Origin: Candidatus Tectomicrobia bacterium
GTDB lineage: Bacteria > UBA8248
Assembly (NCBI GenBank): GCA_016192135.1
Contig: JACPUR010000041.1
Coordinates: 248,001 to 312,000 of the forward strand
Reading direction: 5' to 3'
DNA length: 64,000 nt
Shown: positions 1 to 64,000 of the stretch, in pieces
Position numbering within the stretch: the first letter of the stretch is position 1
Layout: each line of letters begins with the position of its first letter
Made by a program: the position numbers and the translations under genes
Notes under the pieces: model-generated
The model's input: only the letters and a program-made list of their open reading frames with translations
The model's database searches: none
What the model was told of the DNA's origin: nothing

Positions 1-179
1 CATTGTTTCGTGGTTGTTACGCGATTGTTTCTTGGCCATTAATTCAAGGTCTTGAGCTTCTCCCGCCCGCGCTTGCATCCGGCGCGGCGATCTCCTAGAC
101 TTGCCCGTCCGCGCGGGGAAGGCACGGCCGAGAGGAGCCGCCCCGGGCCCCGGAAATCACTCAGCGAGGCTTTTTCGCC

Positions 180-509
180 ATGCGATGCACCATCCTGGGA
201 TCACCGATCGATTGCCACTTCGCCTTCAAGTTGGGGAACGGCAAAGCCGGCCAGAACGGCTGCGGCTACAACGACTCGAGTTGCGTCTCCGTGGTGGACG
301 AGTGCCTGAACGGGGACGACGGCAAGGCCTGCACCCATATCATCGAGATGCCGAAGGGCAAGTTCTGCGGCAAGTTCCCCAACCCGGCGAGCCGCTGGGA
401 GCGGGGCCGCTGCCCCCTGGCCACCCACCTGAAGGTGGACTTCGAGGCGCCCCTCGAGAAGAAGCTCAACCCGCTCAAGGCCTCGAAGCGCGCCGCCCGC
501 GGCGGCTGA
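180..509 (+). CDS. PxxKW-family cysteine-rich protein
   Basis: The 109-residue product starts MRCTILGSPIDCHF and is rich in cysteines spaced along its first 75 residues. Near the C-terminus it has FCGKFPNPASRWERGRCP, which matches the Pro-x-x-basic-Trp signature that names the PxxKW family of small, probably metal-binding proteins; here it reads PASRW. The family's function is not established. No signal peptide or membrane segment is visible, so it is probably cytoplasmic. The start is the only ATG before the first family motif and has a weak GAGG upstream. It is a single gene closed by a strong terminator and is convergent with the following minus-strand gene. Family assignment is from memory of the motif. 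Confidence 0.75.
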   Translation: MRCTILGSPIDCHFAFKLGNGKAGQNGCGYNDSSCVSVVDECLNGDDGKACTHIIEMPKGKFCGKFPNPASRWERGRCPLATHLKVDFEAPLEKKLNPLKASKRAARGG

Positions 510-530
510 TCCCCCAGTTCCAAAAACGAG

Positions 531-558
531 AGGCCCGGGGGTTTCCCCGGGCCTTTTT
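531..558 (+). terminator. Rho-independent terminator after the PxxKW gene
   Basis: A ten-base GC-rich stem (AGGCCCGGGG paired with CCCCGGGCCT, loop GTTT) runs straight into a T-tract. It lies 22 bases after the stop codon and is also placed to stop transcription of the convergent gene. Confidence 0.85.
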
Positions 559-571
559 CATTTCCGCCCCG

Positions 572-2293
572 CTACCAGGCGATCGCGAGGGCCAGTAGTC
601 CCGCCAGGACCAGGTGGAGGTCCACCGCCGCCTCGGTCAGGCCCCCGTGCCCGAGGATCCGCCGCTTGAAGAGCCACAGGGAGAGCCCCGAGTAGGCCAC
701 CGGGGCCAGCATGGCCCACCCGACGGGCGCCGCGACGTGCCCGTTCGCCGCCCCCGCCCACAGCAGCACGGCCAGCGCCGCGCAGACGGCCCCCAAGAAA
801 GCCTCGGTCTGCTCCTTGCCCAGCACGATGGGGAGGGTGCGCTTGCCGACGATGCGGTCCCCCTGGATGTCGCGCAGCTCGACCAGCCCGGCGCGGAAGA
901 GGACGAGGCCGAACACGAACAGCGCCGCCACCGCCGCGCCGGGGCCCGCCCGGTCCGGGAAGGCGGCGGCGGGCAGGAGCGCCAGCGTCACCGTCCAGCC
1001 GGCCGTCACCACCATCGTCTTCGAGGCCGGGAAGTTCAGCACCCGGCCCATCTTGAGCGCCCGGGGCTCGAGGCGGAGGCTGAAGAAGAGACCCAGCACG
1101 AGCCCCGCCGCCAGGAGCGCCGCCGCCGGCGGGGAGACCCACGCCGCCAGCCCCAGGGCCGCCGCGCCCGCCAGGGCGCTGGCCCCGATCAGGAGCCCGC
1201 GGTGGCGCTCGTAGAACATGGACCGGTTGGGCTCGTTGTAGCGGTCCGCCTCGTAGCTCGTGCAGCGGTTCAGGGTGTGCAGGCAGAAGAGATAGAGCGC
1301 GGCCACCGCCACCAGGGCGCCGCTCCGCGGGAAGCCGCCGAGCGCCTGGGCCGCGACCGCCCCCAGCCCCGCCGTCAGCATGAGCAGCACGTTCGCGCGA
1401 GAGAGGACCTTGAGCCCCTGGGAGAGCCGGTCCCGCAGGCTCGCGCGCGGGTCGGGGATCGCCTCGATGCGGTTCACCACCCGGCGGATCATCCAGTCCG
1501 GCGTCGAGGCCCCCGCCGTCACCCCGATGCGCTTGAAGCGCTGGATGAAGCCGGGGTCGATCTCCGCCTCGGTCTCGATCAGGACCGCCTCCGCCCCCGC
1601 CTCGCGGGCCACCTCGGCCAGCCGGTTGGTGTTGCCGCTGTTTCGCCCGCCGACCACCACCATGAGGTCCACATCGGGGGCCAGCTTGCGCACCTCCTCC
1701 TGGCGCACCTCGGTGGCATCGCAGATGGTGTTGAACATCTGGGCCTGGGGGTACTTCGCCTGAATGGCGTCCACCACGTGGCCCCACTCGCCCATGTTGA
1801 TCGTGGTCTGGGCGACGACCACCACCTCCCCGCCGAAGGGCGGGAGCTCCTCCACGTCCTCCAGGCAGGTCACCAGGCGGCTCCCCGCCTCGGCGTAGCC
1901 CGTGTGGCCCTCGACCTCGGGATGGCCCCTCTCGCCGATGATGACCGTGAAGGCGCCCTGGCGGGAGTGCTTCCGGATGATGCCGTGCACCTTGGCCACC
2001 AGGGGGCAGGTGGCGTCGCGGATGGCGGCGCCCGATCCGCGCAGCCGCTCGCGCACCTGGGGCGAGATGCCGTGGGCCCGGATGACGAGCAGGCCGCCGC
2101 TCCCGGGGGTGCCGGCGGGGTCCGAGACGTGGACGTTCTTCTCTTTCAGCAACTCGACGGTCTGGGGGTTGTGGATGAGGGGCCCATGGGTGAAGACGGG
2201 CCCGGAGGCCTCGTTGGCCGTGTCGAGGGCGATGTCGAGCGCGCGCTCGACACCCCAGCAGAAGCCGGCGGTTTTGGCGAGTTTCACCCTCAA
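572..2293 (-). CDS. ispH: IspH-UbiA fusion: HMBPP reductase joined to an UbiA-type prenyltransferase
   Basis: Residues 1 to about 288 are a complete 4-hydroxy-3-methylbut-2-enyl diphosphate reductase, the last MEP-pathway enzyme making IPP and DMAPP. Its three iron-sulfur cysteines are C12 (FCWGV), C96 (ATCPLV) and C191 (TICDAT), with substrate residues H41, H74, H124, E126 and the SGNTNRL loop at 219-225. Residues from about 290 to 573 are a polytopic UbiA-family domain. Its first acidic motif is atypical (LNRCTSYEADRYNEPNR) and its second is LRDIQGDR. The start is TTG with GGAG seven bases upstream. The fusion would join prenyl-diphosphate supply to a membrane prenyl transfer, but the acceptor is unknown. 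A sequencing-induced join is unlikely because one frame covers both intact domains. Confidence 0.9.
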   Translation of the reverse strand: MRVKLAKTAGFCWGVERALDIALDTANEASGPVFTHGPLIHNPQTVELLKEKNVHVSDPAGTPGSGGLLVIRAHGISPQVRERLRGSGAAIRDATCPLVAKVHGIIRKHSRQGAFTVIIGERGHPEVEGHTGYAEAGSRLVTCLEDVEELPPFGGEVVVVAQTTINMGEWGHVVDAIQAKYPQAQMFNTICDATEVRQEEVRKLAPDVDLMVVVGGRNSGNTNRLAEVAREAGAEAVLIETEAEIDPGFIQRFKRIGVTAGASTPDWMIRRVVNRIEAIPDPRASLRDRLSQGLKVLSRANVLLMLTAGLGAVAAQALGGFPRSGALVAVAALYLFCLHTLNRCTSYEADRYNEPNRSMFYERHRGLLIGASALAGAAALGLAAWVSPPAAALLAAGLVLGLFFSLRLEPRALKMGRVLNFPASKTMVVTAGWTVTLALLPAAAFPDRAGPGAAVAALFVFGLVLFRAGLVELRDIQGDRIVGKRTLPIVLGKEQTEAFLGAVCAALAVLLWAGAANGHVAAPVGWAMLAPVAYSGLSLWLFKRRILGHGGLTEAAVDLHLVLAGLLALAIAW

Positions 2294-2585
2294 ATTTCAG
2301 CTCCTTGGAGGCTCGGCCGGACGCGGGGGCCAGGCGGGGCGGAATTCCATACCCAGGCCGGGAGTCTAACCTCCCCGCGTGGCCTCCGCAACGGACCGCG
2401 CCATATCGGACCCGACCCCAAGGCCCGGCGGACTCAAAATCCGCCGGGTGTGAAACCGAGGCAGATTGTTCAGTGGGAAAATCCCATCGTGGTCAAGCGT
2501 CCGGGCGGCTCCCTGGCCCCCTCCCCCGGCGGGGAGGGAGAATGGCCCCGCATCCCTGGGTGAGCAACGCACGCTGGGCTCCGCG

Positions 2586-3119
2586 CTAGCTCTCTGCTCC
2601 CGGGCGGGGCGGAAACCGCACCTCCGCGATGGCCGCCCCCGGCCGGTCTAGGTCCAGGATGCGGATTCCCAGCCCCCGGCGGCCCGCCACCGCCTCGGCG
2701 TAGGAACGGGGAAAGGAGAAGCGCCGCGCGCCGCAGCTCCCGGGATTGAGGAAGACGACGCCCTCCCTCTCCACGCACAGCGGCTCGTGGGTGTGGCCGA
2801 AGACCACCAGGTCCGCCGCCTGCCGGGCGAGGAGGTCCCGCGCCTCGCGCGAGGGCCCTCCCCGCTCCCACACGATGTGCTGCACGAGGAGGCGCCAGCC
2901 GCCCACCTCGGCGCGCGCCCGCTCCGGCGCCAGGCCCGGCGGGTCCACGTTCCCCGCCACCACGGTGAGGGGCGCCAGCGCCCCGAGCTCCGGGATGATG
3001 GCGTCCGAGCCCACGTCTCCCGCGTGGATGATGCGGTCCGCCCTCCGGCAGGCGCGCAGCACCTCCTCTGGGAGCCGCCCGTGGGTGTCGGATAGGATCA
3101 CAGCCCTGAACCGGGCCAA
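2586..3119 (-). CDS. YfcE/MJ0936-family metallophosphoesterase
   Basis: The 177-residue protein has the calcineurin-like phosphoesterase metal ligands in order: SDTHG near residue 10, HAGDVG, GNVD, GHTHEP and NPGS. This length and motif set fit the YfcE/MJ0936 family of cytoplasmic phosphodiesterases, whose physiological substrate is generally unknown. The start is TTG, because the codon before ARFRAV is TTG and no ATG fits; a GGAG precedes it. It begins one base after the stop of the upstream nucleotidyltransferase, so the two are probably co-transcribed. Confidence 0.85.
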   Translation of the reverse strand: MARFRAVILSDTHGRLPEEVLRACRRADRIIHAGDVGSDAIIPELGALAPLTVVAGNVDPPGLAPERARAEVGGWRLLVQHIVWERGGPSREARDLLARQAADLVVFGHTHEPLCVEREGVVFLNPGSCGARRFSFPRSYAEAVAGRRGLGIRILDLDRPGAAIAEVRFPPRPGAES

Positions 3120-3120
3120 G

Positions 3121-4335
3121 CTAGCTTCTCCGGCCCAGGCGGGCCGCCAGGCGCAGGGCCAGGCGGAGCAGGTCCGCCCCGCGGCGCAGGAGGTACCACC
3201 CGCGCAGGGCGGGCCGGTAGCCGGGATAGATCTGGGCCATCACCTCGTGCCGGGGGAAGGCCGCCTCCCTCAGCAGAGCGAGCTTGGCCCCCGCCCCCTG
3301 CCGGCTCGAGAGCCAGAGGAGGTTCCCCACGGGCGGGCGCTCCCACTCCTCCTTCTCCCCGCTCAGCCGCGTGTGCGCGAGAGAGAGAAGCAGGCGCTCC
3401 AGGAAGGAAGGGCGCATCTCCGCCAGCGCGGCCCGGACGCCCGGCGGAAGCGCGAGCGCGGGGGCGCCGAACCTCCCTTCGCCGAGCAGGCCCAGACTCC
3501 GCAGCGCGTACGCCAACGGCCGGGCGAGCCCCCACGCGCGCGCCCGGGAGAGCACCGCCTCCCAGTCCAGGCCCGGCTCCGAGAGGAGCAGCCCCTCGAT
3601 GTCGGTGAACCAGATGCCCGGCTCGAAATTGTGCTTCATCAGGTGGGTGCAGAGGATGATGAGATGGTCCCCGGGCGCGGGAACCCGGAAAGGGGGGCCG
3701 AGCGGCGAGGGATGGGAGCGGGCCCAGACGGCCGCATCGGTTTCCGCCTCGTCCGCCGCCGGGAGGCGGGCCAGGACGCGCTCGTCCCCGAGCACGTTCC
3801 GGTGCAGCTCCACCACGGACTCTCCCCGCTCCCAGGCGGCCCCGCCTTCTCCCTCCGCCCCCTGGTAGCCCTCGCGCGCCAGGACGCGGCAGGCCTCCTC
3901 CCAGTCTCCGGGCGAGTGGACCACCCAGTCCGAGTCATCCGCCGGGCGGAGGCCCGGATTCGGATAGATCAGGCCCTTGAGGGCCGCCCCCTTGATCAGG
4001 AGGACCTCCACCCCGGCCTCGCGGAGCGGCGGGGCCAGGCGCCGCAGCTCGGCCTCGTCCTGGACGGCCCGCATCGCGACGCGGCGGTACTCCTCCTGGA
4101 GCTTGCGGGGAGGCTCCACCCCCGCGCTCCGGAGATGGTGGCAGAGGACTCCTGCCGTCCACCGGAAGAGGGTTTCCCCGGCGACGGCCTCCCATTGGGC
4201 GGGGGAGGCCGCCCGGGCCGCCCAAGCCAGGATGTCCCGCTCCTCCGGGGCGAGCCGGTGGCGGGAGGCCAGCGAAAGGAGGATGGCTACGGGATCGAGC
4301 CCCGCCTCTCGGATTTCCTTGGCTTCTAGCGCCAT
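3121..4335 (-). CDS. Uncharacterised nucleotidyltransferase (PF14907 type)
   Basis: The 404-residue protein contains LLIKGAALKGLIYPNPGLR followed by an acidic ADDSDWVV, the typical core of the PF14907 nucleotidyltransferase family. Members of that family often sit in peptide-maturation loci beside HPr-kinase-like and PqqD-like proteins, as here. A likely role is modification of a peptide or protein in the neighbouring cluster, but this is inference from context. The gene is divergent from the Met-rich Tat peptide gene and shares its 236-base control region. It is followed after one base by the phosphoesterase. Confidence 0.75.
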   Translation of the reverse strand: MALEAKEIREAGLDPVAILLSLASRHRLAPEERDILAWAARAASPAQWEAVAGETLFRWTAGVLCHHLRSAGVEPPRKLQEEYRRVAMRAVQDEAELRRLAPPLREAGVEVLLIKGAALKGLIYPNPGLRPADDSDWVVHSPGDWEEACRVLAREGYQGAEGEGGAAWERGESVVELHRNVLGDERVLARLPAADEAETDAAVWARSHPSPLGPPFRVPAPGDHLIILCTHLMKHNFEPGIWFTDIEGLLLSEPGLDWEAVLSRARAWGLARPLAYALRSLGLLGEGRFGAPALALPPGVRAALAEMRPSFLERLLLSLAHTRLSGEKEEWERPPVGNLLWLSSRQGAGAKLALLREAAFPRHEVMAQIYPGYRPALRGWYLLRRGADLLRLALRLAARLGRRS

Positions 4336-4429
4336 TCTTTCACCCGGCGTGTCCGTTTTGAGCGCACACTGTTGGATTTTTCACCGCCGCACGATGTTCC
4401 GGCCCGTCCAGCCGAAGCTTCTCTCAAAG

Positions 4430-4445
4430 TGTGACCCAGATCATA
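4430..4445. promoter_or_regulatory. CRP/FNR-like palindromic site
   Basis: TGTGA, six spacer bases, then TCATA gives a near-consensus CRP-type dyad (TGTGA-N6-TCACA). It lies in the divergent region between the nucleotidyltransferase and peptide genes. It is a single motif match, so it may be chance. Confidence 0.35.
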
Positions 4446-4494
4446 GATTGCCCCAAAAATCCTCATTTCATACCGGCTTCGGCATTATAGGAAG

Positions 4495-4524
4495 TTGTCA
4501 GGCGGCGTGGGAATGGCGTATCTT
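4495..4524 (+). promoter_or_regulatory. Candidate sigma-70 promoter of the Met-rich peptide gene
   Basis: TTGTCA at 4495-4500 and TATCTT at 4519-4524 are 18 bases apart, 48 bases before the ATG. The surrounding sequence is AT-rich compared with the neighbouring genes. Confidence 0.45.
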
Positions 4525-4571
4525 TAATGCAAGATATTTTAAGCTGCTAAGGGAAAACCTGGAGCGGCGAA

Positions 4572-4874
4572 ATGAGCGAGAAGCCGATGGCACCCGAAGG
4601 CGATGCGGGCCAGCCCGTGCTCCATACGCGCCGCGAGTTCATCCGCCGCGTCCTCCTCACCACGGCCTACGCGGCCCCCGCCATCGTCTCACTTTCGATC
4701 AGCGGCGTCGCCTCCGGCACCCCCGCCGACCCGGGAAGCAGCGGAGGCACTCCTCCCGGCCAGGCGAAAATGACGGGAAGCCCCATGAGCCCGATGAGCC
4801 CCATGCGGATGATGAGCCCGATGGCGATGAATGAAATGATGCGGATGGGCAACTCCGGCAACATGTGGAAGTAG
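4572..4874 (+). CDS. Tat-type peptide with methionine-rich C-terminus
   Basis: This 100-residue product has a twin-arginine motif (T19-R20-R21-E-F-I) followed by a hydrophobic run ending near SISGVASG, so export by the Tat pathway is likely. After a Gly/Pro/Ser linker, the last 35 residues hold 12 methionines, including four Ser-Pro-Met units and MM, MxM and MxxM spacings. Such spacing is seen in copper(I)-binding proteins, but no function is proven. The ATG is preceded by GGAG eight bases upstream. It lies opposite genes for an HprK-like kinase, a PqqD-fused methyltransferase, PqqD and a nucleotidyltransferase, which suggests it is their substrate. A terminator follows at 4910-4936. Confidence 0.75.
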   Translation: MSEKPMAPEGDAGQPVLHTRREFIRRVLLTTAYAAPAIVSLSISGVASGTPADPGSSGGTPPGQAKMTGSPMSPMSPMRMMSPMAMNEMMRMGNSGNMWK

Positions 4875-4909
4875 CCTGGCCGTTTCGGTTTCCTCTCTCC
4901 GCTTCGCCG

Positions 4910-4936
4910 CGCCGCCTCGGGCGGCGTTTTCTTTTC
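4910..4936 (+). terminator. Rho-independent terminator of the peptide gene
   Basis: A seven-base GC stem (CGCCGCC / GGCGGCG, loop TCG) is followed by TTTTCTTTTC. It overlaps the stop codon of the convergent methyltransferase gene by two bases. Confidence 0.75.
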
Positions 4937-6059
4937 AACCCCCAAGGATCCCCGCGACATAGCGCAGCGCCTGCCGCTCGGTCCCGAAGTCCCCGGGGTA
5001 GGCGGCGAGCAGCTTCCGGGCGATCTCGCCCTGCGTCCTCCGCCCGTCCGCGCAGTCCAGCACGAAACGCATGATCTCCTGCCTCCGGCCCGGCCGGGGG
5101 ATTCTCTCGGCCGATCGCTCCGCGAGCGACTCCTGCCTCAGCGGAATGCCCGCGAAGGTGTTGCCCTCGCAGGCCCGGCCGCCCGCCTCCGCCGACCACT
5201 TCCACCACACCTCCCCGCCCCCGCCCTCGGGGATGCACTGGAGCGACCCCCGCACGGCCCCCCCCGCCTCGACCGGCAGGGCCTCCGGCAAGGGGAACAT
5301 CTGCTGCTCGTAGACCGTCTCGTCCGCGCCGGGGCCGTTGTCCAGCCACACGCCCCCGGCCAGCTCCAGCCGGAACCACGCGCACAGGGCGTGGACTTGG
5401 CCCGCGCGCCGGGCCGCGTCCTCCCATTCGCAGCTCAGGTCGTAGGCCTCGGCCGGATCGCCCAGCCGGTAGCGGCGCAAGAGGCGCGGCGCGGTGATGA
5501 GCGACTCGGGCGCGCAGCGCCCCTTGTGGGCGGAGTTAAGGATCCAGCCGGAGAGCGGCCCGTAGTCGAGCCCCTTCAGGTGCTCGGCCTCCCGGCGCCA
5601 GCGGGCGAGGTTCCCCCAGCTCTCGGGGACCTCCAGCAGGGCCGCCCAGACCTCCACGGCGGCGGGTATCCACCCCCCTCCCGGCGCCAGGAGGCGCTCC
5701 CGCGCGTCGCGGAGCACGGGGGCGAGGCCTCCGCCCAGGAAGGCGCTGTTGAAGTCCTCGAAGATGATCCAGTCCGCCCGCTCGGGCAAGACGGCGCCGA
5801 GAGAGTTCCCCCGGATGACCCGGAGGCGGTCCCCGAACCCCTGGCGGCGGGCGAGCTCCTCCAGGGCGCCGGCCGCCGAGTCCTCGATGGCGTAGACGCG
5901 GGCGGCGCCGGCCTGGCAGGCGAAGAAGCTGTAGGTGCCGAGCCCCGCCCCCACCTCGGCGGCCACCTGCCCCGGCTTCACGCATTGGAGGATCGCGCGC
6001 CGGAAGGCGCGGATGCGGTCCGCGTCCTCGAGCATCCAGGCATACTCGGTCAGCTTCAC
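4935..6059 (-). CDS. PRMT-like SAM methyltransferase with C-terminal PqqD-like domain
   Basis: The 374-residue protein has a class I SAM-binding motif EVGAGLG at residues 35-41, an acidic AIED at 57-60, ADWIIFED at 95-102 and LLAPGGGWIP, all as in protein arginine methyltransferases. The last 70 residues (IMRFVLDCADGRRTQGEIAR) resemble PqqD/winged-helix domains that bind leader peptides. The GTG start overlaps the HprK-like gene's stop as GTGA and has GGAGG seven bases upstream, so a longer ATG-started frame is rejected. It probably methylates a peptide recognised by the PqqD-like part. The target is unknown, with the Met-rich Tat peptide as the nearest candidate. Confidence 0.7.
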   Translation of the reverse strand: MKLTEYAWMLEDADRIRAFRRAILQCVKPGQVAAEVGAGLGTYSFFACQAGAARVYAIEDSAAGALEELARRQGFGDRLRVIRGNSLGAVLPERADWIIFEDFNSAFLGGGLAPVLRDARERLLAPGGGWIPAAVEVWAALLEVPESWGNLARWRREAEHLKGLDYGPLSGWILNSAHKGRCAPESLITAPRLLRRYRLGDPAEAYDLSCEWEDAARRAGQVHALCAWFRLELAGGVWLDNGPGADETVYEQQMFPLPEALPVEAGGAVRGSLQCIPEGGGGEVWWKWSAEAGGRACEGNTFAGIPLRQESLAERSAERIPRPGRRQEIMRFVLDCADGRRTQGEIARKLLAAYPGDFGTERQALRYVAGILGG

Positions 6060-6964
6060 CGGGCGGCCTCCACGCCCGCCGCCCGGGCCAAGCCGAGCTC
6101 GCCGCGCAGCGCCTCCCACGCCTCGCCCGGATGGAGGGCGCTCAGGCGCAAGTTCCGCCCCAGCCCCGCCAGGCGGATCATCGTGTCCACCCCGGCGGCC
6201 GCGCCGTACCACCGGAGGTTGCTCTGCTGCCGCACCATGTCCTCCACCGCCGCCCGGGCCCCCACCTCCTCGATGACGGCCGGGCCGCTCTCTTTCCTCC
6301 GGAGGCAGACGATCCGCTCGACCTCGGCCGTCTCCGGGATGTCGGGAGAGCCGAGGAGGGCGGGGTCCACGAACCACCGGGGGGCGTAGCCGCTGCCCTC
6401 GAGGCGGCACGCATCCCAGCCCCGGCGGAGGCGGGCGGCGGAGGGATCTTCCGTCACCGTGTCCTCCCGCACCACGAGGTTGCGCGGGAAGGGCCGGAGC
6501 GAGAGGCTCGCCGGGTCCACCAGCACCGTCTCGTCCGTCAGGAACCGCCAGCCCCGGAGCAGGAGGTGCAGCGCGAGGGTGGACTTGCCGGCGTGGGAGT
6601 CCCCGATGAGGAGGATGGCCCTGCCCTCCCGCGCGACGGCCGCGGCGTGGATGTGGAGGCAGGCGTCAGCGCGCGCCAGCGCCTTCTCGAAGAACCACTC
6701 GTCCAGCCACCAGAACACATCGCTCCACTCCTCCCCCTCGAAGGCCTTGCCCTCCCCCTCGCGGTGCACCTCGTAGGCGGAATCGGCGCGGCGGATCTCC
6801 ATGAGGTCGTCGGGAGGGGCGGCGGGGGGCTCCTGGCACCGGGAGAAGAAAAGGGGGCGCAGGGGATCGACATCCGGGGCGGCGCCGGCGACGCGGAGGC
6901 GGTATCCGTAGAGCCGGACCTGGAGGGCCGCGAGGGGTGAAGTCTGAACAGGTTGTTCGCCCAT
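6056..6964 (-). CDS. HprK-like serine kinase / ATP-binding protein
   Basis: The 302-residue protein has HIHAAAVA followed by a P-loop GDSHAGKS at residues 121-128 and then LTDETVLVDP. This is the arrangement of HPr kinase/phosphorylase-like proteins. Proteins of this subgroup recur in lasso-peptide and other peptide-maturation loci, and are usually not the sugar-uptake HprK. The start is ATG with GAGG nine bases upstream; the longer frame covers palindromic intergenic DNA and is not used. It overlaps the downstream methyltransferase by four bases, so they are translationally coupled. Its substrate is unknown. Confidence 0.75.
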   Translation of the reverse strand: MGEQPVQTSPLAALQVRLYGYRLRVAGAAPDVDPLRPLFFSRCQEPPAAPPDDLMEIRRADSAYEVHREGEGKAFEGEEWSDVFWWLDEWFFEKALARADACLHIHAAAVAREGRAILLIGDSHAGKSTLALHLLLRGWRFLTDETVLVDPASLSLRPFPRNLVVREDTVTEDPSAARLRRGWDACRLEGSGYAPRWFVDPALLGSPDIPETAEVERIVCLRRKESGPAVIEEVGARAAVEDMVRQQSNLRWYGAAAGVDTMIRLAGLGRNLRLSALHPGEAWEALRGELGLARAAGVEAAR

Positions 6965-7026
6965 GTGCCTGTTCCTCAGCGTGCTCTCGGCAGGTTCTGC
7001 TCCCCTCTCCCTGTCTTTTTGGGTCC

Positions 7027-7159
7027 CCGAACCGGCCCGCCGGTTCGGGAGGGGGGTGAGGGGAGGGGGTGAGGGGGGCGAAGGCGCAAAGGCCTCCCTC
7101 ACCCGGAGCATTCAGGCGGCAAGCCGCCTGGATGCTCCGCCCTCTCCCGAGGGGAGAGG
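7027..7159. repeat. Three palindromes in the intergenic region
   Basis: Stem-loops lie at 7027-7048 (nine-base perfect stem, loop CCCG), 7105-7138 (16 paired bases with one mismatch, loop AA) and 7141-7159 (eight-base stem). They separate the PqqD gene from the HprK-like gene. They are probably REP-like intergenic repeats and none has the T-tract of a terminator. Confidence 0.6.
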
Positions 7160-7218
7160 GAAAGATCGCTCCAAAGAGTGAACAACGTGTGTGGATTCCA
7201 CAACAAGGGGCTCGGGAG

Positions 7219-7512
7219 TCATCCGCCGCCTTCCCCCTCCGGGAGAAGAAGGCCCTCCCGGCGGAAGCCCTCCACCGCGTCCAGGACGTCCCTCAGCAGG
7301 TCCCGGCCCCCGGCGCCCGGGAATTCCCTCAGGCCCTCGGCGATATCGGCGAGGGCCTGCCTTCCGTCCAGGCAGTCCCAGACGTAGGCCGCGGAGGCGT
7401 TCAGCGAGTGGACCTTGTGCGTCCGGGGATCGTAGAGGATGAAGCCGTCGTCCACCTCGCGGCAGAGCACCTCGCCCCGGGTGCGCGGCTTGCTCAAGGC
7501 CGGATCGCTCAT
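7219..7512 (-). CDS. PqqD-family peptide-binding protein
   Basis: The 97-residue protein contains DGFILYDPRTHKVHSLNASA and VWDCLDGRQ, the core of PqqD-type proteins, which bind leader peptides and present them to modifying enzymes. The ATG is preceded by a GAGAGG tract. It lies upstream of the HprK-like and methyltransferase genes on the same strand, separated by 254 bases of palindromic DNA. No pqqA, pqqC or pqqE is nearby, so a role in PQQ synthesis is unlikely. It more probably serves the Tat-peptide locus. Confidence 0.8.
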   Translation of the reverse strand: MSDPALSKPRTRGEVLCREVDDGFILYDPRTHKVHSLNASAAYVWDCLDGRQALADIAEGLREFPGAGGRDLLRDVLDAVEGFRREGLLLPEGEGGG

Positions 7513-7691
7513 CGCGTCCCTCTCCCGGAATTCGACAGGGGCTCCATGTTACCTCAACCGGCGGGCGATGCCATTCGGGAACACAAGGCTCGACCCTGCC
7601 CCGGTTCTCTCCCAGGGGGATCATGCAATCCGGCCGGCGGAGATGGAATGGAGGCGGGGGGGAATGAGCGCGATGATGCCGGAACCAGGCC

Positions 7692-8477
7692 TCAGCGGTC
7701 CTTGCCTCCGCCGAGGACGGCGGCGGCGCGCGGGAAGAGCCCCAGCGGCAGGAACTCCAGGCTGGCGACGAAGGCGTCGAAGTAGGGCAGCCCGGCCTCG
7801 AAGGCCAGGGCGTGATCGACGTAGTAGAACTCGTAGAGCTTCCCGCCCCGGAGGAAGACGACGACCTTCCCGCGGTAGTTGCCCGTAAAGGCGGGGGTGA
7901 GGCGCTCGGCGCGGTACTGCCTCTCATCGCGCACCTCCTCCCGCGTCCTCGGGCCCGCGAAGGGCTGCCGCTCATCGAGGAGATCGCGCTCGATCTCGCG
8001 CGCCCGGGCCGAGGGCCGCCGCCCCATGCTGCCGCTCAGGTGAAACTCCGCCCGCTCGGCGTCCTTCTCCCGCCCGAGGCGGACCGCCCGATCCAGGGGG
8101 ATGAAGCTCCCCCCGGAGACGACCCGGATGTCGGTGTGGGGCGTCGCCAGCATGCGGCGGTAGATGTAGCGGACCTCGTCGAGGAAGGTGGCCTCCTCGC
8201 CGTAGTGGCGCGGGACGACCTGGAGCGAGATGACGCCGCCGGTATAGGGATTGTCGTAGTAGAGGACCGAGGTGGAGGGGTCGTTCAGGGCCAGGATGTT
8301 CGCCACGTCGGGCGTCCGGCGCCACGGATCGTCCGGGACGGGCGTCACCTGGAAGGCGTGGCGGAAGGAGACGAACTTCGCCTCTCCCCCCCGGGCCGCG
8401 CACCCGGCGGCCGAGAGCGCGGCCCACAGCGCCAGGGCGGCCGGGAGCCAGGCGCCCAACCCCCCGGCGGTCTTCAC
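7692..8477 (-). CDS. Predicted lipoprotein of unknown function
   Basis: From the GTG start the product is 261 residues. A hydrophobic signal of about 20 residues ends in the lipobox LSAAGC, so it is probably lipid-anchored on the periplasmic side of a membrane. The body contains no recognised enzyme motif; it has DNPYTGGVISLQV and a C-terminal beta-rich GNYRGKVVVFLRGGKLYEF that resembles an anchored surface domain. GGAGG precedes the GTG, and an earlier ATG would place charged residues before the signal. It follows the penicillin-binding protein gene after 22 bases, which suggests a cell-envelope role. Confidence 0.6.
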   Translation of the reverse strand: MKTAGGLGAWLPAALALWAALSAAGCAARGGEAKFVSFRHAFQVTPVPDDPWRRTPDVANILALNDPSTSVLYYDNPYTGGVISLQVVPRHYGEEATFLDEVRYIYRRMLATPHTDIRVVSGGSFIPLDRAVRLGREKDAERAEFHLSGSMGRRPSARAREIERDLLDERQPFAGPRTREEVRDERQYRAERLTPAFTGNYRGKVVVFLRGGKLYEFYYVDHALAFEAGLPYFDAFVASLEFLPLGLFPRAAAVLGGGKDR

Positions 8478-8499
8478 CCGGTCCCTTCCCTCCCCCGCC

Positions 8500-10599
8500 T
8501 CAGCGCGCGGAAGCCGGCGCCATGCGCTGAGGCAGGCCTTCCTCCCGGAAAAACGCATCCGTTCCCCTCTGCCCGGCGTCGGCGTACTGGGTGGGGGCCG
8601 TCCCGCGGACGAACACCTCGAAGCCCGTCTTGCGGGTGGCGCGCGTGGCGAGAAGACCCGTTTCCTTGTCCACCCGCACGAATTCTACCCCAGGCGGGGG
8701 GATGAAGTCCCTCATGGGAGCCTCCAGGCCCGACGCCCGGAAGAAATCGACGAAGATCGGAACGGCGTTCCGGCCCCCCGTCTCCCCCGGGCCGAGCGGC
8801 TGGGGCAGGTCGAAGCCCACCCAGACGCCCGCCGCGAGGTCGGGGGTGAAACCGATGAACCAGTTGTCGCGGAACTCGTTGGTGGTGCCCGTCTTGCCGG
8901 CCAGGGGACGTCCCAGCACGGCGGCGCCCCGGGCGGTCCCGGCCTCGACCACCGTCTTGAGCATGTGGGTGAGGACATAGGCCACCTCGGGCCGGATGGC
9001 CGGCTCGGGGCGGTCCTCGTGGCGGTAGATGACGCGCCCCTCCCCGTCCTCGATGCGCTCGATGGCGTAGGGCGTCCGGTGTATCCCGCCGCTGGCGAAC
9101 ACCGAGTAGGCCGAGACCATCTCCTGCAAGGTGACGGCCGAGGCCCCCAGGGCGCTCGAGAGCGTGGGCGAAATCTCGCTCCGGATGCCCAGGCTGCGGG
9201 CGAACCGGATGAGCCGGCCCATGCCCAGCGCCCCCACGAGGCGGATGCTCGCCGTGTTGCGGCTCTCGGCCAGGGCCTCGCGCAGGCTCAGCCGGCCGGA
9301 GAAGTTGCGGCTGTAGTTCTCGGGCTTCCAGAGGCCCCCGCCCCCGCCCTCCATGACGATGGGGGCGTCCAGGACGGAGTCGACGGGGGTGAAGCCCATG
9401 TCCACCGCCGCGGCGTACACGATGGGCTTGAAGGAGCTCCCCGGCTGGCGCAGGGCCTGCACCGTGCGGTTGAACTTGCTCTGGCCGAAGTCCGTCCCGC
9501 CGGCCATGGCGCGGATGGCGCCCGAGCGGACGTCCAGGGCCAGGAGGGCCGCCTCGGGAGAGCGCCACCCGGGCTCCTTCGAGCGCTGGGGCCAGCGCCG
9601 CTCCACCAGCTTGCGGACTCCCTCCCGGACGGCGTTCTCGGCCGCCTCCTGGGCGTCGAGGCGCAGCGTGGTGTGCACGCGCAGGCCGCCGCGGTAGAGG
9701 GTCTCGGAACCGTACATCTCCTCGAGCTGCCGCCGCACGTGCTCGAGGAAGTGCCCGCCCACCCGGATGGGCTCGGGCGCGCGCAGCTCCAGGGGGCTGC
9801 GGGCGAGGCGCCCGCCCTCGCCCGGCTTCAGGTAGCCCGCGACCTCCATGCGCCACAGCACGTGCGCCCGCCGCTCGAGGGCGGGGCCGGGATTGTCGAA
9901 GGGGCGGAAGCGCCCCGGCGCCTGGATGAGCCCGGCCAGGAGCGCCGCCTCGGGGACGGTGAGCTCCGAGGCCTCCTTGTTGAAGTAGGTGCGGGCCGCG
10001 GCCGCCACCCCGTAGGCGCCCTGGCCGAAATACACCTGGTTGAGGTAGCGCTCGAGAATCTGGTCTTTCGTGAGGGACATCTCGAGCCGGACGGCGGCGA
10101 TGGCCTCGACCACCTTGCGCTTCAGGCTCTTCTCGCGCTGGAGGGTGAGCAGGCGCACCAGCTGCTGGGTGATGGTGGAGGCACCCTCGGAGATGCCCCC
10201 CGAGCGCAGATTGTTCACCGCCGCCCGCAGGATGCCCCAGGGGTCGACGCCCCAGTGCCGGTAGAAGCGCTCGTCCTCGACCGAGACGGCGGCGTGCCGC
10301 ATGGCCGGGGATATCTCGGCCAGGGGCAGGAGCTTCCGCTGCTCGGCGGCGAAGCTGCCGACCAGGCGGCCGCCGGCGTCGTGGACGAAGGTGGTCAGGC
10401 TGGGCCGGTGGTCCAGGATGGCGGCCGATCGGGGGATGTCGTCGCTGACCCACACGAGGACGGCGAATGCGCCGATGAGCGGGAGGCCGAAGAGGACGAA
10501 GGCCGTCCAGGCGAGCCGGACGACGCGGGAAACCTTCTTCCGCAGCGTGGAGCCGACGAAGAAGGCGTAGGCGGAGGAAGGGCGGCGCTTCCCCGGCAT
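8500..10599 (-). CDS. Class A penicillin-binding protein (PBP1A type)
   Basis: This bifunctional peptidoglycan synthase has 699 residues. One membrane segment lies near residues 29-52. The glycosyltransferase domain has its catalytic glutamate at E108 (VEDERFYRHWG) and GASTITQQLVR at 139-149. The transpeptidase domain has SSFK at 388-391 (catalytic S388), SRN at 446-448 and KTGT at 569-572, so all catalytic motifs are present. It polymerises and cross-links murein in the periplasm. It is the second gene of a probable set with the upstream coiled-coil protein and the downstream lipoprotein. Confidence 0.93.
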   Translation of the reverse strand: MPGKRRPSSAYAFFVGSTLRKKVSRVVRLAWTAFVLFGLPLIGAFAVLVWVSDDIPRSAAILDHRPSLTTFVHDAGGRLVGSFAAEQRKLLPLAEISPAMRHAAVSVEDERFYRHWGVDPWGILRAAVNNLRSGGISEGASTITQQLVRLLTLQREKSLKRKVVEAIAAVRLEMSLTKDQILERYLNQVYFGQGAYGVAAAARTYFNKEASELTVPEAALLAGLIQAPGRFRPFDNPGPALERRAHVLWRMEVAGYLKPGEGGRLARSPLELRAPEPIRVGGHFLEHVRRQLEEMYGSETLYRGGLRVHTTLRLDAQEAAENAVREGVRKLVERRWPQRSKEPGWRSPEAALLALDVRSGAIRAMAGGTDFGQSKFNRTVQALRQPGSSFKPIVYAAAVDMGFTPVDSVLDAPIVMEGGGGGLWKPENYSRNFSGRLSLREALAESRNTASIRLVGALGMGRLIRFARSLGIRSEISPTLSSALGASAVTLQEMVSAYSVFASGGIHRTPYAIERIEDGEGRVIYRHEDRPEPAIRPEVAYVLTHMLKTVVEAGTARGAAVLGRPLAGKTGTTNEFRDNWFIGFTPDLAAGVWVGFDLPQPLGPGETGGRNAVPIFVDFFRASGLEAPMRDFIPPPGVEFVRVDKETGLLATRATRKTGFEVFVRGTAPTQYADAGQRGTDAFFREEGLPQRMAPASAR

Positions 10600-10623
10600 C
10601 CTGGCTCCCCGCCGATGCGCCCG

Positions 10624-12876
10624 CTAGCTGCTGCTTCGCTCCAGGCGGCGCTCGGCTTCATGGAGGACGGACCGCAACTCGTTGATCCGGGCGTTGGCGC
10701 GGTCGAGCACCTCCCGCTCTCCCGAGAGGGCCTCGTACTTGGCCCGCACGTCCTCGACGAGGAGGCCGAGGTCCTTCACGCGGGCCTCGACGTGGACCAC
10801 CTTGTCGAGCTGTTCGGCCACCTTGCCGCCGCGCTCCTCGACTTCCTGGAAGATCTCCCGCAATTCGTCGATCTGGAGCTCGATGTCCTTGAGCGTCTGG
10901 CGGTCGCTCACCAGGTCGCGGATGTGGGTGTGGATCTCCTTGACCGAGAGCTTGAGGGCGCTCAGCTCCTCGTGCGCGGCCGCGACCTCGGACTTGTTCC
11001 GGATGAGCTGATGGATGCTGGCCTCGAGGCCCTCCGCCTGGTGCTCGAGCACGGAGAGGCGCTTCTCCGCCTGGGAAACCTGCTCCTCCTCCTGCGCCAG
11101 GTGGTCGGCGTGCTGCTGGACCTGGACCGCCATGACGCGGATGTGATCCACCTCGTCCTCGATCTCCCGCATGCGCCCCCGGATGACGTCCATCCGCGCT
11201 TCGCCCACCTTGAGCTCCCGCAGGCTCTCGTCCATCTTCGTGAGGAAGCCCTTCACCTCCTCCATGGTGCGGTGGGCCTCCCGCACGCTGGCCAGGTGGG
11301 CCTGCCCCTGCTCGTGGGACTCGCTGAACTGGGCGATGAGGTGCTGCAGGCGCTTCTCCTGCGCCTCGATGCCGGCCCGCTCCTTGGTGACGTCCAGGAT
11401 GCGCTCCTCCACATGGTCCACGAGGTTGTGGAGCTGGTCGAGGCGCCCCTCGACGCGGTCCACGTACTCTCCGCGGCGCTGGAGCTTGTCGATCTTGAGG
11501 TCGGCCTCCTCGATGAAGTACTGGAGCGCCTCGAGGCGCTTCTCCATGCGCTCCACCTCGCCCCGGCGCTCGAGCTGCTTCTCGATGCGGTCGTCGAGCT
11601 GGACGATGTTGGAGGTGAGGTCGCGGATGCGGTCCTCGACGTGGTCCACCAGGCGCTGGCGCTTCTCCACATCCTCGAGCTTGCGGTCGAGATCCTCCGA
11701 GATGGCGCGGATCTGGGCCGACCGCTCCTCGGCCTGCGCGGCGGCTTTCAGGCCCTCGGGGATGCGGTTCAGCCGCTCCTCGAGCTCCCGGGCCATGGTC
11801 TGCGACTCCTGGATCATGCGCCGGAGGGAAGCCGACTCGTCCAGCTCGCGCTTGAGCCGCTCGGCCCGCCGCTCGACCTCGTTGGCGAGGTAGTCCCGCA
11901 GGGACTGCACCTGCTCCCACACCTCGCCCACCTCGCGGCGCTCGCCCCGCACCCGGTCGATCTCGCGGTCGAGCTTCGAGGTCTGATCCTCCAGGCTGCG
12001 GATGCGCTCGCTCGTGCGGCGCAGGGCCTCGTTCTTGGCCAGGATGTTCTGGCTCTCGATGCGGACGCTCTCTAGGGCCGGCTTCACCTGGTCGAGCTCC
12101 CCGCGCAGGGCCTCCACCTGGGCCACCCGCTCCATCAGGGCGTTGAGGGCTTGCTCCATCTCGTTCAACGAGCGGCGGAAGTTGGTGCTGCGCTTGGCGA
12201 AGTTCTCGAAGATGACCTTCTCGCGGTCCACCTGCTGGAGCTTCTCGTCGAAGTCGCGCGAGAAATCGGCGAGCTGGGCCACCTTGGCGTTGGCGTCGTC
12301 GATGATCTCGCGCAGCCGGAAGGCCTCCTGGATGTTCGCGCGCACGCCTTCGTAGAGGCTCTCGAGCTTGGCGACGCTCTTCTCGGTGCGCTTGACGAGC
12401 TTGTTCTCCTCCTGGAGGTTCTTGATCTTCGACTCCATCTCCCACAGGAGGACGTTGAGCTTGCCGGCCTCCTCGTTCGACTTCTCGACGATCTCGCGCT
12501 GCTGCTGCAGGCTCCGCGTCTTCGCCATCACGTGCTCGGAGAGCACGTTGAGGGAGTCGATGTCCATCTTCGTCTTGCGGATGAAGTCCTCGAACTGGTG
12601 CAGGTGGCGCTCGGACTCCGCGATGCGCCCGTCCAGCTTGGCCGCGGCGTCCGACTGGCGTTCCGCCTGGGCCACCTTGCCCTCGAGCGAGGCGAGGCGG
12701 CCCTCCACGTCCTCCAGGGCGTTCCGCTTGGAGGCCACTTCGTCCATCTTCAGGCTCACGAACTCCACCAGCTTCTCCAGCCGCTGGCGCTCCTCGGCCG
12801 AGGCCGCGATGAGCTGCGTCAGGCGGTCCTCCTCGGAGGAGTACCGGTCAGCGGAGGTGATGGGGATGTCGTTCAT
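10624..12876 (-). CDS. Long coiled-coil protein, function unknown
   Basis: The 750-residue product is almost wholly heptad-patterned and rich in Glu, Arg, Leu and Gln. It has no membrane segment, signal, P-loop or other catalytic motif. The repeated phrases VDHVEDRIRDLTSNI and VDHVEERILDVTKER suggest internal duplication. The ATG at 12876 is chosen because GGAGGT lies seven bases before it; an in-frame TTG further upstream would overlap that ribosome site. It lies 24 bases upstream of the PBP1A-type gene on the same strand, so a scaffold role in envelope synthesis is possible but unproven. Confidence 0.7.
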   Translation of the reverse strand: MNDIPITSADRYSSEEDRLTQLIAASAEERQRLEKLVEFVSLKMDEVASKRNALEDVEGRLASLEGKVAQAERQSDAAAKLDGRIAESERHLHQFEDFIRKTKMDIDSLNVLSEHVMAKTRSLQQQREIVEKSNEEAGKLNVLLWEMESKIKNLQEENKLVKRTEKSVAKLESLYEGVRANIQEAFRLREIIDDANAKVAQLADFSRDFDEKLQQVDREKVIFENFAKRSTNFRRSLNEMEQALNALMERVAQVEALRGELDQVKPALESVRIESQNILAKNEALRRTSERIRSLEDQTSKLDREIDRVRGERREVGEVWEQVQSLRDYLANEVERRAERLKRELDESASLRRMIQESQTMARELEERLNRIPEGLKAAAQAEERSAQIRAISEDLDRKLEDVEKRQRLVDHVEDRIRDLTSNIVQLDDRIEKQLERRGEVERMEKRLEALQYFIEEADLKIDKLQRRGEYVDRVEGRLDQLHNLVDHVEERILDVTKERAGIEAQEKRLQHLIAQFSESHEQGQAHLASVREAHRTMEEVKGFLTKMDESLRELKVGEARMDVIRGRMREIEDEVDHIRVMAVQVQQHADHLAQEEEQVSQAEKRLSVLEHQAEGLEASIHQLIRNKSEVAAAHEELSALKLSVKEIHTHIRDLVSDRQTLKDIELQIDELREIFQEVEERGGKVAEQLDKVVHVEARVKDLGLLVEDVRAKYEALSGEREVLDRANARINELRSVLHEAERRLERSSS

Positions 12877-13007
12877 CGGGTGGACCTCCAACCTGGGCGC
12901 TTCCGGCCCCTCTCCCGGCGCACGGGCGGAATGGTGCTCGGGGACGCACGATCCGGAGGGGCGACAAAATTATCGCACTAGAAGGTATCGGAAGCGGGGG
13001 GCGCCCG

Positions 13008-13922
13008 TCAATGAACCTTTCGCGAGGGCCTCCCCCCCTCCGCCCGGGCCCGGGAGCCCCAGGCGATCCCGGCCAGGATCAGGCCCCCGGCGGCCGCCCG
13101 GGCGGGGGTCGGGGGCTCGGCCAGGAGCCACCAGGCCAGGGCCGCCGCCGCCACGGGTTCCCCCAGGATGGCCAGGGCCACCCGGCCCGGCGGCAGGTGG
13201 GCCAGGGCGAAGTTGACCGCCGTGTGGCCGACGAGGGTGGGCCCGGCCGCCATGGCGGCCAAAAGAAGCCAGGTTTCCAGGGAAAATCCCGCCAGGGGCT
13301 GGCCCGCCAGCCAGGCCCATCCCGTCAGGAGGGCCCCGCTCAGGCCATAGCAGAGGGTCACGTAGGGAAGGAGCGGCACCTTTCCCCTCAGCCTGCGGCC
13401 GCAGAGGAGGTAGGCCGAGGCGAGGACGGCGCCCCCGAGCGCCAGGAGGTTCCCCCAGGCGCTGCCCTCCCAGGCCCGGGCGTCCGACCAGGCCAGGAGG
13501 AGGCCCCCCGCCAGGGCGCAGGCCGCCCCGGCCCAGAAGGCGGGGCGCTCCTTTTCTCCCAGGAGGAGCCAGCCCCCCAGGCCGGCGAAGATGGGGTTGG
13601 TCGTGACCAGCACCACCGAGCTCGCCACCGAGGTGTGGCGCAGCGACTCGATCCAGAGCGCGAAGTGCAGGGCCAGGAAGACCGCCGAGGCGAGCCAGAG
13701 GGCGCGCTCGGGCGGCCCGAGGCGCCCCCACTCCGCGCGCAGGGCGCCCGCCGCGAAGGGGAGCAGGCAGGCCGCCCCGCCCGCCATGCGCCAGGCGGCG
13801 ATGGAGAGGGGCGGCGCCTCGGCCAGGCGGATCAGGACGGCCGACCAGCCCAGGACCAGGACCCCCGCCGCCAGGCAGCCGTAGACCCGCGGCGGCGAGG
13901 GGCCGCCCGCGTCCCCTCTCAC
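13008..13922 (-). CDS. EamA/DMT-family transporter
   Basis: The 304-residue protein has about ten hydrophobic segments in two similar halves. The first half contains RMAGGAACLLPF and SSVVLVTTNPIFAGLGG, and the second ends with LAILGEPVAAAALAWWLLAE, as in drug/metabolite exporters of the EamA family. The substrate cannot be told from sequence. The GTG start overlaps the hydrolase stop as GTGA, which argues for translational coupling and against the much longer frame reading back over the hydrolase gene. Confidence 0.85.
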   Translation of the reverse strand: MRGDAGGPSPPRVYGCLAAGVLVLGWSAVLIRLAEAPPLSIAAWRMAGGAACLLPFAAGALRAEWGRLGPPERALWLASAVFLALHFALWIESLRHTSVASSVVLVTTNPIFAGLGGWLLLGEKERPAFWAGAACALAGGLLLAWSDARAWEGSAWGNLLALGGAVLASAYLLCGRRLRGKVPLLPYVTLCYGLSGALLTGWAWLAGQPLAGFSLETWLLLAAMAAGPTLVGHTAVNFALAHLPPGRVALAILGEPVAAAALAWWLLAEPPTPARAAAGGLILAGIAWGSRARAEGGRPSRKVH

Positions 13923-14755
13923 GGGAGAGAGTCCAGGAAGGCCGCGATGGCCTCCCCCACGGGAGCCGCGCGCTCGAGCATGAGCATGTGGCCCGCCCCC
14001 GCGATCGGCTCCAGGCGCGCGCCGGGGATGCGCCCGGCCAGGAAACGGGCGTACTTGGGCGGGGTCAGCGCGTCGTCCTCGCCGCAGAGGACGAGAGTGG
14101 GCAGGGAGATCTCCCCGAGCCGCTCCATCACGTCGAAGGCGTCGCAGGCCCGGAAATCCCCCTCCAGGACCTCGGGCGGGCAGGCCCGCAGCTCCCGCCG
14201 GCTCTCCTCCGCCATGGCGGGCGGCGCCCCGGGGGCGAAGGCGTAGCCCACGATGGCGTCCACCGTCTTCTCGAAATCGGTGCGGATGCCCTGGAGGATG
14301 GAGTCGAGTACCCGGAGCCGGGCGCCCGTCCCGAGGAGGATCAGCCCGCCCAGCCCGCCGGGGGCGGCCAAGGCGCAGGCCAGGGCGATTCCTCCCCCCA
14401 TGGAGTGGCCCGCCAGCACGGGCCGCCGGAGGCCCCGGGCCTCCAGGAAGCGGAGCGCCCAGCCGGCGTACGCCTCGATGCGGCCGCAGCCCGGGCCCTC
14501 CGAGCCGCCGTGGCCGGGGAGGTCCAGGGCGAGCGAGCGCCGGCCCTTGCGCGCGAGATGATGCCCCAGGCGGGCCCAGACGCCGCGGGTGCCCCCGGCG
14601 CCGTGGACGAAGACCACCGGCGGGGATGCCTGGGGCGGGCCATCCTCCGTGAATGTCAGACGCCGCCCCGCCGCCTCCACCGCTCCATCGGCCGCCCGGT
14701 TCAAGCCGAACGCCCTCTCGGGCGACAGGAGTCGCTCCCCGAACATTCCGGCCAA
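13919..14755 (-). CDS. Alpha/beta hydrolase
   Basis: The 278-residue protein has the alpha/beta-hydrolase order FVHGAGG (oxyanion region), LDLPGHGGSEG, the nucleophile elbow GHSMGG, the acid in CGEDD and the histidine in GAGHM. The catalytic triad is therefore complete. No signal peptide is seen, so it is cytoplasmic. The substrate is unknown. It is coupled by a four-base overlap to the EamA transporter, which might export its substrate or product. Confidence 0.88.
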   Translation of the reverse strand: MAGMFGERLLSPERAFGLNRAADGAVEAAGRRLTFTEDGPPQASPPVVFVHGAGGTRGVWARLGHHLARKGRRSLALDLPGHGGSEGPGCGRIEAYAGWALRFLEARGLRRPVLAGHSMGGGIALACALAAPGGLGGLILLGTGARLRVLDSILQGIRTDFEKTVDAIVGYAFAPGAPPAMAEESRRELRACPPEVLEGDFRACDAFDVMERLGEISLPTLVLCGEDDALTPPKYARFLAGRIPGARLEPIAGAGHMLMLERAAPVGEAIAAFLDSLP

Positions 14756-14854
14756 GTATCAACCGGAAGCTCCGCGTTTTTCTCCCTCCCCCACCGGGAG
14801 AGGGTTGGGCTCCTATGCAACGCCTTCCCTCCCCCCGGGCGGTGGCGGGCACCG

Positions 14855-14886
14855 CCACCCCAAAAACCTTCCGATTTTTGGGGTGG
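14855..14886. repeat. Perfect inverted repeat in a palindrome-rich spacer
   Basis: A twelve-base perfect stem (CCACCCCAAAAA / TTTTTGGGGTGG) has an eight-base loop. It lies in a spacer of CTCCC- and GGGAG-rich palindromes at 14756-14980. The TTTTTGG arm is part of the stem, so it is not a classical terminator. Similar CTCCC-rich spacers occur near 2515 and 7140. Confidence 0.55.
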
Positions 14887-14980
14887 CCCCCAACCCCCTC
14901 CCGGGGGGAGGGGGAGACGTGACTGTCCGGCAGGGGGGAAACATTATCTTGGCGGGGCCGCTCCGGAACTGCGAGATTCG

Positions 14981-15307
14981 CTAGAGCGAGCGGTCGATGG
15001 CGGCCTTGAGGTCGGCCTTGGAGCGCACGCCCACGATCTGCTCGACCGGCTTGCCGCCCTTGAAGAGGATCAGGGTGGGGATGCCGCGGATGCCGTACTT
15101 GGTGGGGGTCGAGGGGTTGTCGTCGATGTTCACCTTGCCCACGCGGAGCTTGCCCTCGTACTCGGAGGCCAGGGCCTCCACGGTCGGGGCGATCATCTTG
15201 CAGGGGGCGCACCACTCGGCCCAGAAGTCCACCAGGGTGGGGACGTCCGAGCCGAGGACGTCGCTCTCGAAGGATTGATCGCTGAATTCCAGTACCTTGC
15301 CCGCCAT
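14981..15307 (-). CDS. trxA: Thioredoxin
   Basis: The 108-residue protein has the active-site dithiol WCAPC, the preceding DFWAEW, the cis-proline in GIPTL and the normal thioredoxin length. It reduces disulfides in cytoplasmic proteins. The ATG at 15307 is chosen over one six bases upstream, because GGAGG sits seven bases before it and directly abuts the earlier ATG. It is a single gene with no partner in the neighbourhood. Confidence 0.93.
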   Translation of the reverse strand: MAGKVLEFSDQSFESDVLGSDVPTLVDFWAEWCAPCKMIAPTVEALASEYEGKLRVGKVNIDDNPSTPTKYGIRGIPTLILFKGGKPVEQIVGVRSKADLKAAIDRSL

Positions 15308-15421
15308 TCGCATTCCTCCGACGACAGGGACCGGGGCGGCAACTCCACTCGCGGAAGCGCCCGCGAGAGCCCCATTGTTCTACAGCCGGGACCCGGGAAC
15401 AAGTGCGCGGGGGGCTCGCGC

Positions 15422-15880
15422 CTACTCCTTCCGGTCCACGAACCGGGGGTCGTAGACACGGGCGGGCCGGTAGGCGTCCATCGCCTGCCCGAGCCGCCCG
15501 AGGGAGGAGACGGACTCGCGCGCCCCCTTCCTGCGGCCGGCGACGGCGCGCGCGATCTCGGCCTCGAGGCGCTGGATCTCCTCAATTTTCCGGCGGATGC
15601 CCTCCACGCGCTCCAGGAGCTCCGGCTTCCGCGCTTCCTCTCCCCCGCCGCCCCAGAGGCGGTCCCACAGCGGGGCCGCCTGGGCCGCCCGCGCGTCGAT
15701 GAGGCGAATGAGGCTCTCCTTCCCGGCGAGGACGGCGTCCATGCCCGCCAGCCCGGGCCGGGCGAGGCAGCCCATCTCCTCCTGGCAGAGGGCCCTCAGG
15801 CGCTCGAAGAGCTCCGCGTCCTCATCCGCGCGGCGGATGAGATCGGAGATCAAATGGTTCCCCCGCTCCCGCGCTTCCAT
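15422..15880 (-). CDS. FlgN-like small helical protein
   Basis: The 152-residue product is predicted helical throughout. It carries LAGKESLIRLID in the first half and ends with YRPARVYDPRFVDRKE. The KE-x-LI segment and the R-F-V/I-D-x-K-x tail resemble FlgN-type flagellar export chaperones. No other flagellar gene lies in the window, so the assignment is tentative; an unrelated small coiled-coil protein is the alternative. Confidence 0.45.
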   Translation of the reverse strand: MEARERGNHLISDLIRRADEDAELFERLRALCQEEMGCLARPGLAGMDAVLAGKESLIRLIDARAAQAAPLWDRLWGGGGEEARKPELLERVEGIRRKIEEIQRLEAEIARAVAGRRKGARESVSSLGRLGQAMDAYRPARVYDPRFVDRKE

Positions 15881-16089
15881 GCCCCCTCCGTCCCGCCAGC
15901 GGGCCGGCCCGAATCATCCCCCGGATTCGGCGGCCGCTTCAACCGGGCGCGGCGGAGATCCCGCCGCGGGAGATTCCGTTTGCATTCCCCATGCGGATTC
16001 GATAGCGTGCGCGCCGGAAAGACGTTCAGATTCAACGGCGAGCGCGGGGGCGGCGCGCCCCATCCGATTCCAGGAAACGGGATTCTCCC

Positions 16090-16932
16090 ATGGACGAACC
16101 ACGCCAGCCGAAGCCCGGCCCGGCCCCCGGCAAGGGGAGGCCCGCCCTCCCCAGCTACCGCGGCCGGGTCCTCCTGGCCGAGGATTCCCCGGTCAACCAG
16201 ATGGTGGCCAGGAAGCTCCTGGGGATCTTCGGCTGCGAGGTGGAGGTGGCCGAGAGCGGGGAGGACGCCCTGGTCCTCTGGGAAGGCGGCGCCTTCGACC
16301 TCGTCTTCCTCGACTGCCGCATGCCCGGCATGGACGGCTACGAGGTGGCGCGGGCCATCCGCGAGCGGGAGGGCGGGGAGGCCCGCCGCACCCCCATCGT
16401 GGCGCTCACGGCCGAGACCACCCTGGACGAGCGCCGCTGGTGCCTCGAGGCGGGGATGGACGACTTCCTGCCCAAGCCCATCACCGCCGAGGCGGTGGGG
16501 GCCGTCCTCTCCCGCTGGCTCAGCGCGGCGGGCGCGCCCCCGCCGCCCGTCCCCCCGGCCCCTCCTCCCCGGGAGGAGCCGGTCCTGCGCCTCGAGACGC
16601 TGGTCTCCTTCATCGGGATGGAAGGCGAGCCCGGGGAAGGCGGCGTCATCGAGAACATGGTCAAGCTCTTCCTCTCCCTCACTCCCCCGAAGCTCTCCTC
16701 CCTCCGCGACGCCGTGGGCCGGAGCGACGGCAAGGCCGCCGAGGAGCTGGCCCACGCCCTCAAGAGCTCCTGCTACGCGATGGGGGCCTGGAAGATGGGG
16801 GACCTCTGCGACCGGCTGGAGAAGCTGGGGGTCGGGGGCGAGCTCGGCGAGGCGCCCGCCCTGGTCGAATCCCTCGAGCGCGAGTTCACCCGCGCCCGGA
16901 GCGAGCTGGCCCTGAAGCCGTGGGAGAGGTGA
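16090..16932 (+). CDS. Response-regulator receiver protein with HPt domain
   Basis: The 280-residue protein has a receiver domain at about residues 25-145 with acidic pair E31-D32, phosphoacceptor D75 (LVFLDCRMPGMDG) and K129 (FLPKP). A proline-rich linker of about 20 residues leads to an HPt domain with its phosphohistidine at H222 (AHALKSSCY). It looks like a detached C-terminal half of a hybrid histidine kinase and would relay phosphate in a multi-step pathway. No cognate kinase is adjacent. Upstream there is no strong ribosome site. Confidence 0.88.
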   Translation: MDEPRQPKPGPAPGKGRPALPSYRGRVLLAEDSPVNQMVARKLLGIFGCEVEVAESGEDALVLWEGGAFDLVFLDCRMPGMDGYEVARAIREREGGEARRTPIVALTAETTLDERRWCLEAGMDDFLPKPITAEAVGAVLSRWLSAAGAPPPPVPPAPPPREEPVLRLETLVSFIGMEGEPGEGGVIENMVKLFLSLTPPKLSSLRDAVGRSDGKAAEELAHALKSSCYAMGAWKMGDLCDRLEKLGVGGELGEAPALVESLEREFTRARSELALKPWER

Positions 16933-17172
16933 GGCGCCCGGCCCCGCCAACAGGCGCGCTCGATCGCTCACCAACGGCTCCTGAGTCCGGCGCAACCCCT
17001 CTTACACCTCTTTTCCCAGCGCGCGGCACGCGCGGCCTTTCCGGGCAGATCGGCTCCGCGAAGGAATATCGGGGACCTGCCGGTCATTATAGATGGCGGG
17101 CGCATCCGCGCCGGCTCGGGCCGGATACACGCGAATGCCTCGATCGGCTTCTTCATCCAAGGGAGGTGGAAA

Positions 17173-17604
17173 ATGTTCAAGAAGATCCATCATGTCGGCT
17201 TGATCACGGATGACATGGAGCGCACGGTGAAGCTCTTCACCGAGAAATTGGGCTGCGAACCCAACCGCGTCCAGGTGGCCGACACGGGCTGGGCGCACGC
17301 CACGTTCCTCCGCATGGGAGACGTCGAGATCGAGATCATGCAGCCCTACGACCCGAACAACCACTACACCAAGATGCTTCAGCGCAACGGGGGCCCCTGC
17401 CTCTCCCACATCGCCCTCTCCGTGCCCGACACCGGCGCCGCCGGGAAGCATTTCGCGGACAAGGGGGTGAAGTTCCTCGATGGATTCGGCCCCGGGACCT
17501 ACACCCCCCGGGGCTACGAGATCATCTTCCTCGACCCCTCGGAGACCGAGGGGATCGTCATCCAAGCGGCCTCGGACGTGCCCGCCAAGGACATGGGGTA
17601 TTAG
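17173..17604 (+). CDS. VOC-family protein (glyoxalase/epimerase fold)
   Basis: The 143-residue protein starts FKKIHHVGLITDDMERTVKLF and contains VEIEIMQP, LSHIALSV and GYEIIFLDP, which supply the usual His/Glu metal ligands of a vicinal-oxygen-chelate protein. It most resembles methylmalonyl-CoA epimerase or glyoxalase-like members, but the substrate is not determined. GGAGG precedes the ATG by four to seven bases. It is a single gene. Confidence 0.75.
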   Translation: MFKKIHHVGLITDDMERTVKLFTEKLGCEPNRVQVADTGWAHATFLRMGDVEIEIMQPYDPNNHYTKMLQRNGGPCLSHIALSVPDTGAAGKHFADKGVKFLDGFGPGTYTPRGYEIIFLDPSETEGIVIQAASDVPAKDMGY

Positions 17605-17663
17605 CCGAAACCACCCCCATGCTCCCGGGCGGGCCACGGCGCGTATTATGCCTCGGCGCCCGC

Positions 17664-17741
17664 CTCCCCCGGGATCTCCCGGATGAAGACCTGCCGGCGC
17701 TCGACGCCGCCGGAGGGGCCGATGACGCCCTCCTGCTCCAT
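17664..17741 (-). pseudogene. Duplicated fragment of the ftsK 3' end
   Basis: These 78 bases align without gaps to 18508-18585, the last 26 codons or so of ftsK, with 8 mismatches. On the minus strand the copy still reads EGVIGPSGGVERRQV, against EGVIGPSDGIKRRQV in ftsK. Homology stops sharply after 17741. The copy and the true end bracket the toxin-antitoxin genes, as if these had entered the ftsK 3' end and left an older terminus behind. Confidence 0.75.
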
Positions 17742-17755
17742 CCCGGCGCGGATGC

Positions 17756-17801
17756 TTGGCACGTGTCATTTTTTGTGCCATAATTTAGCTAGATTGGCTA
17801 G
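17756..17801 (+). promoter_or_regulatory. Promoter and candidate operator of the toxin-antitoxin pair
   Basis: TTGGCA (17756-17761) and CATAAT (17779-17784) are spaced by 17 bases, a good sigma-70 match. Downstream, two CTAG units at 17789-17792 and 17798-17801 form a short dyad over the likely start site, where an autorepressing antitoxin could bind. Confidence 0.55.
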
Positions 17802-17818
17802 ACAAAAGGAGGCTGGAG

Positions 17819-18061
17819 ATGGAATGGCGGCTGGCGGACGCGAAGAACAAATTCAGCGAGCTCGTGACCCGCGCCCTGGAGGAAGGACCGCAGCGCGTTC
17901 GGAGGCGGGATGACGCCGTCGTCGTCCTGGCGCAGCGCGATTATGAAAAGCTGTCGGGGAAGCGCCCGAGCTTCAAGGATTTTCTCATGAAAGGCGGCCC
18001 GAGCTTTGAAGGGCTCGACCTCGCCCGCGACCGCTCGGGCATGCGGAGCGTCAGGCTGTGA
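17819..18061 (+). CDS. Phd/YefM-type antitoxin
   Basis: The 80-residue protein begins MEWRLADAKNKFSELVTRAL and continues with VVVLAQRDYEKL, the DNA-binding core of Phd/YefM antitoxins. The C-terminal part would wrap the toxin. AGGAGG lies six bases before the ATG. Its stop overlaps the toxin GTG by four bases. Members of this type repress their own promoter, and a dyad lies between the promoter and this gene. Confidence 0.85.
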   Translation: MEWRLADAKNKFSELVTRALEEGPQRVRRRDDAVVVLAQRDYEKLSGKRPSFKDFLMKGGPSFEGLDLARDRSGMRSVRL

Positions 18062-18477
18062 GGGTCCTGCTGGACACCTGCGTCCTGTCCGAACTGCGGA
18101 AGCCGGACGGGCACGCCGGGGTGCGCCGGGCCGTCGAGGAAATCCCCAGCGAAAACCTGTATCTCAGCGTCGTCTCGATAGGCGAGATTGTCAAAGGAAT
18201 CGCGCTTCTCAAGGATGGACGGCGGAAGCGCGAGCTTCAAAGCTGGGTGCAGGCGCTTGAGCGCCATTACACCGAACAGCTCCTGCCCGTCGACCTGGAA
18301 ACGGCGCAGATATGGGGGGAGCTGACGGCTTCGGCGCAGAAGAGGGGCAAGACCATTTCCGCCGTCGACGGCCTGATAGCGGCGACGGCCCTGCGGCACG
18401 GCCTACGGGTGATGACCCGCAACGACGCCGATTTCGAGCCCGCGGGGGTCCTGCTCATGAATCCCTGGAAAGATTAG
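18058..18477 (+). CDS. PIN-domain toxin (VapC-like)
   Basis: The 139-residue protein has the PIN-domain acidic residues in order: LLDTCV near the N-terminus, SIGEIVKG, SAVDGLIAAT and a final TRNDADF. These form the metal site of a VapC-like ribonuclease, probably targeting RNA. Its GTG start overlaps the antitoxin stop as GTGA. Together they form a complete toxin-antitoxin module inserted beside ftsK. Confidence 0.88.
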   Translation: MRVLLDTCVLSELRKPDGHAGVRRAVEEIPSENLYLSVVSIGEIVKGIALLKDGRRKRELQSWVQALERHYTEQLLPVDLETAQIWGELTASAQKRGKTISAVDGLIAATALRHGLRVMTRNDADFEPAGVLLMNPWKD

Positions 18478-18501
18478 GGCCCCGGAGCCGCTCTCCCTCC
18501 C

Positions 18502-21486
18502 CTACTCCTCCCCCGGGATCCCCCGGAGCAGGACCTGGCGGCGCTTGATGCCGTCGGAGGGGCCGATGACGCCCTCCTGCTCCATGCGCTCGATCATGCG
18601 CGCGGCGCGGTTGTAGCCGATGCGCAGGTGGCGCTGGATGAGGGAGATGGAGGCCTCGCCCGTGCGGACGACGAGGGCCACGGCGTCGTCGTAGCGGTCG
18701 TCGGGCTCGTCCTCCTCGCCGGGGAAGGCGCCCGAGGGCTCCTCCTTCTCGACGAAGATCTCCTCCTGGTAGGCCGCGGGCCCCTGCCCCTTCCAGTGGG
18801 CGACGAGGTAGGCGATCTCCTTGTCCGAGACGTAGGCGCCGTGGATGCGGACGGTGGCGCCCCCGCCCGGCGGGATGAAGAGCATGTCGCCTTTCCCCAG
18901 CAGGCGCTCGGCCCCGTTGGCGTCCAGGATGGTGCGCGAGTCGGTGCGGGTGGCGACCCGGAGCGCCACGCGGGAGGGGAAGTTCGCCTTGATGAGGCCG
19001 GTCAGCACGTCCACCGAGGGCCGCTGGGTGGCCACGAGGAGGTGGATGCCCGCCGCCCGCGCCATCTGGGCCAGGCGGATCATGGACTCCTCCACGTCGC
19101 GCGAGGAGACCATCATCAGGTCGGCCAGCTCGTCGATCACCACCACGATGTAGGGCATGAAGTCGGGGCCGCCCCCCGGGAACTCCTCCTCGCCGCCCAG
19201 GGGCCGGCGCAGCCGCCGCTCGGCCTCCTTCGCCCCCAGGCCTTCCATCACGAGCTGGTTGTAGGCTTCGATGTTCCGCACCCCCGCCTCGCTCATCATC
19301 TTGTAGCGGCGCTCCATCTCGACGAGCACCCCGCGCAGGGCGGAGGCGGCCTTCTTGGGGTCCGTGACTACCGGGACGAGGAGGTGCGGCACCCCCTCGT
19401 AGATGGAGAGCTCCAGCATCTTCGGGTCGATCATCAGCAGGCGCACCTCGCGCGGGTGGCACCGCAGGAGGAGGCTGCAGATCATCATGTTGAGGGCCAC
19501 GCTCTTGCCCGAGCCCGTGGTGCCCGCGATGAGGAGGTGCGGGATCTTCGCGAGGTCGGTCAGCGCCGTCCGGCCGAGGATGTCCTTCCCCAGGCCGATG
19601 GTGAGCTTCTCCCGCGCCTGCTGGAACTCCGGCGAGGCGAGGATCTCCTTCGCGTAGACGGCGTTGCGCCTGAGGTTGGGCACCTCGATGCCCACCACCG
19701 AGCGGCCCGGGATGGGCGCCACGATGCGCACGCTGAGGGCCGAGAGGGCCCGGGCGAGATCGTCCGAGAGGCCCGCGATCTTCGACACCTTCACGCCCGC
19801 CGCGGGCGAGAACTCGTAGATGGTGATGACGGGGCCGGTCTTGACCTCGGTGATGCCGCCCTCGACGCCGAACTCCCGCAGGGTCTGCTCGAGAAGGCGC
19901 GACTTGGCCCGGATCGCCTCCTCGTCCACGATGATGGCCCCGCCCGGCGAGTCGGCGAACATGTCCAGCCCGGGGAGGGCGTAGCCCGCCCGGGCGCGCG
20001 GGCGGCGCCTCTCCGGGCCGGGGACGGGCGCCGCGATCGCCTCCGGCACCAGGGCGTCGTCCTCGATCCGGACGATCTCGGGTTCCCCGTCCACCCCCGC
20101 CCGGCGGACCACCACCCCGGACGCCTCGAGCGTCCCGGTTTCCTTCGCGGCCGCCGGAACTTCCGGCCCGGCCGGAGCCTCCTTTCCCTTATCCCCCGCG
20201 CCCTTGTCTCCCGTGCCGGAAAGGGCGGGAGCCCCGGCCTTCCCATTGGCGGGGGAGGCCGCGGGCATGGGCGCGACCGAGGGCTCGCTCCCGATCATGC
20301 GGCCGCGCCCGATCCGGAGCCCCCCCGCGGGGCGCTTTTCCCCCGAAGGGGCGGAAGGAAGCAGCCGCGGCGCCGGGCCCTCGGGCGCGCCGTCTCTCTG
20401 ACTCTCTCTCTGAAAGAACAGGACCGGGCCGTCCCCCGGCCCGCCGCCGCCGTTTTCATCCGCGCCGTGCCGGCCGTTCAGCCGGGGCGGGAGGCCGGGC
20501 GCCGCGCCCTTCGGCTCCTCCGCCTCCGCCGCCGGGCCCGAGAGGACGAAGGGAGCCTCCGGCGCCTTCCGCCCCCCAAAGAGCGAGGGGCCTTCGCCAC
20601 TCGTCTCCTCCTCCTCCGCGCCCATCGGGAGCACCGGCCCCGCGGGCAGGGGCTTGGGCCTCCGCCCGGAGCCGCCGTTCTCCGCCGGGCCCGGCAGGAG
20701 GGGCGGCCCGCTTCTTTCGGCCTCCAGGAGCCCGATGGCGTCCTCGTGCCCGGCGCCGTTCGCCCCGCTGGCGGATCTCCGGCCGCCCAGCCGGCCGGGC
20801 CACGCGGCGGCGGCCGAGAGCGCCGCCCAGGCCGACCGCCGGACCGCCGGCACGCCCCTCTCCGCCGCGGCCGCCGCGGCGAAGCCCGCCAGCCAGGCCA
20901 GCCGGGCCGCCGCCCAGGCCGAGCCGCGCAGCGCGAGCGCCGTCAGCCTGCCGATCGAGATGCCCGTGGTGGCCACCACCGAGGCCAGGAAGGAAGCGAG
21001 GAGAATGACCCAGCTCCCCGCCCCGCCCAGGTAGGACTGGAGGAGGACGCCCACGCCGTAGCCGATCACCCCACCCGCCAGGGCGCCGGGGCCGAACAGG
21101 GGATCTCCCGCGAAGCCCTTGTAGAGCATCCCCGCCGCGCTGAGGAGGATGACGAGCCCCCCCAGCTCCCGCCATCCCGGGCGCCAGGAGCGGAGGCCCG
21201 CGAAGGCCGTCACCCCCCAGGCCACGAAGCCCAGCGGGAGCAGGGCCGAGAAGCTCCCGGCGAGCTGCACGAAGGCCCCGGCGAGGTAGGCCCCCACCCG
21301 GCCGCCGTAGTTGCGGACGGCCCAGCCCGCGCTCACCTTGCGGCTCCAGGAGGGATCGTCCGGGTGGTAGGTCCAGAGCGCCAGCGCGAGGAAGACGCCG
21401 AAGGCCACGAGGAAGAGGCCCACGATCTCGTCCAAGCGCTGGGTGACGGCGAACTTCGGGGGCGCGCCCGAGCGGCGGGAAGGCAT
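18502..21486 (-). CDS. ftsK: FtsK/SpoIIIE DNA translocase
   Basis: The 994-residue protein has four or five N-terminal membrane segments within about residues 20-170. A Gly/Pro/Ala-rich linker of about 300 residues follows, and then a full motor. The Walker A motif is GTTGSGKS at 655-662 and the Walker B is VVVIDELADL near 780-789. The last 65 residues are a winged-helix gamma domain (ISLIQRHLRIGYNRAARMIE), which reads polar DNA motifs and activates XerCD in known homologues. It pumps chromosome DNA across the septum. The ATG at 21486 has GAGG six bases upstream; the extra 17 codons in front are not supported. Confidence 0.93.
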   Translation of the reverse strand: MPSRRSGAPPKFAVTQRLDEIVGLFLVAFGVFLALALWTYHPDDPSWSRKVSAGWAVRNYGGRVGAYLAGAFVQLAGSFSALLPLGFVAWGVTAFAGLRSWRPGWRELGGLVILLSAAGMLYKGFAGDPLFGPGALAGGVIGYGVGVLLQSYLGGAGSWVILLASFLASVVATTGISIGRLTALALRGSAWAAARLAWLAGFAAAAAAERGVPAVRRSAWAALSAAAAWPGRLGGRRSASGANGAGHEDAIGLLEAERSGPPLLPGPAENGGSGRRPKPLPAGPVLPMGAEEEETSGEGPSLFGGRKAPEAPFVLSGPAAEAEEPKGAAPGLPPRLNGRHGADENGGGGPGDGPVLFFQRESQRDGAPEGPAPRLLPSAPSGEKRPAGGLRIGRGRMIGSEPSVAPMPAASPANGKAGAPALSGTGDKGAGDKGKEAPAGPEVPAAAKETGTLEASGVVVRRAGVDGEPEIVRIEDDALVPEAIAAPVPGPERRRPRARAGYALPGLDMFADSPGGAIIVDEEAIRAKSRLLEQTLREFGVEGGITEVKTGPVITIYEFSPAAGVKVSKIAGLSDDLARALSALSVRIVAPIPGRSVVGIEVPNLRRNAVYAKEILASPEFQQAREKLTIGLGKDILGRTALTDLAKIPHLLIAGTTGSGKSVALNMMICSLLLRCHPREVRLLMIDPKMLELSIYEGVPHLLVPVVTDPKKAASALRGVLVEMERRYKMMSEAGVRNIEAYNQLVMEGLGAKEAERRLRRPLGGEEEFPGGGPDFMPYIVVVIDELADLMMVSSRDVEESMIRLAQMARAAGIHLLVATQRPSVDVLTGLIKANFPSRVALRVATRTDSRTILDANGAERLLGKGDMLFIPPGGGATVRIHGAYVSDKEIAYLVAHWKGQGPAAYQEEIFVEKEEPSGAFPGEEDEPDDRYDDAVALVVRTGEASISLIQRHLRIGYNRAARMIERMEQEGVIGPSDGIKRRQVLLRGIPGEE

Positions 21487-21628
21487 AGGGAACCTCTGCG
21501 GCCCCCGGCCGCGGAAACGCGGGCCGGGGCGGCTCACCTCGGGCGGAGGAGAGAAAACCTCGAAACCATATCAGATCATCCGGGGAAAGTAAAGAAAACG
21601 TTGCCGTTGGCTGGGCCAAAGCTTTGGT

Positions 21629-21713
21629 TGTCATCCTGAGCGAAGCGAAGGATCTCGGTGTTCGGAAGGGCCAAACCGGTATCCTTCGGTCGCTGCGCTC
21701 CCTCAGGATGACA
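21629..21713. repeat. Imperfect inverted repeat with TCATCCTGAG ends
   Basis: The left arm TGTCATCCTGAGCGAAGCGA and the right arm ending CCCTCAGGATGACA form an imperfect inverted repeat of about 85 bases, with CGAAGGAT/ATCCTTCGG inside each arm. It lies between ftsK and cysI. The same kind of TCATCCTGAG repeat is seen between genes in many unrelated bacteria, so it may be a small mobile repeat. Confidence 0.65.
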
Positions 21714-21736
21714 TCCCCGCGGCGTTGCGGCTTTTC

Positions 21737-21762
21737 CGCAGGGGCGGCCGGCCGCCCCTGCG
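21737..21762. repeat. Perfect 26-base palindrome
   Basis: CGCAGGGGCGGCC is followed at once by its exact reverse complement. A related palindrome with the same GGGGCGGCCGGCC core is at 29542-29569, so this is a dispersed repeat of the genome. Confidence 0.65.
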
Positions 21763-21826
21763 AACCCCTCGGCGCGATGTACAGCTACCTCAAGGCCACC
21801 TCCTTGGCCCAGGGCGAAAGGCCCGC

Positions 21827-23524
21827 TCAGCATCCCACGCCCGTCATCCGGTAGGCGCCGCTCATCCGCCTCAGGTTCTCCATTCCCAGGCGGTGGCAGA
21901 AGTCGCCGAACCGCTCGCCCGGGCGCCGGTTCGTCGCGTATCCCGCCAATAGGGGCGACAAGGCCGGCACGATCTCGTCGAGCGCCACCTTCTCCGCGTA
22001 GAGATGATTGAGCCGCGTGCCCTCGAAGCCGCCCCCGAGGTAGATGTTGTAGGTGTCGGCGGTCCGGCCCACGACGCCCACCTCGGACGAGTAGGGCCTC
22101 GCGCATCCGTTGGGGCAGCCCGTCATGTGGACGACGATCCGTTCGTTCCCGAGCCCGATGGAATGCAGCTCGTCTTCCAGGCGCTTCACCAGATCCGGCA
22201 TGACGCGCTCGGCTTCGGTGAGCGCCAGGCCGCAGGTGGGCAGCGCCGGGCAGGCCATCGCCCACCGCCTCGCCGGGGAGATCTCCCCGGGAGAGGGCAC
22301 CCCGTGATCGCGCAGGATCGCCTCCACCCCCGCCCTGTCCCCTTCGCCGATACCGCAAAGGAGGATGCTCTGCAGGGGCGTCAGGCGGACCGAGGGCCGG
22401 TAGCGCCCGATGACCTCTCTCAAAGCGCCCTTGAGACGCGGGCCGGACTCGTCCTTGATGCGGCCGTTCTCCACGGGGGTGCCCACGTACCACCGCCCGC
22501 CGCCCTCTTCGCTCCAGCCCAGATGATCATGGACGTCTTGGATGGGCAACGCGAGGGGAGCCGCCAGCTTTCTCCCGGCGCGGCGCTCCACCTCCTCGCG
22601 GAAGCGGGGGAACCCCCATGCGTCGAGGAGGTACTTGAGCCGGGCGGTCTTCCGGTCGGCGCGGTTCCCGTGATCGCGCTGGATCGTGAGGATGGCCTCG
22701 ACGACGGGGAGAATCTCCCCGGCGGGGACGAAGGCGAGAGGAGAGGCCAGGCGGGGATAGGTCTCCTCCTTCCCGTGGGTCATGCCCATCCCGCCGCCAG
22801 CCAGGACGTTGAAGCCGTGGAGCCTGTTCCCCTCGGCGAAGGCCAGGAGCCCGATGTCGTGGGTGAAGATGTCCACGCAGTTGTCCCCGGGCAGGCCGAT
22901 CCCCGTCTTGAACTTGCGGGGCATGTAGCCCGGGCCGTAGAGCGGCTCGATGTCCTGCTGGGTCGTGTGGACCTTCTCGCCGTCCAGCCAGATCTCGTGA
23001 TACGCCCGGGTGCGGGGGAGGAGATGATCCGAGATCCGCCGGGCGTGCCGGGCCAGTTCGTCCCGCAGGCCGCCCGGCGCGGGGGCGGGGCAGGACACGA
23101 CGTTGCGCTCGAGATCGCCGCAGGCGCCGAGCGTGGTGACGAGCGCCCGGTTGATGGCGCGCAGCGTGGGCTCGAGGCCGGACTTGAGCACGCCGTGAAG
23201 CTGGAAGTCCTGCCGCGTGGTGATGCGGAGGGTCCCGTTGGCGTAGCGATCGGCCAGCCAGTCGTGGACCAGGTACTGCTCCGCCGTGAGGCGCCCCGCC
23301 GGGACCTTCGAGCGGATCATGAAGATGTAGCGCTTCTCCTTCTGGCGCTTCAGCTGGCGCTTCAGGTCGCGGTCGTTCTGCTGGTAGATCCCATGAAACT
23401 TCAGGACCTGATAATCCTCATTGGAGAAGTGGTCCGTGTCCTGGCCGAGCGTCTCCCGGATGGTCCCGCGCAGGAAACCGCTCTGCTCCTTGATGGTCTC
23501 GACTTTCGATTTCTCCCCGCCCAT
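21827..23524 (-). CDS. cysI: Assimilatory sulfite reductase, hemoprotein subunit
   Basis: The 565-residue protein matches the sulfite/nitrite reductase fold. It has RYIFMIRSKVPAGRLTAEQY and TLRITTRQDFQLHGV in the N-terminal half. The 4Fe-4S/siroheme cysteines lie in MACPALPTCGLA and MTGCPNGCARP in the C-terminal half. It reduces sulfite to sulfide by six electrons in the cytoplasm. Length and motifs fit CysI rather than the shorter nitrite reductases. The expected flavoprotein partner CysJ is not adjacent, so electrons may come from ferredoxin. The ATG is preceded by GAGG at ten bases. Confidence 0.9.
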   Translation of the reverse strand: MGGEKSKVETIKEQSGFLRGTIRETLGQDTDHFSNEDYQVLKFHGIYQQNDRDLKRQLKRQKEKRYIFMIRSKVPAGRLTAEQYLVHDWLADRYANGTLRITTRQDFQLHGVLKSGLEPTLRAINRALVTTLGACGDLERNVVSCPAPAPGGLRDELARHARRISDHLLPRTRAYHEIWLDGEKVHTTQQDIEPLYGPGYMPRKFKTGIGLPGDNCVDIFTHDIGLLAFAEGNRLHGFNVLAGGGMGMTHGKEETYPRLASPLAFVPAGEILPVVEAILTIQRDHGNRADRKTARLKYLLDAWGFPRFREEVERRAGRKLAAPLALPIQDVHDHLGWSEEGGGRWYVGTPVENGRIKDESGPRLKGALREVIGRYRPSVRLTPLQSILLCGIGEGDRAGVEAILRDHGVPSPGEISPARRWAMACPALPTCGLALTEAERVMPDLVKRLEDELHSIGLGNERIVVHMTGCPNGCARPYSSEVGVVGRTADTYNIYLGGGFEGTRLNHLYAEKVALDEIVPALSPLLAGYATNRRPGERFGDFCHRLGMENLRRMSGAYRMTGVGC

Positions 23525-23752
23525 GGCGACTTCCCTCGTTTCGTCGGCGCTTCGGATGTGACCGGATGAAAGCGCGTCATTCGCCGGCGCTGGGGAGCGG
23601 CTCCATGTCTCTGGGGGGAAACGAGCGGGTCTTCCTGGGGCGGCGGGAATTCAGGCGGCGGGTCTTGTGCTTAAATATCTCACTCAGGAATCAATTTGGC
23701 AATCCCATCTGAAAAAATCAACAATATTTCCGGAGGGAACGAAAGCAACCCC

Positions 23753-26700
23753 TCACCTCCTCAAGAAGTCCTTGAGTCCCTTCTTGAGGTCGCGCTCGAG
23801 CTGCTTGAGGTCGGGCTTCTTCTGCTCCCGCGGGGGCTCGGACGGGGGCGCGGGCTGGGGCTCGGCCGGGGCGGGAGCGGCCGGGGCCGGGGGAGACGCC
23901 TTGCTCTCGGGGGCGGGCGGGCTCTTGGGCGGGAGGGGGACGCCGAAGCCCTCGATGACCCCGCGCAGGATGTCCGCCACCCCGCCGCCGAGCCCCCGGA
24001 TGGGGGCGCCGGCCAGGTCGATGACCTTGGCGAACACGCCCACCAGGAGGGAGTCCATCGCCAGGCCGTAGATGGTGGTGCGGGGGTCGTCCAGGCGGCC
24101 CTGGATGCGCACGCTGATGGGGATCTCGCCCGTCCGGCGCTTGAGGAGGTCGAGCGCCACCCCTTCCGCGACCTCCTGGGCCTTGGTGGCGAGGTGGCGC
24201 TTGCCCACGGGCCGGAGCGAGAGGTTGTACACCTTTCCCTTGGCCTCGGCCTGGAGGTAGTCGCGCCGGAGGGTGAAGGCGGCGTCCACGTCCATTTCGC
24301 CCCGCTCGATCTCGGCGCCGCGCACCTGGCGCGCATAGGGGGAGAGGGGCTTGAGGTCGTACTTGCGCAGGGTGAGGTTCCCCGCCGCCGGGAAGGGCCG
24401 CACCCCCAGGTTCGCCCGCCCCTCGAACAGGAGGGGCGCGGGCTGGCCGGGCTCCTCGAGGCGCAGCCGGGTGTCCATGCGGCCGGGGGGCATGCGGGTG
24501 TCCACGTTCTCGGCGGTGAGGCGCATGCCGCGGCGGTCCGCCACGGCGGGGGGCTTCCCCTTCTCCACCTCGTGCCTGAAGTGGAAACCCACCCGCTCGA
24601 TCTCGAGCCGGCCGACGCGGATGTCGGGCAGGTCCTCGTTCGGGCGCTCGGGGGGGAGGGGCCGCTTGTCCGCGCGAGAGGCGGGCGCCGGGGGCTGCGG
24701 GGACCTCATCCCGCTCTCATCGTACGGGTTGGAGGGGGCCGGGTCCCTCCTCGGCCTCGGGGCTGGAGGCGCCGGGGGAGGAGGCGCCGGCTTCGCCTCC
24801 TGGGGCTTGGGGGCCGCCGGGGACGGCCCCCCCTTCCGCTCGGTCAGGGAGTCGAAGGTGCTCCGGTTCTCGGGGTCCATGAAGAAGTGGACGGTGAGGG
24901 AATTCGCCGCGATTCGGCTCGAGGCCACTCTCCCCAGCATCAGGTCGGCCTGGCCGAAGGCCCCGGCGAGCCCCTCCAGGAGCACGGCGGGGGGGTCCTG
25001 CGGCCGGGCGAGATCCCGCACGAGCACCCGGCCGAGCGCGAGGCGGGCCTCCTTCCCGTCCAGGTCCGCCTTGCCCCGGACCTCGGTCTCGAGGTTCGGG
25101 TAGTCCGCCAGGCGGACCTTCCGCACGTCGAGGGAGGCCCCGCCCCGGGCGGCGAGGGAGGCCGGCTTCGCCCGGTCGCGCGAGAGCGCGAGGCTGCCGC
25201 TCGATGCGCCGGTGAGCTGGAGCCCCGGGATGGGTTCCCCCGCCACCGCCCCGGCGACCGCCAGCGCGGGCCCCAGATCCGAGAACTGCCACGAGAGGTG
25301 CAGCTCGTCGCGCCCCTTCAGGTTCCAGACGGAGGGCCGGGACACCCGGATGCTCCCGAAGGGGAACTCCGCGTCCAGCGCGGCCACCTCGGCCGAGCCC
25401 CGGCGGATGTCGTACCCGCCCCGGGAGCGCAGCGCCGTCTTCCCCACCGGGACGAGCACCTCGTCCTCTTTCCGCGGCGCGCGCGGGGTGACCCAGACGC
25501 CTTCCCCCCTCAGGTCGGCCTCCCAGCGGACGCTGCCGGCGGGCGAATACGTCACGGACAGCTTCCCGCCGATCTCGCCGCCCGCGCCCGAGAGGGTGGG
25601 GGAGGCCTCCAGCCAGAGCTGGACGAGGGGGGCGGCCTCGAGGGGGTCGAACCGCATGTCGACGGCCCAGCCGAACTCCTTCTCCCGGGCCCGCGCGCGC
25701 GATGCCGTGAGGGAGGCGGTCAGCGTCTCCTTCTGCTGGCTCACCTGGACGGGCAGGTTGACGATGCTTCCCACCCACACCTCGGCCGCGCCGAGGTCGT
25801 CGATGGCCAGGCGGAGATCGATCTCGTCCGTCCCCTTCACGTTCCAGCGGGCCGGCTTGTTCAGCTTGAAGCTCCCGAAGGGGAGCCTCGCCTCCAGCCG
25901 CGCCACCTCGGCGGCGTCCGCCGCGGGGTCGTACCAGCCCTCGGAGGCCAGCCCCAGCGAGGCCAGCTCCACCCACCGCCAGGTGCTGTTGGGGGTGGGC
26001 TCGATCTGGGCGGTGAGGGCGCGGCCCGAGAGGTCGGCCTTCCAGCGGACGGGCCGGCCCGTCGCGTAGTCCACCTCGAAGACCCCGCCCGCGAGGCCTC
26101 CCAGGCCCTTCACCATGGCCGGCATGGGCACCAGCCGGGTGAGGATGGAGAGGTCCACCGGGTCCAGCCTTCCCTGCACCGAGGCCGCGACGCGCTTCTC
26201 CGCCCGCGCCCGGGAGAAGGCCACCTCCGCCTCGGCCTTCCCGCCCTGGCCGGGGTCGCCCACGCGCATCCCCGTCAGGTCGCGCACCAGGCGGAAGAGG
26301 GCGCCCGAGTCCGCCACCTGGACGCGCAGCTTGAGGTGGTCCCGCCCGCCGAGGTTCCACCCGCCCTTCTCCAGGAGGCGGCCCTCGGCGAAGGGGAGCT
26401 CGATCTCGAGCCGCTCCACCTCCGCCTCCTCCCGGGCGATGTCCACCCGGCCCTCCGTCCGCACGCCGGCCCGGGCGATGTGCGCGGGGCGCCAGGGCTG
26501 GCCCTGCCCGCCCCGTACCCGGAAGCCGAAGTCCTCGGCCCTGAGGTCGAGCTTCCAGCGGACGGTGTTCTCGCCCGACCAGGATGCCTCGATCTTCCCC
26601 CCGAGGACGCCTCGCTGGGGCTCGAAGCCCTCGAGGGGGGCGGTGCCGAGCACCGCCACCCACGCGGCGAGCGGGGCGATGTCCAGGGGGTCGAACGCCG

Positions 26701-27967
26701 CCGCGGCGCGCACGGCGAGGCCCTGCCCCGGGCCGCGCCCGCGCGACATGCGGAGGTCGAGGGAGAGCTTTCCCGTCCGGGTGAGCTGCGGCGGAGACAT
26801 GCGGAACAGATCGGCCGCCCAGCGGGAGGCGCCCGCCACGTCGGAGATGTCCGCCAGGAGGTGGATCTCGTCCCGGCCCGCGGCGTTCCACGCCGCGGGC
26901 TCGCCCAGCCGGCCCTTGCCGAAGGGGAGCTCCACCTCCAGCAGGGTGACCTGGCCCGACCCGGCGTTCCAGTCGAAGCGGCCCTTGGAGGCGGCGGAGG
27001 CGGCGGGCAGGGAAACCTCCCGCCAAGCCTCCTGCGGGCCGGGGCGCATCTCGCCGGAGAGGTCCCTGGCCCGGAGGCTGGCGTCCCATTCGAGGACGCC
27101 CCCGGAGTAGGAGCCCGCCGCCTTGCCGCCGATCGTCCCCTTCAGCGCGCGCACGTCCCCGGGGGCCGGGGCGAGGCGGAAGAAGGGAGACACCTCGAAG
27201 GGATCGGCGGCGGCCCAGCCCGAGTACTGCCCCCCGGCGAAATCGGCGAACAGGCCGGCGGTGAAACGGATCAGCCCGGGCTCGGTGCAGCTCCCCTCCG
27301 CCGTCAGGTTGAGGGGCGCCCCCAGGCGGATTCCGCCCCCCTGGATCGAGGCGAACGAGCACGCCGCGCGGTAGGCGGGGGCGCCGCCCACGGGGGCCGA
27401 GGCGAAGGTCAGGCGGACGGAGCGCATCTCGAGCGAGCGGACCACCACGTCGAAGCCCGCGCTTTCCCCTTTCGGTCCTTGGGCCTCTTTCGGCTCTTGG
27501 GCCTCCGCCTCGCCCGCCGAGAGCAGGGCGAGGGCGCCCCCCCTCCCCGGCGCCCGGGCGGCCGGCGGGACGCCCAGCCGGTCCAGGATGTCCTGGAAGC
27601 TGAACCTCCCCGCGGAGTCGCGGTAGGCCGAGGCCGCCACCCCGTCGAGCGTCACCTTGAGGAGGCTCACCCGCCTGTAGAGGAGCGCCGCCGGGTTCAG
27701 CAGCACCTGGACCTGGGCCACCTTGAGCAGCGGCGCGGGCTCGGCCGGGCCCCCCGCCACGGTGAGGCCGCCCGCCTCGATGCTGAAGAGGCCGATGGAG
27801 AGGGTCTCGACCGTCACCTTGCGGCCCAGAAGGATCTGCCCCTGGGTCTCGGCGAGGCGCTTCATCTGATCGGAGGAGAGGAAGAAGCGGACGGCCAGGG
27901 CCCCCCCCGCCGCAAGAAGGACGAGAGCGGCCAGGGTGAGGGCCGCCCACTTCAGCCACCGGTACAT
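23753..27967 (-). CDS. AsmA-like envelope protein with four internal repeats
   Basis: The 1404-residue protein has one N-terminal membrane segment (residues 9-30) and an AsmA-type start (GRKVTVETLSIGLFSIEAGGL), so most of it is periplasmic. Four modules recur with a period of about 174 residues. Each carries a LPFG-type motif (near 346, 523, 695 and 868) followed by WN-x2-G-x-DE/DH-x-L and a D-L/V-G or D-S-G step. A proline-rich linker near 1045-1105 precedes a DUF748/AsmA-like C-terminal part (IPISVRIQGRLDDP). A low-complexity Pro/Lys tail ends it. AsmA-family proteins are linked to phospholipid transport across the periplasm. That role is inferred here. Confidence 0.75.
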   Translation of the reverse strand: MYRWLKWAALTLAALVLLAAGGALAVRFFLSSDQMKRLAETQGQILLGRKVTVETLSIGLFSIEAGGLTVAGGPAEPAPLLKVAQVQVLLNPAALLYRRVSLLKVTLDGVAASAYRDSAGRFSFQDILDRLGVPPAARAPGRGGALALLSAGEAEAQEPKEAQGPKGESAGFDVVVRSLEMRSVRLTFASAPVGGAPAYRAACSFASIQGGGIRLGAPLNLTAEGSCTEPGLIRFTAGLFADFAGGQYSGWAAADPFEVSPFFRLAPAPGDVRALKGTIGGKAAGSYSGGVLEWDASLRARDLSGEMRPGPQEAWREVSLPAASAASKGRFDWNAGSGQVTLLEVELPFGKGRLGEPAAWNAAGRDEIHLLADISDVAGASRWAADLFRMSPPQLTRTGKLSLDLRMSRGRGPGQGLAVRAAAAFDPLDIAPLAAWVAVLGTAPLEGFEPQRGVLGGKIEASWSGENTVRWKLDLRAEDFGFRVRGGQGQPWRPAHIARAGVRTEGRVDIAREEAEVERLEIELPFAEGRLLEKGGWNLGGRDHLKLRVQVADSGALFRLVRDLTGMRVGDPGQGGKAEAEVAFSRARAEKRVAASVQGRLDPVDLSILTRLVPMPAMVKGLGGLAGGVFEVDYATGRPVRWKADLSGRALTAQIEPTPNSTWRWVELASLGLASEGWYDPAADAAEVARLEARLPFGSFKLNKPARWNVKGTDEIDLRLAIDDLGAAEVWVGSIVNLPVQVSQQKETLTASLTASRARAREKEFGWAVDMRFDPLEAAPLVQLWLEASPTLSGAGGEIGGKLSVTYSPAGSVRWEADLRGEGVWVTPRAPRKEDEVLVPVGKTALRSRGGYDIRRGSAEVAALDAEFPFGSIRVSRPSVWNLKGRDELHLSWQFSDLGPALAVAGAVAGEPIPGLQLTGASSGSLALSRDRAKPASLAARGGASLDVRKVRLADYPNLETEVRGKADLDGKEARLALGRVLVRDLARPQDPPAVLLEGLAGAFGQADLMLGRVASSRIAANSLTVHFFMDPENRSTFDSLTERKGGPSPAAPKPQEAKPAPPPPAPPAPRPRRDPAPSNPYDESGMRSPQPPAPASRADKRPLPPERPNEDLPDIRVGRLEIERVGFHFRHEVEKGKPPAVADRRGMRLTAENVDTRMPPGRMDTRLRLEEPGQPAPLLFEGRANLGVRPFPAAGNLTLRKYDLKPLSPYARQVRGAEIERGEMDVDAAFTLRRDYLQAEAKGKVYNLSLRPVGKRHLATKAQEVAEGVALDLLKRRTGEIPISVRIQGRLDDPRTTIYGLAMDSLLVGVFAKVIDLAGAPIRGLGGGVADILRGVIEGFGVPLPPKSPPAPESKASPPAPAAPAPAEPQPAPPSEPPREQKKPDLKQLERDLKKGLKDFLRR

Positions 27968-28134
27968 GGGGGGAGCCTTTCCGCACGAACCGCATCAGGC
28001 GCGGTCTGCTGTGAGAGCCGCGAAAATTCTACCGAATTCCCGGCCGGAGGGCCAACGCCGGTTCTCCCGGGCGCGTTTTCCGCTAATATGACGGCCGCAG
28101 TTCCCATTTTTCGCCCGCGCCCAGGCGGAGGCCC

Positions 28135-29463
28135 ATGCGCGAGACATCCCCGCCCGCCCCGGCTTCTCCGGCAGCCCCGGCCGGCCGCCGGGAGATTTTC
28201 GCCTGGTGCCTCTACGACTTCGCGAACTCGGCCTTCCCCACCCTCATCGTGACGGTCGCCTACAGCGTCTACTTCAAGCACGCCGTGGCCGGGGGCGGGG
28301 GGCGCGGGGACTTCCTCTGGGGCGTCTCGCTCTCCCTCGCGATGGTCCTCGCCATCCTGATCACCCCGCCGCTGAGCGCCCGGGCCGACCGGAAGGGCTC
28401 GCGCAAGCGGATGCTCCTCCTCTACGCCGGCGCGTGCGTCGCCGCGACGGCTCTCCTCTCGGGCGTGGGGCCCGGGAGGGTGGCCGCCGGGATGATCTTC
28501 TTCATCCTGGCCGTCGTCGGGTTCGAGGGCTCGCTCGTCTTCTACAACGCCTTCCTCCCCGAGATCTCGACCCGGGCGACCATCGGCAAGGTGAGCGGAT
28601 GGGGCTGGGGGCTGGGCTACCTGGGGGGCCTCCTCTGCCTCTTCCTCGTGAAGCCCCTCCTGAGCGGAGGGCTCGAGCCCGCGAATCTCCCCCGCTTCCG
28701 GCTGAGCTTCGCCGCCACCGCCGTCTTCTACGCCCTCTTCACGATTCCCCTCGTCCTGTGGCTGCGCGAGAGGCCTCCCCTGCCCCGGCGGCCCGGCGCC
28801 GGGGGGAAGAAACCCGCGGGCGCCCCGGCCTCGGCGCGCGACGCCTTCCGCGAGCTGTGGGGGACCCTCCAGGCCCTGCGCCGGCGGGAGGGGGCGCTGC
28901 GCTACCTCCTCGCCTTCCTCCTCTACAACGACGGGATCGTGACGGTCATCTCCTTCAGCTCCATCTACGCCGTCACCACCCTGGGCTTCACCATGGGAGA
29001 GACCCTCAACCTCTTCATCGCCGTCCAGCTATCGGCCGGCGCGGGGGCGTTTTTCTTCGGCTACCTGACCGACGCCTGGGGCGCGCGCAAGACCGTGCTC
29101 CTGACCCTCTTCAACTGGTGCCTCGTGGTGATCCTCGCCTATTTCGCCGCCTCGAAGGACGCCTTCTTCCTCATCTCCCTGCTGGCCGGGATCTCGCTCG
29201 GCTCCAGCCAGTCCGCGAGCCGCTCCCTCCTCGCCTTCTACATCCCGCCGGGCGGGACGGCCCAGACCTACTCCTTCTACGGGGTGTGCGGGAAGATGAG
29301 CTCCATCCTCGGGCCCCTCGCTTTCGGCGGCGTCTCGGCCGCGACCGGGAGCCAGCGGCTCGCCATCCTCTCCGTCCTCTTCTTCTTCCTCGCGGGCGGC
29401 GCCCTCCTCTGGACCGTGCCCGAGCCCGGGGAGGCGGGCGGAGAAGCCATTGCCGGGGACTGA
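28135..29463 (+). CDS. UMF1-family MFS transporter (Atg22-like)
   Basis: The 442-residue protein has about twelve membrane segments. It opens with IFAWCLYDFANSAFPTLIVT, the hallmark of UMF1/Atg22-like transporters. Later it has LLYNDGIVTVISFSSIYA and GSSQSASRSLLAFYIPP, also typical of this family. The substrate is unknown; the yeast relative exports amino acids from vacuoles. It is divergent from the AsmA-like gene and followed by a repeat-bearing spacer. Confidence 0.88.
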   Translation: MRETSPPAPASPAAPAGRREIFAWCLYDFANSAFPTLIVTVAYSVYFKHAVAGGGGRGDFLWGVSLSLAMVLAILITPPLSARADRKGSRKRMLLLYAGACVAATALLSGVGPGRVAAGMIFFILAVVGFEGSLVFYNAFLPEISTRATIGKVSGWGWGLGYLGGLLCLFLVKPLLSGGLEPANLPRFRLSFAATAVFYALFTIPLVLWLRERPPLPRRPGAGGKKPAGAPASARDAFRELWGTLQALRRREGALRYLLAFLLYNDGIVTVISFSSIYAVTTLGFTMGETLNLFIAVQLSAGAGAFFFGYLTDAWGARKTVLLTLFNWCLVVILAYFAASKDAFFLISLLAGISLGSSQSASRSLLAFYIPPGGTAQTYSFYGVCGKMSSILGPLAFGGVSAATGSQRLAILSVLFFFLAGGALLWTVPEPGEAGGEAIAGD

Positions 29464-29505
29464 ACCAGAAGGTACGGTGGGTGGTGTGGGGGCGTATTGC
29501 GATAT

Positions 29506-29569
29506 GCCCCTACGGATGGAATTTCGTCCGTGGAAATTCCCGTAGGGGCGGCCGGCCGGTCGCCCCTAC
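29506..29569. repeat. Two overlapping palindromes of the GTAGGGGCG repeat family
   Basis: The first pair of arms, GCCCCTACGG (29506-29515) and CCGTAGGGGC (29540-29549), encloses AATTTC/GAAATT. The second pair, GTAGGGGCG (29542-29550) and CGCCCCTAC (29561-29569), encloses CCGGCCGG. The two share an arm, so alternative hairpins are possible. Confidence 0.6.
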
Positions 29570-29601
29570 AGACAAGATGCGCCCCGCCCGGAGGCACGCC
29601 C

Positions 29602-29964
29602 ATGAATTTCCGCGACCAGATCATCGAGCGCCTGCGGGTGCGCCTGGGCGGGGCGGACGTCCCGCCGGAGAGCCTCCAGGCCTTCGCCGCCGACCTCGAC
29701 CATCTCCTCGGGCGGGCCCTCGACAGCCGCACCTTCGGCGCGGGCGCCCGGCAGATCCTCCAGCGCTTCGCCGGCGAGTGGGCCGAGCAGAACGCGCGCC
29801 GCATGATCGAATCCCGGGGCGACGGCGCGGCCGACGTGGTCTACGAGATGATCGAGCGGCGCGCCCGCGACCGCGCCGTGCGGGCGTTGCGCCAGGCCGT
29901 CCTCGACGCCCTGGAGGGCCGGGAGCGGCCGCTGGATGATCTGGATTTCTTCGAGGAGGAGTGA
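29602..29964 (+). CDS. Small acidic helical protein, unknown
   Basis: The 120-residue product is predicted to be all helical, rich in Arg, Glu and Ala, and ends in an acidic run DDLDFFEEE. No family is recognised. The ATG is chosen because GGAGG lies seven bases upstream, and sequence in front of it belongs to the palindromic repeat. Codon use matches the core genome. Confidence 0.6.
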   Translation: MNFRDQIIERLRVRLGGADVPPESLQAFAADLDHLLGRALDSRTFGAGARQILQRFAGEWAEQNARRMIESRGDGAADVVYEMIERRARDRAVRALRQAVLDALEGRERPLDDLDFFEEE

Positions 29965-30065
29965 GGATTCCGCTTCCGCCGGCCGCCGGCTTCATGTGAT
30001 ATCCTAAACCACCGTCACCGCCCGCGAACGGCCCCATTGGCGCATCCCATCCCAAGGAAACCCGG

Positions 30066-30428
30066 ATGAAGGAAGGAACCCAGCGGTGGATGCGCCAAGC
30101 CGGGAGCGACTTGAGGACGGCGAAGTACCTGTTCGATGGCAAGTTCTACATGGAGGCATCCTTTTACTGCCAGCAATGCGCCGAGAAGGCGCTCAAGGCG
30201 GTGATGCTGGAGACAAAGGGGGACATCCGGAAAATCCACGATTTGGTTGCGCTCGGGAAGGATGTCAATCTGCCGGAAGAACTGCTTGAATCCGCCAAGG
30301 AACTTACAATGACCTACATATATTCCAGATATCCAATCGGCATCAGCGTCCGGGAAATGAAAACGCTGTCCTCGAATTTCATCCAAGTGGCCGGAGAGGT
30401 ACTGAAGTGGGCCGAAAAGCAATTGTGA
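30066..30428 (+). CDS. HEPN-domain protein (HepT-like)
   Basis: The 120-residue helical protein starts with RWMRQAGSDLRTAKYLF and has FYCQQCAEKALKAVMLETKG and YSRYP, as in HEPN proteins paired with MNT nucleotidyltransferases. In characterised pairs the HEPN protein is an RNase toxin whose RX4-6H site is modified by the partner; here the clearest basic-His stretch is RKIHDL. It overlaps the MNT gene by 22 bases. Confidence 0.8.
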   Translation: MKEGTQRWMRQAGSDLRTAKYLFDGKFYMEASFYCQQCAEKALKAVMLETKGDIRKIHDLVALGKDVNLPEELLESAKELTMTYIYSRYPIGISVREMKTLSSNFIQVAGEVLKWAEKQL

Positions 30429-30721
30429 AGCTGCTGAAGCGCTATAAAGAGAACATCTCGAAGGACATCCCCATAGAAAGGATGCTCCTTTTCGGCTCCT
30501 ACGCCGAAGGCAAGGCGCATCCCGACAGCGATGTTGATCTCCTCGTCGTGAGCCCTTCGTTCCGCAGGATGAACTTCTTCAAGCGCGGGGCCAAGATGTA
30601 CGACCATTGGGACACAAGGCATCCCGTCGACTTCCTCTGCTACACCCCCGAGGAGTTCCAGAAGCTCCGCGAGGAGTCGCCCATCGTGCGGGAGGCGGAG
30701 CGGGAAGGGATCGAGATCTAG
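30407..30721 (+). CDS. MNT-type nucleotidyltransferase antitoxin
   Basis: The 104-residue protein has the minimal nucleotidyltransferase core LLFGSYAEGKAHPDSDVDLL with the two metal aspartates, and a later DFLCYT strand with a third aspartate. In type VII systems the MntA-like protein adds AMP to its HEPN partner. It begins at a GTG within the last codons of the HEPN gene, so translation is coupled. Confidence 0.82.
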   Translation: MGRKAIVKLLKRYKENISKDIPIERMLLFGSYAEGKAHPDSDVDLLVVSPSFRRMNFFKRGAKMYDHWDTRHPVDFLCYTPEEFQKLREESPIVREAEREGIEI

Positions 30722-30767
30722 CCGCGCGATCGCGGAGGGACGGCCGCCCGGGCGGGAGGACCCGCGG

Positions 30768-31355
30768 ATGAAGGAAGCGCTCATCCCCCTCTGGCTCAAG
30801 ATCGGCTACACCCTCATGACCGCCGTCATCGTCCCCGCCTACTGGCGCGCCTACGGCCCCGTCAACTTCCTGTGGTTCTCGGACATCGCCCTGCTGTCCA
30901 TGGCGGCCGCGCTCTGGCTGGAGAGCCGCCTCCTCGCCAGCATGATGGCCGTGGGCGTCCTCCCCATGGAGATCGCCTGGCTCGCCGACTTCCTGGCCGG
31001 GGGCAAGCTCCTGGGCATCGCCGCCTACATGTTCGGGAAGGGGAACCTGCCGCTTTATCTCCGGGCCCTCTCCCTCTTCCACCTCGCGCTGCCGCCCGTC
31101 ATCCTCCTCATGCTCATGCGCCACGGCTACGACCGCCGGGCGCTCCCCGCCCAGATCGCCCTGGCCCTCGCCGTCATGCCCCTCTGCTACCGCTTCTCCC
31201 CCGCCGAGGAGAACATCAACTGGGTCTTCGGCCCCGCCGGCCCCCAGACCGCCATCCGCCCCTTGGCCTATCTTGCTTTGTGGCTGATCGTGGTGCCTTT
31301 GTTCATTTATGTGCCGATGCATTTGCTGCTGGGGAGGGTGTTCGGGGGGAGGTGA
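30768..31355 (+). CDS. Polytopic membrane protein of a conserved unknown family
   Basis: The 195-residue product has five or six membrane segments. It carries well-defined phrases such as PVNFLWFSDIALL, MMAVGVLPMEIAWLADF, RALSLFHLALP and NINWVFGP, which recur in a conserved bacterial membrane family without known function. GGAGG precedes the ATG. High GC matches the core genome. It is convergent with an AT-richer HEPN-like gene. Confidence 0.65.
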   Translation: MKEALIPLWLKIGYTLMTAVIVPAYWRAYGPVNFLWFSDIALLSMAAALWLESRLLASMMAVGVLPMEIAWLADFLAGGKLLGIAAYMFGKGNLPLYLRALSLFHLALPPVILLMLMRHGYDRRALPAQIALALAVMPLCYRFSPAEENINWVFGPAGPQTAIRPLAYLALWLIVVPLFIYVPMHLLLGRVFGGR

Positions 31356-31372
31356 GGGGGGGGATATTTCTT

Positions 31373-32044
31373 TCACATAAGCCCATTCTTTTTGAACCAC
31401 TCTTGGACAAACTGATCTGATATTTCAATAAAGTTGCCAGCCATACTTTTGGGAATGGGAAATTTTTCTTCGGGAACAAATTCAATAAGTTTTTGGACAA
31501 CTTTGCAGGCTGTGTTATGTGCCCAGCGAATTCCTTCTGTGCAACTTAGCTTGTGAGGCCACGAGTAGTCTGCATTGACTTTGTTCTCTGCGGTTAAAGC
31601 GATACCGCGTTGAGAAAGGTGGGGGAGGCACTTGGGTGCATCAAACCCCATTTTAAAATGCACAATTGCATTCCGTACCTTCACCAGAAGGCTGAAATCT
31701 TGGTACGGTTGAGTGTCCCGCGAGAAGGTAATGTCAAACAGAAGCCTCGGAACGATTATTAATTTCTCTTGAATATTTAAATTCTCCAGCGTCTTATCCC
31801 CAAAGATCCAAAGGGAAGAATCGGGAAAAATTGTCCGAGGCAAATTTCCTAATAAAGTTTCATTTATGAATGCCTCTATAGACGCAACGGAGGCCACATA
31901 GGCCGTAAAAGCATGGGGAGTGTATGCATTCGTGCCGTGCCGTACTCCTTGTCCCTTGAGAACGTAATCTAATGACAATTTAAAGGATTCTTTCGCATCT
32001 CTGATTAGGTCACCTGAGATTGTTACGGTGGAATGAGCAATCAT
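31373..32044 (-). CDS. HEPN-like protein of unknown function, AT-rich
   Basis: The 223-residue protein contains ASVASIEAFINE and LLVKVRNAIVHFK. The latter holds the R-N-x3-H motif found in many HEPN-type proteins, some of which are RNases. No partner gene of the MNT type is adjacent. It has clearly lower GC than its neighbours, which suggests recent acquisition. GGAGG lies seven bases before the ATG. Confidence 0.55.
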   Translation of the reverse strand: MIAHSTVTISGDLIRDAKESFKLSLDYVLKGQGVRHGTNAYTPHAFTAYVASVASIEAFINETLLGNLPRTIFPDSSLWIFGDKTLENLNIQEKLIIVPRLLFDITFSRDTQPYQDFSLLVKVRNAIVHFKMGFDAPKCLPHLSQRGIALTAENKVNADYSWPHKLSCTEGIRWAHNTACKVVQKLIEFVPEEKFPIPKSMAGNFIEISDQFVQEWFKKNGLM

Positions 32045-32068
32045 TCGCCAGCCTCCTCTGTACTCCCC

Positions 32069-32365
32069 TCACCCCGCCGCCGTCACCTTCACCCGCACCT
32101 CGACGCGGCGGTCGAGCCGGTTGAGGATCGCCATCAGTCGGTCGATGGTGAAGCGGCCCAGGTCGGCGTTGCGGATGCGGGAGAAGTCGGCGTTGCTCAC
32201 CCCGCTCCGCTTCTCGGCCTGGCGGAGGGAGAGCCCCTCGTCGTCGAGTATCTTGATGATCTGCGCGGCCAGGAGGGCCTTGGCCTGCCGGATGTCGGCG
32301 TCGGGCCGGCCGAAGTCTCGGTAGACGTTCCCGCTGCCGTGCACGGTTTCGAGCTTTCGGGTCAT
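32069..32365 (-). CDS. XRE-family antitoxin (HigA-like)
   Basis: The 98-residue protein has a helix-turn-helix EGLSLRQAEKRSGVSNADFS with SRIRNADLGRFTIDRLMAIL, typical of HigA-like antitoxins that follow their toxin gene. It would bind the toxin and repress the operon. Its ATG overlaps the toxin stop by four bases. Confidence 0.82.
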   Translation of the reverse strand: MTRKLETVHGSGNVYRDFGRPDADIRQAKALLAAQIIKILDDEGLSLRQAEKRSGVSNADFSRIRNADLGRFTIDRLMAILNRLDRRVEVRVKVTAAG

Positions 32366-32709
32366 CGCAGCTGCTCCTTCAGGCGCTTCAAGCGTTCGCG
32401 GATGAGGTCAATCTCCTGCCTCGGGGTCTGAATGCCCCGCTTCGATTTCTTCTGAAAGGCGTGCACCACCCAGATGGCCTCATGCAGGTAAAGGGCGTAG
32501 ACGGCACGGTATGCCTCGCCGCGATGGGCCAGGGCGATCTCGAAGACGCCGGCGCCCAGGCCGGTCATCGGCTTGGCGATGTCGGCCTTGCCTCCCTCGG
32601 CGGCGATGGTCAGGGCGTCCAGCACGATGTCCTGGGCGCGAAGCGGGAAGGCCTCGAACGCCTTCCGCGCCTGCTTCACCCAGGAGATCTCCCGCGTCCG
32701 GCGGCTCAT
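32362..32709 (-). CDS. RelE/HigB-type toxin (Gp49-like)
   Basis: The 115-residue protein has ISWVKQARKAFEAFP, VYALYLHEAIWVVHAFQKKSK and a basic C-terminus, the usual signature of phage-derived Gp49/HigB-like RelE toxins. Such toxins cut mRNA on the ribosome. The toxin comes first and overlaps the antitoxin, the order of higBA systems. Confidence 0.82.
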   Translation of the reverse strand: MSRRTREISWVKQARKAFEAFPLRAQDIVLDALTIAAEGGKADIAKPMTGLGAGVFEIALAHRGEAYRAVYALYLHEAIWVVHAFQKKSKRGIQTPRQEIDLIRERLKRLKEQLR

Positions 32710-33242
32710 GGGGAGATGCTGTCATATCTGACAGCACTTGGTCAAGCCGCATGTCCTCGTTAGCCCATCCCGCCGATGCCCGTTCCCCCCCCGCCGGCCC
32801 GCCCAAAACCAAATCAGACCCATTCCAAAACGCGCGTTTTTTATCCAAAAACGGCTCAAAACGTGCCGAATTTTGCGATTTTTCGCGTGCCACGAAATTG
32901 CTGTCATTTGCGGCTGCGCGTCTTCCCTCCCCCCGCCGTATATTGTCTTCGGGCCGCCCGGGGGCGGGTTGCGGCGCCTCCCGGCGTCCGGGCCGCGCGT
33001 CGCGGCTATTGAACGATAAAAAACGGTATTAACGGTTTTTTGCGAGCGCAGGACGTCCGGGGGGAGGGCTGAGGCTTAAGAATCTTCATTTCCCGCTTGG
33101 TTGCCGTTAGTTGCCGATAATAACGGATAGTTCCCCATTTTTCCGGGCGCGCCTTGCTTCCCTCCTCCCCCGCCCCTAGAATCGGACCCCCGCCTCGCCC
33201 ATGACGGCCGGGACGGATCACCGCAGGGTTGAAGGAGAAACG
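32710..33242. other. Non-coding spacer between toxin-antitoxin genes and gltX
   Basis: This 533-base stretch has AT-rich patches unlike the core. No reading frame in it looks like a protein. The higBA promoter must lie near its left end, and the gltX promoter and ribosome site (AAGGAG) at its right end. Confidence 0.5.
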
Positions 33243-34673
33243 ATGAGCGGGAAGGTCCGGGTCCGCTTCGCGCCCTCGAACACGGGGCACCTCCACATCG
33301 GGGGGGCGCGGACGGCGCTCTTCAACTGGTTCTTCGCCCGCCACCACGGGGGCACCGCCATCCTCCGGGTGGAGGACACGGACCGGGAGCGCTCGACCGA
33401 GGAGTTCTACGAGGCCATCCTCGAGGCCTTCAAGTGGCTGGAAATCGAGTGGGACGAGGGGCCCTACCGCCAGACCCACCGGATGGAGCTCTACCGGGCG
33501 GCGGCGGAGCGCCTCCTCGCCTCGGGGGCGGCCTACCCCTGCACCTGCGCCCCCGAGGAGGTCGAGGCCATGCGGGAGCGGGCGAGGGCCCAGGGCCGCA
33601 CCCCCCGCTACGACGGCACCTGCCGGGGCCGCTACGGCAAGCCCCCGGACAGGCCCTACTGCCTGCGCCTCCTGGCCCCGGACGAGGGGGAGACCGAGGT
33701 GGAGGACATGCTCGCGGGGCTGGTGCGCTTCCCGAACGCGGAGATCGACGACATGGTCATCGTCCGCACGGACGGGACGCCGACCTACAACTTCTGCGTG
33801 GCGGTGGACGACGTGGAGATGAGGATCACCCACGTCATCCGGGGGAACGACCACCTCTCGAACACGCCCAAGCAGGTGCTGGTCTACCGGGCGCTGGGTG
33901 AGGTGCCGCCCAAGTTCGCCCACATCTCGATGATCCTGGGAGAGGACAAGAAGCGCCTCTCCAAGCGCCACGGGGCCACGAGCGTGATCGAGTACCGGAA
34001 GCTCGGCTACCTGCCCGAGGCCCTCATCAATTACCTGGTGCGGCTGGGCTGGAGCCGAGGGGACCAGGAGATATTCACGCGGGAGGAGATCATCGAGCAC
34101 TTCTCGCTCGAAACCCTCAACCGCTCGGCCGCGGTCTTCAACCCCGAGAAGCTCCTCTGGCTGAACCAGGAGTACATCAAGAAGGCGGAGGCCGGGCGCC
34201 TCCTCCCGCTGCTGGAGGAGCGGCTGAGGGAGCGGGGGCTCGACCCCGAGGCCCTGCCGCGCGAGGCGCGGCTCGGCGTGGTGGAGGAGCTCCGGAGCCG
34301 CTCGCGCACCTTGGAGGAGATGGCCGAGGGGGCGCGCTTCTTCTTCGCGCCCAAGGTGGAGATCGACCCCAAGGCGGCCGAGAAGTTCCTCCGGCCCGAG
34401 GTGGCCCGGCCGCTCGCCAAGCTCAGGGGGGCGCTGGCCTCGGCCGAGCCCTTCTCCAAGGAGCGGGTGCGGGCGGCCTTCGAGGGGGTGCTGGCCGAGG
34501 AGGGCCTCTCCATCGGGAAGCTCGCCCAGCCGGTGCGGGTGGCGGTCACGGGGGGCACGGTGAGCCCGGGCATCCACGAGACCCTCTCGCTCCTCGGCAA
34601 GGAGCGCGCCCTCGCCCGCCTCGACGCAGCGTTGGCCCGGATGGGAGCCGGCCAGGGCGGAGCGGCACCTTGA
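33243..34673 (+). CDS. gltX: Glutamyl-tRNA synthetase
   Basis: The 476-residue enzyme has the class I signatures HLHIGGARTALFNW and KKRLSKRHGATS. Between them is a zinc-type region CTC...YDGTC. The length is normal for bacterial GluRS. It charges tRNA-Glu, and perhaps also tRNA-Gln if the organism uses the amidotransferase route. The ATG at 33243 has AAGGAG five to six bases upstream. A tRNA-Gln gene starts 42 bases after its stop. Confidence 0.93.
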   Translation: MSGKVRVRFAPSNTGHLHIGGARTALFNWFFARHHGGTAILRVEDTDRERSTEEFYEAILEAFKWLEIEWDEGPYRQTHRMELYRAAAERLLASGAAYPCTCAPEEVEAMRERARAQGRTPRYDGTCRGRYGKPPDRPYCLRLLAPDEGETEVEDMLAGLVRFPNAEIDDMVIVRTDGTPTYNFCVAVDDVEMRITHVIRGNDHLSNTPKQVLVYRALGEVPPKFAHISMILGEDKKRLSKRHGATSVIEYRKLGYLPEALINYLVRLGWSRGDQEIFTREEIIEHFSLETLNRSAAVFNPEKLLWLNQEYIKKAEAGRLLPLLEERLRERGLDPEALPREARLGVVEELRSRSRTLEEMAEGARFFFAPKVEIDPKAAEKFLRPEVARPLAKLRGALASAEPFSKERVRAAFEGVLAEEGLSIGKLAQPVRVAVTGGTVSPGIHETLSLLGKERALARLDAALARMGAGQGGAAP

Positions 34674-34715
34674 CGCCCGGCGGGCCGGTTGGTAAGTAAC
34701 AGGGCGGCTTTTCTC

Positions 34716-34789
34716 TGGGGGATCGTCTAGCGGCAGGACACATGGCTCTGGACCATGGAACCTAGGTTCGAATCCTAGTCCCCCAGCCA
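34716..34789 (+). tRNA. tRNA-Gln (anticodon CTG)
   Basis: A full cloverleaf is visible. The acceptor stem is TGGGGGA/TCCCCCA, the anticodon stem CATGG/CCATG with loop CTCTGGA, and the T arm CCTAG-GTTCGAAT-CCTAG. The 3' GCCA is encoded. A terminator follows at 34833-34882. The serine recombinase gene begins its coding end 185 bases further on. Confidence 0.95.
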
Positions 34790-34832
34790 TGCAGTCACAC
34801 GGGATACTCTCCCGAGCATTCCGTTGAAGAAT

Positions 34833-34882
34833 CCCCCCGAAATCCCCCGGCTTCCGGGGGTTCTTTTCGGGGGGTTCTTTTT
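34833..34882 (+). terminator. Nested Rho-independent terminator after tRNA-Gln
   Basis: An inner stem (CCCCCGG/CCGGGGG, loop CTT) followed by TTCTTTT lies inside an outer stem (CCCCCCGAA/TTCGGGGGG) followed by TTCTTTTT. It probably ends the gltX-tRNA transcript. Confidence 0.8.
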
Positions 34883-34973
34883 CTCCGGAGAATCATGCAG
34901 ACGCAACCCAGCCCTAAATCCCCGATTTTCTCTGGCGGATTTTTGTAGTTCCACTCGGGGACTCAGGAAGGGG

Positions 34974-36539
34974 CTATTGTATGGGCAGAAAGCCCAGTTT
35001 TTGGCGCTGCTCTTTCCAGGAAATCGTCAATTTTGACCGGAGAAGTCGGGCCAGGGTGAGCTCGGCGGGCTGGGTTCCCTGGAGAATCGCTTGGGTGATG
35101 TCCGGAGCCAGGAAGGCGAGAGGCCGGACTTTCCGGAGGTACCGGTCCGTGCAGCCAATCGGCTGGACACCTCCCTTCCCTGATTCGAGGGCCTCCCGCC
35201 ATGCGTGGGCACGGACGACCGCAGTGATGAGCGCCTTGTCTGGACGGGCTCTAGAGGGGGGCGCATCCGGAGGCAGAATCACGCTTTCCCTTCCCCGGCT
35301 CTTCAGTCGGAAAGGGATCCGCAGCGGCGTTTGATCATTCTCACCCTCCGAGACCTTCTTTTTCCAGGTAACCACAACCTCCTGGGTGTGGATTACCACA
35401 CGATGAAGGACGCTACGAATTCTCTCGGCTTCCGCTCCTGGCGATAGCTCACCCCAGGGCTCCTTCTCCATAGAACCTTTCACACGCTCGGCGACAAACC
35501 TCTCAATTGCCTCCGCGGGTACCCGGGAAACTGACCCCACTCCCTCATGCCTTCCCCGGATGAGGGCCTGGCTCACGTAGTAGCGGTAGCGCCTCCCGCT
35601 CGGCTTCTTGGTGTGGGAGGGGGTCATGGGGTTTCCCTGGTCGTCGAAGAGAAGGCCCACGAGGAGGTTCTGGCCGAACTTGGAGGGGGCTTTCCGTTCC
35701 TTGCGGCGGTGGGTGTCGAGGATGGCCTGGACCCGGTCCCAGAGGTCGCTGGGAAGGATGGCCTCGTGCTCCCCTTCGTGGACCGCTCCCTTGTGGGTGA
35801 CCTGGCCTAGGTAGATCCGGTTCTTGAGCAAGGCATAGAGCGCGCCGCGGCCGAAAGGAACGCCACCCCTGGGATTCCCTCGCTGGCTCACCCAGGACTT
35901 GCTCCGGATTCCCCTTTCGCTGAGATCCGGAACGAGCGAGGTCACAGACCCCAGTTCCAGATAGCGCTCGTAGATATGCCGGACCCGTTCGGCCTCCCCG
36001 GGGTTCACATGAAGTTTCCGGTCCCGAATGTCATAGCCCAGGGGCGGGGGACCGCCCATCCACATGCCCTTCTTCTTCGAGGCGGCGAACTTGTCCCGGA
36101 TGCGCTCGCCTGTGACCTCCCGCTCGAACTGGGCGAAGGAGAGCAGGACGTTGAGGGTGAGCCTTCCCATGGAGGTGGTGGTATTGAAAGCCTGGGTGAC
36201 GGAGACGAAGGAGACTCCGTGGGCCTCAAATATCTCCACGATCTTCGAGAAGTCGGTCAGGGATCGGGTCAGGCGATCGACCTTGTAGACCACGACGATG
36301 TCGATGCGTCCTTCGTCGATGTCGGCGAGCAGGGTCTGGAGCCCCGGCCGGTTCATGCTTCCCCCGGAGAAGCCGCCGTCGTCGTAGGCGGTCCGGAGAA
36401 GCTTCCAGCCCTCCCCTGCCTGGCTCCGAATGTAGGCCTCGCAGGCCTCCCTTTGGGCGTGGAGGGAGTTGAACTGCTGCTCCAAGCCTTCCTCGGAGGA
36501 TTTACGGGTGTAGATGGCGCAGCGACGGGGGGGAGTCAT
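34974..36539 (-). CDS. Large serine recombinase
   Basis: The 521-residue protein has the serine-recombinase catalytic domain with YTRKSSEEGLEQQFNSLHAQ (nucleophile S14), IDIVVVYKVDRLTRS and AQFEREVTGERIRDKFAASK. A recombinase domain (PPPLGYDIRDRKL ... NRIYLGQV) and a C-terminal DNA-binding part follow, although no cysteine zinc ribbon is obvious. It would integrate or excise the adjoining island. The ATG overlaps the DUF2924 gene's stop as ATGA. Its position just after tRNA-Gln suggests that the island end lies there, but no att repeat was identified. Confidence 0.9.
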   Translation of the reverse strand: MTPPRRCAIYTRKSSEEGLEQQFNSLHAQREACEAYIRSQAGEGWKLLRTAYDDGGFSGGSMNRPGLQTLLADIDEGRIDIVVVYKVDRLTRSLTDFSKIVEIFEAHGVSFVSVTQAFNTTTSMGRLTLNVLLSFAQFEREVTGERIRDKFAASKKKGMWMGGPPPLGYDIRDRKLHVNPGEAERVRHIYERYLELGSVTSLVPDLSERGIRSKSWVSQRGNPRGGVPFGRGALYALLKNRIYLGQVTHKGAVHEGEHEAILPSDLWDRVQAILDTHRRKERKAPSKFGQNLLVGLLFDDQGNPMTPSHTKKPSGRRYRYYVSQALIRGRHEGVGSVSRVPAEAIERFVAERVKGSMEKEPWGELSPGAEAERIRSVLHRVVIHTQEVVVTWKKKVSEGENDQTPLRIPFRLKSRGRESVILPPDAPPSRARPDKALITAVVRAHAWREALESGKGGVQPIGCTDRYLRKVRPLAFLAPDITQAILQGTQPAELTLARLLRSKLTISWKEQRQKLGFLPIQ

Positions 36540-36964
36540 TTCCGGAGACCGAAGAACAAGGGGCCCGACCAGCGGGTGCCGGTGATCCTGCGGGCCACTT
36601 TGGAGAGGGAGTCGAAGCGCTCCCCCACATACTCGAACCCCGCGTCGAGCACCCGGACGCGGTGGCGGACGCCTTGCCACTCGCGCTCCAGAATCGTCCC
36701 CGGCTTGAGGCCGAGGTTCGGAGTCAGGGAGTGGTCGGGGTTGCGGCCAAGTGAGGTGGTCAGACGCCGAAGTTGGAGCCTGCTCTCGGATGAAAGGCCA
36801 CCAAAAGCATGTTCCTGGATACGCCAGGCAAGGAGTTGTCGGAGAAGGGGTGCGTTCAAGCCGGTGGGGGCGGGGCAGCCAAGTTGACTGTGCCAAGCAT
36901 CGTGCAGTTCGTCGGGGCTGAGTTGTTTGAGTTTTTCGAGATAGACCTCCAGGTTTGCGTCCAT
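36536..36964 (-). CDS. DUF2924 protein, recombinase partner
   Basis: The 142-residue protein matches DUF2924 by LLRQLLAWRIQEHAFGGLS, LKPGTILEREWQGVRHRV and the C-terminal FEYVGERFDSLSKVARRITG. Members of this family are commonly found directly upstream of phage-type serine recombinases and may assist or regulate them. It overlaps the recombinase start by four bases. Confidence 0.85.
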   Translation of the reverse strand: MDANLEVYLEKLKQLSPDELHDAWHSQLGCPAPTGLNAPLLRQLLAWRIQEHAFGGLSSESRLQLRRLTTSLGRNPDHSLTPNLGLKPGTILEREWQGVRHRVRVLDAGFEYVGERFDSLSKVARRITGTRWSGPLFFGLRK

Positions 36965-37330
36965 ATGCTTTGGCCTCCTATCGAGGACATGGACGCTCTG
37001 GTGCCGAAAGGAGTCAAGGGCTGATTTTGTGCCAGTTCCAGGGGGTTTTTAGGGGGAAAAACAGGCCTCCTGGCGTCCCCAGAGGGAAGCCCGCTTAGCG
37101 TCGGTGTCCAGATCGAGGTGAATCACACAGGATTTTGGCGAAGGCTGCCAGCCAACTGACCCTCATTTGGGTTCCTCCAGACACTTCGCCTAGTTGGCCT
37201 TCCCTCCTCTTTCATCCTTGCCGGCGCTTGCCATTGATCGGCTCGGGTGTATCACGTTCTTTCCGCAGGTCAAATCCCCTCATATGAGCTGTCCCTTGCT
37301 GAAAGAGTATCAAAAATGTGTTGATTTAGC
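36965..37330. other. Spacer between recombinase genes and integrase remnant
   Basis: No intact gene is seen in this stretch. It must carry the promoter for the DUF2924-recombinase pair. The right part drops in GC and may contain degraded integrase sequence. Confidence 0.5.
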
Positions 37331-37576
37331 TTGGTCTCGTCTAAGGGAAGCACGTCACTTGAGAAGGCAGATTTGAGGCAAAGAACCATTTGCCAAACAA
37401 GGCGCACCTTCGCCAGCCTGATGATTTCGTCAGGAGAGGACATCAACTGGGTTGCGAGGATGATGGGGGACAGGGTGGAGACAGTGCTGAGGCATTACCA
37501 TCGCTACCTGTCGGATAAGGAAAGGCGGGATGGGGCGAGGTTTTTGGAGAAGTACCAAGTTTCCCGTAATACGTAA
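37331..37576 (+). pseudogene. Tyrosine integrase C-terminal remnant
   Basis: About 80 codons remain. TRRTFASLMISSGEDINWVA and MMGDRVETVLRHYHRYL match the last part of tyrosine recombinases: the second arginine box (normally RHTFAS, here RRTFAS) and the catalytic tyrosine in HYHRY. The N-terminal domain and first arginine box are missing and no start is credible. It marks an earlier integration event. Confidence 0.7.
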
Positions 37577-37657
37577 AATAGTGAAGTTGCCGAAATTGAA
37601 AGTGGCGGTTAATCTTCTCGAATCATTTCTGAGTGAAAGCCCGTAGGGGGATTCCTG

Positions 37658-38506
37658 TTGAGCTGGCGGACCGAATGGAAGGCAATTTCAGATCGTATCC
37701 AAGGGCTTTTAAATGCGGGGCGCTTTTTTCTCGAAACGCAACGAGTTAGTTCAAGCGATGACTATGGGGTAGCAGATAAACAGCTTCTGCCACAATCGCG
37801 AGACATTTTCCAGAACCTTGATCAGTTCCGTGCCAAATACGGGCCGACGCTCCCCAATGCGGCCGTAGAATGTCTTAATAGGTTTGTCGAAACTTACCGT
37901 AGCAACTTTAATAAGCCTGAAAAGAACTCTCAGGGCATGATTCAGTTCAGATTTACCGCTTTGGCTGCGTTGTCTTCAGAATTCTCTTACAAAATTGCCG
38001 AATCAGCAGAGATAGCCAAACGGCTTTCCGAACGTGCTTTTCTTCATCTGCAAAGAGTGATTGTCGCTAACTCCGCAGAGCGCGAAAGATGGCGTGCCGC
38101 GTTTGAAGAAGGGGAGCTAGCTTGTGAAAGGCTTGGAGCTTCTCATCTTCTCCTGCATGGCATCTGGGCTTTCAAGGTCAACGCTGAAGGAGAACGAACA
38201 GACCTTGTTTTTGGTGAGCCGCTGCGAGACCTCGAAGAAGTAGAAAGCAGCGCTGAAGCTCTTGTTCTCATCGAGTGGAAAGTTGTCAGAAAGGGCTCCG
38301 AACTTGATGGTCAAGTAGCAAGAGCTAAAGAGCAAGCGGAGAGATATGCGTCTGGTTCCCTTGGCGGGCTAGAACTAGCTCAATATCGATACATCATTAT
38401 CGTTTCCGAAAAAAGATTGTTGATGCCGACGGATGGGCACAGAGGCGGCATTATCTACCGGCACGTCAATATTGCTGTTAGCCCAGACCCTCCATCGAGA
38501 AAATGA
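37658..38506 (+). CDS. Putative PD-(D/E)XK nuclease beside the NACHT gene
   Basis: The 282-residue protein is helical in its first 150 residues. Then come TDLVFGE (D182) and ALVLIEWKVV (E206, K208), a spacing consistent with a D...ExK nuclease core, and a VARAKEQAERYA helix. No family is recognised. The likely start is TTG, with a GGGGG ribosome-site-like tract seven bases upstream. Its GC is much lower than the core genome. It precedes the NACHT gene by 121 bases on the same strand, so it could be the effector or partner of that system. Confidence 0.55.
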   Translation: MSWRTEWKAISDRIQGLLNAGRFFLETQRVSSSDDYGVADKQLLPQSRDIFQNLDQFRAKYGPTLPNAAVECLNRFVETYRSNFNKPEKNSQGMIQFRFTALAALSSEFSYKIAESAEIAKRLSERAFLHLQRVIVANSAERERWRAAFEEGELACERLGASHLLLHGIWAFKVNAEGERTDLVFGEPLRDLEEVESSAEALVLIEWKVVRKGSELDGQVARAKEQAERYASGSLGGLELAQYRYIIIVSEKRLLMPTDGHRGGIIYRHVNIAVSPDPPSRK

Positions 38507-38627
38507 GCAGAGGCGCATGGCCACTATGTTACATTTCATCCATTCGTAAACCGGCAAGGAAAATATTGGTTCAAGGGAGTAGACCAGTAGCGTCACAGAA
38601 TCCTCACTAGGCGGGAAAACCATAAAG

Positions 38628-41600
38628 ATGGCGGTAGATAGGGGCGAAATCGAAAGAGCCTTGGACGAACTCTCCTCTTATGAGGAATGGTTCAGATTTC
38701 AGACTCTGGCTGTAATCCTCGCTAAGCAGAAATGGCCAGACCTCATAGCCAATGAACCGCACAAGGATCGCGGACTCGACGCGTATTCTCCACGAATTCT
38801 TGCAACAGATCATGAGGGAAAGGGCCTAGCATGTTCTTTAACTCCAACTTTCGAGAAAATCAAAGGTGATGCAACGACTTTTCACGCCAATTACCCTGAC
38901 ATTAGTAAATATATATTTTACACTCCTCGTAGCATCTCTCAAGAAACAATTCAAAAATGGGCCACAAAGGTAAGACAGGAATTAGGCTATGAATTAATCG
39001 TAGTTTCCCGCGAAGATATAATCACATCCTTGTTGAATCCCTCCAATGTGGGGCTCTGCCGCAGTATCCTGAAGACTCCAGTCTCCTTTGATAGAGCAAC
39101 CGAGGGCATTCTCGACAGAGTGCGTGACGCGACTCGAGATGAGGTTAGAAATTGGTTGTCGCATCCGCGCTTGGTGGGACAGCCCTTGATTTCCCTTAAA
39201 GCAGGCGAGCTCGACGAGGAAGGCAAGGGAACAGAAGAGATCCATGACCTCGCAAGCATTCAGGATTCTCTGTTGAATGGGCGTCGGATAATACTCGAAG
39301 GTCCTGGCGGGGCTGGGAAGACGACAACGCTTATCCAGCTTGCCAATCAACAGATCAAAGAAAGCAGGTTGGGTTTTGTCATTGACTTTCCTGCCTGGAT
39401 TAGGTCGCACCAGGAGATACTTGAATTCATCACCCGCGCGCCGGCATTCCGGTCTCGAAGCATCGGACCCGGAGATCTCGCGGCGCTTTACATGAAAGAC
39501 CACTTTTCATTTCTATTAAATGGGTGGAATGAAATTTCGGAGATTCACTCTGAGGACGCTGTGCGGGCACTGGCAGAATTAGAAAGAACCTTTCCCGCGG
39601 CTGGTATCATCATCGCAACTCGACCACACCACATTAGACCTCCCTTGCCTGGATCGTTTCGCCTCAAATTGCTGCCGCTGAATCAAGCGCAAAGGAAAGA
39701 ATACCTTGAGCAGGCGCTTGCAGATCGGGCGGGGGAATTTATTTCACAAATTGAGAGAGATCGGGCACTCGACGAGTTAACTCGCACGCCTTTGATCCTA
39801 TCCGGAGTAACTAATCTGTTCAATTCAGGCCGATCAATACCTGCGACACAGTTAGGCATACTGAGCGCTGTGATGCAGAAGCTTGAGGATTCTGACGAAC
39901 ACCGCGATCATTTGCAGCGCCCACCTCTGTCGGCTCGGGTGGAGGACTATCTAACCGACCTCGCTCATGAGATGACAGTGCAGGGGCATGTTGATATTCC
40001 CGAGGGGGAAGCCTGTAGAATTGTATCGACAACGAGTCAGGGATTGAGAGACGCTGGCCAAATTGCATTGGTGCCAGAGCCGGCCTCGATTCTTCATGCG
40101 CTATGTGAGCATCATGTTCTGGAACGGTTGGAATACCAATCGGTTGCATTCCGGTTCCAACATCAACGATTTCAGGAGTTCTATTCCTCCTTGCGATTGG
40201 TTTTTATTCTTGGGACCCTTGTCGCGGACGAAAATCCAGACAGAATTCGAGTTTTCCAAGCTGAGTATCTGAACAAGCCGATTTGGGCGGAGCCTCTGTC
40301 CATGATCGCTGAGGGGATAGGAACGGGCGATATTGAATTTGGTGACGCGGTCGAAGCAGTTACAGTTGGGAGATGCCTGGTTATATGGTCGATTCCAGTT
40401 GATCCGATATTTGCCAGTGAACTTTCTCGGCACTGTGGCTCTAAGGTTTGGCGGGAAATTCAAACCCCGCTAGGAGAGCGACTCCGCCGATGGTACGGCG
40501 TTGAGGATGAGCACCACAAGCAATGTGCTTTGGCTGGCATGCTCGCGACAGGCTCTGACGACTTCTGTAACATAATTCTTCCACTTCTAACCGACAACGA
40601 TCAGCAGGTTCGCTTGCGAACCTATCGGGCATTGGGTGAGTTCTATGTGTCGTCACTAGGCGCGGACTGGCGAGGCCTAGTGGCGGGATGGGAGGAAGAA
40701 CGGCGGATCGAGTTTTTGCACGAGATGACTGGAAAGGGAGGAAAGGAGGCTGTGCAAGTGGTGGAAAGCTTCGCAGCAGTCGATCCGAGCCAAAGGGTAA
40801 AGGTGGAGGGCCTTCGCACCCTAAGTTGGCTTGGCGCTGACGAATCTGTTGAACAGATTCTTCGCGATTTTGATGGAGTGGATTTCACGGCGGCCCTGCG
40901 CCACGACCGAATTGTCGAAGAGCTACCCCCCTCTCTGCATTCTAGGGCCATCGGGGCCTACCAGAGCGTTCTAAGCGAGCTTACTGATGTGGGTGAACGT
41001 CTCCGATTTCTAATTAGTATCGCGGTAATGGGGGATCTGGCTGTTGTTGAAGACCTGAAGGAAGAACTGGGGCGGATGCCATCGGATCGAATTAGTGACA
41101 ATCTCGAGCGTTTAGTTAAATCTGCATCGGATTTGGTTCGAGTGACTGAGCCGGAATGGGTCAGCCATTGGGTTGCGGTTCGGATCGCAAATGGCATGCT
41201 TTGGGGCAAGCCTTGGACTGATCTCATCACAAGTGTTCCAAGTGAACTGGCCAGTGCTTTGCTTCAACGGATCAGCGCGGAAGAGCTCCCACATCCGGAT
41301 GCTCAAAGAACCATTTCTGTTTTGGCAGCAATAAATGATCCCTCTTTCGCCGCCCAGGTCTTCTCAAGGCTGTGCGCCCTCAGAGCAAGGATTCTTGAAA
41401 GCACGAGAGAGGACAGCCAGGTGATGTGGAGGATATACAGGCAGTTGAAAGAACTATTCCGAGCGCTTTCCCCAGAGTTGGTCATTTCTGGAATCTCGGA
41501 TTCTTTGTCTGGAGAGATAGTCCTGGTCGAATTTCTCGTTATTTCTGAACGCTTTGGACATATCGCTTTTGAGGAATCCGATATCAGAAGTCGGGTGCCA

Positions 41601-43211
41601 AATGAGTTGCGCCAAGAGTTACGTGCGTATCTCAAGAATTGCGTCTCATTTGTTTCAGGTCAGGATGATTCCAGAGGTCAAATGAAGGCGGACTTGGCCA
41701 TAGTCTTGGGGAGCGCTGGAGATCCTGAGGATATGGTTTATTTGCGCCGACTCATTCGGAGCGACATTGAACGAGTTCGGAGATTCCGAGAGGCTTGGAG
41801 AAGAGGTGACCGTGAGGCTCGGGCTGCTGGCGCTGTGATGGGCCAGAGTGGGTGGCATGTTCGGGCGGTGTCTGAGTTGGCCCCCGAGAGCGCTGATGAG
41901 GTCCTGCTTGAGGTATTCAATGAACCGGAATACGAGATAGATGCTGGCTGGGCCTTGACCCGGTTGGCCCTGAGACAAGGTGCTGAGGAGCGATTTCAGC
42001 ATTGGAAACCCGACTTTAGGGATGTGTGGGAGGCGCGTGAGGGGAACAGGCAAAGTGTCTTCGATGAGGATCGTCGGGTCCGTTACGCCAATAAGATTAG
42101 GACCCAGCTGGATGTGCTCATAAAACAGCGCAGGCACGCGGAGAATCCCGACTCTTTCAATGGACGGCTCAAAGAACTGGTAAAAATGATCGCCTATTTG
42201 GATGGAGGCAATTCGGCTTCACTCGTAATGGAAATTGTGAGCCTCTCCGGTGAGTGGGATGGTTGGACACGGGTTGAAGCCCTCGAATCCCTTCTTCAAA
42301 GTGGTGTCGTATTGTTCACAGATGTGACTTTTGAGGTCCTCAACCCAACGATTGAACACACACTCGCCCAAGGGATTTATAATAATCAAAACAGTTGGCT
42401 TCTCAAACGATGTCTGTGCCTCCTTCCATTCGTTGACGACCCGTCGAGGGGTATCCACCGGATCGGGGAGATACTGTCTCAGGTGAATTTTCCAGTTCAT
42501 GAGTTGCGAGACATAGTGACCGCGCTCGGACAGAGCCGATCTCACGATGCATTAACTCTCCTTCTTGAGTTAGCCGGTGCACCTCAAGGCAGATCGCGAG
42601 TGTTTGCTCAGGAATGGATTGAAGCCATCGCCAATCTCGGTTTCCCCGAGTCAAAAAAAGTTTTGGTGAGTTTCATCGAGCCAACGATGACGGAACCTGG
42701 CATCGACCTATCGAACGAGTATCATATTTACGAACTTTTAGCTTCGCATATAGTTGCCTTAGCGAGGGAGGAGACAGGGGTAAAGGAACGCATTTATCGG
42801 CTGTGCAATACTAACCTACCGCCTGATAAGCGTACCATCATTTCGAATGCCATTGCGAAGTTGGGAACGCCCGAGGCCATTTTGGCGGGTCTGAATCTTA
42901 TTCGAGATGGTGCGAGCCCGCCCGTACCTTTTGATTTAAATCAGGCAATTGAAACCTTCCTCGTCGAACGGAAACCATACGGAGAAGCGGGATACGGGTA
43001 TACACTTGAGCCCCGTAGCTACAACGTAATCCGGGGCCGACTATTTGAGATGGTTTTGAATGACGGGGCACGGAGGAAAACTGCTTTTGCCCTGCTCGGA
43101 GAGATTGAAATCTGGCGACTGCGTTACGGTAAACCGAGCGAAGAGCCACGTCATCCGGGCATTGAAACTGGCAACCCCTGGCCACCTCTTGAGGTGATGG
43201 AGGCGATCTAA
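38628..43211 (+). CDS. NACHT NTPase with N-terminal restriction-like domain and HEAT-like repeats
   Basis: The 1527-residue protein has three parts. Residues 15-140 resemble a restriction-endonuclease fold (KDRGLDAYSP near 46-56, LACSLTPTFEKIK near 67-79), though the usual Q/ExK is not clear. Residues 218-420 are a NACHT-type STAND ATPase with Walker A GPGGAGKT at 245-252, Walker B FLLNGWNE at 295-302 and IIIATRPHH at 327-335. The remaining 1000 residues are helical HEAT-like repeats, the usual sensor part. Known bacterial NACHT/Avs proteins bind phage products and trigger an attached effector. This one probably does the same. GC is low and its size argues for selection, as the frame is intact. 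Confidence 0.8.
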   Translation: MAVDRGEIERALDELSSYEEWFRFQTLAVILAKQKWPDLIANEPHKDRGLDAYSPRILATDHEGKGLACSLTPTFEKIKGDATTFHANYPDISKYIFYTPRSISQETIQKWATKVRQELGYELIVVSREDIITSLLNPSNVGLCRSILKTPVSFDRATEGILDRVRDATRDEVRNWLSHPRLVGQPLISLKAGELDEEGKGTEEIHDLASIQDSLLNGRRIILEGPGGAGKTTTLIQLANQQIKESRLGFVIDFPAWIRSHQEILEFITRAPAFRSRSIGPGDLAALYMKDHFSFLLNGWNEISEIHSEDAVRALAELERTFPAAGIIIATRPHHIRPPLPGSFRLKLLPLNQAQRKEYLEQALADRAGEFISQIERDRALDELTRTPLILSGVTNLFNSGRSIPATQLGILSAVMQKLEDSDEHRDHLQRPPLSARVEDYLTDLAHEMTVQGHVDIPEGEACRIVSTTSQGLRDAGQIALVPEPASILHALCEHHVLERLEYQSVAFRFQHQRFQEFYSSLRLVFILGTLVADENPDRIRVFQAEYLNKPIWAEPLSMIAEGIGTGDIEFGDAVEAVTVGRCLVIWSIPVDPIFASELSRHCGSKVWREIQTPLGERLRRWYGVEDEHHKQCALAGMLATGSDDFCNIILPLLTDNDQQVRLRTYRALGEFYVSSLGADWRGLVAGWEEERRIEFLHEMTGKGGKEAVQVVESFAAVDPSQRVKVEGLRTLSWLGADESVEQILRDFDGVDFTAALRHDRIVEELPPSLHSRAIGAYQSVLSELTDVGERLRFLISIAVMGDLAVVEDLKEELGRMPSDRISDNLERLVKSASDLVRVTEPEWVSHWVAVRIANGMLWGKPWTDLITSVPSELASALLQRISAEELPHPDAQRTISVLAAINDPSFAAQVFSRLCALRARILESTREDSQVMWRIYRQLKELFRALSPELVISGISDSLSGEIVLVEFLVISERFGHIAFEESDIRSRVPNELRQELRAYLKNCVSFVSGQDDSRGQMKADLAIVLGSAGDPEDMVYLRRLIRSDIERVRRFREAWRRGDREARAAGAVMGQSGWHVRAVSELAPESADEVLLEVFNEPEYEIDAGWALTRLALRQGAEERFQHWKPDFRDVWEAREGNRQSVFDEDRRVRYANKIRTQLDVLIKQRRHAENPDSFNGRLKELVKMIAYLDGGNSASLVMEIVSLSGEWDGWTRVEALESLLQSGVVLFTDVTFEVLNPTIEHTLAQGIYNNQNSWLLKRCLCLLPFVDDPSRGIHRIGEILSQVNFPVHELRDIVTALGQSRSHDALTLLLELAGAPQGRSRVFAQEWIEAIANLGFPESKKVLVSFIEPTMTEPGIDLSNEYHIYELLASHIVALAREETGVKERIYRLCNTNLPPDKRTIISNAIAKLGTPEAILAGLNLIRDGASPPVPFDLNQAIETFLVERKPYGEAGYGYTLEPRSYNVIRGRLFEMVLNDGARRKTAFALLGEIEIWRLRYGKPSEEPRHPGIETGNPWPPLEVMEAI

Positions 43212-43608
43212 ACAAGCAAATAAGGGAATTTATCTCATATGTTGAATAAAAACTCATTTGACTTTCTTGCTAGCAAACGACGTTCCACCGCTGCTCACCT
43301 AGGTTGAGCCCCTTGGGTCACCGGAGGAGGAGTGAAGACCTTTGAAGGAAAGTCCTTTATACTGAATGCTAAGGAGAAGAGCGATGATAAATGAGTCTGC
43401 AATTCAACGCCTCCACGACATTCTCGAAAATATGATGAAGAACACAAATGAACCAACCAATAAAACGGCTGCTCAAATCCGTGATGCAAAGTAATCAGTT
43501 ATACGCCAATATCGCCCCATGTTCCTTGAAAACGATCAACGGGATATTACCAAGGATTCCTTTCTGGGTTTTCTTCTCGAGAGTGTCCCACTCTTAGTTG
43601 AGATTTGA

Positions 43609-43675
43609 GGTGGCTCCGTCCCCTGTGGTTGTTTGGTGTCGCCAGACGCCAACCACCCAGAAGGGAGGAGCCACC
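43609..43675 (+). promoter_or_regulatory. Long hairpin just before the transposase start
   Basis: GGTGGCTCC at 43609 pairs with GGAGCCACC ending at 43675. Inside, GGTTGTTTGGTGTC pairs imperfectly with GACGCCAACC around a short loop. The ribosome site of the transposase lies in the 3' arm, so the fold could limit translation from outside transcripts, as known for several ISs. Confidence 0.55.
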
Positions 43676-43676
43676 G

Positions 43677-44967
43677 ATGGAGAGCATTCTACAGGCAGTC
43701 GCAAGACGCAAGAAGGGCCGCCGGATGGGCGAGCCCCGGGTGGTGAGCCGGGAGGAGGTCGAGGGCTTGGAGCTCGATTCCCGGGTCGAGCTCATCCGGG
43801 CGCTCATCCCGCTGGGGCTTCTCGGGGTTCATGAGATGCTCAAGGCCGAACTGGAGGAGCTGGCAGGCGCCCGCTACGCCCGCAAGGTCCGTGGGCTGCG
43901 CCGGCACGGGAGCAATCCGGGTTCGGTGCGTCTGGCGGGCCAGTGGGTGCCGGTGCGGGTTCCCCGGGTGCGGGGGGAGGAGGGCGAGGTCCCCCTGCGG
44001 AGCTACCGGGCGCTTCGCGAGCGGGATGGGGCCGTGGACGAGCGGCTGCTGCGGGGCGTGCTCTACGGGCTCAGCTGCCGCAACTACGAGCGGGCGGCAC
44101 TGGAGGTTCCAGGGGCACTGGGGCTCACGAGGTCCTCGGTCTCGCGCGCCTTCGTCGAGGCGAGCGCCGCGAGGCTGCGGGGGTTCCAGGAGCGCGGCCT
44201 CTCGGGGGAGGACTTCCCGGTCCTCTTCCTCGACGGCAAGCGGCTTCGCCGACGATGGGATGGTGATCGCCCTGGGGGTGACGATGGAGGGCCGGAAGCG
44301 CCTTCTGGGCTTCGTTCAGTCGGACACCGAGAACTCCCAAGTGCTGGCCCCCTTCCTGAGGGGCCTCCTGGAGCGGGGCCTGGACATCTCGCGGGGGGTG
44401 CTGGTGGTCGTTGACGGAGGCAAGGGTCTGCGCAAGGCGGTCGAGGCGGCCTTCAATCGGGGGGCCAGGCGGGCCCTCGTGCAACGGTGCCAGTGGCACA
44501 AGCGCGAGAACGTGGTCAGGCCTCTGCCCAAGGGCGAGCAGAGGACGTGGCGGGGGCGCCTGGCGCGGGCCTGGGAGCGGCCCACCTACGGCGAGGCCCG
44601 CTCGGCGGTGCTTGAGCTTCATGGGGAGCTTGAGGAGCGCAACCTCTCGGCTGCGGGGAGCCTGGAGGAGGGCTTCGAGGAGACGCTGACGCTCCACCGC
44701 CTGGGGGTGTTCGCCCTCCTGGGCCGCAGCCTCAAGACCACCAACGTCATCGAGTCGGTCCTCTCCCAGGTGGAGGGCCACTGCGCGAAGGTGGACGCCT
44801 GGAGGAACTCGGGCCAGAAGCACCGCTGGCTCGCGGCCTCGCTCCTCGACACCGAGCCCAGGCTCAGGCGCATCAAGGGCTACCGCCACCTGCCGAAGCT
44901 GCGCGAGGCGTTGCAGCGGGAGCTCAAGATCGAAGACGAAGGGAAGGCTTCAAGGGAGGCGGCATAA
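43677..44967 (+). pseudogene. IS256-like (mutator-type) transposase, frameshifted
   Basis: The first part (MESILQAVARRKKG... to VLFLDGKR) and the second part (FADDGMVIALGV to the end) lie in different frames. One extra base near 44242-44244 breaks the frame. Joined, the protein has about 430 residues with the DDE residues in LFLDGK, VVDGGKG and SLEEGFEETL. VQRCQWHKRENV and RSLKTTNVIES are also typical. The start follows GGAGGAG. The element is probably immobile unless the shift is a sequence error or is bypassed. Confidence 0.85.
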
Positions 44968-45163
44968 AACGCCACGGGGCGGCGCCGCCTCAAATGCAAC
45001 TAAAGTTGGGATTGACTCATTCTTCTCTTCAAGAATAACCAGCACTGGGACAGCCTCCACCGCCAGGGAAGCCCCATGACGGCGGACATGGACCGGCTGC
45101 GCGAGGCCGTCCGTATTCTGGTGGATGAAGGTCGTCCCCTTAAAGATAGATTAAACCGACTCC

Positions 45164-45240
45164 TGGTCTGCTCCCCGGATCTGAGTCCAACCTGAGTGCG
45201 ACTTATCCGGCTGCTGGACTCAGAATCGGGGAGCAGACCA
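45164..45240. repeat. 77-bp element with 26-bp inverted arms
   Basis: The left arm (45164-45189) and right arm (45215-45240) are inverted copies with two differences, and 25 bases lie between them. Each arm starts TGGTCTGCTCCCC and ends CTGAGTCCA (top-strand sense). A third copy of the arm plus inner sequence lies at 59752-59796. The left arm ends the broken gene from 43384, and the right arm ends the minus-strand gene at 45220. It may be a relic of a larger transposon or a MITE. Confidence 0.75.
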
Positions 45241-45648
45241 ACCGGCACCACGGGCAAGCGCTTTATTGATATCGCGCTCTACCTTGTCGCGATATTTCCG
45301 GGCGATCTCGTGCCACTGCCCTTGCGAAAATCTGTACGTTTCACCGCCGACAGAAATCGCCGCCGGGTTGTTGTAATTGGCGCGCCAGGCAGGGCTGCCG
45401 ATGGCCAGGAGCGTCATGCCGTCCATCGCCATGCCCTTCCCTGCCCTGCCGTCCGGGCCGGTGCCCTCACCACTGGTATAGCGGCGCATTTTCAGATCCG
45501 CGCCGGACAGTTCGAGGTAAATATCACGGCGGATTTCGGCGCTGCGGCGCTCGGCCTCCCGCGCCCAGAGCATTTCTTTGGCCGGTCGTTTGCCGGAGAG
45601 AGCGTGCCGATTCCAGATGTCTGTCAGTGTTGCGGCCATAAAATTCAT
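45220..45648 (-). CDS. Unknown protein, C-terminus replaced by element sequence
   Basis: The 142-residue product has helical parts (DIWNRHALSGKRPAKEMLWA) and a central region with AIGSPAWRANYNNPAAISVGG. No family is recognised. Its last residues WSAPRF and the stop come from the right arm of the 77-bp element, so the original C-terminus is lost. It probably belongs to a plasmid or phage module with the following GrlR-like and ArdC-like genes. Confidence 0.5.
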   Translation of the reverse strand: MNFMAATLTDIWNRHALSGKRPAKEMLWAREAERRSAEIRRDIYLELSGADLKMRRYTSGEGTGPDGRAGKGMAMDGMTLLAIGSPAWRANYNNPAAISVGGETYRFSQGQWHEIARKYRDKVERDINKALARGAGWSAPRF

Positions 45649-45879
45649 CCCCCTACATTTTATTACTCAATGGTTAAAGAGTGGTTAGTTTTCCGTAAGG
45701 CACCTTCTCGGAAGGCATGTCGGACATGATGCGATGCAGGGAAACGAGGTTTTAATTGGGGAGCAAACTTGCGAGGGCGTGAAGGGACAAACCTGTTGCT
45801 AGGGGCAGCGCGCTGCCGGGCGGCCATGAGCGAGGCCGCCCGGCTCCGAGTTTTCTTTCCTCTTGCGTTTCCGTTTCAG

Positions 45880-46206
45880 CTAATCGCCAATCCTGGTCAT
45901 TGCGGCGTGAAAAGAAACATTCGCCGCTTCACGGGCCTTTCCGCTCATCTGCGCGGAGTCCCCGTTCGTTTTTCCTGTCAGCTTGATGTGAACATTATCC
46001 AGACCGAAAACGGACCCTATGCCCGGCGTCCTCGTATGCACGCCCGTCTCCACGTCAGCCGTAAAATCGTCTCCGTTCTGTTGATATGTTCCAATGTAAT
46101 ACATGCCGGAATCTCCTCCACGGAGTTTTCCTCCCTGGAGGATGACCACACCCGCACCTTCGCCCCGCTGGGTCTTGAAGTGCACCTTATAGATGCCGTC
46201 TCTCAT
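45880..46206 (-). CDS. GrlR-like protein
   Basis: The 108-residue protein runs MRDGIYKVHFKTQRGEGAGV, then GGDSGMYYIGTYQQNGDDF and SVFGLDNVHIKLTGKT, which matches the small beta-barrel family of GrlR. GrlR is known as a repressor of a type III secretion regulator in enteric bacteria, but the wider family occurs without such systems. No secretion genes are near. A role in control of the mobile module is possible. Confidence 0.6.
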   Translation of the reverse strand: MRDGIYKVHFKTQRGEGAGVVILQGGKLRGGDSGMYYIGTYQQNGDDFTADVETGVHTRTPGIGSVFGLDNVHIKLTGKTNGDSAQMSGKAREAANVSFHAAMTRIGD

Positions 46207-46528
46207 GGATTTGCCTCCTGAACGAGCAGAGACTTACAAAGGGGGAATCCGGGGGAATGGATAAACCCCTCCCCCTGCCGGGCGGTGGGTACTCAGGATA
46301 ACATAGGATGGCGTAGTGCAGATGTATTTATGCGTTTTTCACGTCCGGCGTGGGCTGCCGGGTCCCTTTCCCCCCTTCCAAGACAGCCGAAAATGGCCGC
46401 AGACTCCACCCTGTCAAAGTCAGGGTCTTTGCACCAGGTCTTGACAATGGAACCGGGCCGGAGGCTATAACCGTCGTGAAATTGACGACCTAAAAAAAGT
46501 AACCGCAAAGGGCAGAGAGGACAAGAGA
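46207..46528. other. Spacer with no visible gene
   Basis: The 322 bases separate two divergent genes and become AT-rich toward the right. Nothing beyond presumed promoters is seen. Confidence 0.5.
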
Positions 46529-47014
46529 ATGAGCAGGGAAAAGAAGACACAAGTTGTGACATTAGCAGACCCCTCCGATGAGTATTTATTGGAGCTCGGG
46601 AGACTTGCGAACAGGTTCGGCCAACTTGAACACCTGCTCAAATTAGTTATTAAGAGAAAGGACAAGAGGCCATTTTGGGAAGTCTTTAAGGAATTCAAGA
46701 CAGCAGGTATAGGAGGATTGCTGTCAGGACTTTCAGAATGGGCGGCAACAAAGAAATTTGCCGGTCTAATTAATATTGCTAAAGGAGAGGCAAGCCTTCA
46801 GCCGATAAAGCAAGAATTAGAACAGGCTAAAGGCTTAGTTCCGATCAGAAACCAGTATTTACACAACGGCCTGGGAAAGAATAAAGACGGAAAACTCCAG
46901 TGGCTAAGCATTGAAGAACAGTTTGACGAGAAAAAGGCATTGACCTTACTCAAGGACACGTCTCAGAAAATCTCAAAACTAAATGTGGACATCAATAAAA
47001 AATTTCCTCCCTAA
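46529..47014 (+). CDS. HEPN-like protein, AT-rich
   Basis: The 161-residue helical protein starts with charged residues, contains LLELGRLANRFGQLEHLLKL, and has PIRNQYLHNGLG. The latter carries an R-N-x3-H motif of HEPN-type proteins, so RNA binding or cleavage is possible. GC is far below the surrounding DNA, a sign of separate transfer. No partner is recognised. It is convergent with the ArdC remnant. Confidence 0.5.
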   Translation: MSREKKTQVVTLADPSDEYLLELGRLANRFGQLEHLLKLVIKRKDKRPFWEVFKEFKTAGIGGLLSGLSEWAATKKFAGLINIAKGEASLQPIKQELEQAKGLVPIRNQYLHNGLGKNKDGKLQWLSIEEQFDEKKALTLLKDTSQKISKLNVDINKKFPP

Positions 47015-47932
47015 GCCGCCGACTCCCTCTCTCCCCTGCCCTGCAAGCCGTTGAGATAATCCGCCGCGCGTTGCGCATACACCGCCGCCGTGAAGATCGC
47101 CCGCTTGTCGTCCTTCAAGGCCTTGAGCCATGAGGCGATATAGGCGGCGTGGTCCTCCCTTGGCTCCGGTGTCAGGTCCAGGTCAGCCGACAGGAAAGCC
47201 GCGCCCAATTCCGCAACCAGTTCCTCCATGGCGTAGCCTTCATCCCCTCATTTCTTCCGGCCAAAGTCACGGTCCAGGCGCGAAGGGTGCCGCGTCCAGT
47301 GCGCGCATTCATGCGCCAGCGTGGCGTAATAGGTTCGACATCCCGAAAAGTTTCAAAGGGCGGCATCTGCACCCGGTCATCCGTGACGCTGTAATACGCC
47401 CGATTGCCGCCATGCCGAACATCCGCGCCCGTTCCGGCAAAGAACGATTCCGCATGTTCGATGCGCTGCACCGGATCCAGCCGGGGCTCGGCAAGCGCGT
47501 AATAATTCGCGGGCAAGCCCTCGATCTGCTCCACATTAAAAACGGTATATCCCTTCATGAAGGGGATTTCCCGCTCCTCCTCCTCGCCCGTCACCTCATC
47601 CGTTTCGGTCTTCGTAATGGTGTTGGCATACACCACAAGATAGCCCTTCTCCCCTTTCCGCACATGCGCGCCAAGTTCCTGGGTCTGGCGGAAGGTCATC
47701 CAGATGGGCGCCGCGTAGCCACAGGCCACAGAAACCGACCACAGCACAATGACGTTGATGCCCTGTACGGGGTGCCGTTATGGCGCAGCGGCTTCGTGAT
47801 GCGGCCCGCCGCATGTTCCGCATTCCAGGGCTTAAGCCACGGGCGGGCCCCCTTCTCCAGATTGGCCACAATGCGGTCGGTGATGCGGACGTAAATGTCT
47901 TGCTTCTGCTGTGTCATTTCCTTGTCCTCCAA
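47011..47932 (-). pseudogene. ArdC-like antirestriction protein, broken
   Basis: Three pieces together give a full ArdC-type protein. The N-terminal ssDNA-binding part is TQQKQDIYVRITDRIVANLE with PWLKPWNAEH. Then come WMTFRQTQELGAHVRKGEKG and YTVFNVEQIEGLP. The metallopeptidase part has HECAH and MEELVAELGAAFL. One base is missing near 47757 and another near 47332, and a TGA replaces the expected Trp after FGRKK near 47248. So it has two frameshifts and a nonsense change and is probably inactive. ArdC proteins protect incoming plasmids from restriction. Confidence 0.8.
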
Positions 47933-48631
47933 TAAAAAACCGGGTTGCGCGCCGCCTTCGCGGCTGCCGCAACCCGATGGAGGCCGGAATTGAACAGCGG
48001 GGGTGGGCCGTCACAGGCCGCCGGCGGGTGAGGGGTATCACCCGGCCTGCACGGAACGACTTGTCCGCCGAAGCCTCGGCGGAGGCGAAAGTGGAGGAAG
48101 GCAGGGGAAACGCCCCGCCGGCGCTCGCTTTGGCCTTGACGGCCCGGGGGCCGCAGGCCCCTAAAAAATAAGAGAGGCCGCAGGCCCCAAGAGATGTGAT
48201 GGAGTGCGGCCGCACGGCCGCCCGACAGAAAAGGAAAAGCCGCCCTCGGCCTTCGCCGGGCGGCCTTACGCGCGCGGGTGTCCCCGCCTTCGCGGTGATC
48301 TACCTGCGCACGGTATTCCCCGCCTTCCTTCTTCGCCCTGCGGCTTCGCAGGAGGCGTGGGGACAGGCTTTACGGATGGCCTCGACGCCGCTCCCGGTTC
48401 CGGGATCTGCGGCGGCTCGGGGAGCCTGACTGCCCGTTCAGGCGAGTAGAACCCGTTTCCGGCCCATCGGCCGGACGCGCCCCAAAAAGGAAGGTTTGGT
48501 TTTCAATTGGGGAGGACAAGCAGGATGCGGGTGGAAGGAGACAAAAACACAGCGCCCCGCCCTGTGCCCTCGGGCAGGGCAACGGGGCTGGAAATTTAGA
48601 AGTTTACAGCCTCAGTTTAAGCCGCAGCGGC
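47933..48631. other. Large spacer with GC-rich hairpins
   Basis: The 699 bases between the ArdC remnant and the HNH gene hold short inverted repeats, for example CGGGTTGC near 47942 with GCAACCCG near 47968. Reading frames here lack protein-like composition. The minus-strand sequence near 48300-48430 is proline-rich when translated and might be decayed coding DNA. Confidence 0.4.
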
Positions 48632-48931
48632 TCAATTGCAATTCCAGGGATACGTGTCCCCCTTCCTCCGATTGTTGTCCCACTGAAGCGGCTGAAGATT
48701 ATTGAGGTCGTCCGTACCGCCCTTAGCAACGGGCTTAATATGGTCCACTTCCCAGCCATGTTCGGAGTTGGTCTTGCCGTAATCGGAATTCTTCATCGGC
48801 TTCCCGCACATATCGTAGCGCCATATGTTCGGGTCATACCCTTCGATGGTTCTTCCTTTCTTCCAGACAGCGCCCACAGTCGTCTGACCAAACGGCTTAC
48901 CATTTACATCGCTATTACGGTTACGAGCCAT
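48632..48931 (-). CDS. Small HNH endonuclease
   Basis: The 99-residue protein ends with GWEVDHIKPVAKGG, TDDLNNLQPLQWDNNRRKGD, a complete HNH motif with metal and catalytic histidine. Upstream it has YDPNIWRYDMCGKPM, where only one cysteine of the usual zinc pair remains. The ATG at 48931 is preceded by an AGAGGA-type site; a longer frame further upstream is rejected because it runs over a separate small gene. Such short HNH proteins are common in phage and plasmid modules. Confidence 0.78.
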   Translation of the reverse strand: MARNRNSDVNGKPFGQTTVGAVWKKGRTIEGYDPNIWRYDMCGKPMKNSDYGKTNSEHGWEVDHIKPVAKGGTDDLNNLQPLQWDNNRRKGDTYPWNCN

Positions 48932-49077
48932 TCTCGAATTCCTCTTGTGAAACCTACGGTCCAAGTCGGTACTTCTCATACAACCCCGTTGGCCAACGCT
49001 CACGGGAACGGCGTCCCGGAAGAAGTCTCGCCGGGTGGCTGGTGCACTTTTCGCCTTTCGTGTCAGGGGCTCCGCCC

Positions 49078-49203
49078 CTACTTGCCCTTGTCGGACTTCT
49101 TGATGGTTTCGACGGTCGTCGTGCTCGGCCGCCGGACGGCCTCCTTCACAGGGATGAATTGGCCATTCTTCGCATCGCGTCCGATTTTCGTGGTCTTGCT
49201 CAT
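49078..49203 (-). CDS. 41-residue conserved small protein
   Basis: The peptide starts MSKTTKIGRDAKNGQFIPV, then KEAVRRPSTTTVETIKKSDK. The GRDAKxGxFIPVxEA pattern recurs in a family of tiny bacterial proteins often found on mobile elements and without known function. It lies between the HNH and beta-flower genes on the same strand. Confidence 0.6.
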   Translation of the reverse strand: MSKTTKIGRDAKNGQFIPVKEAVRRPSTTTVETIKKSDKGK

Positions 49204-49230
49204 TTCTTTGACTCCTTTTGGTGTGGGGGG

Positions 49231-49581
49231 TTAAGACGCGAGCCTGTAACGGCTCCATGAAAGGCGATTGATCGGCCGTATCGGAGCAATGGAGGGGATT
49301 GGCCTCATGGACTCGATACTTGGGATGGGCGGAATTGGGGGTATTGAAGGGATCGGGAGAACAAGGCCAGCGCCACGAGCTCCCCGCCGCCAGACTACGA
49401 CGCCGCCATCCGGACCACGCATGTGGTCATTACTCCACCAGCCAAGATGTCGGCCGCCGTAATCGTAGACGCTGCCGGTACGATGAATCCAGGCAATGCC
49501 TTGTCCGCTTGTGTCGATGATGCGGCCGTTCTTGCCCAGGAAGGCAACAACCTGCCCATCGTGGTCGTAAAGAGGTTCCAT
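49231..49581 (-). CDS. 4-fold beta-flower protein
   Basis: The 116-residue protein has repeated strands: LYDHDGQVVAFLGKNGRIID, GQGIAWI, GSVYDYGGRHLGWW and MRGPDGGVVVW. These are the units of the 4-fold beta-flower family. A tail of repeated Ile-Pro steps (IPSIPPIPPIPSI) follows. The family's role is unknown. It is transcribed with the 41-residue gene and the HNH gene. Confidence 0.7.
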   Translation of the reverse strand: MEPLYDHDGQVVAFLGKNGRIIDTSGQGIAWIHRTGSVYDYGGRHLGWWSNDHMRGPDGGVVVWRRGARGAGLVLPIPSIPPIPPIPSIESMRPIPSIAPIRPINRLSWSRYRLAS

Positions 49582-49716
49582 AGTCTGCCGTTCTCCTTTT
49601 GCTTGATATTGCCGGTGCCGTCATGTAATACTTGTCGGTGCCGTCAACCCCGTTGGCCAATAAAAGGCCCCGAGGGGCTATTACGGGAACGTCATAACTA
49701 AGTATACGGAGGAGTC

Positions 49717-50070
49717 ATGAGAAAGTCAACCCCCTCAGAAATCTTCCCGGAGCGCCTGCGGGCGGCCCGGGAGATGAGGGAACTGAGCCAAGGAGCACTG
49801 GCGACACGGGCCGGTATGCAACCCTCAGCCATTTCGCACTTCGAGTCCGGAACCAGGAAACCATCTTTCGAGAACTTACGCCGCCTCGCCGACGCTCTGG
49901 ACGTTTCTACCGACTACTTGCTTGGACGGATCAAAGAAATTGCAGGGCCAGCAACGGCTGAGCAACTCCATCGGGACTTTGACCACATGTCTCAGGACGA
50001 CAGGGAACTAGCCGAGAAAATTTTTGACGTTTTGAAGAATAGAGGCCAGACCCGAAATAAGAAAGGGTAG
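49717..50070 (+). CDS. XRE-family regulator paired with ImmA
   Basis: The 117-residue protein has an N-terminal helix-turn-helix: ERLRAAREMRELSQGALATR, then AGMQPSAISHFESGTRKPS. A DYLLGR segment, as in phage-type repressors, follows. GGAGGAG lies just before the ATG. Two bases separate it from the ImmA gene. ImmR/ImmA-like pairs control mobile elements: the protease cleaves the repressor when induced. That role is inferred. Confidence 0.85.
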   Translation: MRKSTPSEIFPERLRAAREMRELSQGALATRAGMQPSAISHFESGTRKPSFENLRRLADALDVSTDYLLGRIKEIAGPATAEQLHRDFDHMSQDDRELAEKIFDVLKNRGQTRNKKG

Positions 50071-50072
50071 CG

Positions 50073-50951
50073 ATGGCCCTCGATGACTATGCTGCCAGGA
50101 AAGCAATGGGGATTGCGGAGCAGTTTGTCAAAGATAAGAAATTATCTGAACTGCCGATTGACCCCATCCACATTGCCAGCAATCTGCTGCATATCGAGGT
50201 CGTGGCCAAGGATTCCTCGAAGAAAGGCGTCTCAGGCATGTTGCTGCGCCTGGGAGACCAATATGCAATTGCCTATGCGACCCACATCGAAAGTGATGGA
50301 TTCCAGAGGTTCAGTGTAGCCCACGAAATTGGACATTTCTTGCTGCCGGGACATATGGACCAAGTTCTTCCGGCCGGGACGACAATGCACGAATCGAGAA
50401 GTGGCTTTGTTTCAGAAGACCGCTACGAACTTGAAGCTGACCATTTTGCAGCTGGCCTACTAATGCCGGATCCCCTTTTTTCTAAGGCGATGAATAAGGC
50501 AGGTGAAGGACTTCGGGCTGTCGAGTCCCTTGCGGCACTCTGTCAGACTTCTCTCACTTCTACCGCATTACGCCTTGTTCAATGCTCTGACGTGCCAGTG
50601 GCCATGGTCATGAGCGCCGGTGGCAGGATTGAATACTGTTTCATGTCCGGCCCGTTGAAAGAGATGCGAGGCCTGGATTGGATTCGAAAAAATGTTCCCG
50701 TTCCCGCCGGGACCGCGACCCATCGCTTTAACCAGAACCCGAAAATGATCGCACAAGCCGCGCGCGTCGATGCCACCACAAGCATTCAGGACTGGTTTGG
50801 GGGCCATCGCAACCTGAATATGACGGAAGAAGTGGTTGGCCTCGGGAACTACGGGAAGGTGTTGACGATCCTTTCCCTCATAGACGACCCCGAAGAGTAC
50901 GACGAAAAAGAAGACCTTGAAGAATCCTGGACACCGCGATTCCGCCGGTAA
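50073..50951 (+). CDS. ImmA/IrrE-family metallopeptidase
   Basis: The 292-residue protein has the zinc motif HEIGH at residues 84-88 and a second acidic motif ELEADHFAAGLLMP. GVSGMLLRLGDQYAIAYA precedes the zinc motif, as in ImmA/IrrE proteins. The C-terminal half may sense a signal. It is expected to cut the XRE regulator encoded just upstream. Confidence 0.88.
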   Translation: MALDDYAARKAMGIAEQFVKDKKLSELPIDPIHIASNLLHIEVVAKDSSKKGVSGMLLRLGDQYAIAYATHIESDGFQRFSVAHEIGHFLLPGHMDQVLPAGTTMHESRSGFVSEDRYELEADHFAAGLLMPDPLFSKAMNKAGEGLRAVESLAALCQTSLTSTALRLVQCSDVPVAMVMSAGGRIEYCFMSGPLKEMRGLDWIRKNVPVPAGTATHRFNQNPKMIAQAARVDATTSIQDWFGGHRNLNMTEEVVGLGNYGKVLTILSLIDDPEEYDEKEDLEESWTPRFRR

Positions 50952-51244
50952 TAGTCCGACATGAAGGGCTATAGGAAACCGGCCCGCAGGAACACGGAAA
51001 AGAACGGAAAACAGGGAACCGGCCCGCCGGGTGGCAATCGCCTGCCCGTGGACGGGCGGGAGCCTTCCGGACCGTTTGAAGCCGCGGGGGGACCGGTGGC
51101 GGCGTTCTCACCCTGTGTTTAACTGAACATGCCAAACCCGGCGCACGGGATTTCAGGACGGCGCGGACAAAGCATGGCCCGAAGGGGGCGGCCGGGAACG
51201 GCCCCCCCCTGCTTTGGTAGTGGCAGGGCTGCGCGCGAGGGACC

Positions 51245-53761
51245 TTAACGCGGTAGATACTCTTTTTGCAGGAAGTTGATTTCGCCGCAGGCCTGCGTCA
51301 TCGCTGCCGTGCTCGGCGGGGTATTGTCATGGCAGGCATGGTTGACGGTATCCTTGAAAGCCTGAAGTTTTCCGGGGTGGGACGGATCATGGCCCAGCAG
51401 CGGATCCACGCGCGGGCACAACCATTCCAAGACCTTGCAGTTATAATCCGTGATGGATGCAGTTCCATTGCCTTTGGCGCGGCGGTCATTGACCAGCATC
51501 TCCTTGCAAAAGCGCTCACCGGCGTCACGCAAAAGAAGACCACACTCTTTACGTGAATCGGGGTGACCGCCGCGCGCTAGGGACTTGGCGCGGCTGATCT
51601 TGGCTAGTAGAGCATCGCTGGTGTTTTCGATTACGCTGCCATCGCCAGGTGTTTCCACGAATAGCTGGGCGGTCGAAATAGCGAGATGACGGTAGCGGGT
51701 TTCCAATTCCTTCCATGTGTCGTGATCCTGGGTGAGGACTATCACTTGCATGGGCAGCCCGAGAAGTTCGGACAACACCGTCGCATTGAAATGGACCCGG
51801 TAATCTTCGTCACTCGCAAGCACGGGATCATCAAGAACGATGAAGCCCAGCCTATCGTGTTCGGCGCGAGCGAGAAACAAAGCGAGGCCGAGACAATGAA
51901 GCTGGGAATGACTGAATACAGCGATCACATCGCGCACTTTCGGAGCGGAACGGTTGGGATTGGCGGAAAGCCCGGCCTTGAAATCGATAGTCCGCTTAGC
52001 CCCCTTTCGCGGCTGAACAGCGGAGAAGAATGTGGGCTCATCAGGCCGCAGCCAGTTCCACCATTTCTCGATCAGTCCGCTATAGTCCGAGAATTTATCG
52101 TCAAGAACCTGTTCCTTAGCTCGGTCGATCTGCTTGAGTGCTGAATCAAGCTCCTTGGCAACGGCGACGCGTGCTGCGCGCTCGACCAAAACGGTCCGTA
52201 ACATCGCAGGCTCTCGGGCGATATTGATGAAGTCCTGCCAACCGGCGGAATCTGCCTGGGCATCGAGCACTTCATTGAGAGCGGCTATGAGTTCGTCGGC
52301 GGGGGCACTATAGGAGTCAATGGCAGCCGCGAAACGGGCGCGCAGCGTGACGAGCTTTGCATAGGCAGGCTGGAGCATCCTCGGATCGAGGGTCACCATG
52401 TCCGCTGTCTGTTGTTCGACGAGCATGGCGGTAGCACGTCCGCCGCGGCGTAGTGCGGCCGCGGCCCGGACTAGAGGTCGGATCTGGGCAAGCCAGGGAT
52501 CAACAAATCCCGTGGCGCGATCGCCAAGGAGTTCCCGGATGCGGGCGACAGTGAACCCCATTTTCCGTCGCGTGCCGGTCGTGGTTTTAAGATAACGCGG
52601 CAGCGAGTCGTCGGCGGCAGTTGCAAGCGATGTCGCCGAAGATGAAAGCTGTAACAGAGCAGACTTGGCGGCCGTTTCCGCCGTTTTGAAGTCTCTCGTT
52701 TCCTCGACATGGCGGCGGATGAGTTGCACACGTTCCGGCGTCAATGTTGACTTCGCGCCGCATAAAGAACAATCGATCGGTTCCGTGATCTCGGAGATGG
52801 TCGGGAGTTTCAGCGCCTCATCAAATAGTGCCGCGAGCCGGCGTGTTTCATCATCGATCTTCCCGCGTTCGTCAAGATAGGTATTAAGACAGGTCCAAAT
52901 GGTGACCGCAGGCGAATTCCAGCCTGTCAACTCCTCACGTTCGAACCCGCGCACCGGAAATGTCTTGTTCCGGCGGTCGGCCAGAATCCTCTCGATAGCC
53001 GCAAGCTGGTCGTCGAGTCCTTCCGGAGCTTCTTCGTCGGCGGCTTTGAGGAGGACGCGTGCCACCTCGGTTATTCGCGCGGTAAACGTCGGCAGGTCGG
53101 GAGGGGTGCGCCCGAGTTGGTCGAGGATCTCCTTAAAATCGGGAATAGTTGCACAGGTGTCAAATTTCTGGAGCAACGGATCGTCTGGCAGTGTCAGTTC
53201 CTCTGCCAGCGCGGCGATGTCGCTACGGAGAAGGTCGAGATCAGTGATTTCAAGCAGGGTTTTGAAATAAGTGGCGCGGTCCTGTGGGCGGACAGAAAAT
53301 ATGTAGCTGAGCGTGTGCTGGGCGAGGACTGGTGCCTGCAGAGGCGGTTGTGACAGCGTAATTCCCAGATTTTCGAGGTCAGATTCGGCGGCCACTGTCC
53401 CGTCGATTTCGAGACGGGATGTGCAATCTTGTCTCTTGCCATAATCACTCGTGAGGACACGTCTAATCTCGTGGGGACTTCCATCTGCCGCTGTGACGCT
53501 GGCTGCGACGTATACGCCCACGTCGGGGGGAAGATGCGCATTTCGCAGGGCATCGGCGAACTCGTCCTGAGTGCTTGCCATCAATTCCCGCCGCGCGATG
53601 CGTCCGGTGAGCAGGAACTCGAAGGCTTCCGCCAGGCTGGTCTTGCCTTTGCTGTTCGGTCCCCAGATGGCGGCAATGTCTGCTGGCAGGTTGAGTGTCT
53701 GCTCGGTGGCCCCGTAGGCTCGGAAGCCTTTGACAGAGAATGATCTAATCCGTAGCGCCAT
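51245..53761 (-). CDS. Rad50/SMC-like AAA ATPase
   Basis: The 838-residue protein starts with IRSFSVKGFRAYG and has Walker A GPNSKGKT at 34-41. A CSLC pair at 331-334 sits in a coiled-coil region like a zinc hook. A degenerate signature FSHSQLHCLG lies at 616-625 and Walker B FIVLDDP near 640-646. It has the layout of Rad50/SbcC-type ATPases found in many defence systems. About 150 residues beyond the ATPase contain GLLLRDAGERFCKEMLVNDR, possibly an effector or partner part. It overlaps its small upstream gene by 17 bases. No named defence system is assigned. Confidence 0.75.
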   Translation of the reverse strand: MALRIRSFSVKGFRAYGATEQTLNLPADIAAIWGPNSKGKTSLAEAFEFLLTGRIARRELMASTQDEFADALRNAHLPPDVGVYVAASVTAADGSPHEIRRVLTSDYGKRQDCTSRLEIDGTVAAESDLENLGITLSQPPLQAPVLAQHTLSYIFSVRPQDRATYFKTLLEITDLDLLRSDIAALAEELTLPDDPLLQKFDTCATIPDFKEILDQLGRTPPDLPTFTARITEVARVLLKAADEEAPEGLDDQLAAIERILADRRNKTFPVRGFEREELTGWNSPAVTIWTCLNTYLDERGKIDDETRRLAALFDEALKLPTISEITEPIDCSLCGAKSTLTPERVQLIRRHVEETRDFKTAETAAKSALLQLSSSATSLATAADDSLPRYLKTTTGTRRKMGFTVARIRELLGDRATGFVDPWLAQIRPLVRAAAALRRGGRATAMLVEQQTADMVTLDPRMLQPAYAKLVTLRARFAAAIDSYSAPADELIAALNEVLDAQADSAGWQDFINIAREPAMLRTVLVERAARVAVAKELDSALKQIDRAKEQVLDDKFSDYSGLIEKWWNWLRPDEPTFFSAVQPRKGAKRTIDFKAGLSANPNRSAPKVRDVIAVFSHSQLHCLGLALFLARAEHDRLGFIVLDDPVLASDEDYRVHFNATVLSELLGLPMQVIVLTQDHDTWKELETRYRHLAISTAQLFVETPGDGSVIENTSDALLAKISRAKSLARGGHPDSRKECGLLLRDAGERFCKEMLVNDRRAKGNGTASITDYNCKVLEWLCPRVDPLLGHDPSHPGKLQAFKDTVNHACHDNTPPSTAAMTQACGEINFLQKEYLPR

Positions 53762-53990
53762 CGAGCTTCGCTCTCACCCGTTCAAGACGTTCCGTGAGTA
53801 CCGCCTTCATGGACGCGACCCGATCGTTGTTCTTTTGAGGGGTATGGTGTGCATGGACCAGCCGGGCAGCCAGGGAATCGCCCTCCAGGTGCTTCAAAAG
53901 GCGAGCAACATTGTCCATCGGACCAGTTTCATCGGGCATTAGTCGTTTTTCTCTCTCGTCTAGTGTTTCGACCCATTGTTCGAAGGTCAT
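53745..53990 (-). CDS. Small helical partner of the Rad50-like ATPase
   Basis: From the ATG at 53990 the product has 81 residues, mainly charged helices (FEQWVETLDEREKRLMPDE, LKHLEGDSLAARLVHAHHT). No family is recognised. Alternative in-frame starts exist up to 54092; the chosen one excludes AT-rich DNA that also carries a direct repeat. Its 3' end overlaps the ATPase gene by 17 bases, so the two are coupled and probably act together. Confidence 0.55.
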   Translation of the reverse strand: MTFEQWVETLDEREKRLMPDETGPMDNVARLLKHLEGDSLAARLVHAHHTPQKNNDRVASMKAVLTERLERVRAKLDGATD

Positions 53991-54003
53991 TCTATACTGG
54001 AAC

Positions 54004-54041
54004 AGTGGCCTTTGAGACGATATAGTAATCAGAGTGGCCTT
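54004..54041. promoter_or_regulatory. Direct repeat in the divergent control region
   Basis: AGTGGCCTT occurs at 54004-54012 and 54033-54041, 29 bases apart, or about three helical turns. It lies between the ATPase pair and the Fic gene and may be an operator for one or both. No repressor gene is identified. Confidence 0.35.
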
Positions 54042-54073
54042 CAAAGCGGCCATAATCGAGGCCAAACAAAGGC

Positions 54074-54102
54074 TTGAAAACACCCTAAGCATCTATTATT
54101 AT
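54074..54102 (+). promoter_or_regulatory. Sigma-70 promoter giving a leaderless Fic mRNA
   Basis: TTGAAA at 54074-54079 and TATTAT at 54097-54102 are 17 bases apart. The ATG of the Fic gene begins eight bases after the -10 box, so the transcript would start at or next to the ATG. There is no ribosome site. Confidence 0.6.
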
Positions 54103-54109
54103 TACGACT

Positions 54110-55342
54110 ATGCGTGGCCGAGAAACGGACAAGAAACCGGACATCTTAGCGGCCGACCGGGACGAGCCGGTCAGCCTGATGGAGCCGCTGCTGGTGAGCG
54201 AAAGCTCCAGGCACCGGGCGGCCCTGACGGACCTCGCGGTCGAACTGGCGGCCCGATCGGCGGGATTCCGGCGCAGCCTGCCGGAGGGTGTATTGACCGC
54301 GCTCGCCGATCTTGTCCGGGCGATGAACTGTTATTACAGCAACCTGATCGAGGGCCACGATACCCATCCCGTCGATATCGAGCGCGCGCTCAAGGGCGAC
54401 TACAGCGCCGACGCCAAGAAACGCAACCTCCAGCTCGAAGCCAAGGCTCATATCACCGTCCAGAAATGGATCGATGAAGGAGGTCTGCGGGGCCGCGCCG
54501 CGACAACTGAGGGCCTGTGCGAGATCCATCGGCGCTTCGGCGAATTGCTGCCTGAAGACCTCCTCTGGGTAGAAAACCCGGATACAGGAGAAAGGCTCAA
54601 GGTGGTCCCCGGTGCGCTCCGCCAGCGCCACGTCAAGGTGGGCCTCCATATTCCTGTGAGCTCCGGTGCCGTGCCGCGCTTTCTGGAGCGCTTCGAAACC
54701 GTCTACAGCCAGCTCGGCAAGACCGACGCCATCCTGGCGGCCGCCAGTGCGCATCATCGGCTGCTCTGGATTCACCCCTTCCTGGACGGCAACGGCCGCG
54801 TCGCCCGCCTGATGTCCTATGCGATGCTGCTGGGAACCCTCGATACGGGCGGGATCTGGTCCATCGCGCGGGGCCTCGCCCGCAACCAAAGCACCTACAA
54901 AAGCCAGCTGATGGCCTGCGATACGGAACGCCGCAACGATCTCGACGGAAGAGGGCCGCTAAGCGAAGAGGCTTTGGCGGAATTCACGCACTTTTTCCTT
55001 TCCACCTGCCTCGACCAGGTGGCATTCATGGAAGGGCTCGTCCAGCCCGACCGGCTGCGCGACCGCATCCTGATCTGGACGGAAGAAGAAATCCGGGCCG
55101 GTGCCCTGCCCCCGAAATCCGGCGCCGTCCTGGAAGCGGTGCTCTATCGCGGGGAATTGCCCAGGGGCGAAGTCGCCCGTCTGATCGACACCGGCGAGCG
55201 TCAGGCAAGGCGCGTGACCTCAGTGCTCATCGAGCGCGAAGTGCTGGTCTCGGAAAGCACGCGCGCGCCGCTACGCCTCGCCTTCCCCGCCAAACTCGCC
55301 TCCCGCTGGATGCCGGGGCTATTTCCGGAAAGGGCGGCATAG
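54110..55342 (+). CDS. Fic-domain protein with inhibitory motif
   Basis: The 410-residue protein has the Fic core HPFLDGNGR at 222-230, with the catalytic histidine and the nucleotide-binding Asn-Gly-Arg present. An N-terminal helix carries SNLIEG at 77-82, matching the inhibitory [ST]xxxE[GN] motif of class II Fic proteins. A winged-helix-like C-terminus (PRGEVARLIDTGERQARRVT) suggests DNA binding. It probably transfers AMP to a protein target. The next gene starts on the base after its stop. Confidence 0.88.
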   Translation: MRGRETDKKPDILAADRDEPVSLMEPLLVSESSRHRAALTDLAVELAARSAGFRRSLPEGVLTALADLVRAMNCYYSNLIEGHDTHPVDIERALKGDYSADAKKRNLQLEAKAHITVQKWIDEGGLRGRAATTEGLCEIHRRFGELLPEDLLWVENPDTGERLKVVPGALRQRHVKVGLHIPVSSGAVPRFLERFETVYSQLGKTDAILAAASAHHRLLWIHPFLDGNGRVARLMSYAMLLGTLDTGGIWSIARGLARNQSTYKSQLMACDTERRNDLDGRGPLSEEALAEFTHFFLSTCLDQVAFMEGLVQPDRLRDRILIWTEEEIRAGALPPKSGAVLEAVLYRGELPRGEVARLIDTGERQARRVTSVLIEREVLVSESTRAPLRLAFPAKLASRWMPGLFPERAA

Positions 55343-56263
55343 ATGGCGCTGTCCCTGAAAGAAAGCCAAGCGCTGACTGAGTTAGCGGACCGTCTTTATC
55401 CGTTCCTGCCGGGCAAGCCGCATCCGTATGCGGACCAAAGCCTTTCCTTTCCGGGGGTGGCGGCAAAGCTTGGGCTTGCCGGGTACTGGCCGGCAGGAAG
55501 CAAGGGTCCCGCCATTACAAGACTCCTCACAGCAACGCTGGAAACGGAACGCGGGCGGTTTTGTCCGCTCATCCTTGCCATCGTGCAGCAGGGCATGGCC
55601 TACAGGATGAAGAAAGACCCCGTGACGCGCGAGGAGATTGAAGAGGTAAACGCGATAATCCTGCGCGTCGGATTTAAAATTCCGGAGCTGCTCGACCCAG
55701 AATTTCTAAACGGGTTGCCGAGAAAGGACAAGAGCAAGTCAGCAGATACGAGCGCACCTGATCCCAAGGCTATCGCTGATCTTCAAAAAAAGCTGACGGA
55801 GCTTCAAGCCGTAAATGCGGTGGAACGTGGATTTGCTTTCGAACGGCTCCTCTCGGAACTGTTCGGTCTGTATGGACTGACTCCTCGGGGCGCCTTTCGT
55901 CTGACTGGCGAACAGATTGATGGAAGCTTCGAACTGGAGAGCGATGTTTATCTCCTGGAAGCCCGCTGGCGAAACGAGCGGGCGACAAATGCTGACCTCC
56001 TGGTTTTCGCGGGAAAAATTGCTGGAAAGGCGCAATGGTCACGGGGGCTCTTCGTCAGCTACGCAGGATTTAGCGAAGACGGACTTCAGGCATTTGGCCA
56101 GGGGCGGCCGACCAACCTAATCGGTCTGGACGGCCTTGATCTCTATCACATCCTGTCCGGTATGCTGGATTTGCGGGAGGTCCTCCGGCGCAAAGTGCGC
56201 CGCGCCGCCGAGACGAACCGCGTCTTCGTGCCGGCAAGAGAATTATTTGAGAATGTAACCTGA
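55343..56263 (+). CDS. Restriction-endonuclease-like protein coupled to Fic
   Basis: The 306-residue protein has an unknown N-terminal half. Its Mrr/PD-(D/E)XK-like half contains RGFAFERLLSELFGLYGLTP, GEQIDGSF (D193) and VYLLEARW (E206). The lysine of the usual E-x-K is replaced by R208. The conserved GKIAGKAQWSRGLFVSYAGFS follows. The change may reduce or alter catalysis. Its ATG begins directly after the Fic stop codon, so both are translated together. Confidence 0.72.
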   Translation: MALSLKESQALTELADRLYPFLPGKPHPYADQSLSFPGVAAKLGLAGYWPAGSKGPAITRLLTATLETERGRFCPLILAIVQQGMAYRMKKDPVTREEIEEVNAIILRVGFKIPELLDPEFLNGLPRKDKSKSADTSAPDPKAIADLQKKLTELQAVNAVERGFAFERLLSELFGLYGLTPRGAFRLTGEQIDGSFELESDVYLLEARWRNERATNADLLVFAGKIAGKAQWSRGLFVSYAGFSEDGLQAFGQGRPTNLIGLDGLDLYHILSGMLDLREVLRRKVRRAAETNRVFVPARELFENVT

Positions 56264-56375
56264 CAATATTTTAGCAGTTCGGCGCACGGATTCACTCGCC
56301 CGGGCCGATTGTATGAAATCCTCTTCTTTGGCAAAGTGTCTCCCGCCCATGTAGAGCCACCGCCCCGGAGGCCCG

Positions 56376-59300
56376 ATGGACGCCGCCGAAGCCTATTTTC
56401 GCGATCTGCGCGAAATCCGCCGCACCGGCGCGGGCGTGGCCGAACTTTCCTACTATGGTCCTCTCCGCAACCTCCTGAACGAGATCGGGAAATCGCTCAA
56501 ACCCCGGGTGAATTGCGTCATGCCCCTCGCTGACCAGGGGGCCGGGATGCCGGACGGCGGGCTGTTCACCCGGGACCAGTTTCAGCGCGGGAGGGGGGAA
56601 CCTCTCCCCGGCCAGATACCCGCCCGGGGCGTGATCGAAGTAAAGTCCACCAAAGAGGACGCCTGGGTGACGGCGAGCGGGAAGCAGGTCTCCCGCTACT
56701 GGAAAAAGTACCGTCAGGTCCTGGTGACGAACTACCGGGATTTCGTTCTCATCGGCCAGGACCAGGAAGGCCGTCCCGCCAAGCTCGAGTCCCTCCGCCT
56801 CGCCGGGAGCGAGGCCGAATTCTGGGGGACGGCCTCCCGCACCATCGCGCAGAAGGAGGGCGAACGCCTAACGGAATATCTCAAGCGCGCGATGCTCCAT
56901 GCCGCCGCACTCGCCGACCCGCAGGACCTCGCCTACTTCCTCGCCTCCTACGCGAAGGAGGCCAAGGCCCGCATCGAGGGCTCTGATCTTCCCGCCCTCG
57001 GGGCCGTGCGCGAAGCGCTGGAGCAGGCCCTCGGCCTGAAATTCGAGGGTGAGAAGGGGGATCGCTTTTTCCGCTCTACCTTCATACAGACCCTCTTTTA
57101 CGGCGTCTTTTCCGCCTGGGTGCTCTGGGCCAAGACCCATCCGCCCGGAAGCAAAGAGCGCTTCCACTGGCGCGAGGCGGCGTGGTCCCTCAAGGTTCCC
57201 ATGATCCGCGCGCTCTTCGAGCAATTGGCGACTCCCACGCGGCTGGGGCCGCTTGGGCTGGAGGAGGTGCTGAACTGGACGGGGGCGGCGCTCGACCGCG
57301 TGGACCGCGCCTCCTTCTTCCAGCGCTTCGAAGAGGGGCACGCCGTCCAGTATTTTTACGAGCCCTTCCTCGCCGCCTTCGACCCGGAGTTACGGAAGGA
57401 ACTCGGCGTCTGGTATACGCCTCCGGAAATCGTGCGCTACATGGTGGAGCGCGTGGACGCCGTGCTCCGCGCCGAACTCGATATTCCGGACGGCCTGGCC
57501 GACCGCCGCGTCTATGTTCTCGACCCTTGCGCGGGGACGGGCTCCTACCTCGTTGAGGCGCTGCGCAGGATCGCCGACACCCTGCGGGAAAAAGGCGGAG
57601 ACGCCCTCCTCGGGGAGGACGTGAAGCGCGCGGCGATGGAACGCGTCTTCGGCTTCGAGATTCTGCCCGCCCCCTTCGTGGTTTCTCATCTCCAGCTTGG
57701 CCTCCTGCTCCAGAATCTCGGTGCACCTCTCGGGGATACCGAGCGCGCGGGGGTGTTCCTCACGAATGCCCTCACGGGCTGGGAGCCACCGGAGGAACCC
57801 AAGACAAAGTTTCTATTTCCGGAGTTGGAAGCCGAGCATGACGCAGCGGGGAAGGTAAAACGGGAAGTGCCCATTTTGGTAATCTTGGGGAATCCTCCTT
57901 ACAACAGTTTCGCCGGGGTGGCAGTCGGTGAGGAACGAGACCTCTCCACCGCATACCGCACCACGCAACGAGCTCCAGCCCCTCAGGGACAGGGGCTCAA
58001 TGACCTCTATGTTCGATTCTTCCGAATGGCGGAACGCAAGATCGTGGACAGAACAGGCAAAGGAATTGTCTGTCTTATCTCCAATTATTCCTGGCTTGAT
58101 GGGCTGTCTTTTCCCGGCATGCGCGAGAGATACCTTGATGCGTTTGACCACATCTGGATCGACTGCCTGAATGGGGACAAGTACAAGACAGGAAAGCTAA
58201 CTCCTGAGGGCGAACCGGACCCCAGTGTCTTCTCGACCGAATTCAACCGGGAAGGTATCCAGGTGGGGACGGCCATCGCTTTGCTTGTCCGGGAGGGGAA
58301 GCCGAGAAAGACTGGTGAGGTCCGGTTCCGCCATTTATGGGGCAAGAACAAGCGCGCCCGACTTGTTGAGACCGCAGCACAGGATGGCAAGAGTCTATAC
58401 CAAACGGCGACCAGCCCTGCTGAACTCGGTTTCCCCTTCATGCCTGTGCGGGCGCAATCCGCGTATTTTGGGTGGCCCCTTCTTCCAGAGGTATTCCCTG
58501 TCTCCTTCCCCGGGGTCAAAACCAGCCGGGATAATGTGGTGGTTGACATTGACCGGGAGCGGTTGGCCCGACGCATGGAGCAATATTTTGATCCGACGAT
58601 CAGCCATGAAGAAATGCGGCGCATCGCCCCAGGGGTAATGGCGGCCACCGCACGGTTCAAACCAGAGGCAATCCGCGACCGACTTCTAAAGCGGGGCTTC
58701 TTGCCGAACAACATTGTTCGGTGCTGCTATCGCCCCATGGACGTGCGGTGGCTCTATTGGGAGCCCGAAACAAAGTTGTTGGATGAAAAACGAAGCGAAT
58801 ATTTTCCGCACGTCCGGGAAGGCAATATCTGGATGAGCGCGGGCCAGCGGAACCGGAAGGAAGCATTCTACCAACCGCAGGTTACCACTCTCCTAACCGA
58901 CCATCATATCGTCGAATCGAATGTTAGCATGTTCCCCCTTTTTCTCTTTGATCCCATCTTTGCCGGGGACAAATCGGGTGGGCAAAAAGCCAATCTGAGC
59001 CGGGAGGCTGAGAACTACCTATTGAAGATCGGAGGGACTGAGCGGGATCTCTTCTTTCATGCCATCGCAGTTCTTCACGCTCCAGCGTATAGCAGTGAGA
59101 ATGTGAGTGCGTTGCGGCAAGACTGGCCGAGGGTGCCGCTTCCCGCTTCGAAGGAAACCCTCCTCGCCTCGGCGGAACTGGGCCGGAAGGTGGCGGCCCT
59201 CCTCGACACGGAGAGTCCCGTCCCAGGCGTCACGGCGGGGAAGCTGCGCCCCGAGATGCGCTCCATCGCTGTGGTTTCAGGATTTGGGGGCAAGAAACTG

Positions 59301-59783
59301 AGCGCGGCGGACCTGGCGGTCACGGCAGGCTGGGGCCACGCGGGAAAGGGGGGCGTCACCATGCCGGGCAGAGGGAAGGTTATGGCTCGGCCCTACGAAC
59401 CCAGGGAGCGGGAAGCCATCGCCGAGGGGGCGGAGGTGCTGGGCCTCACGCCGAAAGAAGCTCTCAAGGGGCTGGGCGCGGATACACGGGACATTTACCT
59501 AAACGACACGGCGTATTGGAAGAATATCCCCGAAAGAGTGTGGGATTACCATATTGGGGGCTATCAGGTCATCAAGAAATGGCTGAGCTACCGCGAGCGA
59601 GACCTCTTCGGCCGCGCCCTCACGGCAGATGAGGCGCGCGAGGTGACGGACATGGCCCGGCGGATCGCGGGCATCCTCCTTCTGGAGCCTGCCCTTGATG
59701 CGAACTATCAGGCCATTAAGGGAGCGGCCTTCGTTTGGGGAAACGGCTCCTTGGTCTGCTCCCCGAATCTGAGTCCACCCTGA
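56376..59783 (+). CDS. Single-chain restriction-modification enzyme (N6-adenine methylase with nuclease), C-terminus altered
   Basis: The 1135-residue protein starts with a PD-(D/E)XK nuclease part: MPDGGLF with D60, then VIEVKST with E88 and K90. The methylase has DPCAGTGSYLVEAL near 383-396 and catalytic NPPY at 506-509. The target-recognition and C-terminal parts resemble type ISP enzymes (YHIGGYQVIKKWLSYRERDL), but no helicase domain is present, so it is nearer to type IIG. The last residues LVCSPNLSPP and the stop come from the 26-bp-arm element, so a few native residues are lost. It would protect and restrict DNA alone. Confidence 0.85.
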   Translation: MDAAEAYFRDLREIRRTGAGVAELSYYGPLRNLLNEIGKSLKPRVNCVMPLADQGAGMPDGGLFTRDQFQRGRGEPLPGQIPARGVIEVKSTKEDAWVTASGKQVSRYWKKYRQVLVTNYRDFVLIGQDQEGRPAKLESLRLAGSEAEFWGTASRTIAQKEGERLTEYLKRAMLHAAALADPQDLAYFLASYAKEAKARIEGSDLPALGAVREALEQALGLKFEGEKGDRFFRSTFIQTLFYGVFSAWVLWAKTHPPGSKERFHWREAAWSLKVPMIRALFEQLATPTRLGPLGLEEVLNWTGAALDRVDRASFFQRFEEGHAVQYFYEPFLAAFDPELRKELGVWYTPPEIVRYMVERVDAVLRAELDIPDGLADRRVYVLDPCAGTGSYLVEALRRIADTLREKGGDALLGEDVKRAAMERVFGFEILPAPFVVSHLQLGLLLQNLGAPLGDTERAGVFLTNALTGWEPPEEPKTKFLFPELEAEHDAAGKVKREVPILVILGNPPYNSFAGVAVGEERDLSTAYRTTQRAPAPQGQGLNDLYVRFFRMAERKIVDRTGKGIVCLISNYSWLDGLSFPGMRERYLDAFDHIWIDCLNGDKYKTGKLTPEGEPDPSVFSTEFNREGIQVGTAIALLVREGKPRKTGEVRFRHLWGKNKRARLVETAAQDGKSLYQTATSPAELGFPFMPVRAQSAYFGWPLLPEVFPVSFPGVKTSRDNVVVDIDRERLARRMEQYFDPTISHEEMRRIAPGVMAATARFKPEAIRDRLLKRGFLPNNIVRCCYRPMDVRWLYWEPETKLLDEKRSEYFPHVREGNIWMSAGQRNRKEAFYQPQVTTLLTDHHIVESNVSMFPLFLFDPIFAGDKSGGQKANLSREAENYLLKIGGTERDLFFHAIAVLHAPAYSSENVSALRQDWPRVPLPASKETLLASAELGRKVAALLDTESPVPGVTAGKLRPEMRSIAVVSGFGGKKLSAADLAVTAGWGHAGKGGVTMPGRGKVMARPYEPREREAIAEGAEVLGLTPKEALKGLGADTRDIYLNDTAYWKNIPERVWDYHIGGYQVIKKWLSYRERDLFGRALTADEAREVTDMARRIAGILLLEPALDANYQAIKGAAFVWGNGSLVCSPNLSPP

Positions 59784-59804
59784 ATGCGACTTATCTTGTC
59801 GTTG
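59752..59804 (+). repeat. Third copy of the 26-bp-arm element, cut by IS3
   Basis: Bases 59752-59777 match the arm at 45164-45189 except for a few changes, and the identity continues to 59796. The copy then stops at the IS3 element's end. It supplies the stop codon of the restriction-modification gene. Confidence 0.75.
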
Positions 59805-60995
59805 TGAGGGTCCCCCAAAACCTGGTCCGGGCAACGGGTGAGTTTTCTGGCCCCCAAGGGGGGCGGGTACCCGCCCCCCTTGGGCGAACTCGCTGGGCGT
59901 CCAGTTGCCCGGGGACGAATGCGGTCTGACCTCGTTGTAATCCCTTCGCCACGCCTCAATCTTGCCCCGGGCGTCTTCCAGGGACAAGAACCAGTTTACA
60001 CTCAGGCATTCGTCCCGCAGCTTCCCATGGAAGGACTCGGCAAAGGCGTTGTCCGTGGGCTTTCCCGGCCGGGAGAAGTCCAGCGCCACCCCGTTCTCGT
60101 AGGCCCATCGATCCACGGTCTTCGAGTAGAACTCGGGGCCATTGTCACAGCAAATCCGCTTCGGCGCGCCGCGCCGGTCCTTGAGCCCGCCCAGAAGGGC
60201 GGCGACCTCCTCCCCGCGGATGCTTGGCGCCACCTCGACCCCCAGGCACTCCCGGCTAAAATTATCGACCACCGTCAGGACCCTGAACCGCCGCCCGTCG
60301 AAGGGGACGTCCGACGTGAAGTCCATGCTCCAACATTCCGTTCAGGGCTCCGGCCTCGGGCTTCTCGCCCCGGACCTGGGTGCGGGGATGCCGCCGGGGG
60401 CGCTTGGCCCGCAGGTTCAGGCCCTCCTGGCGGTAGAGCCGCCAGACTCGCTTGTGGTTCACCCGCCAGCCCTCCCGGCGGAGGAGGACGTGGATCCGTT
60501 TGTAGCCCCACCGGACCCGGACGGCGGCCAGTTCCCGGATCCGCATCCTCAAGGCGGCCTGCGCGGAGGTTTTTCCCCGGTAGCGGTGGCTCGAGCGGGG
60601 GAAGCGAAGGGCCCGGCAGGCTCGCCGCTCCGAGACCCGGAAGCCCTCGGCCAGGAACTCCACCAGGGGGCGCCGCTGCACAGGCCTTAGAATTTTTTTC
60701 GGAGGACCCCCTGGAGCATGTGCTTGTCCAGGCTCAGGTCGGCCACCATCTGCTTGAGCTTGCGGTTCTCCTCCTCCATCTGCCGCAGGCGCCTGAGCTC
60801 GCTGGGGCCCAGACCCCCGTACTTCTTCCAGCGGTAGAACGTCGCTCGGTGACCCCCAGCTGCCGGATCACCTCGGCCACCGAAACCCCCGTCTCGGCCT
60901 GCTTCAGCGCGAAGGCGATCTGCTCCTCGGTGTACTTCGACTTCCGCATGGCAAAACCCTCCCCGCTTGGGTTGGAATTCTGCCAGAAACCCTCA
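59805..60995 (-). mobile_element. Degenerate IS3-family element
   Basis: The ends TGAGGGT (59805) and ACCCTCA (60995) are short inverted termini with TG...CA borders, about 1191 bases apart. It carries orfA and orfB in the usual order. No clear three- or four-base target duplication was found. The termini are inferred from weak similarity, so the edges may be off by some bases. Confidence 0.7.
59841..60949 (-). pseudogene. IS3-type transposase orfA/orfB with two frameshifts
   Basis: OrfA starts MRKSKYTEEQIAFALKQAET and has a helix-turn-helix. A lost base near 60850 breaks it before FYRWKK. Its end carries A7 (60693-60699, minus strand), the usual slippery site for -1 frameshifting into orfB. 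OrfB (LVEFLAEGFRVSERRACRAL onward) has an extra base near 60340 before WSMDFTSD. The DDE residues in MDFTSD, CDNGPEF and ESFHGKLRDECL remain. No stop lies inside the element, so the frame runs out into the neighbouring DNA. It is inactive as read. Confidence 0.82.
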
Positions 60996-61008
60996 CTTTA
61001 TCCCTGGC

Positions 61009-61437
61009 TCAAGATCTTGGGAGAACGTCATCCGAATAGCAGGGCCAGTAGCTCATCCCCTCGCCCAACTTGGCCGGATTCCCCGGGGCGATGCGGATCT
61101 TCGGGTTGATGAGGGCGGGCTCGGGGCGGCTCCATCCCGCGACGGCCGGCAGACCCGAACCGACGTACAGAAAGCCCTTGGGGATGGAATACGGTCCAAT
61201 CTTGACGGGGGTGTTGCGTCCCAGCCAGAGCCTGTCCGCCTGCTGGGCACTTTTCTCAGGGGTAAGACGGCTAGATGAGCTGTATCGTTGGGGACTGGAG
61301 ATCTCGATGGAGAACTGCGGGGCGGCCTTTGGGGCGGCCCGCGTCGAGGTTGGCTTCGCTCTTGAAGCTGGGGTGATGGCAGCCTTCAGAACCTTGAAGA
61401 CGACCCAGACCACCACGATGAAAATGATCCATTCCAT
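61009..61437 (-). pseudogene. TerB_N-domain protein, truncated beside IS3
   Basis: The 142-residue remnant has one N-terminal membrane segment (IIFIVVVWVVFKVL), a Ser/Pro linker and a TerB_N-like core: IPKGFLYVGSGL, PALINPKIRIA and MSYWPCYSDD. In complete proteins this part continues with a repeat of aromatic and acidic steps and further domains. Here the frame ends 13 bases from the IS3 edge, so the rest is lost. TerB_N proteins are found in phage-resistance and metal-stress contexts. Confidence 0.6.
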
Positions 61438-61915
61438 CGTCCGGGAGCCTCATTTCTGTGAAGCCCGAATTTGATCTAATCCATAAATTTTACGAAATTA
61501 TTGAAACAAGGGCAATCGGTCGAGCGTCGTCTCGCCCAGAGCTTGATCTAGTAGTTCCTTACAGAAGTTCAGTCTGATTTTTGAGATCGAACTGCAGCTT
61601 TCCGCGTCCAGCATCTGGAGGAGGGATTAAAGAGGTCTAGCGGAATTGAACTCCCCGCGAGGCCTTTGGACCGTCATTCGGATCCTTCATTCTTTGCCGG
61701 AACTTTCCCTACCGGCCAGGTCGATGCGCTCGGTTTAGGGCCGGCAAGTCCACTTGTCCGCTTTCTCGGCTTCTCCAGGCGCATTCTTCACGCCATTCGT
61801 AATGGATTCGTCTTTCTTGTCCCTTGCTGCCTTTCGACCGTGACCCGAGCTTACTATGGTATGATGACGAGTGGGAAAGACCCCGGATTCCTTGTCCATC
61901 CGCAGAGGAGGCCGG
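61438..61915. other. Spacer with no visible gene
   Basis: These 478 bases are of mixed GC and carry no reading frame with protein-like composition. The promoter of the DUF6508 gene must lie at the right; TATGAT at 61860-61865 is a candidate -10 box without a clear -35. Confidence 0.45.
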
Positions 61916-62335
61916 ATGAGAGAAACGCCGCCGATCTCAGCGCCTGCGATGGACGCCATTCTCCGCTTCCTGCCCCTCTTCGAATCGGCGGACTTCCAAT
62001 CGGGCCGGTGGGTGCTAAAAAAACCCGGGGGCGGCGGCGCGCTGACCTTTCCCTATTATGAGTACGGGCGCGACGTCGGCGAGTTCCTCGGCGCCCTGAA
62101 CGACAACGGCTGGATCATCCCCTTCGACTGGCTTGCCTGGCAGGAGGAGGCGGCGAAGTACGTCGATTCACCGGCGTTGCTCGAGACCGCGGACGCCGGG
62201 ACCCTCCGCAGGCTCCTGACCACCCATGCCCGCATGGAGCGGTTCTGCGACGGCCACCTCGCCGACATGCTCGGGCGCGGCCACATCGCGGCCGTTCTCG
62301 GGCGCCTGGCCCGCCTGCGGGAAGATGCCCTCTGA
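61916..62335 (+). CDS. DUF6508 protein
   Basis: The 139-residue protein contains MDAILRFLPLFESADFQSG, NDNGWIIPFDWLAWQEEA and LLTTHARMERFCDGHLADML, which match the DUF6508 family. Its function is unknown; members are frequent near defence or mobile genes. The ATG at 61916 has GAGGAG six bases upstream; an earlier start is not supported. Confidence 0.75.
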   Translation: MRETPPISAPAMDAILRFLPLFESADFQSGRWVLKKPGGGGALTFPYYEYGRDVGEFLGALNDNGWIIPFDWLAWQEEAAKYVDSPALLETADAGTLRRLLTTHARMERFCDGHLADMLGRGHIAAVLGRLARLREDAL

Positions 62336-62688
62336 AGCGGGCTTCCCCGACCCGCTTCGTCCGCGTTTTCGTGCCGAACCAGACCAGGATAGCTTCCTCG
62401 GGAGATCGACCGATCCCCAAGAAGAGAGAGACGTCTGTGTGCGTCCGGTCGAATGGTGGCGGGATCACTTCAAACAGAAAGCCCGGCGCCTCGCCACCGG
62501 GCTCGGGCCCCGCATCCTACGAAGGGCCGCGAGGGCCTCGGTGCGGGATGCCAGGACCGGACAGTATCTCCTTCCTATAGGGGATCAACACCCTCCTTTT
62601 TCTCCCCCGGATGACTCCGAAAGAGCTCCCCGCTCGCTCAGCAGCTCTCCGATTCCTGGAAGAAAATTCCCCCACCGCCTATGGCGCA
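62336..62688. other. Convergent spacer
   Basis: The 353 bases lie between convergent genes. No gene or clear terminator is visible. Confidence 0.45.
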
Positions 62689-63666
62689 TCACGCATGCGG
62701 GCTGAGGGGCTGGGAATCTTCGCGGGGCACAGGCGGATTTCCCCGCCTCTTGGTCCTTCGGCGCATCATCTCCTCGACGCGCGACTCGACTTCCTGCGCC
62801 AGCCGTGACGGCCGGGGGGTTGTCTCCTTTAACCGAGAGAATTCGCTGGCGATGCGCCTCTCGAGTTCGCGCCGCGGGAGGCTCAGGCACTCCCTCATGA
62901 GCGCGTCCGCCTCACCTTCCTTCCAGCGACAGCGACGAGGCAGCTTTGCGTCATAGGTTTGGGCGCAGAACAGGTATCCGCAGATGGTTCTGCCTTCGTG
63001 CCGGACGGTGAACCCCTTGCCCGTTTTCTCGGCACGGGCCACCCACAGCAGGAGATGGTCGCGCAGCAGGACCAAATGATCGTAATGGAGCTTTTCTTCC
63101 GGGGACTTGGGCCCGTCGACGAAGGCCTCGCCGCTCTCCGGGTCCAGGACGATGTCGTCCGGGTGCGGCAGGAGATCCGGGTCCGGGAGGCCTTCGCGCC
63201 GGTGCTCGGCGAGCGCCTCTTCGCCTTTCTGCTTGAGGATCTTGAGATCGGCGTAACGCTCCGCCTTGAACCGCAGATGTTCCTCCTCGATGCGCGCGAG
63301 GCGCTCCAGGAACTGTTTTTGCGCGAGCCGATTCCCCTTGAGCGCCAGCATGATGGAGGCCCGGTAGACCGCCTGGGCCGCGGGCAGCTCGACCGTCCGC
63401 CCGTTCTCGAGCAGGGTGATGAGGCGGTAGGCCTCCTCCTGCAGGAAGCCGTCCGAGGGAGCGTCGGACAGGCGCTGCCGGCGCGCCTTCGGCTTGCGCG
63501 GCCGGCCGTTCGGGTTGCCCGACCGGCCCTTGGCGAAGCGGCTCGCGGCCGGAGGCTTCCTATAGCCGACCTCGTAGCCACGCCCCGGAGCGGTCCGGCC
63601 GGGCTCCGCGGCCTCCGCCCCGGGCATTGTGCCTTCTGACTCATGAGGTTCGTGGATTTCGGTCAT
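62689..63666 (-). CDS. DUF5681-domain protein
   Basis: The 325-residue protein has the DUF5681 signature VGYRKPPAASRFAKGRSGN and PNGRPRKPK near its N-terminus. A long helical, charged middle part follows. Such proteins often lie next to DNA methylases and terminase genes in prophage-like regions; their role is not known. Its ATG overlaps the stop of the upstream methylase gene by four bases. Confidence 0.78.
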   Translation of the reverse strand: MTEIHEPHESEGTMPGAEAAEPGRTAPGRGYEVGYRKPPAASRFAKGRSGNPNGRPRKPKARRQRLSDAPSDGFLQEEAYRLITLLENGRTVELPAAQAVYRASIMLALKGNRLAQKQFLERLARIEEEHLRFKAERYADLKILKQKGEEALAEHRREGLPDPDLLPHPDDIVLDPESGEAFVDGPKSPEEKLHYDHLVLLRDHLLLWVARAEKTGKGFTVRHEGRTICGYLFCAQTYDAKLPRRCRWKEGEADALMRECLSLPRRELERRIASEFSRLKETTPRPSRLAQEVESRVEEMMRRRTKRRGNPPVPREDSQPLSPHA

Positions 63667-64000
63667 GCCACTTGGTCCTTCCCTACGGGCGCGTGCATAC
63701 GGTGTTCCTCGGCTTCCTCGAAGCGCTCCCCCGTCGCAACCAGGGTCGCGTGCCGGCCGGTCAGGATCTCCCAGCGCCGGACGATGGTGTCGCAGTAGGC
63801 GGGGTCGTACTCCAGGAGCCGGGCGCGGCGGCCCGCCTGCTCGGCCGCGATCAGGGTCGTGCCCGAGCCCCCGAAGCCGTCCAGCACCATGTCCCCCCGC
63901 CGCGTACAGTCGCGGATGGCGTCGGCGACCAGGGCGACCGGCTTAACCGTGGGGTGCATGGCCAGCTCGGCGCTCCGGTCCGCCCCGAAGCTGTTCACGC
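63663..64000 (-). CDS. DNA methyltransferase, C-terminal part (runs off window)
   Basis: The visible 112 codons contain HPTVKPVALVADAI and DGFGGSGTTLIAAEQAGRR, the SAM-binding end of beta-class N6/N4 DNA methyltransferases. In that class the catalytic motif comes first and is outside the window, so specificity and completeness cannot be judged. It overlaps the DUF5681 gene as ATGA. Confidence 0.85.
   Translation of the reverse strand, partial: VNSFGADRSAELAMHPTVKPVALVADAIRDCTRRGDMVLDGFGGSGTTLIAAEQAGRRARLLEYDPAYCDTIVRRWEILTGRHATLVATGERFEEAEEHRMHAPVGKDQVA

Follow-up and report, generated by a model that had tools for sequence, protein, structure and literature searches.

A candidate lasso/LPP-type RRE docking motif within the putative Tat signal of a Met-rich peptide, and a cassette conserved in Tectomicrobia and other phyla

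The linear polyphosphorylated peptides (LPP) of Bacillota constitute the published system closest to the locus described here; their clusters combine an RRE, an HprK-like kinase and an NTP transferase, and contain no cyclase (PMC13381572, Nat Commun 2026). The kinase LppK phosphorylates its linear precursor, [Y/W]xxPx[L/V/I/F/A] serves as the docking motif for PqqD-family RREs in both lasso and LPP leaders, and residues Asn33 and Asp70 of LppB grip the kink at the Pro and the hydroxyl of the Tyr (PMC13381572). PsmK and PsmN carry out the phosphorylation and glycosylation of a lasso peptide (PMC9266682). C-terminal O-methylation, in turn, is the reaction of StspM in lassomycin-like peptides.

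The window considered here, the whole stretch of 64,000 nucleotides analyzed from a Candidatus Tectomicrobia genome (contig JACPUR010000041.1, positions 248,001 to 312,000), contains five genes (Table 1) that an earlier note on the same DNA had interpreted as a peptide-maturation locus around a Met-rich Tat peptide; all five genes and their coordinates were borne out. The locus shares with the lpp cluster of Paenibacillus alginolyticus a discrete RRE, an HprK-like kinase, an NTP transferase, the lack of a cyclase, a YxxP leader, variable C-termini and the equivalents of LppB Asn33 and Asp70, whereas it differs in its Tat-type leader, its additional PRMT-fold methyltransferase, its Met-rich core and its hosts outside Bacillota. 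Of the LPP leader consensus YxxPxVLxHQxIxFETxxS only the YxxPx[IV] part is present, and neither an SpI-like peptidase nor an MsbA-like transporter of the LPP type was found among the three flanking genes scanned with Pfam (an IspH-UbiA fusion, a YfcE-type phosphoesterase and one protein without a match), genes further out being judged by reading. Given that two LPP-defining genes are absent from the scanned neighborhood and that most of the leader consensus is missing, the locus, which is distinct in leader, export route, methyltransferase and taxa, is not filed as LPP. As the earlier note had stated, the genes adjoining the cassette include neither a radical-SAM enzyme nor a cyclase nor a leader protease that could be found, and no Asn-synthase-like cyclase was found among the scanned neighbors of the locus. 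A gene set without a cyclase had been regarded as unusual; the absence stands, but the LPP core provides a precedent for it (PMC13381572).

The paeninodin and pseudomycoidin lasso clusters (PMC9266682) likewise possess an HprK-like kinase, a nucleotidyltransferase-like enzyme, a PqqD-family B1 and a [Y/W]xxP leader; here, in contrast, the peptide is not lasso-like, the locus has no cyclase, and the lasso B2 leader peptidase (PF13471) gave no match at E 0.01 anywhere in the genome, which is 96.8% complete. Lasso clusters of Mesorhizobium and Myxococcota (L043, L044, L046 and L040) share the PRMT-like enzyme with a PqqD-like tail, the HprK-like kinase and PqqD; in their PRMT-like enzymes, too, the second double-E Glu is gone. 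One of them, L043, has a true lasso precursor (NCBIfam NF033521, above cut-off) and an Asn-synthase cyclase, and a PF13471 peptidase is found in both L043 and L040. SynChlorMet-type radical-SAM cassettes (TIGR04248/TIGR04249; L032, L038 and L041) similarly combine PqqD, an HprK-like protein, a PRMT-like enzyme with a tail, PF14907 and a short peptide, but differ in having radical-SAM enzymes, intact PRMT catalytic residues and no Tat motif. Nothing on a Tat-type version of a PqqD and HprK system was found in the open-licence literature searched.

Table 1. Features of the cassette, in window coordinates
Feature	Position	Strand	Basis
PF14907 NTP-transferase-like protein	3121..4335	-	Pfam NTP_transf_5 E 1.3e-39, above cut-off
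Precursor peptide, 100 aa	4572..4874	+	GGAG upstream of ATG; homologues at the syntenic position in 4 species; cassette precursors in other phyla
Twin-arginine motif TRREFIR, residues 19-25	4626..4646	+	Precursor alignment
YAAPAI, residues 33-38, candidate RRE-recognition motif in h-region	4668..4685	+	Precursor alignment
Met/Ser-rich core, residues 66-100; contains MSPM repeats and ends in MWK	4767..4871	+	Composition, recurrence
PRMT-fold SAM methyltransferase, PqqD-like helical C-terminal domain ~325-373	4935..6059	-	PRMT_C above Pfam cut-off
HprK-like kinase	6056..6964	-	TIGR04352, HprK-related kinase A, E 1.9e-18, under curated cut-off
Stand-alone PqqD-family RRE	7219..7512	-	Pfam PqqD E 8e-12, above cut-off

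A conserved cassette with variable cores

Given that it is syntenic in four other species, with leader and C-terminus conserved, the Met-rich peptide is a real, conserved gene, and this conservation rules out a chance reading frame. No family for the precursors exists in NCBIfam or Pfam, and their weak matches to Tat models, for example TIGR02811 and TIGR01409, all fall below cut-off. The genome that contains the window is Candidatus Tectomicrobia-like, with RIFCSPLOWO2_12_FULL_69_37 as closest named relative. Two genomes, G002 and G012, keep the full order (ispH, yfcE, PF14907, peptide, PRMT, HprK, PqqD, a 7692-type gene and mrcA), and three others, G001, G003 and G008, keep the same order up to their contig ends; the PF14907 gene is syntenic in G002, G012 and G008. 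A second HprK copy is present in G008 and in G012, where it carries an in-frame stop. Across the 18-species family, PqqD and a strong HprK are confined to one shared set of 7 genomes. The leader is found in 6 of these 7 and in 0 of the 11 others at E 1e-5 (Fisher 0.0004), with most leaders having been in the profile, such that matches are partly by construction and it is the absences and new matches that are informative; in the exception, G003, the contig breaks off within the gene for the methyltransferase. G007 has two cassettes, both without the methyltransferase.

Searching named genomes with the profile of the methyltransferase yielded 66 loci. A short [KR]R-x-F peptide is flanked by this gene set in KSB1 (L030), in Planctomycetota, Brocadiia among them (L033, L036 and L035, the last cut by a contig end), and in Poribacteria (L034), with PF14907 also present in the cassettes of these phyla. 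At L057, from another Tectomicrobia genome, PqqD was not detected. Cassette counts outside the family of the window are lower bounds, and the phyla to which the window and G018 belong comprise too few genomes for a wider count. Four phyla or more (Tectomicrobia, KSB1, Planctomycetota and Poribacteria) keep the cassette while its cores vary. The earlier note had named a lack of co-occurrence in relatives as a ground for rejecting its reading; its genes do occur together there, around Tat-type peptides whose C-termini differ, and the reading as a peptide-maturation locus stands.

These C-termini are hypervariable across cassettes. The count of 12 Met among the last 35 residues of the window peptide, made previously, is correct (P ~2e-15 at the ATG frequency of the neighbors), and MSP and [MLI]W[KST] recur in G001, G002, G008 and G012 as well as in two unlinked precursors, L138 and L139. 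Met is absent from both G007 cores, one of which is 41% Lys/Arg and 21% Ser while the other, a short one, contains His and Tyr; the G012 core contains no Arg, Lys, His, Asp or Glu; and the cores of KSB1 and Planctomycetota, both Met-free, are of His/Gly and Lys/Pro/Thr type, respectively. The unlinked precursors, which a leader-profile search located at sites remote from any cassette, one in G008 (L138:4816-5049) and one in G012 (L139, within 4865-5203), share this leader, and their Met-rich cores finish near LWT/LWK. Their presence in two genomes suggests that one maturation set serves several peptides, and the leader profile could reveal further substrates; L037 is predicted to carry such a leader.

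The leader motif and the RRE

The main finding, which the earlier note did not contain, is that YxxPx[IV] within the putative Tat signal is, judged by its sequence, a lasso/LPP-type RRE docking motif. It is present (once as FxxPxI) in 13 of 13 precursors compared, at a distance from the twin-Arg pair that is fixed in all but one. In the alignment of 12 gap-free precursors, from which L057 stands apart with five extra residues, three residues never vary (the second Arg, Phe4 and Pro17), only Ile or Val occurs at position 19, 11 sequences have Tyr and the remaining one Phe at position 14, and [KR]R[EDQ]F[ILV][RK] is found throughout (12/12); L057 has the variant RRDLLK and the same YxxPxI. A Tat motif of the SRRxFLK type is present, as TRREFIR here and as [ST][KR]RxF[ILV][KR] in the aligned precursors. 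The maximum 14-residue hydropathy of the leaders is 1.1-1.8, and the window genome encodes TatC (E 7e-67). An AxA-like site ends most Tectomicrobia leaders. Given that Planctomycetota leaders have a weak hydrophobic segment and no obvious AxA-like site, Tat export may not hold for all.

By profile, the PqqD protein matches the structures TbiB1 (9e-17), TfuB1, LppB and PbaB1, and its Asn38 and Asp75 align with LppB Asn33 and Asp70. The Asn38 equivalent is kept in all nine aligned Tat-cassette RREs and that of Asp75 in seven of the nine, being Glu in KSB1 and His in Poribacteria. PqqD retains the LppB residues that bind the leader motif, and such binding is predicted here as well. In Poribacteria L034, where the RRE has His for the Tyr-binding Asp, the leader has Phe for Tyr; this pairing, a single example, lies in the expected direction, as Phe has no hydroxyl to bind.

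The partner enzymes

That the methyltransferase is PRMT-like holds with respect to its fold: PRMT6 is the top profile match (4e-62), the model (pLDDT 88) matches CARM1/PRMT6 in Foldseek (E ~1e-27), and the SAM-binding motif VGAGLGT is present. Unlike PRMT6 and CARM1, with which it shares the fold and the SAM-binding part, the enzyme lacks the second catalytic Glu and the THW His and has an added PqqD-like tail; its double-E loop retains E101 and has Gly at position 110, and THW has become TVY. The second Glu and the THW His are lost in 11 of 11 Tat-cassette methyltransferases. Of 44 homologues outside Tat and lasso cassettes, 41 retain the second Glu, as does the one lasso-type copy, L077, whose core contains Arg. 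Given that the Tat-cassette methyltransferases form one clade of their own (support 92/87), the loss of Glu represents one event there and a separate event in the lasso clade, and Fisher values on this loss overstate independence. Considering the lost residues and the Arg-free core of G012, arginine methylation, which a PRMT-like enzyme might have implied, is unlikely. Methylation of the C-terminal carboxylate or of a Ser/Thr oxygen would fit better. Because the carboxylate is common to all cores (the Ser/Thr hydroxyl is nearly so), C-terminal O-methylation, by analogy with StspM, is the preferred guess, albeit a tentative one.

The methyltransferase had also been credited with a leader-binding domain of its own. 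Its last 50 residues indeed match the helical half of PqqD (hhalign profile-profile, 94% probability), but the tail is modeled as three helices only, the leader-pairing beta part is not seen, and the Poribacteria homologue has no such tail; a leader-binding domain is therefore only half supported, and the PqqD-like tail may or may not bind a leader.

In the HprK-like kinase, His106, P-loop Lys127 and Asp144 are conserved, Asp144 being Asp in all aligned sequences but one. The model (pLDDT 91) matches HprK/P and PEP carboxykinase locally, the Foldseek match to HprK/P being local only, with TM 0.2-0.3. Asp-Glu is found where the lasso-cluster kinases compared here show Asp-Asp, which counts against the explanation that we favor; so does the KSB1 core, with zero Ser and a single Thr. 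For the PF14907 protein, the prediction by analogy with PsmN is that it attaches a sugar or a nucleotide once the peptide has been phosphorylated.

A proposed maturation route and its alternatives

The comparisons of gene content, co-occurrence, leader motif, RRE and kinase residues and PRMT residue loss point to a system in which an RRE directs the modification of linear peptides bound for export, an explanation that in its full form is held with moderate confidence. PqqD would bind YxxPx[IV] within the Tat-type signal and present the C-terminal core to its partner enzymes; the HprK-like kinase would phosphorylate core Ser/Thr, the PF14907 protein would decorate the phosphate with a sugar or nucleotide, and the PRMT-fold enzyme would methylate a non-Arg group, most likely the C-terminal carboxylate or a Ser/Thr oxygen. 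PqqD, by covering the h-region, may delay export of the peptide, and after its release Tat would export the peptide and signal peptidase I would remove the leader. Each chemical step, their order, the control over export and what the peptide eventually does are what we infer. A further-reaching version, possible and at the same time doubtful, regards PqqD as both RRE and Tat proofreading chaperone, such that only finished peptides would be exported: its hold on the motif in the signal peptide would couple core modification to export, and the PRMT fold would have been recruited twice, in the Tat clade and in the lasso clade, for non-arginine peptide methylation.

It is rather unlikely that the locus is a plain LPP cluster outside Bacillota, in which the twin Arg would simply belong to an RRE leader and the peptide would be cytosolic until it meets a distant exporter and an SpI-like peptidase. 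The cyclase-free RRE, HprK-like and PF14907 core, the conserved N-terminus with its variable C-terminus and the weak hydrophobicity of some leaders would suit such a cluster; yet the peptidase and the MsbA-like transporter are missing from the Pfam-scanned flanking genes, the leader is without the xLxHQxIxFETxxS part, and the Tat consensus [ST][KR]RxF[LI][KR] is conserved in leaders that, in Tectomicrobia, mostly end AxA-like. A true arginine methyltransferase acting on a core Arg or on the twin-Arg pair, with methylation controlling export, would accord with the strong PRMT profile and fold, the retention of the first double-E Glu and an Arg pair conserved in nearly all substrates. This is decidedly unlikely, however, considering that the residues lost from every Tat-cassette enzyme are kept in radical-SAM homologues with Arg-containing peptides, that one core (G012) is free of Arg, and that the Arg-rich G007 cores are not accompanied by a methyltransferase.

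A decayed lasso-peptide cluster, on its way out after loss of protease and cyclase, is extremely improbable: although the same methyltransferase family occurs in the Mesorhizobium and Myxococcota lasso clusters and B2 is absent genome-wide, none of the five reading frames is disrupted and all are conserved between genera and between phyla, the Tat-cassette methyltransferases stand in their own clade, and the leaders are without the lasso GxxxxxTxG cleavage region. The genome-wide absence of B2 together with this separate clade is the reason why a lasso remnant is rejected. Copper(I) binding, which the earlier note had suggested, did not survive as a family property. A Cu(I)- or Ag(I)-binding Tat peptide rich in Met, with enzymes that tune it or are unrelated to it, would explain the MSPM repeats (MxxM) in several species and the Met-rich cores of two unlinked paralogues; it is nonetheless very improbable, as the sister cores of G007, KSB1 and Planctomycetota are Met-free, whether basic, His-rich or Lys/Pro-rich, and no copper genes adjoin the locus, whose neighbors are housekeeping genes. 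Those Met-free cores rule out copper chelation as a general role. The Met-rich form might bind metal or act at the cell surface, but not as a general function.

If the proposed RRE-directed scheme is correct, linear phosphorylated RiPPs would be extended from Bacillota to several little-studied phyla, and an RRE motif in a Tat signal peptide would represent a direct physical link between modification and export. More broadly, the cassette would add a PRMT-fold enzyme family with non-arginine chemistry.

Homologues of the PRMT-like methyltransferase at other loci

An Acidobacteria homologue of the methyltransferase (locus L037, positions 121-2511), in which the residues of the double-E and THW catalytic loops have been lost, is placed beside the clade of enzymes from Tat cassettes and is adjoined by a PF14907 gene. 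L037 is predicted to have a Tat-type precursor; none was found on its contig. The PRMT-like enzyme is also present in lasso-type clusters (L043, L044, L046, L040, and L053) of Mesorhizobium, a betaproteobacterium, and Myxococcota, and the cores in these clusters contain no Arg. There it is possibly a lasso-tailoring methyltransferase with non-Arg chemistry.

Surroundings of the cassette

The IspH-UbiA fusion is kept in two related genomes (G002 and G012). The gene for a 288-aa protein, which matches neither Pfam nor NCBIfam, adjoins both the cassette and mrcA and is kept there in syntenic relatives. The intergenic gap that separates the PqqD gene from the HprK-like gene is GC-rich; it contains CCCTC/GAGGG inverted-repeat-like stretches and resembles one at about 2520.

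The low-GC stretch

GC content falls from about 0.70 to 0.50-0.63 at positions 34716-62000 of the window, a stretch that is likely an integrated defence island. The 1527-aa ORF within it combines HEAT repeats with the NACHT C-terminal domain NCAB2, PADLOC returned no match for it, and it may represent an undescribed NACHT-type defence protein.

Features of the window
Feature	Coordinates	Remark
IspH (LytB) + UbiA-type prenyltransferase fusion	572-2293	single 573-aa ORF
HprK-like/PqqD intergenic gap	6965-7218	254 bp
288-aa protein	7692-8558	
tRNA-Gln	34716-34789	near start of low-GC stretch
Serine recombinase	34974-36896	by tRNA-Gln at low-GC start
1527-aa NACHT-type/HEAT protein	38628-43211	in low-GC stretch
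Mutator transposase	within 34716-62000	
IrrE-type peptidase	within 34716-62000	
SMC/LmuB-like ATPase	within 34716-62000	
Fic (SoFic-like) protein	within 34716-62000	
Type ISP restriction-methylase	within 34716-62000
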